Virus record (IMG/VR): IMGVR_UViG_3300030389_003806
Coordinates: 1-44,049 of that record
DNA from: a virus
DNA length: 44,049 nucleotides
Direction: 5' to 3' (one strand)
The position numbers and the translations under genes are program-made. Below, one piece after another: positions 1 to 44,049 of this stretch (within the stretch, counting starts at the first letter, position 1; every line of letters starts with the position of its first letter). The notes under the pieces were generated by a model that ran no database searches, was not told where the DNA came from, and saw only the letters and a program-made list of their open reading frames with translations.

Positions 1-140
1 AAAAGCTAGAGCAGACATCAAAAAAGCAGCAGCTAAAACTACTGAAAAAGTAGATGTTAAAGGTTCTGGAAAAGCTTCAAAGTTGATTAAAATTTCTGAC
101 TTAAGTCGAAGAGAAATGCGAAAATCTTTAGACAATTTGT
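1..140. repeat. Left copy of 140-bp terminal direct repeat
   Basis: Bases 1-140 match bases 43910-44049 except at two places: 79 (A) versus 43988 (G), and 139 (G) versus 44048 (A). The repeat lies inside the coding frame of the scaffold-like gene, which becomes one uninterrupted frame when the ends are overlapped. The simplest reading is a circular or circularly permuted genome whose assembly ends overlap. A physical terminal repeat is possible but would have to lie inside a gene. Confidence 0.93.
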
Positions 141-187
141 CTGTTGAAGATTTGCGAAAATTACAAAAACAATATATGAATAAGTAA
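1..187 (+). CDS. 3' end of scaffold-like protein (continues from 43128-44049)
   Basis: An open frame enters at base 2 and ends with TAA at 185-187. It is the same frame as the gene that runs off the right end. Joined at the 140-bp overlap, the gene has 969 nt and encodes about 322 aa. The visible end is rich in Lys, Arg and Leu and predicted helical. A short basic helical C-terminus is typical of capsid scaffolding proteins, where it contacts the coat protein. The coat gene starts 12 nt downstream behind a good AAGGA site, so the two are translated from one message. The scaffold role rests on gene order and composition, not on a recognised domain. Confidence 0.85.
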   Translation, partial: KARADIKKAAAKTTEKVDVKGSGKASKLIKISDLSRREMRKSLDNLSVEDLRKLQKQYMNK

Positions 188-198
188 AGGAAAATTAG

Positions 199-1491
199 AT
201 GGAAACGAATCAAAGTTTTATAGCTAATGTAGAGATTCTAAATTCTTTATTGAAAAAAGAATCTTGGTATAATACTTTCTTCGCTAAGTTTTCTGGAAAT
301 GTTGACATTTCTACTGAAGATAATGGAAACACAGTATATACTCCCTCAGGAAAACCAATTGAAATTATGAGTGCATTTATACAAGAAGGTCGTGACAATA
401 TGTTAATACCTTTCTTAAATGACTTGTCTGGTTCACCTGTATATGGAGATACTGTTCTAAAAGGAACTGGTGAAGATCAATCAATGAGATGGTTAAGAGC
501 ATATGTTAACCAATATAGAAAAGCTGTTATGAAAAAGTCAGGCTCTATGTCAGAACAAAGAGCTAAAATATATAAGCTTTATGACGAAGCTAGACCAGCT
601 TTAGCTAAATGGTTTACTAAATGGGAAAACCAATCAATCTTTCAAACATTCTATGAAGGTGTGTCACCTAACTTATCAGTAGGCACATCATCTGATGGTT
701 TAGGATTAGTAAGAAGATATCATCCAAATTGGTATGGTAATATTAGTGAAGCTTTAACAGCTATTGGTACAGAAAAAACATTTAAAACTAATGCACAATT
801 AGATACAGCTATAGGCATGACTGCTGCTACAGCAGGTACTGTAACACATAGTTTAACATCTGCATTGTTAAGATCACTTAGAGTTAAATGTATGGAGCTT
901 AAAATACCACAAATGGAAACTAAAAATGGTGTTAAATATTGGGCACTTTTAGTGCATCCAAACCAAATGAAAGCATTGCAGACTGATACAGATTATGTAG
1001 CAGCACAAAGAAATGCATTTATGGGTTCTGGATCTATGCCTGAGATGGAAGGCATGGCAGGACACTATGCTGGTTTCTGTATCTACGAAGATATTGTAGG
1101 TGTTAGAGAGTGGGATGAAGCTGGATATTTCTTCGGCTCAACTACATCATCTAGATTTGAACCATCTGAAGTTACATTGCATGGTGATGCAGGTGGTAAA
1201 AGAATCTACAATGCAATTGTATTTGGTAATTCTTGTATGGGTAAAGGTATTGCAAAAGACCTTCACTTTACAAGTGAGGTCGATGACCATGAAAACACAA
1301 TTGAAATTGGTGGTGCAGCTATTAATGGTTATAATCGTAATGAGTATGTATTAGAAGCAGTAGCAGGTAAAGCATCTGGTGGTGGATCTAGCAATGCTTA
1401 TTCTACTGGAAATGCTTCTGAAACAGATGCTTCAGCGATTGCAACACTAAACACAAGTTCGCTTATTTTAGCTACTTGTGAAACACCATAA
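199..1491 (+). CDS. Major capsid protein, N4-gp56-family-like
   Basis: This 430-aa protein is the most likely coat subunit that assembles the icosahedral shell. Around residues 65-115 it has a pattern I associate with the N4-gp56 (DUF4043) capsid family: NMLIPFLNDLSGSPVYGD, then a conserved Gly/Glu stretch, then VNQYRKAV. Length is right for the family. The C-terminal 40 residues are Gly/Ser/Thr/Ala-rich and probably flexible. It sits directly after the scaffold-like gene and before a small structural gene, in the portal-scaffold-coat order of P22-like podoviruses. The ATG at 199 has AAGGA seven bases upstream. The family call is from remembered motif resemblance only. Pairing of an N4-gp56-like coat with a P22-like portal is known in environmental phages. 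Confidence 0.8.
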   Translation: METNQSFIANVEILNSLLKKESWYNTFFAKFSGNVDISTEDNGNTVYTPSGKPIEIMSAFIQEGRDNMLIPFLNDLSGSPVYGDTVLKGTGEDQSMRWLRAYVNQYRKAVMKKSGSMSEQRAKIYKLYDEARPALAKWFTKWENQSIFQTFYEGVSPNLSVGTSSDGLGLVRRYHPNWYGNISEALTAIGTEKTFKTNAQLDTAIGMTAATAGTVTHSLTSALLRSLRVKCMELKIPQMETKNGVKYWALLVHPNQMKALQTDTDYVAAQRNAFMGSGSMPEMEGMAGHYAGFCIYEDIVGVREWDEAGYFFGSTTSSRFEPSEVTLHGDAGGKRIYNAIVFGNSCMGKGIAKDLHFTSEVDDHENTIEIGGAAINGYNRNEYVLEAVAGKASGGGSSNAYSTGNASETDASAIATLNTSSLILATCETP

Positions 1492-1505
1492 GGAGGGATG
1501 AATAG

Positions 1506-1925
1506 ATGAAAAGTAGTCAATTATTCAAATCAGCTGTTCCTAATAAATTGGAACTAACAGCAACCCATAGTGGTGATGGTACAGCTACAGCTTTTTTGTA
1601 TGGAGATGTTATAGAAGTTAACTGTGTAGATGTTGGATCGTCTGAAACAGTTACAGTAGCAACTCCATTCAAATTTGAAGTTGTAGATTACTTTATGAGG
1701 GTAACAAATGGTCAACATGTAGGAAGTAAAACAATGACACTGAAAAATGGTTCAACAGCTATTAGTTCAGCATTGGCAGCTTCTACAGATAAAGGCTTTG
1801 TTAGACCTACAACTATGGATTCTGCACAAGCTACATTCGAAGGTGGAGATGATGATCTGGTTTTAGCATCGTCAGCACATGGAGATGGTGATCAGGTACA
1901 TTATTTAAAAATAATTGTAAAATAA
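1506..1925 (+). CDS. Small virion protein after capsid, possible head decoration protein
   Basis: A 139-aa Thr/Ser/Val-rich protein that looks all-beta, with no Cys-rich motif, signal or membrane segment. It follows the coat gene by 14 nt behind a strong AGGAGGG site, the best ribosome binding site in the late block, suggesting it is made in large amounts like the coat. Position and beta-rich composition suggest a head decoration or head-fibre protein. No named family was recognised. It is followed by a 115-nt untranslated gap holding a strong RNA hairpin, which may separate high-copy head proteins from the rest of the block. Confidence 0.7.
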   Translation: MKSSQLFKSAVPNKLELTATHSGDGTATAFLYGDVIEVNCVDVGSSETVTVATPFKFEVVDYFMRVTNGQHVGSKTMTLKNGSTAISSALAASTDKGFVRPTTMDSAQATFEGGDDDLVLASSAHGDGDQVHYLKIIVK

Positions 1926-1940
1926 TATGCCTTAGGAAAA

Positions 1941-1996
1941 TACAGGGGGATGATGTAAAGCTCCCAGAAATGGACAGGTGTTCATCCCCCAATGTA
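1941..1996 (+). ncRNA. Strong RNA hairpin in the gap after the head genes
   Basis: GGGGGATGA (1945-1953) pairs perfectly with TCATCCCCC (1982-1990). The stem extends outward by TACA (1941-1944) with TGTA (1993-1996) around a 2-nt AA bulge. The interior (1954-1981) is 28 nt and may fold a little further (TCC with GGA around AGAAAT-type bases). The stem is very GC-rich for this genome. No T-run follows, so it is not a classic terminator. It could be a processing, stability or attenuation element that lowers expression downstream of the head genes. No named ribozyme or riboswitch class was recognised. Confidence 0.6.
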
Positions 1997-2040
1997 TTAA
2001 TTAAAATTTATAAAAGTTTAAATCGTTAAGAAAGGATAAA

Positions 2041-2358
2041 ATGTCAACAGGAAAACTACAAAATTCAGCACAAGCAGCTAGTAATATTTCTTTAGGACAG
2101 GTTGGCTCAGGTCACTTAGCTGCAGGGGAATCAGCAACAGGAATACCTGCTAATTCAGCAATTGTAGCTATCACAATGTGTGAAGATACAACACTTACAA
2201 CATTAACACAAGAAGATGCTAAATTTATAGGAACAGGTACATCTACTTATGGTAATTCATTAGCTAATAGTGATACTATAGCAGGTGGCATAACTATATT
2301 TGGAAGATGGTCAGCATTAACAGTTAATGCTGGATCCTGTATATTTTATTTAGGCTAA
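2041..2358 (+). CDS. Small structural-type protein with FGRW C-terminal motif
   Basis: A 105-aa protein, Gly/Ser/Thr/Ala-rich with a C-terminal GGITIFGRWSALTV segment and a terminal SCIFYLG strand. Short proteins ending in a 'YGRW...ICYLG'-like strand occur next to head and tail genes of many environmental phages. I know no established function, and a capsid or fibre accessory part is likely. The ATG at 2041 has AAGGA upstream and follows the 1941-1996 hairpin. The stop is 1 nt before the next start, so it is translationally coupled to the LamG gene. Confidence 0.65.
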   Translation: MSTGKLQNSAQAASNISLGQVGSGHLAAGESATGIPANSAIVAITMCEDTTLTTLTQEDAKFIGTGTSTYGNSLANSDTIAGGITIFGRWSALTVNAGSCIFYLG

Positions 2359-2359
2359 G

Positions 2360-4354
2360 ATGTTAGGATTATCAGCATCTCTTAGCAAAGCTTCAGTAAC
2401 ATTATTATCTTTTTTAAAAGATAACCTTAAAATATTCTTTGACTTTAAAAATACAGACCTTGAGTTTGTAGGTACAGGTAGCACTTTATTTGATGGTACT
2501 AATGACCAATTAGCAGGAACATTAACATTGTCAGGAGATAGGTCTTTTGCATTTTGGATAAAATCAACTGCAACTACTGGTAATATGAGAATATTACATT
2601 GTGAAACAGATTCAAGTGAATTTATAAATATTTCTATGAATGCAGGTGAAATAAATATGTATGATGGTACAAATAATCCTGAAACATCTCCAGAATATAA
2701 TGATGGAATTTGGCATCATGTTGCTATTACATGTGCTACTAATAATTGGACTATATATGTAGATGGAGTTTTAGTTTTAAATCATACTACATGGGTCAAT
2801 AGAGAAGCATCAAGTGATTCTTTTACCATAGGTGAAGGTACAGGTGCTAATGATTTTAATGGTAGTTTAAAAAACTTTGCAATATGGAATAGAGTTCTAT
2901 CAGCTTCTGAAGTGCAAAATATAATGTATAAAACATATAGCGATTTACAAGGAACAGAATTGACTCATTTAGTTAGCTGGTATGCAATGGAAGAAAGTAA
3001 AGATGGAGATACCTCTAAAATGATTGACTCTAAAAATCCTACAACAGTTGGATATGATTTGTCAATAACAAATGCTACTGTAGCAAATTTTGGAGCATCA
3101 GATGTGTATGGATTAGATACTCCAAGAAAGCCAAGAGGTGTAGATAATTCATCAGCAGCATTAGCAGACCAAATAGGTAGTGGTAGTGCAAGTTTTGCTC
3201 AAGGTGTTGGTGATTATATAGATTGTGGTACTAGTAGTAATTTTAATTTTTCTACAGCTGCTGGAGCATCGAATGACAAAGCTTTTAGTATATCTGCTTG
3301 GATATATAAAACAGAAGTTGGTGCTAGTTCAGTAATAGTTAGCAAATCAAATGCAAGTAATACAGATTTTTTATTTTATACAGATGCTAGTAATAATTTA
3401 GGACTTGCTTTATATACAGATACTTATACTGTTAATATTAATGGAAATGGCAATACAGTACTTGCAATAAATAAATGGTATCATGTTGCTTCAACTTATG
3501 ATGGGAGTGGTGCTATGAGTGGAGCTAAATTATATGTTAATGGAGTTCTTGAAACTATTACAACAACTACTTCAGGTACATATACAGGATTGAATCATGA
3601 AAGTACAACTAATTTAGCTATTGGTAATTGGCTTGATGTTACTAATCGTGAATTTGTTGGCAATTTAGCACAAGTAGGAATATGGGATACAGTATTAACA
3701 CAAGAACAAATACAAAGTATAAGCCAGAAAACATATTCAGAATTAACAGCAAATGATGGAAAAGATGACCTTGTATCTTGGTGGGGATTAGACTCAACTA
3801 TAGAGTCAAGTGGTACAGGTGCAAATTTTGTATATGATTTAAATAATACTACACTTGGAAGTGAAGAGCTTACAAATAATGGTTTTGAAAGTGGTCTAAC
3901 CCTTGCTGCAGTTTGGTATGCTATGGATGGTTGGGTAGATGAAACTTTAGATAGTGGTCAAAATGCAAATGCAACATTAGATACATCAAATGCTCGTACA
4001 GGTTCTAATTGTATGAAAATGGAACTTTTATCAGGAACTAGTTATCTTAATTATGGATTAACTTTAGCAGCAGGTGTATATAAATTTTCTCTTTTTGCTA
4101 AAGTTGGAGCTTCTCAAACAATAAGTAATATAAGAATAGGAGCAGCAACAGGTGTAAGAGGATTTACTCTTGGTGATAGTGGAACTATATCTTCAATTTC
4201 TGAAAATTATCAAGAGTTTACAGTATATATAAATAACCCTTCATCTCAAAATGTTCGCTTTACTATTAGTGCAGCAGGTACTAATAATCATTTCTTATTT
4301 ATAGATGACATAAGTATTAAAAAAGTAAATGGTAATCCAGGAGAATTATTATAA
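2360..4354 (+). CDS. LamG/concanavalin-like lectin-fold virion protein, 664 aa
   Basis: Two LamG-type jelly-roll domains are visible, about residues 43-190 and 272-450. Each has the typical FDG start, a WHHVAIT or WYHVAST strand, a YVDG or YVNG turn, and an 'IWNRVLS...EV' or 'IWDTVLTQEQI' end. A third beta-rich region (about 500-660) resembles a carbohydrate-binding module. Such domains bind glycans, so this is probably a surface protein for host attachment or capsid decoration. There is no signal peptide, as expected for a virion part. The stop overlaps the next start (TAATG), coupling it to an even larger relative. The N-terminal 40 residues are hydrophobic and helical and may anchor it to the particle. 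Confidence 0.75.
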   Translation: MLGLSASLSKASVTLLSFLKDNLKIFFDFKNTDLEFVGTGSTLFDGTNDQLAGTLTLSGDRSFAFWIKSTATTGNMRILHCETDSSEFINISMNAGEINMYDGTNNPETSPEYNDGIWHHVAITCATNNWTIYVDGVLVLNHTTWVNREASSDSFTIGEGTGANDFNGSLKNFAIWNRVLSASEVQNIMYKTYSDLQGTELTHLVSWYAMEESKDGDTSKMIDSKNPTTVGYDLSITNATVANFGASDVYGLDTPRKPRGVDNSSAALADQIGSGSASFAQGVGDYIDCGTSSNFNFSTAAGASNDKAFSISAWIYKTEVGASSVIVSKSNASNTDFLFYTDASNNLGLALYTDTYTVNINGNGNTVLAINKWYHVASTYDGSGAMSGAKLYVNGVLETITTTTSGTYTGLNHESTTNLAIGNWLDVTNREFVGNLAQVGIWDTVLTQEQIQSISQKTYSELTANDGKDDLVSWWGLDSTIESSGTGANFVYDLNNTTLGSEELTNNGFESGLTLAAVWYAMDGWVDETLDSGQNANATLDTSNARTGSNCMKMELLSGTSYLNYGLTLAAGVYKFSLFAKVGASQTISNIRIGAATGVRGFTLGDSGTISSISENYQEFTVYINNPSSQNVRFTISAAGTNNHFLFIDDISIKKVNGNPGELL

Positions 4355-7293
4355 TGGCAACATCAATAGTATCAAATAGTACAGCAGCAACATTTGGAAA
4401 CTCTCCACAGAAAACAGGAGAGCCTGTAGATAGATTAAGTATATATTCAGGTAAGGCATTAGAGTTTGATGGTGTAAGTGATTTTATAGAACCTAAACAA
4501 GGTTCAACTTATTGGCAGCCTAGCACTCATGATAAAATGACATTTGCTGTTTGGATTAAAACTACAGGTGGAGGAGATATATTTGAAGGAGGTGGAAGAA
4601 ATTATAATGCATTTAGAATATATGGACAAAGCAATGTTTTAAAAGTTGAGTTAAATTCTACAGGGATTCATTCAGATACAACTATAATAGATGATGGAGT
4701 TTGGCATCGTATAGTTGTTTCTTTTGATAAAGATGCAAGTTCTAATCAGGTTAATATATATGTAGATGGAAAGTTATCTACATCACATACAAATACATCA
4801 GCTATTAGTGGATTAAATAATAGCAATTCTGTTCATTATCCTATGATAGGTGCTAATTCAAGTGCTTTGTTAGATAATGTATGGGGTGGGTTAATGGCAG
4901 ATTTTCAATATTGGACAGAAGCTTGGGATTTAGAAGATGTTACATATGATTATTTGCATCCTGAAAAATTAATAACAAGCAATAGCTCTGCTACATCTAA
5001 TATAACATCTTCAAGTTTAGAGCTTTGGTATCCTATGAATGATACAGGAATAACTAATCCACAAACAGTTGTATTTGATGGTGCTAATACAGGTGGATTA
5101 GAAGCAACTATAACTCCACATTTAAATGATGATGGTAATTTTAATAATAATAATTGGAGTACTTCAGCAGGTGATACAGGAGATTGGACAGGTCATACTT
5201 CTTCACAAACATCTATGACAATAACTAAAAATGGTACAGATACAGGAGATTTAAGATTTTATATGATGGCATCTTATAATTCAAATATGTCATCAGATTT
5301 AGAGACAGGAGCATATTATAAACTTACATATAGTGTTTCTACAACCTCAAGCATACCAAGTTGGCAATTTAGGTTAAATCATGGAGGTTCAACTACTACA
5401 AAATTATATGAAGGTACAAATAATGTTATATATTTTACAACAGAATCAGCCAGTGTTTATATACAAGTTAGAAGTAATACTAATGGAGAAAACTTTACAT
5501 TAAGTAATATAAGTTTAGAAAAAGTTAAACAGCCTTTTCATGGTACTACTACTTTTTTTGGTAATGATAAATTAGGAGGTAATGGTGGCTTTGATGCAAC
5601 TTCTAATTGGTCTGTAGTTTCAGGTAGTGTAGGTACTGAATGGACAATAAATGATTCAAGCAATTCAAAAGCTGTGCATAATACATCAAATGCTAATACA
5701 TTAAGATATACAGGAAGTTCAGGTGATTTAGTAAGTGGTACTACATATCAAGTAGACTTTACTATAGCAGATAGAACAGCAGGTAGTCTTACTTTCGCTT
5801 TAGGTGGTGGTTCTGCAGGTTCTTCACAAACTGCATCAGGTAGTATTGAACTTACTGCAGGAGGTACTAGCAATAGAATAATAGATATAAATCCTACAAG
5901 TGATTTTGATGGCTCTATAGATAGTGTTACTGTAAAAGAGATAGGCATAGCAACAGGATGGACAGAAGCAGACCAACAACAAACTATACCACAAACAGCA
6001 TTTATGGATGGTTGTGTTAAAAATATTTTTGATGGGACAGATGATGTTGTAACAACAACAGCAACTGTTTCAAATTTAAGTTTAGGAACAGGTTCAGTAT
6101 CAGCATCGGCATGGGTAATATGGACAGAAGACAAAGGATCTTATGCAAAAATAATAGGTTTTGACAATGTTACTAACAAAGGTTTTGGCATAATTAGTGA
6201 TTCAATTAACAATAAAATTCGTGCATATTCTGGAGATGGCTCTGCAACTAAATATGCAGATTTAGATTCCCCAACACATAATATATGGTATCATTTAGTA
6301 GCTACTTATGATTCATCTGATAAAAAAACAAGATTATATGTGAATGGTTCTTTGCAAGATACATCAGCTGCTAATAGTGGAGATATTAGCTATTACACTT
6401 CAGGAAGTAGTGAATATTTAACATTAGGAGAAATGAATTATCATGGTTATCATTTTTATGGTTTTATAGATGAAGCTAATATGTGGAATAAAGCTTTATC
6501 TTTATCTGAAGTGCAAGAATTGTATAATAATGGTATTCCATTTGATGCTAGAGAACATTCGGCATCTCCTTCAACTGGCACAGATTATCTTATAGGATAT
6601 TGGAGGAATAATCATTTAACATCAGCAGGTACTTGGGAAGATTTATCTACTAATGATAATCATGGCACAGTTACAAGTTTAGATGACTCTATATTTTTCC
6701 AACAAGGAGTAACAGCTAATTTATGCACACAAGGCTATTCTAATAATATAGTTCATCCTAGTAAAGGTTCTATACATTTCTTAGGAAAAGAATATGCACA
6801 ATTTCCAGGAGAAAGAATTATTAGTTTAGATGGTGACTTTACTATAGAATTTTGGTTTAAAAAAACACAGATATATGCAACTGTTTTGACTGATAGTATG
6901 CTACTTGGTTCAGGGAGTAATCAAATAAGAATACCTAATAGTGTTACAAGTGGCAAAATGGCTACTACTTATCTTCGTGATGCTTCAGCAACAGCTAGTT
7001 ATACAATGACTATAGATTCTAATAATAGAAAATCTATATATGAATGGAGTCATGTTGTAATAACAAGAGAATCAGGAACTATAAAAACATATATAGATAC
7101 AGTTACTACAAATAATACAACTATATCTGCTACAGGTCAAATGAATATAACAACTATTGGTGCATTAAGTGTAGCTTCTAATTATATGTATAAAGGTTTT
7201 TTAGATGAGTTTAGAGTATATGATAGAGCATTAACAGCATCAGAAATAACAAAGAATTATAAACATGGCAAAAGCCAACACAAAAATAGTTAG
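4354..7293 (+). CDS. LamG/concanavalin-like lectin-fold virion protein, 979 aa
   Basis: A paralogue-like partner of the preceding gene with three LamG-type domains, near residues 33-205, 555-725 and 800-970, each with FDG or FLG entry, a WHRIVVSF, WYHLVATY or WSHVVIT strand and YVDG/YVNG-type turns. Between domains 1 and 2 (about 250-530) are two beta-sandwich stretches like carbohydrate-binding modules ('NNWSTSAGDTGDWT', 'SNWSVVSGSVG'). The likely role is binding host or environmental polysaccharide from the virion surface. Repeated LamG units within and between the two genes give long stretches of similar DNA that could drive domain shuffling. A 128-aa reading frame antisense to it is a compositional shadow. 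Confidence 0.75.
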   Translation: MATSIVSNSTAATFGNSPQKTGEPVDRLSIYSGKALEFDGVSDFIEPKQGSTYWQPSTHDKMTFAVWIKTTGGGDIFEGGGRNYNAFRIYGQSNVLKVELNSTGIHSDTTIIDDGVWHRIVVSFDKDASSNQVNIYVDGKLSTSHTNTSAISGLNNSNSVHYPMIGANSSALLDNVWGGLMADFQYWTEAWDLEDVTYDYLHPEKLITSNSSATSNITSSSLELWYPMNDTGITNPQTVVFDGANTGGLEATITPHLNDDGNFNNNNWSTSAGDTGDWTGHTSSQTSMTITKNGTDTGDLRFYMMASYNSNMSSDLETGAYYKLTYSVSTTSSIPSWQFRLNHGGSTTTKLYEGTNNVIYFTTESASVYIQVRSNTNGENFTLSNISLEKVKQPFHGTTTFFGNDKLGGNGGFDATSNWSVVSGSVGTEWTINDSSNSKAVHNTSNANTLRYTGSSGDLVSGTTYQVDFTIADRTAGSLTFALGGGSAGSSQTASGSIELTAGGTSNRIIDINPTSDFDGSIDSVTVKEIGIATGWTEADQQQTIPQTAFMDGCVKNIFDGTDDVVTTTATVSNLSLGTGSVSASAWVIWTEDKGSYAKIIGFDNVTNKGFGIISDSINNKIRAYSGDGSATKYADLDSPTHNIWYHLVATYDSSDKKTRLYVNGSLQDTSAANSGDISYYTSGSSEYLTLGEMNYHGYHFYGFIDEANMWNKALSLSEVQELYNNGIPFDAREHSASPSTGTDYLIGYWRNNHLTSAGTWEDLSTNDNHGTVTSLDDSIFFQQGVTANLCTQGYSNNIVHPSKGSIHFLGKEYAQFPGERIISLDGDFTIEFWFKKTQIYATVLTDSMLLGSGSNQIRIPNSVTSGKMATTYLRDASATASYTMTIDSNNRKSIYEWSHVVITRESGTIKTYIDTVTTNNTTISATGQMNITTIGALSVASNYMYKGFLDEFRVYDRALTASEITKNYKHGKSQHKNS

Positions 7294-7301
7294 GAGTATA
7301 G

Positions 7302-7661
7302 ATGGCACATTATGAAATGTATATATGTTTAAACAAAGCAACTTATGAAAGTGCAATACCAAGTGTATTACAGCCTAAGCTAGGTTGGAATAATTACACA
7401 TACACAGATGATGGTGAAATAGATACAACTACAGCTTATACTCCAACTTGGAAAGAAGCTACATTTAAAGGTAAACTTGGTGCACCTAGAGAGTCTCATG
7501 ATGGAGCATATATCATTGTTAAAGGAGAGTTTTCTATGTTAACAGGTGAACTATCAGCTATAAAAAATTTAGGTGCTAGTTTAGCATATCCTAATAACTC
7601 AGTACTAACAAAAACAGAAGCACAAACATTGGCAGCTTCATCAACATTTACAGGAGAATAA
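7302..7661 (+). CDS. Hypothetical virion-block protein, 119 aa
   Basis: Unrecognised. The protein starts MAHYEMYICLNKATYESAIP, is mixed alpha/beta and Thr/Tyr-rich, and has no membrane segment or Cys pair. It lies 8 nt after the second LamG gene behind TTAGGAG, and its stop directly abuts the next ATG. Its place between lectin-type proteins and a small DUF6447-like protein suggests a fibre-associated or assembly role. No function is assigned. Confidence 0.7.
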   Translation: MAHYEMYICLNKATYESAIPSVLQPKLGWNNYTYTDDGEIDTTTAYTPTWKEATFKGKLGAPRESHDGAYIIVKGEFSMLTGELSAIKNLGASLAYPNNSVLTKTEAQTLAASSTFTGE

Positions 7662-7895
7662 ATGGCAAACAAAGAAGAGAGTGTAAAACCTACAGTAACA
7701 TTTACTGACAAAGATGGAAAAGAGATTAAGAAAAATGTGGAAGATTTAAGTGATAATAGTAAATTGGCACTGGTAAGAATCGATGAAATAAGTAAAGATA
7801 AATTGCAAATGCAAAAAAACTTAGTTGAATTAGATGTCTTGCATAAATATTACTCAAATGTTATAGAAACCGAAGTCAAAGGAGAAGGTGAATGA
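7662..7895 (+). CDS. Small DUF6447-like protein
   Basis: A 77-aa protein with an N-terminal beta strand (VTFTDKDGKEIKKNVEDLSD) followed by a long charged helix with KLALVRIDEISKDKLQMQKN and an LHKYYSNVI end. This layout (short dGKey-type strand, 'LSDeak', coiled helix ending in a tyrosine-rich turn) recalls DUF6447, a small phage family of unknown function. The assignment is by eye only. It abuts the previous stop without spacing and overlaps the next gene by 4 nt (ATGA). Confidence 0.65.
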   Translation: MANKEESVKPTVTFTDKDGKEIKKNVEDLSDNSKLALVRIDEISKDKLQMQKNLVELDVLHKYYSNVIETEVKGEGE

Positions 7896-8065
7896 ACTTA
7901 CAAGAAATGATGGTATCACATTTTTTTAGTGAAGAAAACAAAAAAAAGATAATAGAAAAAATTAATGACAATGTTAATATTCCTATTATAAATGAAAAAA
8001 CAGAGGAAAAAATATTTACTGCTATTTTCGAAATAATTGAAGATGTTTTAGTAAATAAAAAATAA
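7892..8065 (+). CDS. Small acidic/helical protein, 57 aa
   Basis: Read directly from the sequence: ATG at 7892 overlaps the previous TGA (ATGA), and TAA is at 8063-8065. The product starts MNLQEMMVSHFFSEENKKK and is a Lys/Glu/Ile-rich helix pair with no cysteines. GGAGAAGG upstream is a good ribosome binding site. It lies one base before the lysozyme-like gene. The 4-nt overlap, good site and placement in a tightly packed operon are the evidence that it is real. Function unknown. Confidence 0.65.
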   Translation: MNLQEMMVSHFFSEENKKKIIEKINDNVNIPIINEKTEEKIFTAIFEIIEDVLVNKK

Positions 8066-8066
8066 T

Positions 8067-8549
8067 ATGAATCATACACAAATTCGCAAACTTATTGATG
8101 TTAAGTTAAAAGAAGTCGGAATGTGGAGCACTGAAGCAGTCGAGCTAGTATTTCTTACTGGCTTGACTGAGTCAGGTTATGACTATATTGAGCAACTTGG
8201 TTCAGGTCCAGCTAAATCATTTTTTCAAATAGAACCTGCTACAGCACATGATATATGTGATAATTATTTAAAATTTAGACCTGGCAAAGTAAAAAGCATG
8301 AGTGAAGCTACTGGTATAGCAGAGTCTGTAATAGGCAGTTCAAAGCCTGAATATTGGAAAGATATTTTAACTTATAATATAGCAGCAGGTATAGTTTTAT
8401 GTAGATATAAATATTGGAGAGTGCCTAAAAGTATACCAAAAGAAATAGAAAGTATGGCAGAATACTGGAAAAAGTATTATAATACAGCAGGTGGAAAAGG
8501 GTCAAAAGAGCACTTTTTGGCTAAAGCAGCTACAAGAAAGGATGTATAA
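8067..8549 (+). CDS. Lysozyme-like peptidoglycan hydrolase (endolysin or virion lysin)
   Basis: A 160-aa protein with a lysozyme-fold signature: LTGLTESGYDYIEQLGSG followed by GPAKSFFQIEPATAHDI and NYLKFRP. The Glu in TESGYDY is the expected catalytic acid, and the Gly-Pro-Ala...Phe-Gln block is the second conserved wall-lytic motif seen in a phage family with 'AAQES...GGGPALGLFQMEPATHDDI'-type sequences. There is no signal peptide or membrane anchor, so release would need a holin. Alternatively it is a virion enzyme that opens the wall during entry, since it is embedded among structural genes rather than beside the candidate holins on the opposite strand. Confidence 0.75.
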   Translation: MNHTQIRKLIDVKLKEVGMWSTEAVELVFLTGLTESGYDYIEQLGSGPAKSFFQIEPATAHDICDNYLKFRPGKVKSMSEATGIAESVIGSSKPEYWKDILTYNIAAGIVLCRYKYWRVPKSIPKEIESMAEYWKKYYNTAGGKGSKEHFLAKAATRKDV

Positions 8550-8912
8550 GTGGTAGGAATATTAGACAAAGAAGCATCTCATGGATGCCCAACATCCAAA
8601 TTTTTAACTAGAAAAGAAATTAATACATTTGATCCAGCATGGAATAGGTGGAGAATGAATTTTATATTTAAACATGAAGTGCCATTATATGTAACAGATG
8701 AAGTAGCAAAGCTGTTAACAGATAAATATAAGTCAATAGAATATAAAGATGGTGATGAAGAAATGCAGGTAAGTGTAGAAGAATTTTATGATGACTATAC
8801 ATATCCTGAGTTAAAAAAATTAGCAGTAAAAAATGGTATACCTTATAAAGAAACTATGGTAAAAAGGGAAGTGTTAGTAGAAATGTTAAAAGAGAAGAAT
8901 GGCACTATATAA
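8550..8912 (+). CDS. Virion-block protein with C-terminal HeH/SAP-like domain, GTG start
   Basis: A 120-aa protein. The start is GTG at 8550, directly after the lysozyme stop, with AAGGA in range. The first 60 residues contain SKFLTRKEINTFDPAWNRW and VPLYVTDEVAKLL, a pattern I have seen only in uncharacterised phage proteins. The last 45 residues (YPELKKLAVKNGIPYKE...KREVLVEMLKEK) look like a short helix-extended-loop-helix (HeH/SAP-like) domain, which often binds nucleic acid. It overlaps the first connector gene by 14 nt. A head-completion or DNA-contacting connector role is plausible from position but unproven. Confidence 0.65.
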   Translation: MVGILDKEASHGCPTSKFLTRKEINTFDPAWNRWRMNFIFKHEVPLYVTDEVAKLLTDKYKSIEYKDGDEEMQVSVEEFYDDYTYPELKKLAVKNGIPYKETMVKREVLVEMLKEKNGTI

Positions 8913-9534
8913 ATATACATTTGATGAAGTTATACAAGAAATTTGCAGTCGAGTTAATGACCCTGACAGAGATACTTATGGTGATAGGGCAAAAGAATTA
9001 TTTTATGAAGCTGCAGTAACATTAGTAAAAGATGGTAATTTTAATGCTGATGATGTACCAGGGATGATTACTTTTAAAAAAGTAGATGTGAGCACACTAA
9101 ATCCTAAGCATGAATGGTTAATTGAAAGTTCGCAAGTTGGAGACGATGGAAATCCAGATACAGTTTTAGGTGAAGTATGCATAAGATTGTTGTCTATAAT
9201 AGATGATTATGAAGATAATGAATTTGCAGATTATGAAAATTTTGGAATAAATCAACATAAATACATACCCATTACTGTAAATGAGTATGCTAGTTTAATA
9301 GATCCAGAAAATAGACCATATGAAGATGAAATTTATTATTGGAGGATGGGGTCAAAGGTTAGATTTTATCCTAAGGAAAGCATGGTTAGTCAAAATGTTA
9401 TTGTACAATTTATTAAACATCCTATAGATTTTGAAAGTGATAAAGAATTACAAGGAGCTTTTTCATTAGATTTTATTTACAAAATAATAAATTATTCAGT
9501 TGCAAAGCTTAAACAGGAGATGGCTGGAGAATGA
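8899..9534 (+). CDS. Connector/adaptor-like protein 1
   Basis: A 211-aa mixed alpha/beta protein beginning with helix segments (YTFDEVIQEICSRVND) and ending with an amphipathic helix (DFIYKIINYSVAKLKQEM). It is the first of three consecutive proteins of similar size and layout (helical start, central beta region mentioning aromatic WRMGSKVRFYP, helical end), as expected for head-to-tail adaptor rings of podoviruses. The next gene starts inside its stop codon (ATGA), so stoichiometry may be coupled. No specific family was recognised, and the role is inferred from order between head and fibre genes. Confidence 0.6.
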   Translation: MALYKYTFDEVIQEICSRVNDPDRDTYGDRAKELFYEAAVTLVKDGNFNADDVPGMITFKKVDVSTLNPKHEWLIESSQVGDDGNPDTVLGEVCIRLLSIIDDYEDNEFADYENFGINQHKYIPITVNEYASLIDPENRPYEDEIYYWRMGSKVRFYPKESMVSQNVIVQFIKHPIDFESDKELQGAFSLDFIYKIINYSVAKLKQEMAGE

Positions 9535-10103
9535 CCTTTACACAAATTAAAAGAGAAATAGCTAAAAGATTAGGTGATAATGATTCAAGAAAATATAGAG
9601 GAGTAATTGGAAATTCTTTTTTACAAGCTATATGTGAAGAGCTAGTTTCTGGTGAATGTGATCCTGTAGAATATCCTGAATTATATGTAGAAGAATCATT
9701 AAATGTAGGTCAAGTAGTAGGCAGACAATTTTATAATTATCCATCTAAAATGTTAAAATTAATAGATGTAAGGTCAAGAGCAGATATATTTACAAAAGAA
9801 ATTACAAAAGAAGAATATGAAAGAATGCAAGTAGAAGAAGCATTTAGACCAGCATTAAATGAAATATTTTGGTATCAAGATAATAAATATATTTGGATTA
9901 TAGCAGAATTTAATAAAGGTTTAATTCCACAATTTATATTTACAGTATATTTAAAAAATCCAGATAGTTCACAGTGGAATTTTGATGTAGATCTAATAGA
10001 AGATTTAAAGTATGGTAGAAATTTTATTTACAAATGTATTGACAAGGCTGTTGCAAATATAGCTGCTATGCCAATGCTAAGACCAGTAACACAAGGTAAG
10101 TAA
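9531..10103 (+). CDS. Connector/adaptor-like protein 2
   Basis: A 190-aa protein: TFTQIKREIAKRLGDNDSRK at the start is a helix resembling the opening of the preceding and following proteins. The centre has IDVRSRADIFTKEITKEEYE, and FWYQDNKYIWII precedes a beta strand. The C-terminal helix is FIYKCIDKAVANIAAMP. The shape matches its neighbours, suggesting that the three arose by duplication or form successive rings. It overlaps the previous gene by 4 nt and is 1 nt from the next. No motif gives a biochemical activity. Confidence 0.6.
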   Translation: MTFTQIKREIAKRLGDNDSRKYRGVIGNSFLQAICEELVSGECDPVEYPELYVEESLNVGQVVGRQFYNYPSKMLKLIDVRSRADIFTKEITKEEYERMQVEEAFRPALNEIFWYQDNKYIWIIAEFNKGLIPQFIFTVYLKNPDSSQWNFDVDLIEDLKYGRNFIYKCIDKAVANIAAMPMLRPVTQGK

Positions 10104-10104
10104 T

Positions 10105-10848
10105 ATGATTAATTATAGTTTAGACACAGTACAGTTACATCCAATGAAATTTATGGATATATATAAAGACATAGCAGTTGAAATGCCTATGCAGCCTGGA
10201 ATAAATATTGTAAGAATGGAAATTAATAAAATAATAAGAAGAATTAATGATGAAATAGGTTTATTCAAAGAGCTTATAAAAGTTACACCAGGTAGTATTA
10301 CATTTACAGTAGATGGATTAACTACAACTAATGTAGAATCTATGACTACTAATAATATTGAAGATCAAGGTAGATTTAAATGGAATTGGGATTGGAATAC
10401 AACTGAAAATAGATTGCGATTATCTGATGATATTATGGAAGTTTTAGAGGTATTTATAGATGATGAAGAATGGCAACAAGTTACATATCCAGAAGTAAAA
10501 GATACAAACAATGTATCAGAAAATTATTTTGCACAAATAGGCAGGTGGTTATATTTTCCAACCAACTTAGCTGCAGAAACTAAAATACTAAGAATAAGAG
10601 TAAAAAGACAATATTCATTTGTAGAAAATATAATAAGCAAAGATCAAATTATAGATGTGCCAGAAACATATAGGCAGCTTATAATATCTGGTGTTTTAAC
10701 TAGTTTATCAGCAAGACCTAAGTATAAAGATCCAGATATATTAGCATATAATAAAGAAATATTTGAAAGAGAATATCGTAGTTTAATAATACAATATGAT
10801 AACTTGGAGCCAAGTTATGAGTCAAGAAGCATGACATATAAATATTAG
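10105..10848 (+). CDS. Connector/tail adaptor-like protein 3
   Basis: A 247-aa protein. Its C-terminal part, VPETYRQLIISGVLTSLSARP followed by LAYNKEIFEREYRSLI, is the two-helix arrangement common in phage tail-adaptor proteins ('lPe.y...Li.gA...l......f...y..l'). The central beta region is rich in Thr and Trp (KWNWDWNTTENRLRL). It is placed last of the three connector-like genes, directly before the fibre gene (8-nt gap with TAGGAG). It probably joins the connector to the tail nozzle or fibres. This is inference from position and helical pattern. Confidence 0.6.
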   Translation: MINYSLDTVQLHPMKFMDIYKDIAVEMPMQPGINIVRMEINKIIRRINDEIGLFKELIKVTPGSITFTVDGLTTTNVESMTTNNIEDQGRFKWNWDWNTTENRLRLSDDIMEVLEVFIDDEEWQQVTYPEVKDTNNVSENYFAQIGRWLYFPTNLAAETKILRIRVKRQYSFVENIISKDQIIDVPETYRQLIISGVLTSLSARPKYKDPDILAYNKEIFEREYRSLIIQYDNLEPSYESRSMTYKY

Positions 10849-10856
10849 GAGAAAAA

Positions 10857-13800
10857 ATGAGTAATTATTTAAAAGGAAATACTTGGTCAACAGTTTATAC
10901 ACAGGTTTTAGGTGTAGGTGCAACAGGACAACATGGTGGTTTAGATGCATCGTTAGACGATGTTTGGACAGATGATGGGGCAGGTGGTAAAAATTTAGCA
11001 GCATTCCAATTATCAACAGCAGCACTGCAAATGACTGGCACAAACAAATTGCATTTTAATGACGATGGTGTTTATATACATTCATTAAGTGATGGTAAAT
11101 TAAATTTAGTAGCTGATGGTGAAATAGATTTTGCAACAGCTGATTTTGATATAAATGCAACAGGCAATGTAACTATAGATGGAAGTGCATTGACACTGAC
11201 AGGAACTACAACTTTAGCAAGTGCTACAACAGTATCTGGAGCACTTACATGTAACAGCACTGTTTCACATGCAGGTGCTGTAACATTTGCATCAGGAATA
11301 AAATTGCAATTTGTTGATGGCAATGAATATATAAGTGGAAATAGCACAGATTTAACTATAGGATCAGGATCAAATATTAAATTAGAAGCTACAAATGATA
11401 TTAATATTCCAACCAATGTAGGATTAACATTTGGTGATAATGGTGAAAAGATAGAAGGTGATGGAACAAACTTAGCAGTAGCAAGTAGTGGTGCTTTAAA
11501 TTTAACAGGTGCAGCAGCATCTACTTGGAAAACAACAGCAGGAGCAATTCAAATAGATGCAGAAGCAGCACCATTAGACCTTAATGGTCATTCTGGTGTA
11601 AATATAATAGGTAATGCAGCAGAAATAGATTTGACAACATCAGGTGCTTTAGATTTAAATTCAGGAGCATTTACATTAGATGGAACTACAGTTTCTATAG
11701 ATGGAAATGATGATTCTAATTTTACAGTAGCAGGTGAAGGAAAAAAATTATTACTAGAATCTACTGGTGGAGGTGCAGCACAACAAATACAATTAAAAAC
11801 ATCTGGGACTGGATCTTCTGCAATGGAAATTTTTTCTTTAGCAGGTGGTATAGATATAACATCGGCAGGTGGTGCTGGTAAAGATATAGATATAACTGCA
11901 ACAGGATCTATAAATATATCATCTACAGAAAATGCAGCTGATGGAATTGTATTAAACTCAACAAATGGTGGTGTCGATATAACAGCAGCTGGAACAGCTG
12001 GTGAAGATATAGACATTACAGCAACAGGATCTTCAGTAAATATTACAGCTACAGAAGATGATGCAGGTGCTATCTATATAAGAGAAAATGGTGGAACAAG
12101 TGGTAAAATAAAAATACATGCTGATCAGGGAACAGCAGTAGATTCTATACAATTAATATCTGATGGTGGTGGTATAGATTTGCATTCTGGTAAAACAGGA
12201 GCTATATCAAACATGGCATCTGATTCACCATCTAATATTTCAAATGCACCTATACAAATAGGAGTAGATACTGCTGATTGTGGTATAGCAATAGGAAATA
12301 GTACATCAAGTGTATTGTTTGGTGATAATGTTAAAATAGCAGGAGATTTACATGTAGTAGGTAGTGTTCCTGCAGCAGACACTTTATCAGCTGGAACAAT
12401 AGCTAGATTTACATTGCATAATACTGATGATGAGAATACTGTAGGTGGAAGAGATTCAGAATTTTTGTTTAAAGGTGATAGTGGTTCAGGAACTACACAT
12501 GAAATGGCAGCAATAACTGTTTCACAACAAACATCAGATGAATATCACAGTCAAATGATATTTAGACTAAATGATTCTACCTCAGGAGCATCATTAGCAG
12601 CTACAGGTGGAGCAGATGATGTTTTAACATTAACACATGATAAAACAGCTACATTTGGTGGAGCTATAACAACAACTAGTACAATAACAGGTGGGCAAAT
12701 TAATGCTGACAATTTAAGATTAGATGGTAATGTTTTATCTTCTCAAGATTCAAATGGAAATATAACATTAACACCAAATGGAACAGGAGCTGTAGTAATT
12801 GATGGATGTTCTATATTAGTAGATTCAGATACAGTTATAGATGGTGGTGGTGTAGGTACAGGAACAAATAACACATTATTTGGAAAAAATACAGGTGATT
12901 CTTTAGAATCAACAGCACAAACAAATTGTTTAATTGGAGCAGAATCAGGGACAGCTATTACTACAGGTGATGATAATACTGCAATTGGTTATGGTGCTCT
13001 TTATAATTCTACAACTGCTTCAGGTTCAACAGCAGTAGGTCGTGGTGCAATGCAAAATGCAACTACAGCAGGTAATGCTTTTGGAAGGAATGCATTATAT
13101 TCTAATCAAGGCTCAGGTAACAGTGCTTTTGGAGATTCAGCTTTAAATCTTACAACTACAGGTGATTATAATATAGGAATTGGTAATAATGCATTAACTT
13201 CTAATACCTCTGCATCTTATAGTATTGCAATAGGTTATCAAGCTTTAATGTCTAGTAATAGAACAAGTGATGTAAACTCACATAACATAGCTATAGGATA
13301 TAATGCTGGAATGACATTGAGTGATGGTCAATATAATATTTGTATAGGTAATAGTGCTGGAGATGTTATACAGGCAGGTTCAAAAAATACTATTATTGGA
13401 TATGGTGCAGATCCAAGTGCACATGGTGGAGAAAATCAAACTTTAATAGGTTATGATGTACAAGGTATTGGTGATAATTATGCAGTAATAGGAGATGGTA
13501 ATACAACTAGAGTTTATGCAGCTGATGATGTAGGAGCTACATTATATGCAGGTAGTGCTACAGTACAAACATCTGACAATAGAATTAAAGAAAATGTGAA
13601 AAATTTAGAATTAGGTTTAAATTTTATTAATTCTATACAGCCAGTTGAATTTACAAAAAAACAACCAAATGATTATCCTGATGATTTGAAAAAAAGTTTG
13701 TATAAAGATAGAGAACCAAGAGTATTAAGTGAAAAAGAAGTAAATGCAAAAAGAATTGGTTTTATAGCACAAGATGTAGAAAAAGTTTTATCAGATTTAA

Positions 13801-13934
13801 ATATAGATACAGATATAGTAGTTACAGATGAAGATACAACTTTAAAAAATATAGCATATTCTAAAATAGTAGCACCTTTATGTGTAGCAATTCAAGAATT
13901 AACAGCTAGAATTGAAAAACTTGAAGGAAAATAA
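10857..13934 (+). CDS. Tail fibre with C-terminal S74 self-cleaving chaperone
   Basis: A 1025-aa fibre. Residues about 60-560 are Thr/Ser/Gly/Ala-rich repeats with recurring 'ITATGS', 'SAGTAG' and 'LTGT' patterns typical of a trimeric beta-stalk. Residues about 700-880 carry repeated 'AIGYGAL', 'GIGNNAL', 'AIGYQAL', 'AIGYNAG' units, like the left-handed YadA-type beta-roll. Residues about 905-1025 are an intramolecular chaperone of the endosialidase (Peptidase_S74) type: TSDNRIKENVKNL with the catalytic Ser-Asp-Asn-Arg and Lys, then RIGFIAQDVEKVL and a terminal coiled coil (CVAIQELTARIEKLEG). In this family the chaperone trimerises the fibre and then cuts itself off before the SDN motif. The next gene overlaps the stop by 1 nt. 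Confidence 0.87.
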   Translation: MSNYLKGNTWSTVYTQVLGVGATGQHGGLDASLDDVWTDDGAGGKNLAAFQLSTAALQMTGTNKLHFNDDGVYIHSLSDGKLNLVADGEIDFATADFDINATGNVTIDGSALTLTGTTTLASATTVSGALTCNSTVSHAGAVTFASGIKLQFVDGNEYISGNSTDLTIGSGSNIKLEATNDINIPTNVGLTFGDNGEKIEGDGTNLAVASSGALNLTGAAASTWKTTAGAIQIDAEAAPLDLNGHSGVNIIGNAAEIDLTTSGALDLNSGAFTLDGTTVSIDGNDDSNFTVAGEGKKLLLESTGGGAAQQIQLKTSGTGSSAMEIFSLAGGIDITSAGGAGKDIDITATGSINISSTENAADGIVLNSTNGGVDITAAGTAGEDIDITATGSSVNITATEDDAGAIYIRENGGTSGKIKIHADQGTAVDSIQLISDGGGIDLHSGKTGAISNMASDSPSNISNAPIQIGVDTADCGIAIGNSTSSVLFGDNVKIAGDLHVVGSVPAADTLSAGTIARFTLHNTDDENTVGGRDSEFLFKGDSGSGTTHEMAAITVSQQTSDEYHSQMIFRLNDSTSGASLAATGGADDVLTLTHDKTATFGGAITTTSTITGGQINADNLRLDGNVLSSQDSNGNITLTPNGTGAVVIDGCSILVDSDTVIDGGGVGTGTNNTLFGKNTGDSLESTAQTNCLIGAESGTAITTGDDNTAIGYGALYNSTTASGSTAVGRGAMQNATTAGNAFGRNALYSNQGSGNSAFGDSALNLTTTGDYNIGIGNNALTSNTSASYSIAIGYQALMSSNRTSDVNSHNIAIGYNAGMTLSDGQYNICIGNSAGDVIQAGSKNTIIGYGADPSAHGGENQTLIGYDVQGIGDNYAVIGDGNTTRVYAADDVGATLYAGSATVQTSDNRIKENVKNLELGLNFINSIQPVEFTKKQPNDYPDDLKKSLYKDREPRVLSEKEVNAKRIGFIAQDVEKVLSDLNIDTDIVVTDEDTTLKNIAYSKIVAPLCVAIQELTARIEKLEGK

Positions 13935-16900
13935 TGAGCAAAAATGCATTACCATTACTTACAGGTGGACTCAATGAGGTTACAAGATCTGATATAATAG
14001 ATAATACAGAGCTTCAGGTTTGTGATAATTATGAAGTTACTGGCGATGGAGTATTGTCAAAAAGAGGTGGTATAGAAGAATATGATTCTGAATTAAATAC
14101 TTTTTTAGGTACTATATTTGATAGTATTATAAGTATATCACAACCATTTTATTCATCTAATATAATAAAGCCATTGGACATTAATTATGTTGGTGATGGT
14201 GATCAGTCTAATGAATTTGTTTTATTAATATATGGTATAAAAGATTCTAATTATGTTTTGCATATGGTATATAAAAATGCTACTGAATGGACTAACACAT
14301 ATCATGGAAACTCATTAAACACTTTATTAAGCGAAGAAAATGTTGAATACACTGTAGATTCAGAATTAGAATTTACATTAGGGCAAGACAAAATTATTAT
14401 TACAGACAATGTAAATAGAGCACATTTCTTTTCTGTAAATTCTGATGGATCTGCAATAGCTAGAATGCTTGGTATTCCTTCTCCTACACAAAGACCATCA
14501 TTAGAAAATTCAAAAGTAGAAGAGTCTTTTGATATAGATTTTTTTACAGAAGATGCATCTGAGCCTAGAGTTGGAACTCCAGGATATGTTCAAATAGCAT
14601 ACACTGTAGTATCTAAAACAGGAGAAGAAAGTAATCCATCTCCATTATCAAATACATTAGATTTATCTATACATCAATTTGATGAAGACTCAGGAAGAAC
14701 ATTGTTTATTGACAAAATTTTAGTAAGTAATTTGGCTATACCTGATGTATCAAAAAATCAAGCAGAAGATTTAGAATCATTTAATATATATTTAAAAATA
14801 TTACCATATAAATCTGGATTATCAACTGATGTATTAGAATTGTCGCAAAACTTTAAAATTAATCAAAGGTTTGATGAAGATGGAAATGTTTTATTTAATG
14901 GACAAACAGGAAACACATATGAACTTACAATAGAGCCTGTAGATAAAACTATATCATATGAAAATGATAAAGCACCAGTTGCTAAAACAGCAGCACATAT
15001 AGGTGGAGTTACTATGTTAGGCAACATATCTTCTCCAATAGAATTTCCATATAAATTTAAATATTTTCATCCAATTAGTATTAGCAATATTAATGCTAAT
15101 AATTATGTAGATTCTGTTATATGTGTAGAAATAAAAGAAACAGATATTGGGAATAATGGTGAATTTGTTTTAACAGATTTTTTTGAATTTAGCAGTGAAA
15201 CTCAAGAAGCATATATAAAAGACGAAGCTTTAAGGTGTTTAAGGTTTTATGATAATGATTTAACAACACCATTACATGCTTATTTTGCAGGTACTAAAGA
15301 TATTGGCTCATCAAAAGGCAATGTAATATCAGAAACTATATATGAATCTCCATCAGCTAATAATTTTTTTAGAATATTTTTAAAAATACCACATCTTATG
15401 GCAGGTCAATCTAAAGAAATTTATTTTTGTTGGTGTTCAGATAGTGCAGATTTAGGTGTTCCTGAAAGTGAAAATACAATAGATAGTGGTAAAATACAAC
15501 AACCTTATGATGTATCAGGTATTTGGTGGAAAGACAATACAGTTTGGAATGCTGAAAGTATTATAGGTCCAGAAGAAAATTCTATAGCAACATTAAATTT
15601 TGAAAATACTGAAGGTGAAAATACATCTCTATTTAATAAAGCAAATAGATCAAATCCAGGAAATGATCCTAGTGCTTCAATATCAGCTTCAAGATATCAG
15701 GATGAAGATTCAGGATATTTTAATTCTAATACTCCACATACTCATGCATTTTTAAAATCTTTTTTAGTTAGAGATGATTTTGCAATAGGTAATGATTTTT
15801 TAAAAAGTAATGGTGACGAGACTAATTTTATAAATACTAGCAGTGCCTTACATTTTAAAAGTTTTTACTGTACATTTGCATTATCAATCAAAGAAAATGA
15901 TTTTGTTACAGAGATAGGTCCTAGATGTTTATTTTCATTAGCACATAGTTCGAATAAATATGTAACACTTATTATAGACAGAGGTGAAGCTGGTGATATA
16001 TATGGAAGTTTAGGTTTAGGGGGATTTAAATTATTAATAGCTAAAGATAATATTTCAAATTCTGTACAGTATGATTTAAATGAAGAACTAGATTTAGAAT
16101 CGTTGTTAACTCACAATACAGGTGCGAATGATGATTCAAGAACAAATTTATATGTATGCATATCTATAGATGGTGGGTATTCTTCTACAGATGCAAAATT
16201 AAGTGTGTTTTTTATGCCATTAGATAATGATAATTATAATTTTAGAAAAATTATTTCCTTTGAAAAAATACTAACTTCAGATACTGAAGAGGGAAGTTTT
16301 GGTTCTCATTGGAATTATCATGATTTATTTGATGATAATATGGATGGAGTCAAGTATGCTGGTACAGGTAAAGTAATCCCATCTCCATTTGGTGTAGGTT
16401 CATTAAGTTTCCCACATTTTGATTCAGTAAATTTTGTAAAAAACACTTATTTAAGTGCATCTGATAGTTCAGATAAAGAAATGGTTTGGAATATATTTAA
16501 TAATCAATCTCCATTTAAACATACAATAGGAATGTATTTTGACTTTGATGATAATACACAAAAATATAATAAAAATATTTTCTTTAATAAAACTAAAGAA
16601 ATAGAAATAGAACGATTTAGAAATATGGTAAGGTGGAGCGATGTAGGTTCTGATGCTGTACCAGATTTATTTTTTAAAAAAATACAAGAACCTGTTATAA
16701 AAATTATAGATGCTCCATCTTTTTTACAATACCAATATCAAAATACTTTTTTAATATTTAGCAGAAACAGTATACATAGATTTGTATTAGAAGCTAATGC
16801 ATCTGGATGGTCTGGGAATGCATCATCATTAATACAAGAAAAAACACAATATGGACTACTAGCACCTAATACTTTAGTTAGGGTGGCAGAAGGTCTATTT

Positions 16901-17509
16901 TGGCTCTCAGAAACAGGTGTAGTTAAATGGGACAATGAAGGATTTAAATTAATATCTAAAAATAGAGTTGATATACCTATAGAGGAAAATTCTATAGCAT
17001 TTTATAGCAGTCTTAAAAACCAATATATTATATTGCATAGTAATGTGGCTTATGTTTATCATATAGATAGAGATTTGTGGACAAAGTTTACAGGAAATGA
17101 CATAAGCAACATATTAAACACAGCTATTTTAACTGGTGGTTCTGAGCTAGATAATGTAAATTTAATACTAAAAAATAATTTAATTATGAAATACCCATCA
17201 GGAACAAGTGATGATAGTAGTTCTATAAAAACTAAAGATATGTTTTTTGAAAAAGGTGTATTAAAAAGAGTGCAATTAAATTATGAATCTGACAATAAAG
17301 TTACATTTAAATCTAATGTAACTAAAAACAAAGCTGATGGCACTGAAGTTATTAAAACTAATACAATAGAAAATATAGAAAATGGTAAATATAGAGGTGT
17401 AGCTAATGCTAATAGTAGAGGTAAATCAGTTAATTTTGAAGTAGAAAATGCTGATGAAATAGAGTCTATAATATATGATATATTATTACAAGGACAAGTT
17501 AAACAATAA
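13934..17509 (+). CDS. Propeller/tail-nozzle-like protein with DUF2341- and LamG-like insert
   Basis: A 1191-aa protein. The N-terminus (LLTGGLNEVTRSDIIDNTEL, then NYEVTGDGVLSKRGG) is the usual opening of podovirus propeller or nozzle-type proteins (P22 gp10-like in layout). The propeller appears to stop near residue 352 and resume near 894 with RFRNMVRWSDVG, SFLQYQYQNTFLIFS and GLFWLSETGVVKWD strands. The about 540 residues between include a DUF2341-like domain (about 395-500: LRCLRFYDNDLTTPLHAYF, then FRIFLKIPHLMAGQSKEIYF) and a LamG-like sandwich (about 635-780). The protein would close the tail tip while displaying sugar-binding domains. The family call is from pattern only. Confidence 0.7.
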   Translation: MSKNALPLLTGGLNEVTRSDIIDNTELQVCDNYEVTGDGVLSKRGGIEEYDSELNTFLGTIFDSIISISQPFYSSNIIKPLDINYVGDGDQSNEFVLLIYGIKDSNYVLHMVYKNATEWTNTYHGNSLNTLLSEENVEYTVDSELEFTLGQDKIIITDNVNRAHFFSVNSDGSAIARMLGIPSPTQRPSLENSKVEESFDIDFFTEDASEPRVGTPGYVQIAYTVVSKTGEESNPSPLSNTLDLSIHQFDEDSGRTLFIDKILVSNLAIPDVSKNQAEDLESFNIYLKILPYKSGLSTDVLELSQNFKINQRFDEDGNVLFNGQTGNTYELTIEPVDKTISYENDKAPVAKTAAHIGGVTMLGNISSPIEFPYKFKYFHPISISNINANNYVDSVICVEIKETDIGNNGEFVLTDFFEFSSETQEAYIKDEALRCLRFYDNDLTTPLHAYFAGTKDIGSSKGNVISETIYESPSANNFFRIFLKIPHLMAGQSKEIYFCWCSDSADLGVPESENTIDSGKIQQPYDVSGIWWKDNTVWNAESIIGPEENSIATLNFENTEGENTSLFNKANRSNPGNDPSASISASRYQDEDSGYFNSNTPHTHAFLKSFLVRDDFAIGNDFLKSNGDETNFINTSSALHFKSFYCTFALSIKENDFVTEIGPRCLFSLAHSSNKYVTLIIDRGEAGDIYGSLGLGGFKLLIAKDNISNSVQYDLNEELDLESLLTHNTGANDDSRTNLYVCISIDGGYSSTDAKLSVFFMPLDNDNYNFRKIISFEKILTSDTEEGSFGSHWNYHDLFDDNMDGVKYAGTGKVIPSPFGVGSLSFPHFDSVNFVKNTYLSASDSSDKEMVWNIFNNQSPFKHTIGMYFDFDDNTQKYNKNIFFNKTKEIEIERFRNMVRWSDVGSDAVPDLFFKKIQEPVIKIIDAPSFLQYQYQNTFLIFSRNSIHRFVLEANASGWSGNASSLIQEKTQYGLLAPNTLVRVAEGLFWLSETGVVKWDNEGFKLISKNRVDIPIEENSIAFYSSLKNQYIILHSNVAYVYHIDRDLWTKFTGNDISNILNTAILTGGSELDNVNLILKNNLIMKYPSGTSDDSSSIKTKDMFFEKGVLKRVQLNYESDNKVTFKSNVTKNKADGTEVIKTNTIENIENGKYRGVANANSRGKSVNFEVENADEIESIIYDILLQGQVKQ

Positions 17510-19434
17510 TGTCTAATATTAATTTTAAACAGAATCCAGATGGAACATATGATTTAATTGCTAAAATTAATAATAGGAATAAAAGAATCCTAAGGATAAA
17601 TAAAAATAAAATATCTTTTGATAGCACAGTAGAAATTAATCAAACTATAAAAGTAAAAAATTCTAAAAAAGGAAGTGGTTTAGTTGTTCCTGTAAAAACA
17701 TCTACAGAGACTAAAACAGGATCTATGTTTTATGATTCTGATAAAGATAGTTTAAATGTATTTACAGAAACTACTGGTACATACAAAGAAATAAAAACAA
17801 CTGAAGTTGATACATCAATAAATGTTACAGGTGGTGGCACTGGTTTATCATCTTTAGCTACAGACAATATACTTGTAGGTTCAGGTACATCTACAATGAC
17901 ACCAAAGACATTAGTAGCTGGTTCTGGGACCACTATAACACACAATACTAATGATATAACAATTAGTTCTAATGTATTAGATTCATCAGGAAATTTAGAA
18001 GTTACTTCAGGAACTATACAAACACCTATGGGAACTAATATTATGATGTTTACATCAGGGAATACTACAATAGTTGGTGATTTAACTGTTAATGGAAATG
18101 ACATAATACTAGGTACCGAAGCAGCAGGGACCATATCTAATGCTAATGAAACAACAGATGATACATCAGGTCACAATTTAACTATAAAAGCTAGTGCAGG
18201 TAAGGGTAGTGGGTCAGGTGGTGATATAATATTTCAAACAGCACAAGCACCTGGTGGAGCTACTTCTAGCACACAAGGTGTGCATTCTAGTGTTTTAACT
18301 TTGTTTGGTAATGGAAATGCTACTTTTACAGGACAGGTTATAGCTAATAATACAATTAGCTTAAATAATAACATTTTAAGTTTCGATAATTCGCATTCAT
18401 CTGTTACTATTAATCCAGTAACAGGTGCTAATTCAGAAGGATATAGATTGTATTTAGAAGGTGGTCAAGGTACAGGTACAGCAGTAGGTGGTAGTATATA
18501 TTTAAGAACTACATTAGCAGGTTCATCATCATCAACAGCCAATGCATATACAAATATATTAGGGATCCATGGAACAGGAGATATAGGTGCTAGAGCTACA
18601 AGTAAATTATTTTTTGATAATGCTATTGGCTCTACTGGTGGAGGTCATACTTATATACAAGAATCTTCTGATGATGTATTAGACATATATGTTGGTGGTG
18701 ATAAAATGCTAGAGTTAAGCGAAGCACAAAGCAAAATATCTATATTAGAAAATTTTAAATTATATTTTGATGGAGCAGGAGAAGCTTGTTATATAACATC
18801 TAATACTTCAAATATAACTATAGGAGCAGATGGTGAAGATAAGTTTTTTATAACCGATTCAGAAACTAAATCTGAACAAGCTGTTAAAATAAAAGAAGCA
18901 TCTAATGCAGCATCAGACAGTGCAGGATATGGACAAATATGGGTTAAAAGCAATACTCCTAATAAATTAATGTTTACAGATGATGCAGGTGCTGATGTTA
19001 GTATAAATGGTCAGTTTTTTGTAGATTGTGGCTGGTATCAAGGTAGTAGTGCTGGAAGATATATGCCATTAGTATCAGGTCAAAATGAAGCATCTACATT
19101 AATAGACTATAGTAATGATGATGTATTTTTTATAGTACCATATAATTTAAAAATAACAACCATATATATGAATATGGTAAGAACAAGTAATAGTGCAGTA
19201 CATCCAGGAAATACAAATATTAGATTAGCTAAAAATGGTAGTTTTATATCTAATACAGTTACAGTAAATGTAAATGATACAGGATACGATACAACTAATT
19301 TGTACAATGTTTATACTTGGGATTTTAGTAGTGAAACAAATAGTTATTCAGCAGGAGATATAATGCAGATTTATTTTGATCCAACAAATGCTGTATATTA
19401 TTGTTCAGCTACAGTAGTAGGATATTACACATAA
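17509..19434 (+). CDS. Second tail fibre
   Basis: A 641-aa protein. It starts with a short N-terminal beta domain (INFKQNPDGTYDLIAKINNR) that could dock it to the tail. It continues with GGTGLSSLATDNILVG-type repeats common in trimeric fibres and beta-helix stretches (about 150-470). The C-terminal domain of about 140 residues begins near FFVDCGWYQGSS and contains FIVPYNLKITTIYMNM and a final YYCSATVVGYYT strand, likely the receptor-binding head. No S74 chaperone is present, so it differs from the first fibre. It starts inside the stop of the propeller gene (TAATG). Confidence 0.75.
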   Translation: MSNINFKQNPDGTYDLIAKINNRNKRILRINKNKISFDSTVEINQTIKVKNSKKGSGLVVPVKTSTETKTGSMFYDSDKDSLNVFTETTGTYKEIKTTEVDTSINVTGGGTGLSSLATDNILVGSGTSTMTPKTLVAGSGTTITHNTNDITISSNVLDSSGNLEVTSGTIQTPMGTNIMMFTSGNTTIVGDLTVNGNDIILGTEAAGTISNANETTDDTSGHNLTIKASAGKGSGSGGDIIFQTAQAPGGATSSTQGVHSSVLTLFGNGNATFTGQVIANNTISLNNNILSFDNSHSSVTINPVTGANSEGYRLYLEGGQGTGTAVGGSIYLRTTLAGSSSSTANAYTNILGIHGTGDIGARATSKLFFDNAIGSTGGGHTYIQESSDDVLDIYVGGDKMLELSEAQSKISILENFKLYFDGAGEACYITSNTSNITIGADGEDKFFITDSETKSEQAVKIKEASNAASDSAGYGQIWVKSNTPNKLMFTDDAGADVSINGQFFVDCGWYQGSSAGRYMPLVSGQNEASTLIDYSNDDVFFIVPYNLKITTIYMNMVRTSNSAVHPGNTNIRLAKNGSFISNTVTVNVNDTGYDTTNLYNVYTWDFSSETNSYSAGDIMQIYFDPTNAVYYCSATVVGYYT

Positions 19435-19454
19435 TTTGAAGGAAGGATATTAAT

Positions 19455-20306
19455 ATGGCTTGGCAACTATTAGCAGCAGCAATACCATCAGTAGCAAAAT
19501 TAGCTACTACTGCAATAAATAAACCAAAAGAATCAGATTTTAAACCACAAACTAAATACATGGAAAAGTATTTAGCAAATCTTAGAGGTCAACAATCTAG
19601 CAATGCAGTATTTGAACAAGCTATGAGACCTGCATTAAGGAATATAGGTGCTCAATCTAGAAAAACACAACAACAAATAGGTTACAATGTACAAAGATCA
19701 GGTTTAGCAGGTTCAGGTATTGAAGCTCAACAAAGACTAACAGCTAGTCAAGGAACACAAGAAGCATTAGCAGGTGCTACAGAAAGAGCTGCATCAGCTC
19801 AAACTGTGGCTAATCAACAAATTGGTAGAGAAGCTATGAAGGTTAGTGCACAAATAGAAGGTGAAAAAGAAAGAGCAGCACAAGCATATAAACAAGCAAT
19901 GAGACAATATGATGCAAATTTAAAAGGCATAGCAGTAGAGGGATTAGCTAATGTAGCAACAGCTGGAATAGGAATGAAGATTGATCAAGCATCACAATTG
20001 TCACAAGCTAAAGGAATCTTAGGTCAAGATATGGTGCAGCGATATCAAGATGCAGGGATGTCAGCAGAAGATATATTTAACAGGTCAAACTATGCAGTAC
20101 AATTAATGAATGCAACTGGAGGTTCCATACAAGAATTAGAAGAATATTTTAACACATTAAACCCTTCCTCAATATCCTCTAATGTCGCACAAGGTGATGG
20201 AGCAGATTCGCCAACTGCTCCACCACAAACTTATTTTAATCCTATGACAGGTGAACCTATAACTAAAGAGGAATATCAACAATATTTATTGGGACAAGGA
20301 GAATAA
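19455..20306 (+). CDS. Internal virion (ejection)-type protein, 283 aa
   Basis: An Ala/Gln-rich, largely helical protein. It starts with a hydrophobic stretch (WQLLAAAIPSVAKLATTA), has long coiled segments (TQEALAGATERAASAQTVANQ; EKERAAQAYKQAMRQY), a Gly/Ala hinge (GLANVATAGIGMK), and a Pro/Ser-rich tail with NPMTGEPITKEEYQQYL. Small Ala-rich proteins of this kind, placed right before giant proteins, are internal virion or ejection proteins (compare P22 gp7 and T7 gp14), which leave the head and form a channel in the host envelope. Good GAAGGAAGG upstream. The role is inferred from composition and context. Confidence 0.65.
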   Translation: MAWQLLAAAIPSVAKLATTAINKPKESDFKPQTKYMEKYLANLRGQQSSNAVFEQAMRPALRNIGAQSRKTQQQIGYNVQRSGLAGSGIEAQQRLTASQGTQEALAGATERAASAQTVANQQIGREAMKVSAQIEGEKERAAQAYKQAMRQYDANLKGIAVEGLANVATAGIGMKIDQASQLSQAKGILGQDMVQRYQDAGMSAEDIFNRSNYAVQLMNATGGSIQELEEYFNTLNPSSISSNVAQGDGADSPTAPPQTYFNPMTGEPITKEEYQQYLLGQGE

Positions 20307-20310
20307 TAAA

Positions 20311-21342
20311 ATGGCTATAACACCTAATCCATTAAAAGAAAATGAAGATCAATATAATATTAAACCTAATTTAAAAACAGGTGAAGCTGGTGTATCTTTA
20401 GATCCTGTGCTTGAACAGGCACAGCAACCTGTTGCACAACAACCAGTTGTACAGCAGCAACCTATGCAAACTAAAACACCTGTAGATTTTTCTAAAATAA
20501 ATGTAGGTCAATTCAAAGAATGGAAAAAAACTAAAGAAGCTATGGGCACAATAAGATACTATGCAGGGTCAAATGAAAGATATAATGAAATTATGAATTT
20601 AAATGTTCCAGCTAGTGAAAAAATAGCAATAGCTAAAAAAACAATGTCTCCACTTATGAAGTCAATGGATCAAGATTATTTTGGCGAAACTATAACATCA
20701 AAAGAATTTATTAATAAATACTATGATAAGCTAGGAAGTATGAATAAGAATGAAAGAAATTTGTATTCTGCACATTTGTCAAATTTAAAAAATAAAGAAA
20801 GATCAGAAGCTATAGCAAAAACTAAAGGATCTAATCAAAGAGCTAAATTTTTTAGGCAATATAAAAAGAATGAAGGCTATGTAGCTGCAGCAACAGACAT
20901 ATATAGCACTATTTCAGGTGATGCTAGAGCATTGGGTGGAGACATAGAAGGATTGTTAAAAGTATTTAAAACAGATTTAGGTGCTTCGCAAAATGAAGAT
21001 GGAACATGGTCTACAGTAGATTATGAAAATGTTGCTCGTAAGTCTATAAGTGATATTAGAACAGAATTATGGAAAGTAGCACAAAATTTAACTATCCCTG
21101 CTGGTACAGGCTATACTAATCCAGTTACAGGTAATTGGGTTTTATATCCTACACCAACTGCTAAGAATCCAGACATAGATAAAAGAACTTGGTTTAACAA
21201 TGCAATGAGCGATATAAAAAGAGCTAGAAATACAATGAGAAAAGTATATGATTATGAAGAATTTCAAGAGTTTGAGCAGCAAAGACCAGAAGATGACCCA
21301 TTAAATATATTTTCACCTAGTCAAGTGGAGCTTAACTATTAA
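20311..21342 (+). CDS. Internal virion-type protein, 343 aa
   Basis: A mostly helical, Lys/Asn-rich protein with an N-terminal Gln/Pro-rich linker (EQAQQPVAQQPVVQQQPMQ, residues about 34-55). That linker is encoded by short direct DNA repeats near 20415-20470. The rest is soluble helical sequence with KFFRQYKKNEGYVAAATDIYS and an acidic end. It is 4 nt after the previous gene and overlaps the giant gene by one base. By position it is the middle member of a three-protein ejection set. No domain was recognised. Confidence 0.6.
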   Translation: MAITPNPLKENEDQYNIKPNLKTGEAGVSLDPVLEQAQQPVAQQPVVQQQPMQTKTPVDFSKINVGQFKEWKKTKEAMGTIRYYAGSNERYNEIMNLNVPASEKIAIAKKTMSPLMKSMDQDYFGETITSKEFINKYYDKLGSMNKNERNLYSAHLSNLKNKERSEAIAKTKGSNQRAKFFRQYKKNEGYVAAATDIYSTISGDARALGGDIEGLLKVFKTDLGASQNEDGTWSTVDYENVARKSISDIRTELWKVAQNLTIPAGTGYTNPVTGNWVLYPTPTAKNPDIDKRTWFNNAMSDIKRARNTMRKVYDYEEFQEFEQQRPEDDPLNIFSPSQVELNY

Positions 21343-24300
21343 TGGCTGAACAATATACAAAAGATGAATTTTTAGGAATAATAAGACAAAAATATCCTCA
21401 ATATAATGAAGTAGAGGATGATTTTTTGTTTGATAAGATAACACAAAAATATCCTCAATATAAAGCTAGTATAATACAAGATAAGCCTACTCAAGAAATA
21501 GAAAAGCCATTATATGAAAATCAAGAAAATCAAATAGAAAGCAATGCTATAGACCAAAGAATATCTATGCCACAAATGCAATCTGAAATTCCTGATTCAA
21601 CTTCTGTGACAACTCAAGCACAACCTCAATCTATAGAAATGCCTGATGCTAAAACTGCATCTTTAAAAGATATACAAAATTTTGCACAAAATTATGATAC
21701 TAAAAAAAGATTTGCCATGACAGATGAGGGTGTTATGCAGTCTACAGAAAAAGGATGGATTGAATATCAACAACCAGAATTAAGACCTATTCCTGAAGGT
21801 GAAGTTGCAATAGAAAAAGGTAGATTTGAAAGATTTACAAATTTTATAAGCGATATAGTCACAGGCAAAGGCAAAGAATTAGATAGGCAAAAACAAAAAG
21901 CATTATTGATAGCAGATATATCTAATAATTTAGATTTGCCAATGTCATATGTAAGAGAAAATTATGATGAACTTGTAAGAAATCCTGAAGTAACTGGAAT
22001 ACAAGGTGATCCTACTACTATGGAAATGCTAGAAACTGGAATGATGGGTGCAGTTGGTTTAGGTATTGCAAGTAATCCTATATCAACAGCAATAGGTGTA
22101 GGAACATTTATGGCTATTGATGAAGTAGAAAATTTTCTTATATCTAAAATAAATGATGATCCATACCATGTTGGTGCAGGTAAAAATTTAAGTGATTTGT
22201 TGCCTGAGCAATCATCTTCTGCAGTTAAAAACACTGTAGAAATGATAGACTTTATAGGAAAAGCATTTGCTGTTGGTGGTGGTATTAGCAAAGCTAAGGC
22301 TTCTAAATTTGTACAAAGAAGACCTGAACTTAAAAAGTTTTCTAAAAATCCAGATAAATATGTTTATGAAAAAGTTACAAAAGAATTTATAACTAAATAT
22401 AACATGCCAAAAACAATACAAATAAATGCAGAAAAATTAGATGCTATGGGATTTGTAGAAGTTAATCCATCAGGCAAGTTTGGTGGCACAAAAAAAGTAT
22501 TAACACCTGAAGCTAAACAATTATTTAAACAAATAAAACCAAAAATGACAGAAGCACAAATACTAAAAATGGTTAATGAAGGTAAGAATATACCTGTGCA
22601 AACATCAGAAATTATATTTTTAGCAGACAAACCATGGTGGCAAAGAGCAAAAGGTATTTTTGGAGTAGAAGGAAAACCTAAAGTAGTAAGCATCACACCA
22701 GCTGGAAAAGGCAAAGCTAAAACAACTGCAGAGCCTTATACATTAGAATTTCCTAAAGATGCAAAATTTAAAACACCAAAAGCAAAACCTAAAGTAGAAA
22801 CAAAGCCTGTAAGATTACCAGAAGCGAAAGTAGAAACAAAAACTACAGCACCTGTAAAGCTAAAACAAGGAGAAGGTTTTGCAAAAGAAACTGGATTAGA
22901 AAATGTAAAAGATAAAAACATATTGAAACTACATGAAGAAAATAGATCTAATCCATACACAGAAGATTTAGAAATAGAATTTAGAAATGAACCTGGTGAA
23001 GTAGTATTAACTGAACAACAAATTATAGATAGAAATTATTCACCAGAATATTTTGAACAAGATTTAATAAAAGAAGGAGAACCAGGATATGTCAAAGGAG
23101 AAAACAACTACAGGCTCATTGAAGCAGGGTCAAACTCGGCTGATGGGAAAAAGACCATACTCAATAGTGGAGCAACTGCAGATGCCTATGTCGAAGATGC
23201 AATCATTGAACCTATCTACAAAAGACTTCAAAAAGAAAATCCAGAGTTATTACAACGAATTAAAGCCTGGGAATCAGCAATCGAAAGAGCAGCTCAAGAA
23301 TCAGGAATAGAATTACCAACAGGTATAGAAATATTTTCTAAAGCTTATGGTCTTAATAGATTACAATATGCTGATCAATATCCAGAATTAGCAGAGTTGG
23401 CATTTTTACCAGAAGACATAGTTAAAGATTTTGATGCTTATGCAGGTCCAGGAGTCTCAGGTGTAGATCCATTAAAAGGTACATCTCCAATAGAACAGAT
23501 AAGATTAACTGAACAAACACAACAACCTGCAATACAAAAAATTAAAGAAAAGCCAATAAAGCCAGAAACATTTAGTTTAAAGAAAAGCTTTGATAAGAAA
23601 AGAAAAGACATTGGTGTACCAGAACCTGCAGAAAAGCATCCTTCTATACCTGTAGGACCTCAGGAAAGGGCATTAGGAGCTATTTTTAATAGGCAACCTA
23701 TGCCAACTAAAAGGCAGTTACAAAAACAGCCAGGAAGTCCTGGAAAAGGCACAAAAGGATTTGATGAATTAGTTCAAACATTAGAATCAGAAATAAAAAA
23801 GAATCCTGAATTTGGTTTTTGGTATTATGATTTTGGTAAGGGTATAAAAGACATATCATTACAAGAAAACATGAGAGAAGCATCTATTAATTGGGGAATT
23901 ACATCTGCACAGAATGCTGTAGAAATAAATTTATCTGATCAATTACACATAATGATATTAGCTAGACAAATTGATCCTATTAAAAACCCAGGTGCTTTTA
24001 GAGCAGCACTTAGAAAACCAAAAGCAAATGGTTTGAAATTAAAAATTACAGGTAGGCAAATAGATGCAATAATGAAAATGTATGAGACTGGTACATATCA
24101 AGGTGGAATAAAAATATCTAATTATATGGCATCCACAGAGTTAGCAGTAGAAAATAAATTTATGCCTTTTACTGTTAATGATGTTCATATGGGTAGATTT
24201 TTTGGTTATCCAGAAGGTGCAACTATAGGAGTTCCACAACATAGATATATGCAATATTTAAGTTCTAAATTAGGAGAAAATTTTGATATATATCCACAAC

Positions 24301-27300
24301 AAGTACAAGCATTGGGTTGGAAATATGCTAAAGAAAATTTATCTCCTGTTAAAGATCAAAAAAGAATTAAGTATCCACCTAATCATCCAAGGAAGCATCC
24401 AGAAAAATTAAAAGGTGATGGGTCTTGGGAGTCTGCATTAGAATATGCAGCACCTGAAATAGCTATAATAAGAAGAATGCAAGAAAATGGTGAGTGGATA
24501 CCATCAGAATTTATAAATCCTGCATTTAAAACTGCACCTTTGCCAGGTCAAAAGAATACAATGAAAGTAAAAGGCAAAGATGTACAGCTAACAAAAGAAA
24601 CATTAAAAGATAAAAATACATGGACCAATACTTTATATATAGATGATATAATGGCTAGAGAAAAAGCTATTGCTCCTAGATTAATAGTAGGATTTAATCC
24701 TGGAGTGTCTAGAGGATTTTTAGCTCCTGATGTAACATTATCTCCTGATTTGCAAAAAGCATATTGGAGTGATGCTATGAATAGTATTACTGATGACAGA
24801 GGTAGAATTAAATTTTTAGAAGAATTAAAATTTCCATATATAGTAAATAGAAGATTGGGTTCTTGGGGAGCTTTAGAGATAGCTAATGACATTATATTGC
24901 CAGGTGGTAGTTTGCAACAAGCTACAACTGTTGGTGCATTCTTTGGTGATAGTATGATGCAAGATGCAGTTATAGCTGAAAGACCTGTACCTGATGATAA
25001 TAGTAAAGATATAAGCTATTTATTAGAGAAAGAAGATGGCACACCATTTACAGAAAAAGAAATAGTAAAAATACATAAAATATTAGACCCTAAAGTTATG
25101 AATGAATCTACAAACTTTTCAGAAATGGGTGATCATAGTGGTCTAAAGTTTTTTTTAGAAAGTGAAAACCATGCTCTTATTTTAGATGATGCAATAAAAT
25201 TATTGCAAAGTAAAATGAAAGATGTTAAATTCAAAACAGGTATATATAACACAGAAAGCAATTATGTCCCAAAAGAAGAATATAATAAAATTATTAAAAA
25301 AGCGAGGAGTCTCCCTCGTTTCAAAGGATCACAGAATATACTCAGAGCAGCCGACAATCTCCTTTACAAACCGATCTGGGAAGTCTACAAAGAGTATTCC
25401 TCTGAGTTCGGTACAAGCACAAAAGACCTTAAAAGACCAGAACCAGGAAAAGTAACTTTTTCTCTTAAACCTAAGTCTAAAACTTTAGATCAACTAAAAC
25501 TAGAAAGACGAAAAAAAGAAGAAAAAAATAAATTAATGAATGAGTCTGCCAAAGAAATGGTAGATAAAAAAACCCCTGATATAATTTACAAAAGGCATGT
25601 ATATGGAGCTACTAAAGGTTTTGAAAATGAAATATTAATTAATGAGTTAAATGAAAAAACTACATCTCTAGAAAGAGAAGCAATACCATTTTTAATAGAG
25701 TTTGGTGAAAAAATAAAAGATGTTAATTTAACTCCATTAATAGACAAGTTAGGTCGAAAAGATTTATATGACATATTAAGTAAGGATGGTATTTATAACG
25801 AGTTGCAACCTATTGTAAAACAATTTAAAAATGAATTTTCTAAGTTGTGGGATATGCAAGTAGAATGGAATGAAGATTTAAGTGATAAGGCTTTAAAAGA
25901 TTATGTCACACACATATGGGATGTGCCAAAAAACAAACAACAAGGTTTAATATCTTGGTTTACCACAAACAATAAATTTCAAAACAAAAGATATATAAAT
26001 ACTTTAATGGAAGGTATTGAAGAATTTGATTTAAAACCAAAGTATTTAGATATAGGCAAAACATTAAGAATATATGCAAATACTGTACATCAAACTATAG
26101 CTAATAAACAGTTTATAAAAGATATGAGGTCTTTAAAAAATACTAATGATTTAAAACTTATTACGACAGCACAGAATGCTCCACCTGAATGGAAAGAAAT
26201 AAAACATCCTGCTATGAAAAATCCTGTTACTGGAGCTTATGACAAAGTTCATCCAGATATATATGTACCATTAGGCAAAATATTAGGAGCAAATGAGTAT
26301 GCTAGAAGTAATGGTAAAATAATAACAGCATTAGAATCTATTAATGGATTTATGAAAAAAATAAATTTATCATTTTCATTTTTTCATCATCTAGCATTAT
26401 CTGAAGCTGCTGCAATTATAGTTGGTCCAGTTAAAACTTTTAAACATGTTAATCCAATTACATTTGTATATAGAGGAATGATAAAAGGCGATAATTTAGC
26501 ATGGCAAAAAGCAGATGTAGCTAAAGATTTTATATCAAGTGGTGGGCAATTAGGTGCAACAGCAGATATACCTGTAGATAAAATTCAAGCAGGTTTAGAT
26601 GTATTTCAAACCAGGGTTGCAAAAATACCAGGTTTATCACAAAGTGCAAAAGGTTTGTCTAAAATAAATGAAGCTTGGGATAGAGCTTTATGGGATTATT
26701 TACATGATGGGTTTAAAATACTAGCATATGAAAATTTAGTAAACAAACATCTTCACAAATATGGAGAAGCAGATAAAGTAAAAGTTAAAAGAGAATTAGC
26801 ACAATTTGTTAATGATACATTTGGTGGTCAAAATTGGGATTTATTAATGGTAAGTCCTAAAATGCAACAATATTTATCTTTGTTACTTTTGTCACCTGAT
26901 TGGTTAGCATCTACTACTAGACAGGCTTTATCTGTAACAGGTATAGGTAGTGTATACAAAGACCCTGAAATGATAAAATTAAGAAAAAAAATGGGTGCTA
27001 AATTTTGGTTAAATGGATTATTGTTTTTTGGTACAATGATGAATGCACTTAATATAGCTTTAAGAGAGCACGACATAAAAGAAAATCCTGATAGATATCC
27101 AGATATAGAAAAAAATAAATTAAAACCTAGCTATTGGTGGGAAAGAAGTATGTTTGGGAATACAATTGGTAGTAAAACTAAAATTTTCTATGGAAGAGAT
27201 GAACAAGGTAGAGAAGAATATTTAAGATGGGGAAAACAGTTTAAAGAATTGCCAGAAATGTTTTATGATGACACTGGTTTAAATTTTCCACAAGCAGCTA

Positions 27301-27920
27301 TAAAAAGAGTAGGTTCAAAAGCATCGCCTTTATTGCAATATATATCACAAGTTTTTACAGGTAAAACATTAAGTGGTTTTACAAATTATGATGTGAATGA
27401 AAAAACAAAATTAAATTGGGTAATGGGTCTGTTTAAAACTACTGTAAAATCTGCTTTGCCTTATGCAACACAAAATGCATTAAGAGAAGATAAGAAATTT
27501 AAATTAACAGATTTATTTGTTCCTAGTAGTGCAGGTATGACTAATAAAAAAGCTAGAAAATTATTTAAATTAGCAATAACTAATGGTGATTACAATATGT
27601 TGAGAGAAACATATATGGGAGCTATTGCCAATGATATAGATCCATTGCCTGAATTAGATAAAACAATATCAGAAATTAAAGGTGATTATTTATATGAAAT
27701 TGTAAAATTTGATAAAACTCGTGATAGTTTAATGAAAAAATTAAATGAATATGAAGAAGGAACTACAGAACATTTATTTATTTCTCGAAAAATAGCAGAT
27801 TTAGATATTAACAGACAAAAGGTTGATGCATCTTATAAAATAGTTGATTTGCTAAAAACCAAAATGGAAGTAGAATATTTAAAATTACCTAAAGTATTTC
27901 CTGAACCACCAGCTAAATAG
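21342..27920 (+). CDS. Giant internal virion / polyvalent protein, 2192 aa
   Basis: The largest gene here. The N-terminus has a duplicated KYPQY motif. Residues about 225-265 form a hydrophobic Gly/Ala helix (MGAVGLGIASNPISTAIGVG). Residues 430-520 are a Lys/Pro-rich linker. Around 590-700 is a segment with SADGKKTILNSGATADAYVE, and around 800-1000 a GFWYYDFGKGI...NDVHMGRFFGYPEG region, both resembling parts of 'large polyvalent' phage proteins (DUF7178-like, from memory). The C-terminal 700 residues are helical with hydrophobic patches. Such proteins are packaged and injected and often carry enzymatic domains, but no catalytic residues can be named here. Two stretches, 23090-23295 and 25296-25445, use C- and G-ending codons unlike their surroundings. 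Its last 8 nt overlap an opposing gene. Confidence 0.7.
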   Translation: MAEQYTKDEFLGIIRQKYPQYNEVEDDFLFDKITQKYPQYKASIIQDKPTQEIEKPLYENQENQIESNAIDQRISMPQMQSEIPDSTSVTTQAQPQSIEMPDAKTASLKDIQNFAQNYDTKKRFAMTDEGVMQSTEKGWIEYQQPELRPIPEGEVAIEKGRFERFTNFISDIVTGKGKELDRQKQKALLIADISNNLDLPMSYVRENYDELVRNPEVTGIQGDPTTMEMLETGMMGAVGLGIASNPISTAIGVGTFMAIDEVENFLISKINDDPYHVGAGKNLSDLLPEQSSSAVKNTVEMIDFIGKAFAVGGGISKAKASKFVQRRPELKKFSKNPDKYVYEKVTKEFITKYNMPKTIQINAEKLDAMGFVEVNPSGKFGGTKKVLTPEAKQLFKQIKPKMTEAQILKMVNEGKNIPVQTSEIIFLADKPWWQRAKGIFGVEGKPKVVSITPAGKGKAKTTAEPYTLEFPKDAKFKTPKAKPKVETKPVRLPEAKVETKTTAPVKLKQGEGFAKETGLENVKDKNILKLHEENRSNPYTEDLEIEFRNEPGEVVLTEQQIIDRNYSPEYFEQDLIKEGEPGYVKGENNYRLIEAGSNSADGKKTILNSGATADAYVEDAIIEPIYKRLQKENPELLQRIKAWESAIERAAQESGIELPTGIEIFSKAYGLNRLQYADQYPELAELAFLPEDIVKDFDAYAGPGVSGVDPLKGTSPIEQIRLTEQTQQPAIQKIKEKPIKPETFSLKKSFDKKRKDIGVPEPAEKHPSIPVGPQERALGAIFNRQPMPTKRQLQKQPGSPGKGTKGFDELVQTLESEIKKNPEFGFWYYDFGKGIKDISLQENMREASINWGITSAQNAVEINLSDQLHIMILARQIDPIKNPGAFRAALRKPKANGLKLKITGRQIDAIMKMYETGTYQGGIKISNYMASTELAVENKFMPFTVNDVHMGRFFGYPEGATIGVPQHRYMQYLSSKLGENFDIYPQQVQALGWKYAKENLSPVKDQKRIKYPPNHPRKHPEKLKGDGSWESALEYAAPEIAIIRRMQENGEWIPSEFINPAFKTAPLPGQKNTMKVKGKDVQLTKETLKDKNTWTNTLYIDDIMAREKAIAPRLIVGFNPGVSRGFLAPDVTLSPDLQKAYWSDAMNSITDDRGRIKFLEELKFPYIVNRRLGSWGALEIANDIILPGGSLQQATTVGAFFGDSMMQDAVIAERPVPDDNSKDISYLLEKEDGTPFTEKEIVKIHKILDPKVMNESTNFSEMGDHSGLKFFLESENHALILDDAIKLLQSKMKDVKFKTGIYNTESNYVPKEEYNKIIKKARSLPRFKGSQNILRAADNLLYKPIWEVYKEYSSEFGTSTKDLKRPEPGKVTFSLKPKSKTLDQLKLERRKKEEKNKLMNESAKEMVDKKTPDIIYKRHVYGATKGFENEILINELNEKTTSLEREAIPFLIEFGEKIKDVNLTPLIDKLGRKDLYDILSKDGIYNELQPIVKQFKNEFSKLWDMQVEWNEDLSDKALKDYVTHIWDVPKNKQQGLISWFTTNNKFQNKRYINTLMEGIEEFDLKPKYLDIGKTLRIYANTVHQTIANKQFIKDMRSLKNTNDLKLITTAQNAPPEWKEIKHPAMKNPVTGAYDKVHPDIYVPLGKILGANEYARSNGKIITALESINGFMKKINLSFSFFHHLALSEAAAIIVGPVKTFKHVNPITFVYRGMIKGDNLAWQKADVAKDFISSGGQLGATADIPVDKIQAGLDVFQTRVAKIPGLSQSAKGLSKINEAWDRALWDYLHDGFKILAYENLVNKHLHKYGEADKVKVKRELAQFVNDTFGGQNWDLLMVSPKMQQYLSLLLLSPDWLASTTRQALSVTGIGSVYKDPEMIKLRKKMGAKFWLNGLLFFGTMMNALNIALREHDIKENPDRYPDIEKNKLKPSYWWERSMFGNTIGSKTKIFYGRDEQGREEYLRWGKQFKELPEMFYDDTGLNFPQAAIKRVGSKASPLLQYISQVFTGKTLSGFTNYDVNEKTKLNWVMGLFKTTVKSALPYATQNALREDKKFKLTDLFVPSSAGMTNKKARKLFKLAITNGDYNMLRETYMGAIANDIDPLPELDKTISEIKGDYLYEIVKFDKTRDSLMKKLNEYEEGTTEHLFISRKIADLDINRQKVDASYKIVDLLKTKMEVEYLKLPKVFPEPPAK
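21386..21463 (+). repeat. 21-bp direct repeat in the giant gene
   Basis: The 21 bases at 21386-21406 recur identically at 21443-21463, 57 nt (19 codons) apart, and encode KYPQY twice. Nucleotide identity, not only protein identity, suggests a recent in-frame duplication at the N-terminus. Confidence 0.7.
25296..25318 (-). terminator. Terminator-like hairpin on the minus strand, inside the giant gene
   Basis: Read leftward, CGAGGG pairs with TCCTCG around an AGAC tetraloop (25318-25303) and is followed after one C by six T residues (25301-25296), the form of an intrinsic terminator. It is antisense to the giant gene and would stop leftward transcription that runs past 27913. It could be chance, because it lies within a stretch of unusual codon use. 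Confidence 0.35.
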
Positions 27921-28068
27921 AATCGCCTACATACATAATTATTAGCTGAACATTACAATCATCATTAGGACAAGATAGGTTGCTAACTACCCCTTTACCT
28001 TCTTGACTATAATCTTCATAATCATGGTCACCACCCCATATTAATTCAGTGCCACACATACAGTTCAT
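27913..28068 (-). CDS. Small zinc-ribbon protein, 51 aa
   Basis: Read directly from the minus strand: ATG at 28068, TAG at 27915-27913. The product begins MNCMCGTELIWGGDHDYEDY and later has a CPNDDC pair, so CxC and CxxxxC knuckles can hold one zinc. Small zinc ribbons with 'C.CG..LIWGGDHD' wording are common in phage accessory regions, with no settled function. The start overlaps the upstream stop (ATGA). Its final 8 nt overlap the 3' end of the giant gene on the other strand, so the two large transcription units meet tail to tail without any spacer. Confidence 0.75.
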   Translation of the reverse strand: MNCMCGTELIWGGDHDYEDYSQEGKGVVSNLSCPNDDCNVQLIIMYVGDSI

Positions 28069-28265
28069 AGTTCTTTAATTTTTCTTATGAGTGATTTTCT
28101 ATCAACACAAGTATCTATGAATGACATGCCATGCTTCATTCCATACTTTTTCAAGTCTACCCATCCCATAGAATTTAAATCAACTTTGTGTATTATTTTT
28201 TTGCCAAATATAATTGTGTTTATTTCCTTGACAATCTCTTTGAACTTTGTTAAATCGTCTCTCAT
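28065..28265 (-). CDS. Small HeH/SAP-like protein, 66 aa
   Basis: I chose the ATG at 28265, which has AGAGAGG six bases upstream and overlaps the previous stop as ATGA. A TTG at 28289 would add eight residues. The product has a helical N-half (DDLTKFKEIVKEINTIIFG) and a C-half with LNSMGWVDLKKYGMKHGMSF and DRKSLIRKIKEL. That is the helix-extended-loop-helix pattern also seen at the end of the 8550-8912 product. It may bind nucleic acid, but the exact function is unknown. Confidence 0.65.
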   Translation of the reverse strand: MRDDLTKFKEIVKEINTIIFGKKIIHKVDLNSMGWVDLKKYGMKHGMSFIDTCVDRKSLIRKIKEL

Positions 28266-28378
28266 TTGATTCCTCTCTTTGACCACCAATCTAATATTGC
28301 TATCTTAGCTAACAGATATAATATCCATATTGGTATTGATATAAAAAAACCTTTTACTATAGCTATTAATAATTCCAC
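28262..28378 (-). CDS. Tiny membrane protein, 38 aa, GTG start
   Basis: Read from the minus strand: GTG at 28378 with GGGAG eight bases upstream, TGA at 28264-28262. The product starts MELLIAIVKGFFISIPIWI and is almost wholly one long hydrophobic helix followed by a basic tail (DWWSKRGIK). Its start lies inside the end of the upstream gene and its stop overlaps the next ATG (ATGA), the same coupling used throughout this operon. That is the main evidence that it is real. A helper of lysis (holin-like or pinholin-sized) is possible. Confidence 0.55.
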   Translation of the reverse strand: MELLIAIVKGFFISIPIWILYLLAKIAILDWWSKRGIK

Positions 28379-28608
28379 TCTCTTTTCTCCCAATACTTTT
28401 TACGAGCTTTTTCTTCAAAACAATTATCTGTAGAATCTACTTTGTTAAGTATCCACTTGTCTTCTTCTTTGTAAAAATCTCTGTCTTCCCAGTTACAAAA
28501 AAATCCTTCACTACTATAGCCATCTTCTACTCTTGGGTATTCACAATTGTAGTATTCGCCTATTCCTATTGTTATGCTAACTACTGTAAACCATGTTAAA
28601 AATAACAT
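28366..28608 (-). CDS. Small exported protein with N-terminal signal or anchor, 80 aa
   Basis: The first 17 residues (MLFLTWFTVVSITIGIG) are a hydrophobic signal or anchor. The remainder is acidic, aromatic and contains three cysteines, so it would face the periplasm or outside. There is no clean lipobox. It starts at the stop of the holin-like gene (TAATG) and is followed by a tiny membrane protein, so it sits in a cluster of three membrane or exported proteins. A spanin-like or lysis-related role is possible, and a superinfection factor is another. No family was recognised. Confidence 0.6.
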   Translation of the reverse strand: MLFLTWFTVVSITIGIGEYYNCEYPRVEDGYSSEGFFCNWEDRDFYKEEDKWILNKVDSTDNCFEEKARKKYWEKREWNY

Positions 28609-29048
28609 TATTTTTTACCTTTTTTAAATGGTTTATCATCGCCCCATATAGGACTTTCAGGTGTTTGGGAATCTACTTTCATACCATTTCCACCAATTTT
28701 AATTTTGTTTCTATCCATAGATACTTCCATATCTTTTTGTGATTGGTCCTGTAAGTGATGCACTAAATCTTTTGCTACAGTAGCCAATGGATCTTCTGGT
28801 GGAGGAGGTGCAACCATAGATGTTAGGACATTAATTAAGCCCAGAGTTATAGTCGAAATTAAACCAGTGACAACTGCTAGTTGTGACTCACCAAGATAGT
28901 AAGCAGCACCTATTAACATACAAGCCATTATTAGTATGGTAGGCACACTAAATACACCTACCCAAAACCTTAATTTGTCTATCATCAGCCTTCTAGCTGC
29001 TGCTCTTTCTTTTTTCTTTTGCTCTATTTCATGTTTACTAGGTGTCAT
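28608..29048 (-). CDS. Holin-like membrane protein, 146 aa
   Basis: The N-terminus is a charged helix (HEIEQKKKERAAARRLMI). Two transmembrane segments follow at about residues 27-50 (FWVGVFSVPTILIMACMLIG) and 58-80 (AVVTGLISTITLGLINVLTS). Then comes a Pro-rich hinge (APPPPEDP) and a charged soluble tail of about 60 residues. A charged N-terminus plus two close membrane helices is a class II-like holin layout, although the long tail is unusual. The putative endolysin is on the other strand at 8067, so the lysis genes would be split. Other roles for a small membrane protein cannot be excluded. Confidence 0.55.
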   Translation of the reverse strand: MTPSKHEIEQKKKERAAARRLMIDKLRFWVGVFSVPTILIMACMLIGAAYYLGESQLAVVTGLISTITLGLINVLTSMVAPPPPEDPLATVAKDLVHHLQDQSQKDMEVSMDRNKIKIGGNGMKVDSQTPESPIWGDDKPFKKGKK

Positions 29049-29049
29049 A

Positions 29050-29676
29050 TTAACCTTTAATTATTGTCCTTTTTTTCTCCCTAAAAGATACATCATTAAA
29101 CTTACAAATAACAAAGATTTCTTGTATCCTATCGTAAACTCTTGATCCATACATATCTACTATTTGTTGTCCAGTTAAGTTTGTAGTTATAATAGTAACA
29201 GAGTTTAGTCTGTTTCCTGGATAATAGTTTTTAACATGCTCATATCTTTTTTCTATTAATCCACCAATGTAATCATGAGCTGCATCTGTGTTAGGTTTTT
29301 CATCACCTAAATCATCTATCAATAAAACTTCTTTTTTAGTAATATCACTTAACTCTGATATTGCATCATATTTATCACTGTACTCAGATCCCATCAATCG
29401 CAAATACTCTTCATACATACTTCTACAGCTTGTCATTTTAGTATCTGATGAATTACCAAATCTTCTACATGAATAGAACAAAAGTTTAGCCAATGTGGTT
29501 TTGCCACATCCTACAACACCTTGAAAAAGATAGTGAGCACTTACTTTCATAGCATCATGTTGAACACCATCAATCATATTGTTACCATATAATTGCATGT
29601 CTTTTTCAATTCTCTCTATTATGTTTTTATTATTTTTTTTGTATGCTTTTGGATATACTATTTCAAATTTACTCAT
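29050..29676 (-). CDS. DnaC-like AAA+ helicase loader
   Basis: A 208-aa ATPase. Walker A is GVVGCGKTTLAK (residues about 53-65), Walker B is VLLIDDLGDEK (about 115-126), and the sensor strand is VTIITTNLTGQQIVD (about 164-178), followed by an arginine-containing SRVYDRIQE segment. This is the DnaC/IstB-type layout. Such phage proteins load a replicative helicase, here presumably the host's, because no phage helicase is visible. It would work with the initiator encoded at 37867. The start overlaps the upstream stop (ATGA). Confidence 0.82.
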   Translation of the reverse strand: MSKFEIVYPKAYKKNNKNIIERIEKDMQLYGNNMIDGVQHDAMKVSAHYLFQGVVGCGKTTLAKLLFYSCRRFGNSSDTKMTSCRSMYEEYLRLMGSEYSDKYDAISELSDITKKEVLLIDDLGDEKPNTDAAHDYIGGLIEKRYEHVKNYYPGNRLNSVTIITTNLTGQQIVDMYGSRVYDRIQEIFVICKFNDVSFREKKRTIIKG

Positions 29677-30146
29677 TTCATCCTCTCTATGTATTCCCAG
29701 GGTATTTTGTAATACTCCTTGTTATTGTCATGGTATCTATCTCTATCACAATCTATTGTAATTATTTTTAATGCTTGATACCTTATTTTTTTTAACTCTC
29801 TTGCCATAGAAGAATATGTAAATATAATCAATGGTGCTATCTGATTCCATTTATCATATGATTCCATATCTTCTAATTTTAATCGAAGAATATCCCTACA
29901 TCCTTTTACTTCTATAAAATAAAAGTGATTGCCTTTTACTACACAAGCATCAGGCATGTTTCTTAAAAATGCAGGGAACTTCATCCAGTATTTAGATAAG
30001 ACTTTATTATCTAATTCATCAAAACCAATCCTCATGTAGAACAGGTCGTTTCTATCTGCGAAATATTCGTCTGTCTTGGTCTGTGCTAAGTCTCTGTGAT
30101 TACTACTCTGTCTCTCTTGAAAAGTTTTTTCGTAATCTCTTTTCAA
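29673..30146 (-). CDS. PD-(D/E)XK-family nuclease-like protein
   Basis: A 157-aa protein with NMPDACVVKGNHFYFIEVKG: the Asp in PDA and the E-x-K in IEVKG fit the metal-binding core of PD-(D/E)XK nucleases (VRR-NUC or Hjc-like size). The preceding segment YMRIGFDELDNKVLSKYW resembles the family's N-terminal helix-strand. The start at 30146 is TTG and lacks an obvious Shine-Dalgarno site, so the exact start is unsure. An ATG lies 37 codons further in but would remove part of the fold. Placed between an SSB-like protein and the helicase loader, it probably processes branched or replicating DNA. Confidence 0.65.
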   Translation of the reverse strand: MKRDYEKTFQERQSSNHRDLAQTKTDEYFADRNDLFYMRIGFDELDNKVLSKYWMKFPAFLRNMPDACVVKGNHFYFIEVKGCRDILRLKLEDMESYDKWNQIAPLIIFTYSSMARELKKIRYQALKIITIDCDRDRYHDNNKEYYKIPWEYIERMK

Positions 30147-30149
30147 AGA

Positions 30150-30416
30150 TTAAAAAGGAATATCGTCTTTGAATGTTTCAGGATTATCTATTAAATCAGG
30201 TTTGCTCGTAGTGTCCTTTTTAAAGCTTTCAGCTTCTTCCTTTGTCGTTACCTTTATACTTTTATACTCTTTACCAGCCTTGCTTACATTATTCCATGCA
30301 GACAATCTGTACTCTTCATTTTTTATAACTATAGTTCCTGTAAAATCAGGTTGTGTCTCTTTTGTTTTTTCATTTACAAACAAAACACCTTTCATATTAT
30401 TGTCATAATCAGACAT
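30150..30416 (-). CDS. Small SSB-like single-strand DNA-binding protein
   Basis: An 88-aa protein. The core has TGTIVIKNEEYRLSAWNNV and GKEYKSIKV, a compact beta-rich layout like very small OB-fold or DUF736-type proteins. The last residues are DDIPF, exactly the acidic hook by which bacterial SSB recruits partner proteins. This strongly hints at an SSB function, although the body is much shorter than usual (about 110-180 aa). AAGGAG seven bases before the ATG supports the start. It overlaps rusA by 8 nt and lies in the same operon as RecT, exonuclease and helicase loader. Confidence 0.6.
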   Translation of the reverse strand: MSDYDNNMKGVLFVNEKTKETQPDFTGTIVIKNEEYRLSAWNNVSKAGKEYKSIKVTTKEEAESFKKDTTSKPDLIDNPETFKDDIPF

Positions 30417-30828
30417 CTATCATCTCCTTTATTATTATTATGGTTTGTGGGTCTGTTGAATATATTTTAGTAGCTTCAACATGCACTACTTGCGAATCAT
30501 CTTTGTACATAATACCATTTAGACAATCCATTACAAATTTTATATAATTATCTATATCAGGTCTAGACTTACAATAGTATGGCACACCCTTTTTCAATTG
30601 ATCGCTGTATTTGCCTGTTCTGTAGTGGTTTTTAGGTCTAGGTATATAAAAGTATAGCTGCAGATGTATATTAAAATTAAAAGGCAATTTAGGCTTCTTT
30701 TCTATTTTGCTTATAAAATCATCTTTTTCTAGTTTAGATGGGTCATAGGTAAAACCTTTTTTAGTATGCCTATGTCTCTTTTGAGCTATAGGCTTACCTG
30801 GAATAATTAATGAAAGAGAGTCCACCAA
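30409..30828 (-). CDS. rusA: RusA-like Holliday junction resolvase
   Basis: A 139-aa RusA-family endonuclease that cuts four-way DNA junctions. The opening IPGKPIAQKRHRHTKKG is the family's basic substrate-contacting start. The catalytic segment is SRPDIDNYIKFVMDCLNG followed by YKDDSQVVHVEATK, with the conserved aspartates in PDIDN and KDDSQ and the Lys in EATK. Length fits RusA. The start is TTG at 30828 or GTG at 30825, and neither has a clear Shine-Dalgarno site. An AAAAATGGGT sequence that also occurs near the recombinase gene lies just upstream (30831-30840, minus strand). Confidence 0.85.
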   Translation of the reverse strand: MVDSLSLIIPGKPIAQKRHRHTKKGFTYDPSKLEKDDFISKIEKKPKLPFNFNIHLQLYFYIPRPKNHYRTGKYSDQLKKGVPYYCKSRPDIDNYIKFVMDCLNGIMYKDDSQVVHVEATKIYSTDPQTIIIIKEMIDV

Positions 30829-30848
30829 TGACCCATTTTTACTTACAC

Positions 30849-31784
30849 TTATAATAGGTTGTTCAACCTTTCTAATACTTCTTTCTTTGTAGGCTCAGAA
30901 AAATCATTAGATATAGTTTTTTTTCCTGTTACTTTCAGTAGCATATCTTCTGCCTGTTGACCATTGCCATTCATTTTAATTTCTGACATTAAACCTTCAG
31001 CTGTATCTTTAAAAGAATAATCTATATCCTGGTCCAATACTACAGGATGTACTATCTCTTCAGCCTCCTGGTCTATGATTTTATCAGAGTTACTAACAGC
31101 ACTTGACAATATCAAACTTTCTTTAGTTGTAGACTTAGGCAGCTGCTTGTCTATCAATTGTCTTAACACTGTTTTTTTAGCCATTGCATCAAAGTTACTC
31201 TTCCATGGACTTGAACTACTATTATATCCCTTAGCAAACTTTTTCATATGATCTATAATTTCTTGTTTTGACATCAAGCATAATGTGTCACCACCATTGT
31301 TAAGTTTAGCATATGCATAGTATGCTATAGGCTCTCCTCTTTCCCCTGTGACTAATGGTTTATGATAAAAGTTTGGATTGTATCCTTTAACATATTCATA
31401 ATCATCATTTTCACATATTACATCTGCATCTATCATTTTAATCATACCACTATTCCAAGCTAATTTTAACATACCTCTGTACTCAATTAAAAATTGTACA
31501 TCTTTACCATATGGAACAAGAGCTGCTTCCATCAATGGACTGTTTGGTTCTAAACCAAATCTTGCAGATTCCATCATAGCTTTAATTAATGATTTAGGAT
31601 TGCATTGTTGTAATTTGTTGTTACTTTGCACTGCTATCAAACAAGCATTTACAAACTGCTGTGTATTGCTGTTCATTGGTAAAACAGATTGAAAAGCATC
31701 AGACCTTGACTTTATCATACCATAAATATCATTGGTTTTTTGTGTCAAAGCTTTTGTTTTCTTTTTTGACTCTTTGATATCCAT
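30849..31784 (-). CDS. recT: RecT single-strand annealing protein
   Basis: A 311-aa RecT-family annealase. It has a helical start and the family block 'NPKSLIKAMMESARFGLEPN', followed by AALVPYGKDVQFLIEYRGML, GYNPNFYHKPL, AYAKLNNGGD and SPWKSNFDAMAKKTVLRQL, all in canonical order. The last 80 residues are variable and acidic. RecT binds single strands and anneals complementary DNA, and is normally paired with a 5'-3' exonuclease. Here that is the YqaJ-family gene immediately upstream, whose stop overlaps this ATG (TAATG). It probably supports recombination-dependent replication and genome end joining. Confidence 0.92.
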   Translation of the reverse strand: MDIKESKKKTKALTQKTNDIYGMIKSRSDAFQSVLPMNSNTQQFVNACLIAVQSNNKLQQCNPKSLIKAMMESARFGLEPNSPLMEAALVPYGKDVQFLIEYRGMLKLAWNSGMIKMIDADVICENDDYEYVKGYNPNFYHKPLVTGERGEPIAYYAYAKLNNGGDTLCLMSKQEIIDHMKKFAKGYNSSSSPWKSNFDAMAKKTVLRQLIDKQLPKSTTKESLILSSAVSNSDKIIDQEAEEIVHPVVLDQDIDYSFKDTAEGLMSEIKMNGNGQQAEDMLLKVTGKKTISNDFSEPTKKEVLERLNNLL

Positions 31785-32704
31785 TATCTTTCCTTTATTT
31801 TTATTATAAATCTTCTTTGACCATCTACCTCTTGCATGTATTCCTGGTGCAATTCAGGATGATCTTTTCTAAATTGCTTCATATCAAACTTTTTTCTAGG
31901 TTTAGTTTTTTTCCATGTAGCTAAATCCAAACCATTGCTTGATAACAACTCACTGCTCTCCATTTTTTTCATTAGTTTTAGTTGTGTTTTTTCTATGTCA
32001 TCTTGCAATCTTTTTTTTGTTTTACTTAATTGATTTAAACTATTTATATCTTCTAATTCATCATTGGATGCTTCACATATTTTATCAGGATCAACTTGAT
32101 TAAATACTTTTCTTGCATCTCTTGTAGACCTGGGAATTGGTGGTACTTTTTTACTTACATTGTTTAACCAAAAATCTATTAACTCTTGTCTCATATTAGT
32201 TATAAACTCTTCATCCCTGTAATATTTTTCTACAAAAAATTCTTTTGTATGATTTAAAACCAATCCACAAAAGTATATATATGGTGTTTGTGTTATCATC
32301 ATCTGACCTTGTATTTGACAATAATAATAATCAGGTATCTCACCATCCCAAAACGACATTGTCTTATACTCTACAGCAACTTTTTCTTTTGTTACAAATC
32401 CATCTAAATTAGCTGTTAAAAAACTGTATCTACGATCAAACCTAATTTTATTATCATTAAATACTTTTAGTCCTGTTTCCTCTTCAAATAACTTTTTGAT
32501 AATAGGCTCCAGGTCTCTTCCCAATCTCATGTGCAAGTTATCTTCTACAGGTTCTAAACCATTTACTTTTTCAAAGTATAAATCTACATTAGATTTGTAT
32601 GGATTATGACCCAGGACTGCACTTACATCACTCATACCTATAGAATGTTGTCTCTCTTTGAGCCATACTTCATATGGCATCTCTCTTGTATTTATGTATT
32701 TCAT
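31784..32704 (-). CDS. YqaJ-family recombination exonuclease
   Basis: A lambda-exonuclease-fold protein of 306 aa that makes 3' single-strand tails for RecT. Motifs: RQHSIGMSDVSAVLGHNPYK (family opening), GRDLEPIIKKLFEEETG, LTANLDGFV (catalytic Asp), VAVEYKTMS (E-x-K) and YYYCQIQGQMMIT, all characteristic of YqaJ. The C-terminal 90 residues include a coiled segment and a basic TWKKTKPRKKFDM tail. I chose the ATG at 32704, which has AAGGAG five bases upstream. A GTG at 32710 is also possible and would overlap the previous stop. Confidence 0.9.
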   Translation of the reverse strand: MKYINTREMPYEVWLKERQHSIGMSDVSAVLGHNPYKSNVDLYFEKVNGLEPVEDNLHMRLGRDLEPIIKKLFEEETGLKVFNDNKIRFDRRYSFLTANLDGFVTKEKVAVEYKTMSFWDGEIPDYYYCQIQGQMMITQTPYIYFCGLVLNHTKEFFVEKYYRDEEFITNMRQELIDFWLNNVSKKVPPIPRSTRDARKVFNQVDPDKICEASNDELEDINSLNQLSKTKKRLQDDIEKTQLKLMKKMESSELLSSNGLDLATWKKTKPRKKFDMKQFRKDHPELHQEYMQEVDGQRRFIIKIKER

Positions 32705-32706
32705 CT

Positions 32707-33132
32707 TCACTCCTTTGTCTCTCTATATATTTCTAAACATTGCTCTAAATTAAACTCTTCATCACCATTTAAATTAAAATATTTTTTATCTACTACACAA
32801 CTAAATGGTATGTATATAACTTTTTTTAATGGTATAAATACCAGTGCTAAAATATCTACATCATATGTGTTGTAATGTTTTTCTTTGTACACAGTTTTTT
32901 CACAACTTCTCATTTTTCTAGTAGTTCTGCATATTCTAAATTGATATGAATTTTTATTTCTTTTTTTACTTGTAGATTTTACTTGCACTTTAATAACATC
33001 GCCATTATTTACTAATCCTAAATCAAAACTCATATTACCATTAATTTCAAAACATTCATAGCCTTGCAATGCAATATCATACATAGCAAGGTACTCACCA
33101 GTCTTGCCTAATGATCTACTTATTTTCCCCAA
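32707..33132 (-). CDS. Second PD-(D/E)XK-like nuclease or group I endonuclease-like protein
   Basis: About 141 aa from the TTG at 33132 (AAGGA five bases upstream). An ATG at 33174 would add 14 residues overlapping the previous gene. Features: SLGKTGEYLAMYDIALQGY (conserved Glu of the first helix), MSFDLGLVNNGDVIKVQVKS (Asp and Q-x-K catalytic strand), then YDVDILALVFIPLKKVIYIP. This helix-Asp-QxK pattern recalls the small PD-(D/E)XK proteins related to group I intron endonucleases. Lying directly upstream of the exonuclease, it may handle recombination intermediates, but mobile-endonuclease ancestry is equally possible. Confidence 0.6.
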   Translation of the reverse strand: MGKISRSLGKTGEYLAMYDIALQGYECFEINGNMSFDLGLVNNGDVIKVQVKSTSKKRNKNSYQFRICRTTRKMRSCEKTVYKEKHYNTYDVDILALVFIPLKKVIYIPFSCVVDKKYFNLNGDEEFNLEQCLEIYRETKE

Positions 33133-33364
33133 TCTTTTCCTTGCATTTAGGACATTGTTTTTGCTCCATACCATAAGTAGGCAATGTGCCTTTTTTATAA
33201 TAGTGATATGGGTTTTTAATATCAGCAGATTTAACTTCCCAACACTCCTCACAATCAGGACACAGTTTTGGAAACTTATAATAGTTAATCACATCATCTG
33301 CTCTTTTAAGTCTATTGTCATTTGGATTGCGACTACAAAAAGCTTCATACCACCATCCATTCAT
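33116..33364 (-). CDS. Zinc-finger protein, 82 aa
   Basis: Two CxxC pairs are visible: CPDCEECWEV and, 30 residues later, CPKCKEKIGE. These would form one zinc ribbon. The N-terminus has MNGWWYEAFCSRNPND, with the NPND...RADDV wording of small phage DNA-associated proteins. The ATG at 33364 was chosen because AAGGA lies seven bases upstream. An ATG six codons earlier overlaps the preceding gene. It overlaps the next nuclease gene by 17 nt. A DNA-binding or recombination accessory role is plausible. Confidence 0.6.
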   Translation of the reverse strand: MNGWWYEAFCSRNPNDNRLKRADDVINYYKFPKLCPDCEECWEVKSADIKNPYHYYKKGTLPTYGMEQKQCPKCKEKIGENK

Positions 33365-33368
33365 AAGC

Positions 33369-33947
33369 TTATCCTTCTTCATCAGGCACCACCATTGCTA
33401 CTTGATGTTTATGTGCTACATTTGATGTGCTTTGACCTGTAAACAATCTTACTTTGTTCATCATTAAATTCATCAATGTTATAAAATTTTTCATCTCACT
33501 AGGCTTATCTATCATCTTGACATAATCTGCCTGATTCAATGCCTGTAGCATTCTTATAAGCTCAGTCATCAATGCACTAGATACATATTTCATACCTTCA
33601 GACACTAATGCAGATTGTTGTGCCTGTAATTCATCTTTATTTTTCCACCAATCCATTAAAGTATTTCTATGGATGCCTAACATTTTAGATATAGTAGTAA
33701 ATCTAGGAACAAGATCACCATCAGTATTTTCTTTTTGCATAGTTTCCATAAACATTAATGCAAAATGTTTTTCATCTATTCTATATTGACCTTTCTTTTC
33801 AAATAAAGGCTCATATGACAATGCATTTTCATCAGGCAATACTACACCTAATGATTTAGCCTGTGCTTTTGCTTTTTCTTTATCCTGATTAACACCATTA
33901 AGTTTTTGTATTTGTTTATTTAATAATGCTTTTTGCTCTTTATTCAT
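33369..33947 (-). CDS. Helix-turn-helix protein, candidate small terminase subunit
   Basis: A 192-aa protein with an N-terminal charged coil, a helix-turn-helix near residues 85-110 (FTTISKMLGIHRNTLMDWWK), a long helical middle (SALMTELIRMLQALNQADYV...LMNLMMNKVRLFTG) and a short acidic tail. HTH plus helical oligomerisation region plus tail is the layout of small terminase subunits, and none is found beside the large terminase at 38598. A transcription regulator is the alternative. Its ATG overlaps the stop of the recombinase gene (ATGA). No catalytic motif. Confidence 0.45.
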   Translation of the reverse strand: MNKEQKALLNKQIQKLNGVNQDKEKAKAQAKSLGVVLPDENALSYEPLFEKKGQYRIDEKHFALMFMETMQKENTDGDLVPRFTTISKMLGIHRNTLMDWWKNKDELQAQQSALVSEGMKYVSSALMTELIRMLQALNQADYVKMIDKPSEMKNFITLMNLMMNKVRLFTGQSTSNVAHKHQVAMVVPDEEG

Positions 33948-34504
33948 AAAGAATATTCCTCATAAGCTGAATCCATCATATCCTGGTCTATGCCAATATA
34001 TCTTAATGTAACTGCAGGGTTTTGATGGTTTAACATTTTCATAACAAGCGATATATTGTTTGTAGATTTATAAATAAAATATGCTAAAGTTTTTCTCATA
34101 GAATGTGTACCAAAATTCTCTACACCAACAGCATTAGCACCTTTTTTTAATACTCTCCATGCATTGGTCCTGTCTATGTGCTTATGTTTGTTTTTCATGC
34201 TATAAAATAAATAATCATTTCTTGATAAATGCTTTGAGTGAACATACTTAATAATTTCTTCCTGAATCAAGCTATTTAATTTAATTCTTTTATGTTTACC
34301 TGTTTTTTTCTCATGCAAATTTAAATAAGTTCTAATATTTCCATCATCATCAAACAATTCATCATACTGCAATGTAATTATGTCTGAAATTCTCAAAATA
34401 GTATTTATACCAATCCTGAATAACAATGCATCTCTTGGATTTTTCTTTTCTAAAAACTTAACCATTTTATTGATTAATGCTTTACTTTTAATCGGCTCTA
34501 CCAT
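33944..34504 (-). CDS. Tyrosine recombinase, catalytic domain only
   Basis: A 186-aa integrase/Xer-type recombinase. Catalytic residues are visible in order: Arg in LRISDIITLQYDEL, Lys in the KKTGKHKRIKL beta turn, His-x-x-Arg in GTHSMRKTLAYF, His in MKMLNHQNPAV, and the nucleophile Tyr in TLRYIGID. The N-terminal core-binding and arm-binding domains of full integrases (300-400 aa) are missing or extremely short. It may resolve genome dimers, invert a local segment or integrate with help. GAGAGGAAGTT precedes the ATG. A 13-bp inverted repeat flanking a 10-bp palindrome lies just upstream (34521-34584). Confidence 0.83.
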   Translation of the reverse strand: MVEPIKSKALINKMVKFLEKKNPRDALLFRIGINTILRISDIITLQYDELFDDDGNIRTYLNLHEKKTGKHKRIKLNSLIQEEIIKYVHSKHLSRNDYLFYSMKNKHKHIDRTNAWRVLKKGANAVGVENFGTHSMRKTLAYFIYKSTNNISLVMKMLNHQNPAVTLRYIGIDQDMMDSAYEEYSL

Positions 34505-34520
34505 AACTTCCTCTCTCTAA

Positions 34521-34584
34521 AAATGGGTGATAGCATAAATGAAAGGAAATAACCTAGGTTAGAGGTTAAAACTACCACCCATTT
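34521..34584. repeat. Inverted repeat around a palindrome, upstream of the recombinase
   Basis: AAATGGGTGATAG (34521-34533) is the inverse of CTACCACCCATTT (34572-34584) at 12 of 13 positions. Near the centre lies the perfect palindrome AACCTAGGTT (34551-34560). The element occupies most of the 117-nt gap before the recombinase gene. It could be a recombination (att or res-like) site, an operator, or an RNA fold in the leftward transcript. Confidence 0.6.
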
Positions 34585-34621
34585 GTTTACAAAAATTACA
34601 TTAAATAATATTATTATGCAA

Positions 34622-34816
34622 TTAATTATTATAATCGCAAGGATCATCCCATGCAATATTCTCTGAGTCTAAACATATCCATGAACCTACAGAATTACAA
34701 TCTTCGCATTCATACTCTACTTCTGTAAATCCAAAGCTATTGCTTCTACCTATTTCTTTAAAGCTATCATGATTACATTTATCATGTTTGCATAAACTAT
34801 TATTTTCTAATTTCAT
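34622..34816 (-). CDS. Small Cys-rich (zinc-binding) protein, 64 aa
   Basis: Cysteines occur as CKHDKC near the start and YECEDCNSVGSW in the middle, giving a possible zinc site, followed by an acidic C-terminus (DDPCDYNN). The start at 34816 has GAGAGG five bases upstream and lies 20 nt after the predicted cut site of the hammerhead ribozyme at 34831-34887. The processed message would therefore begin with a short leader carrying the ribosome binding site. Function unknown. Confidence 0.6.
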   Translation of the reverse strand: MKLENNSLCKHDKCNHDSFKEIGRSNSFGFTEVEYECEDCNSVGSWICLDSENIAWDDPCDYNN

Positions 34817-34830
34817 TATTACCTCTCATT

Positions 34831-34887
34831 GTCTTATATAGGGTGACTAGCACCCTATTTCATCCATTTAGGAATCATCAGTAAGAC
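34831..34887 (-). ncRNA. Hammerhead ribozyme, type I (second in the operon)
   Basis: On the minus strand, in order: stem I GTCTTA (34887-34882); core CTGATGA (34881-34875); stem II TTCC-TAAAT-GGAT (34874-34862); core GAA (34861-34859); stem III ATAGGGTG (34858-34851), loop CTAGT, CACCCTAT (34845-34838); cleavage base A (34837); stem I return TAAGAC (34836-34831). Stem III (8 bp) and stem I (6 bp) are perfect. The 15.1-16.1 A-U pair is present. Stem II is short with a U-U mismatch at its base, the only weak point. Predicted cut is between 34837 and 34836. Confidence 0.85.
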
Positions 34888-34903
34888 TTACCGAACATTA
34901 ATC

Positions 34904-35113
34904 TCAGGTCTGTCTGTATTCAGATGGTGTTTCAACCTGTCTTTTTGCTTGTTCATTAAACTCTTTAACTAAACTATTCATTTTAACAGTGTCTATAGAG
35001 TTAATCTTAAAAACAAATCCATCTTCAGAAGGTATTCTAATTACAGGATCATTTGTATAATATAATCCTAAATTAAAATGTTCTAAAAATTTGTGCAATA
35101 TTGATAATAACAT
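34904..35113 (-). CDS. Hypothetical protein, 69 aa
   Basis: The product starts MLLSILHKFLEHFNLGLYYT, an amphipathic helix, followed by a small beta part (IRIPSEDGFVFKINSID) and a basic helical tail (LVKEFNEQAKRQVE). It starts inside the stop of a small membrane-protein gene (TAATG) with AGGAG in range, and ends 16 nt before the second hammerhead ribozyme. No family recognised. Confidence 0.6.
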   Translation of the reverse strand: MLLSILHKFLEHFNLGLYYTNDPVIRIPSEDGFVFKINSIDTVKMNSLVKEFNEQAKRQVETPSEYRQT

Positions 35114-35262
35114 TATTTATTCTCCTGTTTATAAAACATTGTTCCATCATCTAAAATATAACATATCCACCAACAAACCAAACCTATTATTGGCATTATA
35201 AATGGCTCTCCAAATGCCAGGAAAAACCCTATAATAAACAATGTGTATTTAAATAATTTCAT
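35113..35262 (-). CDS. Small membrane protein, 49 aa
   Basis: Read directly from the minus strand: ATG at 35262 (overlapping the preceding TAA as TAATG), TAA at 35115-35113. Nearly the whole first 35 residues are hydrophobic (KLFKYTLFIIGFFLAFGEPF, then IIGLVCWWICYIL), enough for one or two membrane helices joined at Gly-Glu-Pro. GAAAGGAG lies seven bases upstream. Both ends use the one-base overlap typical of this operon, which supports it as a gene. Its function is unknown; superinfection exclusion is one possibility. Confidence 0.6.
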   Translation of the reverse strand: MKLFKYTLFIIGFFLAFGEPFIMPIIGLVCWWICYILDDGTMFYKQENK

Positions 35263-35564
35263 TACTTGCTCCTTTCTATTATTTCTGATTCAGGAAAATG
35301 CATAGGCTTTGTTAACAAATATCTAATATGATTCATCACTTGATGTTTGCTTCTCCAACCTTTAACACCTCGTATTGTTTTTTCTGTACTGCTAGACATA
35401 ATCTCAAATGTAGTTATACCATTACCATACAATCCTGAGTTATGATCACCACCTACAATAGATATCCATTGACCATTTGGAAGCGATATATATGCTTGTA
35501 CAGCAAAAATATCTTTATAGCTACACATACTATGCTTTTCAAACTTAATGTCTTTAAATCGCAT
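35262..35564 (-). CDS. Hypothetical phage protein, 100 aa
   Basis: Contains FEKHSMCSYKDIFAVQAYIS and NGQWISIVGGDHNSGLYGNG. This beta-rich pattern (short strand, glycine-rich 'GGDHN..LYG' turn, then EIMSS) occurs in small accessory proteins of many phages without known role. The C-terminal half is helical and basic (GWRSKHQVMNHIRYL). It is coupled by one-base overlaps to the genes on both sides. No function assigned. Confidence 0.65.
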   Translation of the reverse strand: MRFKDIKFEKHSMCSYKDIFAVQAYISLPNGQWISIVGGDHNSGLYGNGITTFEIMSSSTEKTIRGVKGWRSKHQVMNHIRYLLTKPMHFPESEIIERSK

Positions 35565-35809
35565 TATTTAACCTCACTTTCAGTTATTATTCCCTGATCA
35601 ATTAAAGATTTTGCTGTTCTGCTAAACCATCCTTGTAAACTCCAACATAAGCCTGTATCTAAGAGATACTGCCAAGCTCTTATTACAAGCTCCTCTGTAG
35701 GACAATCTACACCAACCATAGCAAAGTCACCTTCAGCAATCATTGTTGCTTTAAATGGATCCATCTCAAAATCATTTTGTTCCTCAATGTGATTTTTTAT
35801 TATTGCCAT
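35564..35809 (-). CDS. Hypothetical phage protein with W-Q-L-LDTG motif, 81 aa (DUF7417-like)
   Basis: The motif AWQYLLDTGLCWSLQGWFSR followed by TAKSLIDQGIITE is highly recognisable from small phage proteins of unknown function (a DUF7417-like family, from memory). The conserved 'LDTG..W.LQG.F.R.A..LI..G' spans residues 45-75. The first 25 residues are charged. It is linked to its neighbours by one-base stop/start overlaps, so this set of small proteins is translated as a unit from the message segment between the two hammerhead ribozymes. Confidence 0.68.
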   Translation of the reverse strand: MAIIKNHIEEQNDFEMDPFKATMIAEGDFAMVGVDCPTEELVIRAWQYLLDTGLCWSLQGWFSRTAKSLIDQGIITESEVK

Positions 35810-36276
35810 TATTTATCCTCCATTACATTTATTACATCATCAATTAAATGTTCAGCAATCTCTTCCCAATTAATGATATCTAAAACATAATTAAGTATAT
35901 CAGCAATTGCATTTGATTGAGTTAGATTAACATTTAACTCTTCATCAGCATTAAACCAACTTTTAATATAATCAGCTAATTCAATTAAAATTGAATTATA
36001 TTCTGTTGGTGCATCTGCAATCATTCCTGATAATTTATCATGAAAATGCTTATATATTACCTGATCATTATTAATCCATGACATGATTTGCCAAGTTGGT
36101 TTATTAGTATAACCATTGTATTTATTAGGCTTTACTTTATTAAGTAATCCCTGAGTATATTCTAAGGCTTCAATCCATCCCTTAATATTCTCATCCTGAC
36201 AAGCACCATCATCATATGATTTTCTTTCACATTCTAAAGTATTTTGTACTTCCATTATTACATCTGATAGTTTCAT
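35809..36276 (-). CDS. Hypothetical early protein with NGYTN-W motif, 155 aa
   Basis: I chose the ATG at 36276, with AAAGG about seven bases upstream. A second ATG at 36291 would add five residues. The segment YNGYTNKPTWQIMSWINNDQ resembles the 'NGWTNYETWLV.LW' opening of a common phage protein family (DUF7249-like) of unknown role. The rest is acidic and helical. Its leader begins at the predicted cut site of the first hammerhead ribozyme, so its message would start 35 nt before this ATG. Confidence 0.65.
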   Translation of the reverse strand: MKLSDVIMEVQNTLECERKSYDDGACQDENIKGWIEALEYTQGLLNKVKPNKYNGYTNKPTWQIMSWINNDQVIYKHFHDKLSGMIADAPTEYNSILIELADYIKSWFNADEELNVNLTQSNAIADILNYVLDIINWEEIAEHLIDDVINVMEDK

Positions 36277-36306
36277 AACTATTCCTTTCATTATTTATTT
36301 TAAGTT

Positions 36307-36363
36307 AACCTGACACCTCATAAAGAGGTGTTTCGCTAGAATCTCACTAGCTCATCAGAGGTT
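36307..36363 (-). ncRNA. Hammerhead ribozyme, type I (first in the operon)
   Basis: On the minus strand, in order: stem I AACCT (36363-36359); core CTGATGA (36358-36352); stem II GCTAG, loop TGAGATT, CTAGC (36351-36335); core GAA (36334-36332); stem III ACACCTC, loop TTTAT, GAGGTGT (36331-36313); cleavage base C (36312); stem I return AGGTT (36311-36307). All three stems are perfectly paired (5, 5 and 7 bp), the cut triplet is GUC and the A15.1-U16.1 pair is present. The element starts immediately after the stop codon of the 230-aa gene. Predicted cut is between 36312 and 36311. Confidence 0.92.
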
Positions 36364-37056
36364 TTATATACAACCCTCTTCAACTTCATCAGCATATTTA
36401 CATGCATTGTTGTATAGCTTATGATCCCATGTTTGGATTGCATCTACAAAACTATTAAACCAATCTAATTGCATTTTTAACTTTCTAACTTCTTCTGTAT
36501 CTAATGGGTTATTGATAGTTCCCTGAGCATCTTCTTCTGTTAATACATCATTATCAGTATATAACTCAACACCGATTATTTCATCTGATTTAGGCTTAGT
36601 ATAGATATGTTCACCATCTATCTCAGGATTCATATTATCTCTGATATCATCTTCAGACTTAGCATTAACAATATAATAACAATATTTGATTTCTTTCATT
36701 GTTACCTTGTATTGCTTAGTTTTACAATCAGGACAATCCTCAATAGATTCTTTCATTGACATTAAATCAAATGATTCTTTCTTACCTGTATCTTCACATA
36801 CACCACAATCATAATCATTATCTTTCTTATCGTAATAATCATTACTAATCCAATTATCAGGATTAAATGGATTAATATCTTTACTGTTGAGATATCTAGC
36901 TGTATATATCTTGTAATCACCTGTAACAGCTGTAGACATACCCTCAAGCAAATCATCTAGGTTTTCTAGTGCATCTTCTTTATACTCCCAACCTGATACA
37001 ATTAACCAATCACAAGTATCTACAACAAAGTATTTATATTCTCTATTTATTTTCAT
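36364..37056 (-). CDS. First early leftward protein, 230 aa, with zinc-knuckle
   Basis: The first gene of the leftward operon. Acidic and Asp/Asn/Tyr-rich, with a central zinc-ribbon-like region: CGVCEDTGKKES, then CPDCKTKQYKV about 25 residues later. The N-terminus (REYKYFVVDTCDWLIVSGWE) and the C-terminal helix (RKLKMQLDWFNSFVDAIQTW) have no match I know. A zinc-containing acidic early protein could act on host transcription or DNA binding, but this is speculation. The ATG at 37056 has AAAGG upstream. The stop abuts the first hammerhead ribozyme with no spacer. Confidence 0.65.
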   Translation of the reverse strand: MKINREYKYFVVDTCDWLIVSGWEYKEDALENLDDLLEGMSTAVTGDYKIYTARYLNSKDINPFNPDNWISNDYYDKKDNDYDCGVCEDTGKKESFDLMSMKESIEDCPDCKTKQYKVTMKEIKYCYYIVNAKSEDDIRDNMNPEIDGEHIYTKPKSDEIIGVELYTDNDVLTEEDAQGTINNPLDTEEVRKLKMQLDWFNSFVDAIQTWDHKLYNNACKYADEVEEGCI

Positions 37057-37099
37057 TATTATAACCTTTCATTTATTATTTAATAATTAACCTACAACC

Positions 37100-37129
37100 A
37101 ATATAAGGTTTACAAAGTTTACAATGCAA
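37100..37129 (-). promoter_or_regulatory. Leftward early promoter with TGCAAC box
   Basis: Minus-strand TTGCAT (37129-37124) and TATATT (37105-37100) are 18 bp apart, a good sigma70-like pair about 45 nt before the first leftward gene. The -35 element overlaps a TGCAAC box (37125-37130), so whatever binds the box would control this promoter. Confidence 0.5.
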
Positions 37130-37160
37130 CATTTATTTTGATTTAAATAAAAAAGTTGCA
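37125..37160. promoter_or_regulatory. Inverted TGCAAC pair (candidate operator, left)
   Basis: TGCAAC at 37125-37130 and its inverse GTTGCA at 37155-37160 are separated by 24 bp of AT-rich sequence that is itself partly symmetrical. The same hexamer pair recurs at 37304-37329 across the second promoter. Confidence 0.5.
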
Positions 37161-37292
37161 ATATTTATTTAGGCTACACATTATATATGTAAGGGAGAAA
37201 AAAAATATATCTATTGCCTTGGGATCAGGTAATTTTATTTGAAAATATAAGTTCATATAAATATGCATTGTGCTATATTATTGGACCCTGAT

Positions 37293-37329
37293 TTGACAGT
37301 TTATGCAACAAAATATGTATTATGTTGCA
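37293..37329 (+). promoter_or_regulatory. Rightward promoter overlapped by TGCAACA inverted repeat
   Basis: TTGACA (37293-37298) is followed after 19 bp by TATTAT (37318-37323). The perfect 7-bp inverted repeat TGCAACA (37304-37310) / TGTTGCA (37323-37329) covers the spacer and the -10. A protein bound there would block the promoter, so this looks like a classic repressor operator. The 19-bp spacing is slightly long. Confidence 0.5.
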
Positions 37330-37340
37330 CAGGTCTCCTC

Positions 37341-37409
37341 GAGCCATAAATATTAAGGTATTTGAGCCATAAAATTAATGCTCGATCCACCCTGTTTTTG
37401 GGTCGACCC
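37341..37409. repeat. Direct repeats and a palindrome in the control region
   Basis: GAGCCATAAA occurs at 37341-37350 and 37364-37373, 23 bp apart (about two helical turns). The GC-rich palindrome GGGTCGACCC is at 37400-37409. These lie in a gene-free stretch between the two rightward promoter candidates and stand out against the AT-rich background. They may be protein-binding sites or part of a recombination site. The rest of 37161-37292 is AT-rich without a clear element. Confidence 0.45.
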
Positions 37410-37456
37410 CCTCGTTATGTTATTTATGTAGCTCTTACACAAAACAGAAAAAATAA

Positions 37457-37488
37457 TTGGTTGACATAATTAACCAAATAAGTTTAAT
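37457..37488 (+). promoter_or_regulatory. Rightward promoter with TTGGTT inverted repeat
   Basis: TTGACA (37461-37466), 16 bp, TTTAAT (37483-37488) is a good sigma70-like promoter directly before the rightward block. TTGGTT (37457-37462) and AACCAA (37472-37477) form an inverted repeat over the -35 and spacer, a second candidate operator different from TGCAACA. A start site near 37495 would put the AAAGAGAGGA site at the head of the message. Confidence 0.55.
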
Positions 37489-37549
37489 TTACAAATATCA
37501 AAAGAGAGGATATTTATATGATTTATGAGAGTGGAGACAAGGAGAGTAT

Positions 37550-37726
37550 ATGGATGGTTTAGTAACAACTAAGCAGTTATGTGAGTTATTGTCTGTAAGT
37601 AGACAAGCAGTATATAAGTGGAGAAAGAGTGGACTACCAGTAGCTATAGATAATTCTGGTAGAGGTGGTAAACTAATAAGATACGATTGGAGAGAAGTCA
37701 TTGAGTGGTTACAAGAAAGAAAGTAA
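37550..37726 (+). CDS. Small helix-turn-helix (excisionase/MerR-like) protein, 58 aa
   Basis: Read directly: ATG at 37550 with GGAGAG upstream, TAA at 37724-37726. The product starts MDGLVTTKQLCELLSVSRQA, then VYKWRKSGLPVA and KLIRYDWREVIEWLQER, the typical HTH_17 pattern of excisionases, small MerR-like regulators and some terminase small subunits: helix, turn, recognition helix 'SRQAVYKW', wing, 'R..EV.EWL'. It is the first rightward gene after the operators, so it may regulate the divergent promoters or act with the recombinase. The following gene overlaps its end by 26 nt. Confidence 0.7.
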   Translation: MDGLVTTKQLCELLSVSRQAVYKWRKSGLPVAIDNSGRGGKLIRYDWREVIEWLQERK

Positions 37727-37886
37727 GAGAGATCCTAAATGGTTTGTCAAGAAGAGGACTAAATCAGGTATATATATAACTATAGCTGAGGGTAACACCA
37801 GGAAGGATATAATAGATAAGTTAAAAGCAGATAGTGAAACATACTATCAAAAGAGAGAGGTAAAGGATGGCAAAGAGATACACTGA
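37701..37886 (+). CDS. Small basic protein, 61 aa, TTG start
   Basis: Starts with TTG at 37701, six bases after GGAGAG. It overlaps the end of the HTH gene by 26 nt and the start of the initiator gene by 20 nt. The product is basic (YKKESKRDPKWFVKKRTKSG) with a small beta segment (IYITIAEGNTRKDI) and a Tyr/Lys tail. There is no recognised domain. Its placement between a regulator and the initiator suggests a replication or regulation accessory. Overlap at both ends makes it somewhat less certain. Confidence 0.5.
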   Translation: MSGYKKESKRDPKWFVKKRTKSGIYITIAEGNTRKDIIDKLKADSETYYQKREVKDGKEIH

Positions 37887-38604
37887 TACTGATATTTATC
37901 ATAAAGAATGGTATCATGAGTTAGATGTAAAGTATAAAGCATTCTGGGATTATATATGTAGAACATGTAATCATGTAGGTATATGGAATGTGAATATGAG
38001 ATTAGCATCATTTTTAATTAATTGTACTTATACTAAAGATGAAGTATTAAATGTATTTGGTAATAGAATCATAATACTTGAAGATGATAAATGGTTTTTA
38101 CCTAAATTCATTAAATTTCAATATGGAGAAAACTTAAATCCTAATAATAATGTACATAAATCTGTAATTGCTATGATAGAAAAGTATGAACTAGATGATA
38201 TCTTAAACAACCCAGACCCTGATCAGACCCTAGGCAGACCCTTGGCAGATCCTAAGCAGGACCTAGCCAGAACCAAAGCAGATGCTAAAGATATATATAA
38301 AGATAAAGATAAAGATATAGATAAGGATAAAGTAAAAGAAAAAGTAAAAAAAAGAAAAAAACCTTTTAAGATACCTAATATGGAAGAAGTAATAACATAC
38401 TTTAAAGAAAAGTCTTATGTAGATCCAGAGTTGCAAGGACAGAAGTTTTGGAACTTTTATGAAAGTAAGGATTGGATGGTAGGTAGAAACAAGATGAAGG
38501 ATTGGCATAAGTCTGCTGCTAATTGGAATTTATCTAATAAACCAACAAGTAACAGGAAAGCTTATATACAAAGCAGTCATAAAGCAGGAGTTGTGGAATG
38601 GTAA
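37867..38604 (+). CDS. Replication initiator with internal origin repeats
   Basis: A 245-aa protein. Residues about 1-100 look like a winged-helix phage initiator or replisome organiser (HELDVKYKAFWDYICRTCNH, then VGIWNVNMRLASFLI). Residues 116-168 are a low-complexity charged linker (PLADPKQDLARTKAD, then KDKDKDIDKDK). The end, FWNFYESKDWMVGRNKMKDW followed by HKSAANW, is the DnaD/DnaT-like C-terminal motif seen in many phage initiators. As in lambda O, the linker region contains DNA repeats (38213-38289) and an A/G-rich tract. It should bind the origin and pass the DnaC-like loader's helicase to it. The gene is followed by the large terminase with a 7-nt overlap. Confidence 0.72.
   Translation: MAKRYTDTDIYHKEWYHELDVKYKAFWDYICRTCNHVGIWNVNMRLASFLINCTYTKDEVLNVFGNRIIILEDDKWFLPKFIKFQYGENLNPNNNVHKSVIAMIEKYELDDILNNPDPDQTLGRPLADPKQDLARTKADAKDIYKDKDKDIDKDKVKEKVKKRKKPFKIPNMEEVITYFKEKSYVDPELQGQKFWNFYESKDWMVGRNKMKDWHKSAANWNLSNKPTSNRKAYIQSSHKAGVVEW
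38213..38361 (+). repeat. Seven 11-bp iterons plus A/G-rich tract: candidate replication origin
   Basis: CAGACCCTGAT, CAGACCCTAGG, CAGACCCTTGG, CAGATCCTAAG, CAGGACCTAGC, CAGAACCAAAG and CAGATGCTAAA follow one another without gaps from 38213 to 38289, each exactly 11 bp (about one helical turn). Immediately after, 38286-38361 is almost free of C and very rich in A and G on this strand, a likely unwinding region. Because 11 is not a multiple of three, the repeats are read in changing frames and give different amino acids, so the repetition is held at DNA level. The lambda origin inside gene O has the same order of iterons and AT-rich tract. Confidence 0.75.
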
Positions 38605-40142
38605 GTTATATACCACATCCTGGAAAACAAACTGAATTTTTAAAAGACACTGCAGACTGGGTATTCTATGGTGGAGCAAGAGGTGGTGGTAAATCACTGA
38701 TGTTATCCTGGAAAGCAGCACTAACACCTAGGAGATGGCATTATGAGCATAATCGTAAAATACTTAGTAAAGCAGAAGTCAAAGAGCTTAGGAAGCAAGG
38801 TAAAAAGCCAGAGCTTGTTATTGAACGAATATCAATTGACTACCCTGACTTTATCGCCTTACTTATCAGAAGGACATACCCACAACTTGAAAGAAACCTC
38901 AAGCCTGAGTGTGATAAGCTATACAAGTTGTATGATGCCAGTTGGCAAGAAAGAAATAAGTGCTACCAGTTTCCCTCAGGTGCCAAGGTTTACTTAGTAC
39001 ATTGCCAGGATAGAAGAGCTTTAGATAACTATATTGGTGGTAACTATAATTTTATTGGCATAGATGAAGCGAACCAGTTTCCTGAAAGTTGGGTAGATGA
39101 GTTATCTACATCTGTAAGAACAGATAATGCTGACCTTAAACCACAGATTTGTTTAACATCAAATCCAGGAAATGTAGGGCATATATGGCTCAAGAAAAAA
39201 TTTGTAGATAGATGTCCACCAGTTGAAGATGGGTTTGTTCATTCTACAGATTTTGATGTAGATTATGCTAGGTTAACTTCAGGTGAAAAATACTATGATG
39301 AAGAAGGAATCTCATGGAAATTTATTCCAGCCACAGTATTTGACAATCCCACCTTGTTGAAAAATGACCCAGCCTATGTCAAGAAGCTAAAGAAACTAAA
39401 TCCAATATTAAGGGCAATGTGGCTAGAGGGTCGGTGGGATGTCTTTGCAGGAACTTACTTTGACAATTGGAATCCTATGCACCATATACTTTCGAAGTCT
39501 GAATTTAAAGTAGATAAGGATCTAAAGCAAAAATATACTTTGTTTAGATTCTACGATTATGGAACAAAGGCTCCATTTGTATGTTTATTTGCTGCAGTGG
39601 ATCGTAATGGGGATATGATAATCTTTGATGAAATTGTCGAAACAGGTTTATCTGCTTCTAAACAAGCACAAATGGTTAATGAGTACACCTGGAAGAAATA
39701 TAAACTCAAGCCTACAGATTTTGATGATGATATTGCTGATCCTGCATACTGGACCAAGCACTCTGAAAAAGAAGGTGCACTTTATAGTCCTGCTGATTTC
39801 TATGGAGATGAAAGCATATTTTTATCGAGGGGTAACAATGATAGAAAAGCTAAGGCAAAAATAGTGTATGAAGGGTTAGAAGTTCCAGATGAAGGTAATG
39901 CAAAAATAAGATTTACAGAAAATTGTAGTTATTGTTGTGAAACTATTCCTAACTTACCTGCAGCAGAATTGAACCCAGAAGATGTTGATACTAAGTCTGA
40001 GGATCATGCTTTTGATGCACTTGCCTATGGTGCACTTAAAGTATTACCTACAAAAACTGGTAGAGAAAAACAAGAAAAGGGTTGGAGATATAAGTTATTG
40101 AATAAAATATCAGGTGGAAGTTTAAATTGGAAAACATCATAA
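38598..40142 (+). CDS. terL: Terminase large subunit (packaging ATPase/nuclease)
   Basis: A 514-aa packaging motor. Walker A is YGGARGGGKSLML (residues about 27-39). Walker B is FIGIDEANQFPE (about 152-163), with LTSNPG as the coupling motif. The nuclease half shows YDYGTKAPFVCLFAAVDR, DDDIADPAYWTK and EDHAFDALAYG, the acidic metal-binding residues of the terminase RNase H-like fold. Length and order are normal. It pumps DNA through the portal, encoded directly downstream with no gap. Codons are richer in C and G at third positions than in the late block, hinting at a different evolutionary source or stronger conservation. Confidence 0.93.
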   Translation: MVSYIPHPGKQTEFLKDTADWVFYGGARGGGKSLMLSWKAALTPRRWHYEHNRKILSKAEVKELRKQGKKPELVIERISIDYPDFIALLIRRTYPQLERNLKPECDKLYKLYDASWQERNKCYQFPSGAKVYLVHCQDRRALDNYIGGNYNFIGIDEANQFPESWVDELSTSVRTDNADLKPQICLTSNPGNVGHIWLKKKFVDRCPPVEDGFVHSTDFDVDYARLTSGEKYYDEEGISWKFIPATVFDNPTLLKNDPAYVKKLKKLNPILRAMWLEGRWDVFAGTYFDNWNPMHHILSKSEFKVDKDLKQKYTLFRFYDYGTKAPFVCLFAAVDRNGDMIIFDEIVETGLSASKQAQMVNEYTWKKYKLKPTDFDDDIADPAYWTKHSEKEGALYSPADFYGDESIFLSRGNNDRKAKAKIVYEGLEVPDEGNAKIRFTENCSYCCETIPNLPAAELNPEDVDTKSEDHAFDALAYGALKVLPTKTGREKQEKGWRYKLLNKISGGSLNWKTS

Positions 40143-42059
40143 ATGTCTAAATCTTATTCAGGAACAATAAGTAAACCTGCCGACAAAGTTCTAAAAGCAT
40201 TTGATTATGCTCGTGATTCATTTCAAGAAGCAAGAACAGAATCAGAAAGAGCAGTTAGGTATTTAAATAATGATACCTGGACAACAGATGAAAAAACAAA
40301 TGCTAAGAAATACAAAAAGCCTACATTAAAATACAATATAATTACACCTATTGTATCTACACTTGTAGGTAATGAACAACTAAATAGAAGAAATGCTAGA
40401 TTTAAACCAACCAATGTAAGTGGAGTGCAAGTTGCAGATGTTGTACAAGGTAGGTGGAATGCAATACAAGACGAACAAGATTTTGAAGATAAGTTGCAAA
40501 TTGCTTTTATTGATGCACTAACTACTAAACTAGGTGGTTGGATTGAAAGATCTTTTGAAATTAATGAAGAAGGTTATTTAGATTTTAAATATGATGTTGT
40601 AAATAATTTTAGAGTACACATAGATCCAGAAACTAGAGCAAATGATTATAGGCTAAAACATTGCAGATGGATGATTAAAGAAGGCTGGGAGCCATTAGAT
40701 GTTATTGCAGAAAAATACAATGTAGATCCACAAGACGAAGAACAAGAAAGAAGCTTGTGGTGGTGGAACCAATTATCTGATACAATACGAAGAATGACAG
40801 ATAGAGTTTATAGTAATAACTTAGAACACTATGATAAAGAAAATGGCAGATATCGTGTATTAGAGATGCAGGAAAGAAGAATTAAAAAAATGGTAACTGC
40901 ATTTGATGGTAATGATTATTTTGTGTTTGAGAAAAAAGAATTTGCAGAAAATAAAAAAAATAATCCAGCACTTGCTATAGTTAGGGAATTTGATAAAGAA
41001 AAAATACATATAACTACTATAATACCTTATTTTAAAAATTTAGTAGTAATGGATGAAGAAGCAAAGCATGGGACATCAAACTTTGATTGTTTTCCTGTGT
41101 GGAGTTATAATTATAATGTTCAGGTTAATGAACAAACTTCTTTAGTAGATTTATTATTAGATATACAAGATGATGTAAACAAATCAAAATCACAAGTTAG
41201 AGATTATGTGACACAAATATTATCTGGTGGTGTATTTATCGATAAACGAGAAAAAGAAACGATTAAAGCTCTTAAAGAAAAAGGAAATCAGCCGAACATG
41301 GTATATGAGCTTAATAATCCAGCCATTACTCCTCAAAGACTGGGTCCAGGCTCAGTGCCACCAGATATTCTTACTAATGCAGAAAACTCAGTACAATATG
41401 CACAGCGAGTATCTTTAGTATCAGAAGCTATGAAAGGTGAGACAGCTAGGTCTGGAGAGTCAGGTGTGTTGTTTGAACAAAAAGTACAACGAGCTGCAGC
41501 AGCCATAAACCCATATTTTAAAAATTTATCTCGTATAAGAAAAGTTATAGCTGAAGACTTTGTAGATAACTTTGGTTTTGTTTATGCAGAGCAAGATAGA
41601 ATATTGAGATTAAAAAATGATGATATATATCAAGACATTATTGTTAACTTAAACTATGCAGGTAATATATTGAATAATGTTGATAACCCATCTGTATATG
41701 TTGAATTAGACGAAGGTGAAGACAATATAACAAATGTTGAAGATAATTTTAATAGAATGATTGCATTAAGCAATGTTATAGGTCAAATAAATCCTGCATT
41801 TGTAGATGTTAGAACATTAGTTGAGTCAGCACCTATCACAGGAGCTGATAAAATGGTAGCATACATAGATCAAGTTATGCAATCACAACAACAACAAGCA
41901 CAACAAGATAATGCTACTGCACAGCAAATGCAAGACATAGATAAAACAAAACAAATATTAGAAAATGTAAAAACTCAACGAGGAATGATGAATGATGAAG
42001 AAAAGTTGAGATTAGAAGCACAAAAAATAGATAAGAAAAATGTCGGACAAAGCAAATAA
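40143..42059 (+). CDS. P22-like portal protein
   Basis: A 638-aa portal. The opening (FDYARDSFQEARTESERAV, then LNNDTWTTDEK) and the 'RPTLKYNIITPIVSTLVGNE' type segment (here PTLKYNIITPIVSTLVGNEQ) plus FRVHIDPETRANDYRLKHCR are the signature of P22-type portals. LVDLLLDIQDDVNKSKSQVR marks the stem and channel helices. The last 70 residues are Gln-rich and helical (QSQQQQAQQDNATAQQMQ), as in the P22 barrel. Twelve copies would form the ring at one vertex for packaging and for joining the tail. It abuts terL and overlaps the next gene by 20 nt. Confidence 0.88.
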   Translation: MSKSYSGTISKPADKVLKAFDYARDSFQEARTESERAVRYLNNDTWTTDEKTNAKKYKKPTLKYNIITPIVSTLVGNEQLNRRNARFKPTNVSGVQVADVVQGRWNAIQDEQDFEDKLQIAFIDALTTKLGGWIERSFEINEEGYLDFKYDVVNNFRVHIDPETRANDYRLKHCRWMIKEGWEPLDVIAEKYNVDPQDEEQERSLWWWNQLSDTIRRMTDRVYSNNLEHYDKENGRYRVLEMQERRIKKMVTAFDGNDYFVFEKKEFAENKKNNPALAIVREFDKEKIHITTIIPYFKNLVVMDEEAKHGTSNFDCFPVWSYNYNVQVNEQTSLVDLLLDIQDDVNKSKSQVRDYVTQILSGGVFIDKREKETIKALKEKGNQPNMVYELNNPAITPQRLGPGSVPPDILTNAENSVQYAQRVSLVSEAMKGETARSGESGVLFEQKVQRAAAAINPYFKNLSRIRKVIAEDFVDNFGFVYAEQDRILRLKNDDIYQDIIVNLNYAGNILNNVDNPSVYVELDEGEDNITNVEDNFNRMIALSNVIGQINPAFVDVRTLVESAPITGADKMVAYIDQVMQSQQQQAQQDNATAQQMQDIDKTKQILENVKTQRGMMNDEEKLRLEAQKIDKKNVGQSK

Positions 42060-42315
42060 ATATAGAAGCATATTAAAAAGAATAGGTGTATCTGGTTTTA
42101 ATAAACCAAAGAGAACACCAGGACATCCTACTAAATCACATGTTGTAGTAGCTAAAGTGGGAAATATTATAAAAACAATAAGATTTGGGCAGCAAGGCAA
42201 GACTGGAGATAAAACCATGACAAAAAGAGCAAAGTCTTTTAAGGCTAGGCATGGAAAAAATATAGCAAAAGGTAAAACTTCAGCAGCATATTGGGCAGAT
42301 AGAGTTAAATGGTAA
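42040..42315 (+). CDS. Conserved small basic phage protein, 91 aa (DUF6321-like)
   Basis: Very recognisable: NKPKRTPGHPTKSHVVVAK, then IIKTIRFGQQGKTGD, KSFKARHGKNIAKGKTSAAY and WADRVKW. This combination is found near packaging or structural genes of many environmental phages (DUF6321-like, from memory) with unknown role. The strong Lys/Arg/His content suggests nucleic acid binding inside the head. It starts within the last 20 nt of the portal gene. Confidence 0.72.
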   Translation: MSDKANKYRSILKRIGVSGFNKPKRTPGHPTKSHVVVAKVGNIIKTIRFGQQGKTGDKTMTKRAKSFKARHGKNIAKGKTSAAYWADRVKW

Positions 42316-42338
42316 ATAACAGAAAATGGAGAGTATAA

Positions 42339-42854
42339 ATGCATTCTTTATATCATAATATAAACAAAAGAAAAAAAGCAGGAACAAGTAGATCTAAATC
42401 TAAATCTACTATTGATCCAAAAATATATAAAAAAATGAAAGACAAAAAAGGTACTTTTGCTATGACAGGAAAAAATACAAAAAAAGATAGAAAGTATAAA
42501 AAAATACTTGAATCAAGAGATAAAAGATTTGATAAAGATAACAAAGGCAATTTACAAGGATTTCAAACTCGTGTAAGCCAAAAAGATAAACTTTTGTCAG
42601 AAAGAAGAGAAAAAGATAAAGGAACTAAAGATTATTATGATACATTTAACACAGATGAAGATACTAGAAATTTAAGTAATCCAAGTTATTGGAATAAGAT
42701 GAAGGCAGATTATCTTGTTGATGAAACAAGAGCTGTAATGAAAGAAAGAAGACTTAGAAAATTAAGAAATAAAAATAAATCTAATGCTTTAAAATTTGCA
42801 AAACCTAAACGAAAAACAACATATGCAATGATGTATAAGAAAAAATATAAATGA
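42339..42854 (+). CDS. Highly basic hypothetical protein, 171 aa
   Basis: About one third Lys and Arg, low complexity (SRSKSKSTIDPKIYKKMKDK; RLRKLRNKNKSNALKFAK). No fold is recognised, and the protein is probably disordered and nucleic-acid binding. GGAGAG lies before the ATG. The stop overlaps the following start by 4 nt. Placed between portal and scaffold, it may be packed with the DNA, or assist packaging. Confidence 0.6.
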   Translation: MHSLYHNINKRKKAGTSRSKSKSTIDPKIYKKMKDKKGTFAMTGKNTKKDRKYKKILESRDKRFDKDNKGNLQGFQTRVSQKDKLLSERREKDKGTKDYYDTFNTDEDTRNLSNPSYWNKMKADYLVDETRAVMKERRLRKLRNKNKSNALKFAKPKRKTTYAMMYKKKYK

Positions 42855-42997
42855 TAGATACACTTAAAACAGCAGCAGTAGGAATAACAGGCAGTGCATT
42901 GCATTGGACAGAATATGTACCACCAATTATGAGTGCATTGGCAGCATTAGCAACATTGGTATATATGCTGATTAAAATTAACAAGGAATTAAAATGA
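42851..42997 (+). CDS. Small single-pass membrane protein, 48 aa (holin-like)
   Basis: Read directly: ATG at 42851 (ATGA overlap with the previous stop), TGA at 42995-42997. One strong hydrophobic helix, PPIMSALAALATLVYMLIKI (about residues 24-43), is followed by a short basic tail (NKELK). The size and single helix with basic end fit a class III-like holin or an unrelated small membrane protein. The next ATG overlaps its stop. A second set of membrane proteins is encoded on the opposite strand near 28.3-29.0 kb. Confidence 0.6.
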   Translation: MIDTLKTAAVGITGSALHWTEYVPPIMSALAALATLVYMLIKINKELK

Positions 42998-43128
42998 TAG
43001 ATATTCAATTCCCAGAAATTACAATGCCTAAAAAAAAGGTAAAAAGGAAAAAGCCGACAAAGAGAGCAGCTTTAACTAATATTTATAAAACTAAAGTAAA
43101 TAGAATAATAAAGAAAAAGAGGAAGTAA
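42994..43128 (+). CDS. Small basic protein, 44 aa
   Basis: Read directly: ATG at 42994 overlapping the previous TGA, TAA at 43126-43128 overlapping the scaffold start (TAATG). The product begins MIDIQFPEITMPKKKVKRKK, then THR/ALA-containing basic sequence ending KKKRK. Almost half Lys and Arg, likely a DNA- or RNA-binding peptide. Tight coupling on both sides supports it. No family recognised. Confidence 0.6.
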   Translation: MIDIQFPEITMPKKKVKRKKPTKRAALTNIYKTKVNRIIKKKRK

Positions 43129-44049
43129 TGGAAAATAATAATACAGATAGTGCTGATTCAAAATATACAGAAGAATTACAAAATTTAGAAAACAGAACTA
43201 GTGGTGAAGAAACTGCAGATAATGCAGAACCAGAGTCACAACTAGTAGAACAAGATGGTGAGTTTTACTTGTCAGATGATTCAGGAGAAGAAGAAACTAT
43301 TGAAGAACCTGCTGAGGGAGAATCTGAAATAGAAGAATTAGAAACTGAAGAAAGTACAACCAGCTTGACTAATGAAGATGACATATATGCTAATAAAACT
43401 CGTGAAGAGATAATCCAAATGCATCAAAATGCTCAGAAAAAAATGGGAGAACAGGGAGATGAATTAGGACAATTACGAGAATTGGCTCTAGATGTCGATG
43501 AACTGACTGACACAGAGATTTTTGAAAGACTAACAGCTGATGATATAGCTGATGGTGTAAAAGCTGAAAAGCAAAAACTTGACGAGATGGATCCTTATGA
43601 CACAGAAGCTCGAACAGCTCAACAAGAGCTTATTAGAGACATGGAAGATGATCTTATTACAAAAAGGACACAGGAAAGTATTGCTTCTAGGATGAATACC
43701 AGAGACAATGATCAGTTTGTGCAGAAACAAAAACAAGTGTTTAAAGACCAAGGAATCGACATATCGGATGAAGACTTTAATCTGGTTTCAGAAAGGGCAA
43801 ACGATTACAGAGAAAATGGATTGTTAACAGAAAAAGCATTTCATAAAGCATTGGTAGATCAATATGGTTTAGATCATGTTGTTAAAAATTTATCAATGAA
43901 GGGTGAGCAAAAAGCTAGAGCAGACATCAAAAAAGCAGCAGCTAAAACTACTGAAAAAGTAGATGTTAAAGGTTCTGGAAAAGCTTCGAAGTTGATTAAA
44001 ATTTCTGACTTAAGTCGAAGAGAAATGCGAAAATCTTTAGACAATTTAT
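43128..44049 (+). CDS. Scaffold-like protein, 5' part (joins to bases 1-187)
   Basis: The ATG at 43128 overlaps the previous stop, with AGAGGAAG upstream. The frame stays open to the end of the window and continues at base 2. The whole protein is about 322 aa. The first 110 residues are very acidic (DDSGEEETIEEPAEGESEIE). The middle is a coiled segment (EIIQMHQNAQKKMGEQGDEL, then QLRELALDVDELTD). The end is basic and helical. This acidic-to-basic, helical profile and its position between portal and coat genes are those of a capsid scaffolding protein, which guides shell assembly and leaves before DNA entry. No sequence family was recognised. Confidence 0.75.
   Translation, partial: MENNNTDSADSKYTEELQNLENRTSGEETADNAEPESQLVEQDGEFYLSDDSGEEETIEEPAEGESEIEELETEESTTSLTNEDDIYANKTREEIIQMHQNAQKKMGEQGDELGQLRELALDVDELTDTEIFERLTADDIADGVKAEKQKLDEMDPYDTEARTAQQELIRDMEDDLITKRTQESIASRMNTRDNDQFVQKQKQVFKDQGIDISDEDFNLVSERANDYRENGLLTEKAFHKALVDQYGLDHVVKNLSMKGEQKARADIKKAAAKTTEKVDVKGSGKASKLIKISDLSRREMRKSLDNL
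43910..44049. repeat. Right copy of 140-bp terminal direct repeat
   Basis: This is the partner of bases 1-140. Both mismatches fall on third codon positions of the scaffold-like gene (TCA/TCG for Ser, TTG/TTA for Leu) and are silent, which fits population variants better than random sequencing error. Confidence 0.93.

Follow-up and report, generated by a model that had tools for sequence, protein, structure and literature searches.

Two type I hammerhead ribozymes in the gaps of a phage early operon and their probable role in transcript segmentation

Background

Why should a densely packed phage operon open two gaps between its early genes and place a self-cleaving ribozyme in each? The question is raised by a single viral contig, IMGVR_UViG_3300030389_003806, of 44,049 nt (the window), with gene calls taken from open frames and gene names from Pfam and PHROGs. 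A preliminary description of this DNA proposed that two ribozymes split one early transcript into three messages, and knew of no described phage operon organised in this way. Such arrays were, in fact, described by Perreault et al. (2011), who found hammerhead ribozymes (HHRs) clustered around single genes or blocks of genes in prophages and proposed that they process long transcripts; in that study three arrangements cleaved in vitro, and the Agrobacterium arrangement was also shown to cleave in E. coli (PMC3088659). De la Pena et al. (2017) reported HHRs lying close together around small non-conserved ORFs, often phage-linked, and treated their prokaryotic role as an open question (PMC6155905); self-cleaving ribozymes are also enriched in the vicinity of genes of Mu-like phages and of one another (PMC10085705). 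The pair in the window is therefore a new example of a known but poorly understood phage habit, and the claim of novelty fails.

Results

Operon layout

The genes of the leftward early operon mostly overlap by 1-4 nt (Table 1). The preliminary description, which had the operon tightly overlapped everywhere except at the ribozymes, was nearly right but missed two additional gaps of 117 and 76 nt. The 230-aa protein encoded by the first segment has no match in Pfam or PHROG, and two of the five small genes behind HHR1 match families of unknown function (phrog_871, together with DUF7249 below its cut-off, and phrog_3908/DUF7417).

Table 1. Features of the early region of the window
Feature	Position	Strand	Description	Basis
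Leftward early operon	37056 to about 28065	minus	mostly 1-4 nt overlaps between genes	
230-aa gene, first segment of the operon	36364..37056	minus	two CxxC pairs	
Operon gap, 72 nt	36363-36292		complete type I hammerhead inside (HHR1)	
HHR1, type I hammerhead ribozyme	36307..36363	minus	cut 36312/36311	descriptor and hold-out covariance model
Present/absent unit, HHR1 and three genes	35263..36363	minus	missing in L011 exactly between stop codon and start codon	
Five overlapping small genes between HHR1 and HHR2	34904..36291	minus	lower coordinates 35809, 35564, 35262, 35113, 34904	
Operon gap, 87 nt	34903-34817		complete type I hammerhead inside (HHR2)	
Upstream hairpin CGGUAAG/CUUACUG	34878..34894	minus	rival pairing to that of HHR2 stem I and core	folds of nested fragments
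HHR2, type I hammerhead ribozyme	34831..34887	minus	cut 34837/34836	descriptor and hold-out covariance model
64-aa cysteine-containing gene, first behind HHR2	34622..34816	minus		
Operon gap, 117 nt	34621-34505	minus	precedes integrase	
Downstream block	30409..34504	minus	mini-integrase, HTH-like protein, PD-(D/E)XK nuclease, YqaJ exonuclease, RecT, RusA	Pfam
Operon gap, 76 nt	28365-28290			

The 186-aa tyrosine recombinase (33944-34504, minus strand) resembles integrase families in their catalytic part alone (positions 52-235 of 301 in phrog_216). The gap preceding it contains a long hairpin, in which AAAUGGGUGGUAG pairs with CUAUCACCCAUUU, plus an inner hairpin, without a match in Rfam. Because the contig L011 keeps a hairpin at the equivalent site despite different letters (GUGGGGUAGG with CCUGCCCCAC), this structured integrase leader may be conserved. 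At the other end, about 490 nt of non-coding DNA (37057-37549) separate the operon from the rightward genes; they contain short repeats (ATGGCTC, GGTCGACC) and may harbour divergent promoters.

Two type I hammerheads

Both ribozymes were recovered by the descriptor and by the hold-out covariance model exactly at the places, on the strand and with the cut sites first proposed for them. HHR1 begins 1 nt past the UAA stop of the 230-aa gene and consists of AACCU, the core CUGAUGA, GCUAG and CUAGC around the loop UGAGAUU, GAA, ACACCUC and GAGGUGU around UUUAU, and a C, with the predicted cut ahead of AGGUU. HHR2 has the corresponding elements GUCUUA, CUGAUGA, UUCC and GGAU around UAAAU, GAA, AUAGGGUG and CACCCUAU around CUAGU, and an A, with the cut ahead of UAAGAC. 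The catalytic core is complete in both (CUGAUGA and GAAA, with UC or UA ahead of the cut), as are three stems with stem I open, which places them in type I; the stems measure 5, 5 and 7 bp plus a core pair in HHR1 (5, 6 and 7 by the descriptor) and 6, 3 and 8 bp in HHR2. The leader lengths given in the preliminary description also hold: the HHR1 cut lies 20 nt ahead of ATG 36291 and 35 nt ahead of ATG 36276, of which the second is the likelier start on account of an upstream AAAGGA, and the HHR2 cut lies 20 nt ahead of ATG 34816.

The hammerhead is the minimum free energy fold of HHR1 (z = -3.0). HHR2 has a U.U mismatch at 10.1:11.1, adjoining the core; among 151 distinct type I HHRs, eight have A.A or U.U at that pair. 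Stem-loop II of HHR2 is identical in the contig L129, and its loop UAAAU fits the UNAAU of many relatives. In folds of nested fragments, a hairpin just upstream competes with HHR2 at similar energy (-17.8 vs -17.0 kcal/mol), so that cutting of HHR2 could be slower or conditional; in this folding model the hairpin possibly acts as a switch for HHR2 cutting.

The loose core (CTGATGA followed by GAAA) occurs at six places in the window, with 1.2 expected, and once three stems are required only HHR1 and HHR2 are left on the two strands scanned. A permissive descriptor gave 11 matches in 200 shuffles of the window, or 0.055 per window, as opposed to the two found. The covariance model, for which 14 HHRs from other phages and no window sequence were used, detects HHR2 with an E-value of 2.2e-16 and HHR1 with 3e-5, the next match in the 44 kb being at 0.59. 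Across 73 distinct aligned sequences, covariation reaches 0.666 and the paired fraction of structure cells 97.9%, against 0.146 and 68% in shuffled controls, double, compensatory changes occur at 16 of 18 pairs, and the relatives retain the catalytic core; the alignment was fitted to the model and is thereby biased toward the structure, but its distance to the controls is very large nonetheless. Sliding the stem partners abolishes the covariation signal. This evidence from sequence and covariation confirms HHR1 and HHR2 as real type I hammerheads.

Rfam 15 at gathering scores detects neither ribozyme in the window. The top Rfam matches of HHR1, the RAGATH-1 hammerhead (RF03152) and Hammerhead_3 (RF00008), share its catalytic core but score only 22.8 and 22.1 bits against gathering scores of 56.3 and 48.5, and HHR1 is accordingly not filed under either. 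The type I HHRs of L034, L028, L040, L025, L159 and L261 are likewise undetected by Rfam 15 at gathering scores, whereas a small model built from relatives detects such short-stem phage hammerheads, mostly with E below 1e-10. The Rfam models therefore have a gap here, and type I phage hammerheads are probably under-annotated, given that Rfam 15 misses those checked.

Relatives with and without the ribozymes

A terminase search identified 77 viral contigs. Among 24 terminase relatives searched whole, the model found one to three HHRs in each of ten, or 11 carriers counting a type II HHR found in L088 by the descriptor, and the HHR strand in these relatives is that of the early operon. DNA comparison of the window with isolated phages gave no match; the terminases of isolated phages are all less than 60% identical to that of the window, the best-covering rows being at about 27-30%.

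The preliminary description suggested checking related contigs for conservation of the pair; it is absent even from the closest one, L011, whose terminase is 98% identical. In L011, a plain 36-nt spacer occupies the position of HHR2 between homologues of genes 34904-35113 and 34622-34816, so HHR2 has been gained or lost without gene change. At the other site, the homologues of 36364-37056 and 35113-35262 abut as stop-start TAATG, and HHR1 is missing together with three genes. This with/without pair, with a closest relative free of both ribozymes, and the type II hammerheads of the more distant relative L086 are what is new here with respect to the open-access literature checked. The covariance model detects no HHR in any of L009-L012, and no support was found for another known ribozyme taking the place of the hammerhead in HHR-free relatives. 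Searches with the protein of gene 34904-35113 matched only the contig of L011, those with the protein of 34622-34816 gave no match, and remote homologues of the 35809-36291 product have no HHRs in the flanks retrieved.

A more distant relative, L086, encodes two Rfam-confirmed type II hammerheads (4291-4360 and 5151-5211) with two genes between them, one of 68 aa and the other homologous to the window gene 35809-36291, the gene that sits directly behind HHR1. Streptomyces phage phiRKBJ001 possesses two type II hammerheads 923 nt apart (L334:579-631 and 1502-1553). The type II hammerheads (RF02276) of both resemble the pair in the window in being tandem, on one strand and placed from stop to start, but differ in their permuted topology with stem II open. 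The presence of different hammerhead topologies in comparable places argues that cutting, and not one particular sequence, is the selected trait. In Streptomyces phage R4, a type II-like element in the gp80-gp79 interval (L335, about 1500-1565) was read by eye and rejected by the descriptor.

Placement across phage hammerheads

Scanning IMG/VR with the commonest stem I and core gave at least 120 stretches; among the matches listed, 90 of 120 viral stretches contain complete HHRs, and the equivalent pattern in cellular genomes yielded mostly chance cores (4 of 119 confirmed). The stop of the upstream frame lies near or inside stem I in 126 of 139 distinct HHRs, mostly from viral contigs (median -6 nt, the TAA of GGTTAA), a statistic valid for one subfamily, since most of these HHRs were chosen by one stem I sequence. 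An open-frame ATG follows within 80 nt of the cut in 122 of the 139 (median 22, interquartile range 20-26), and 112 have both stop and ATG on their own strand, compared with 10% of random same-strand places and 4% of antisense ones; selection of many loci by a single stem I sequence biases part of these figures. Of 27 comparisons between loci that share both flanking genes, not all independent, 26 show the HHR retained, the exception being the window against L011.

Examples of isolated phages that carry such HHRs are Cellulophaga phi19:3, Agrobacterium OLIVR1 and Streptomyces phiRKBJ001. The largest array, eight type I HHRs in 5.8 kb, is found in L261 (JAAGZR010000219.1), a contig binned as Aliivibrio. 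It has nearly one HHR per gene, and several of these HHRs precede a shared AT-rich leader.

Discussion

We put the probability at roughly three in four that the two HHRs cut one early-operon RNA into three co-transcriptionally and thus separate the fates of its gene blocks, a reading drawn from sequence comparison. The leftward operon would be transcribed as a single RNA, and each HHR would fold during transcription, once roughly 57 nt have been made, and then cut. Three pieces would result, namely the 230-aa gene, the block of five small genes and the integrase-recombination block. Each upstream piece would end in the stable stem III hairpin with a 2',3'-cyclic phosphate, and each downstream piece would begin with a 5'-OH, followed by a leader of 20-35 nt with a Shine-Dalgarno sequence. 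In bacterial RNA decay, 5'-OH ends resist pyrophosphohydrolase-triggered decay and exonucleases are slowed by 3' hairpins, and we infer that the pieces would differ in stability or translation and that neighbouring gene blocks would gain separate fates. Where the stop codon lies in stem I or against it, the ribosome that terminates there would sit on the ribozyme, and translation may thereby delay the cut.

Segmentation is favoured by the stop-ribozyme-start order of 112 of the 139 HHRs, by promoter signal that does not exceed chance, and by the type II pair of L086 around a shared gene. It is weakened by the absence of both ribozymes from the same genes in L011, and by the core-adjacent U.U and competing hairpin of HHR2. 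Programmed processing of one transcript, as put forward in the preliminary description, thus stands as the best-supported interpretation, but the claim of novelty falls, the pair is not conserved even in the nearest relative, and protection by the 5'-OH and separate stability or translation of the pieces are conjectural.

The HHRs could instead chiefly mark or serve the exchange of gene cassettes, as a portable boundary that travels with accessory genes, either because they supply short homology used by the phage RecT/YqaJ recombination or because a self-cut leader allows a newcomer to be expressed anywhere in an operon; in that case the purpose of RNA processing would be tolerance of cassettes and not a fixed gene dosage. 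HHR1 and its three genes do form a clean present/absent unit between the window and L011, and where only one flank is conserved the HHR is kept at that flank in 63 of 110 one-sided matches. The genes downstream of HHRs are mostly unrelated to one another (146 examined, the largest family having 7 members), which also rejects a tie between the HHR and one particular downstream gene. Synteny breaks at 81% of HHR junctions, but HHR-free junctions within 1 kb break often as well (66% of tight and 47% of gap-matched ones) and the intervals overlap, so these figures suggest a boundary role but do not demonstrate it. A stronger version, with HHRs as recombination breakpoints, was abandoned because their excess over nearby junctions is within error. 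HHR2, moreover, came or went without any gene change, and overall we consider cassette exchange as the chief role rather unlikely.

It is very improbable that the two cuts free a 1475-nt RNA that is then circularised or spliced to another piece in the manner of retrozymes, perhaps by a host RtcB ligase. Like retrozymes and other hammerhead circular RNAs, the window has two same-orientation HHRs bounding a segment, and stem I strands compatible with re-closure are found in 49 of 63 neighbouring HHR pairs, most of these loci having been chosen by a shared stem I. Unlike in retrozymes, the segment here is a protein operon whose ends are unable to re-close through HHR2: the segment begins with AGGUU, which does not match the HHR2 stem I strand (AGGTT vs TCTTA), and circularisation through HHR2 is rejected for this pair since the ends cannot re-form the ribozyme stem. 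No RNA ligase family was detected in 20 proteins scanned from the early region and its neighbourhood, and Perreault et al. detected no spliced or circular products when they searched for them (PMC3088659).

Equally slight is the chance that the ribozymes leave expression unchanged, being carried along as decayed or neutral elements; the ribozyme-free L011 and the mismatch adjoining the HHR2 core would fit such a fate, but the intact cores, the compensatory stem changes and the retention of HHRs at junctions with both flanks conserved speak against it. Separate promoters or terminators in the gaps, with incidental ribozymes, deserve hardly any weight, because, although the host might use unusual promoters, neither ribozyme gap contains a promoter-like or terminator-like site and the regional promoter count (40) equals chance (38.9).

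In a more tentative reading, one that we regard as doubtful, phage hammerheads might be portable insulators of small accessory genes: cassettes would bring their own self-cut boundary and be expressed from any operon with neighbours undisturbed, and ribosome release at the stop in or next to stem I would gate the cut.

The window shares with the clusters of Perreault et al. several same-orientation HHRs placed around individual genes or short runs of small genes that are unrelated, the proposed processing of long phage transcripts, and flanked genes of inconstant identity, as seen across the 146 downstream genes. It differs in belonging to another phage lineage, in that both mates are type I with a short stem I of 5-6 bp, and in having a ribozyme-free relative at hand. 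The placement rules, with a stop in or against stem I, an ATG about 22 nt past the cut, HHRs kept where both neighbours are kept, and types I and II in comparable places, favour a generic role in mRNA segmentation. The natural with/without pair, together with the isolated phages that carry the motif, makes the question of the role of prokaryotic hammerheads testable.
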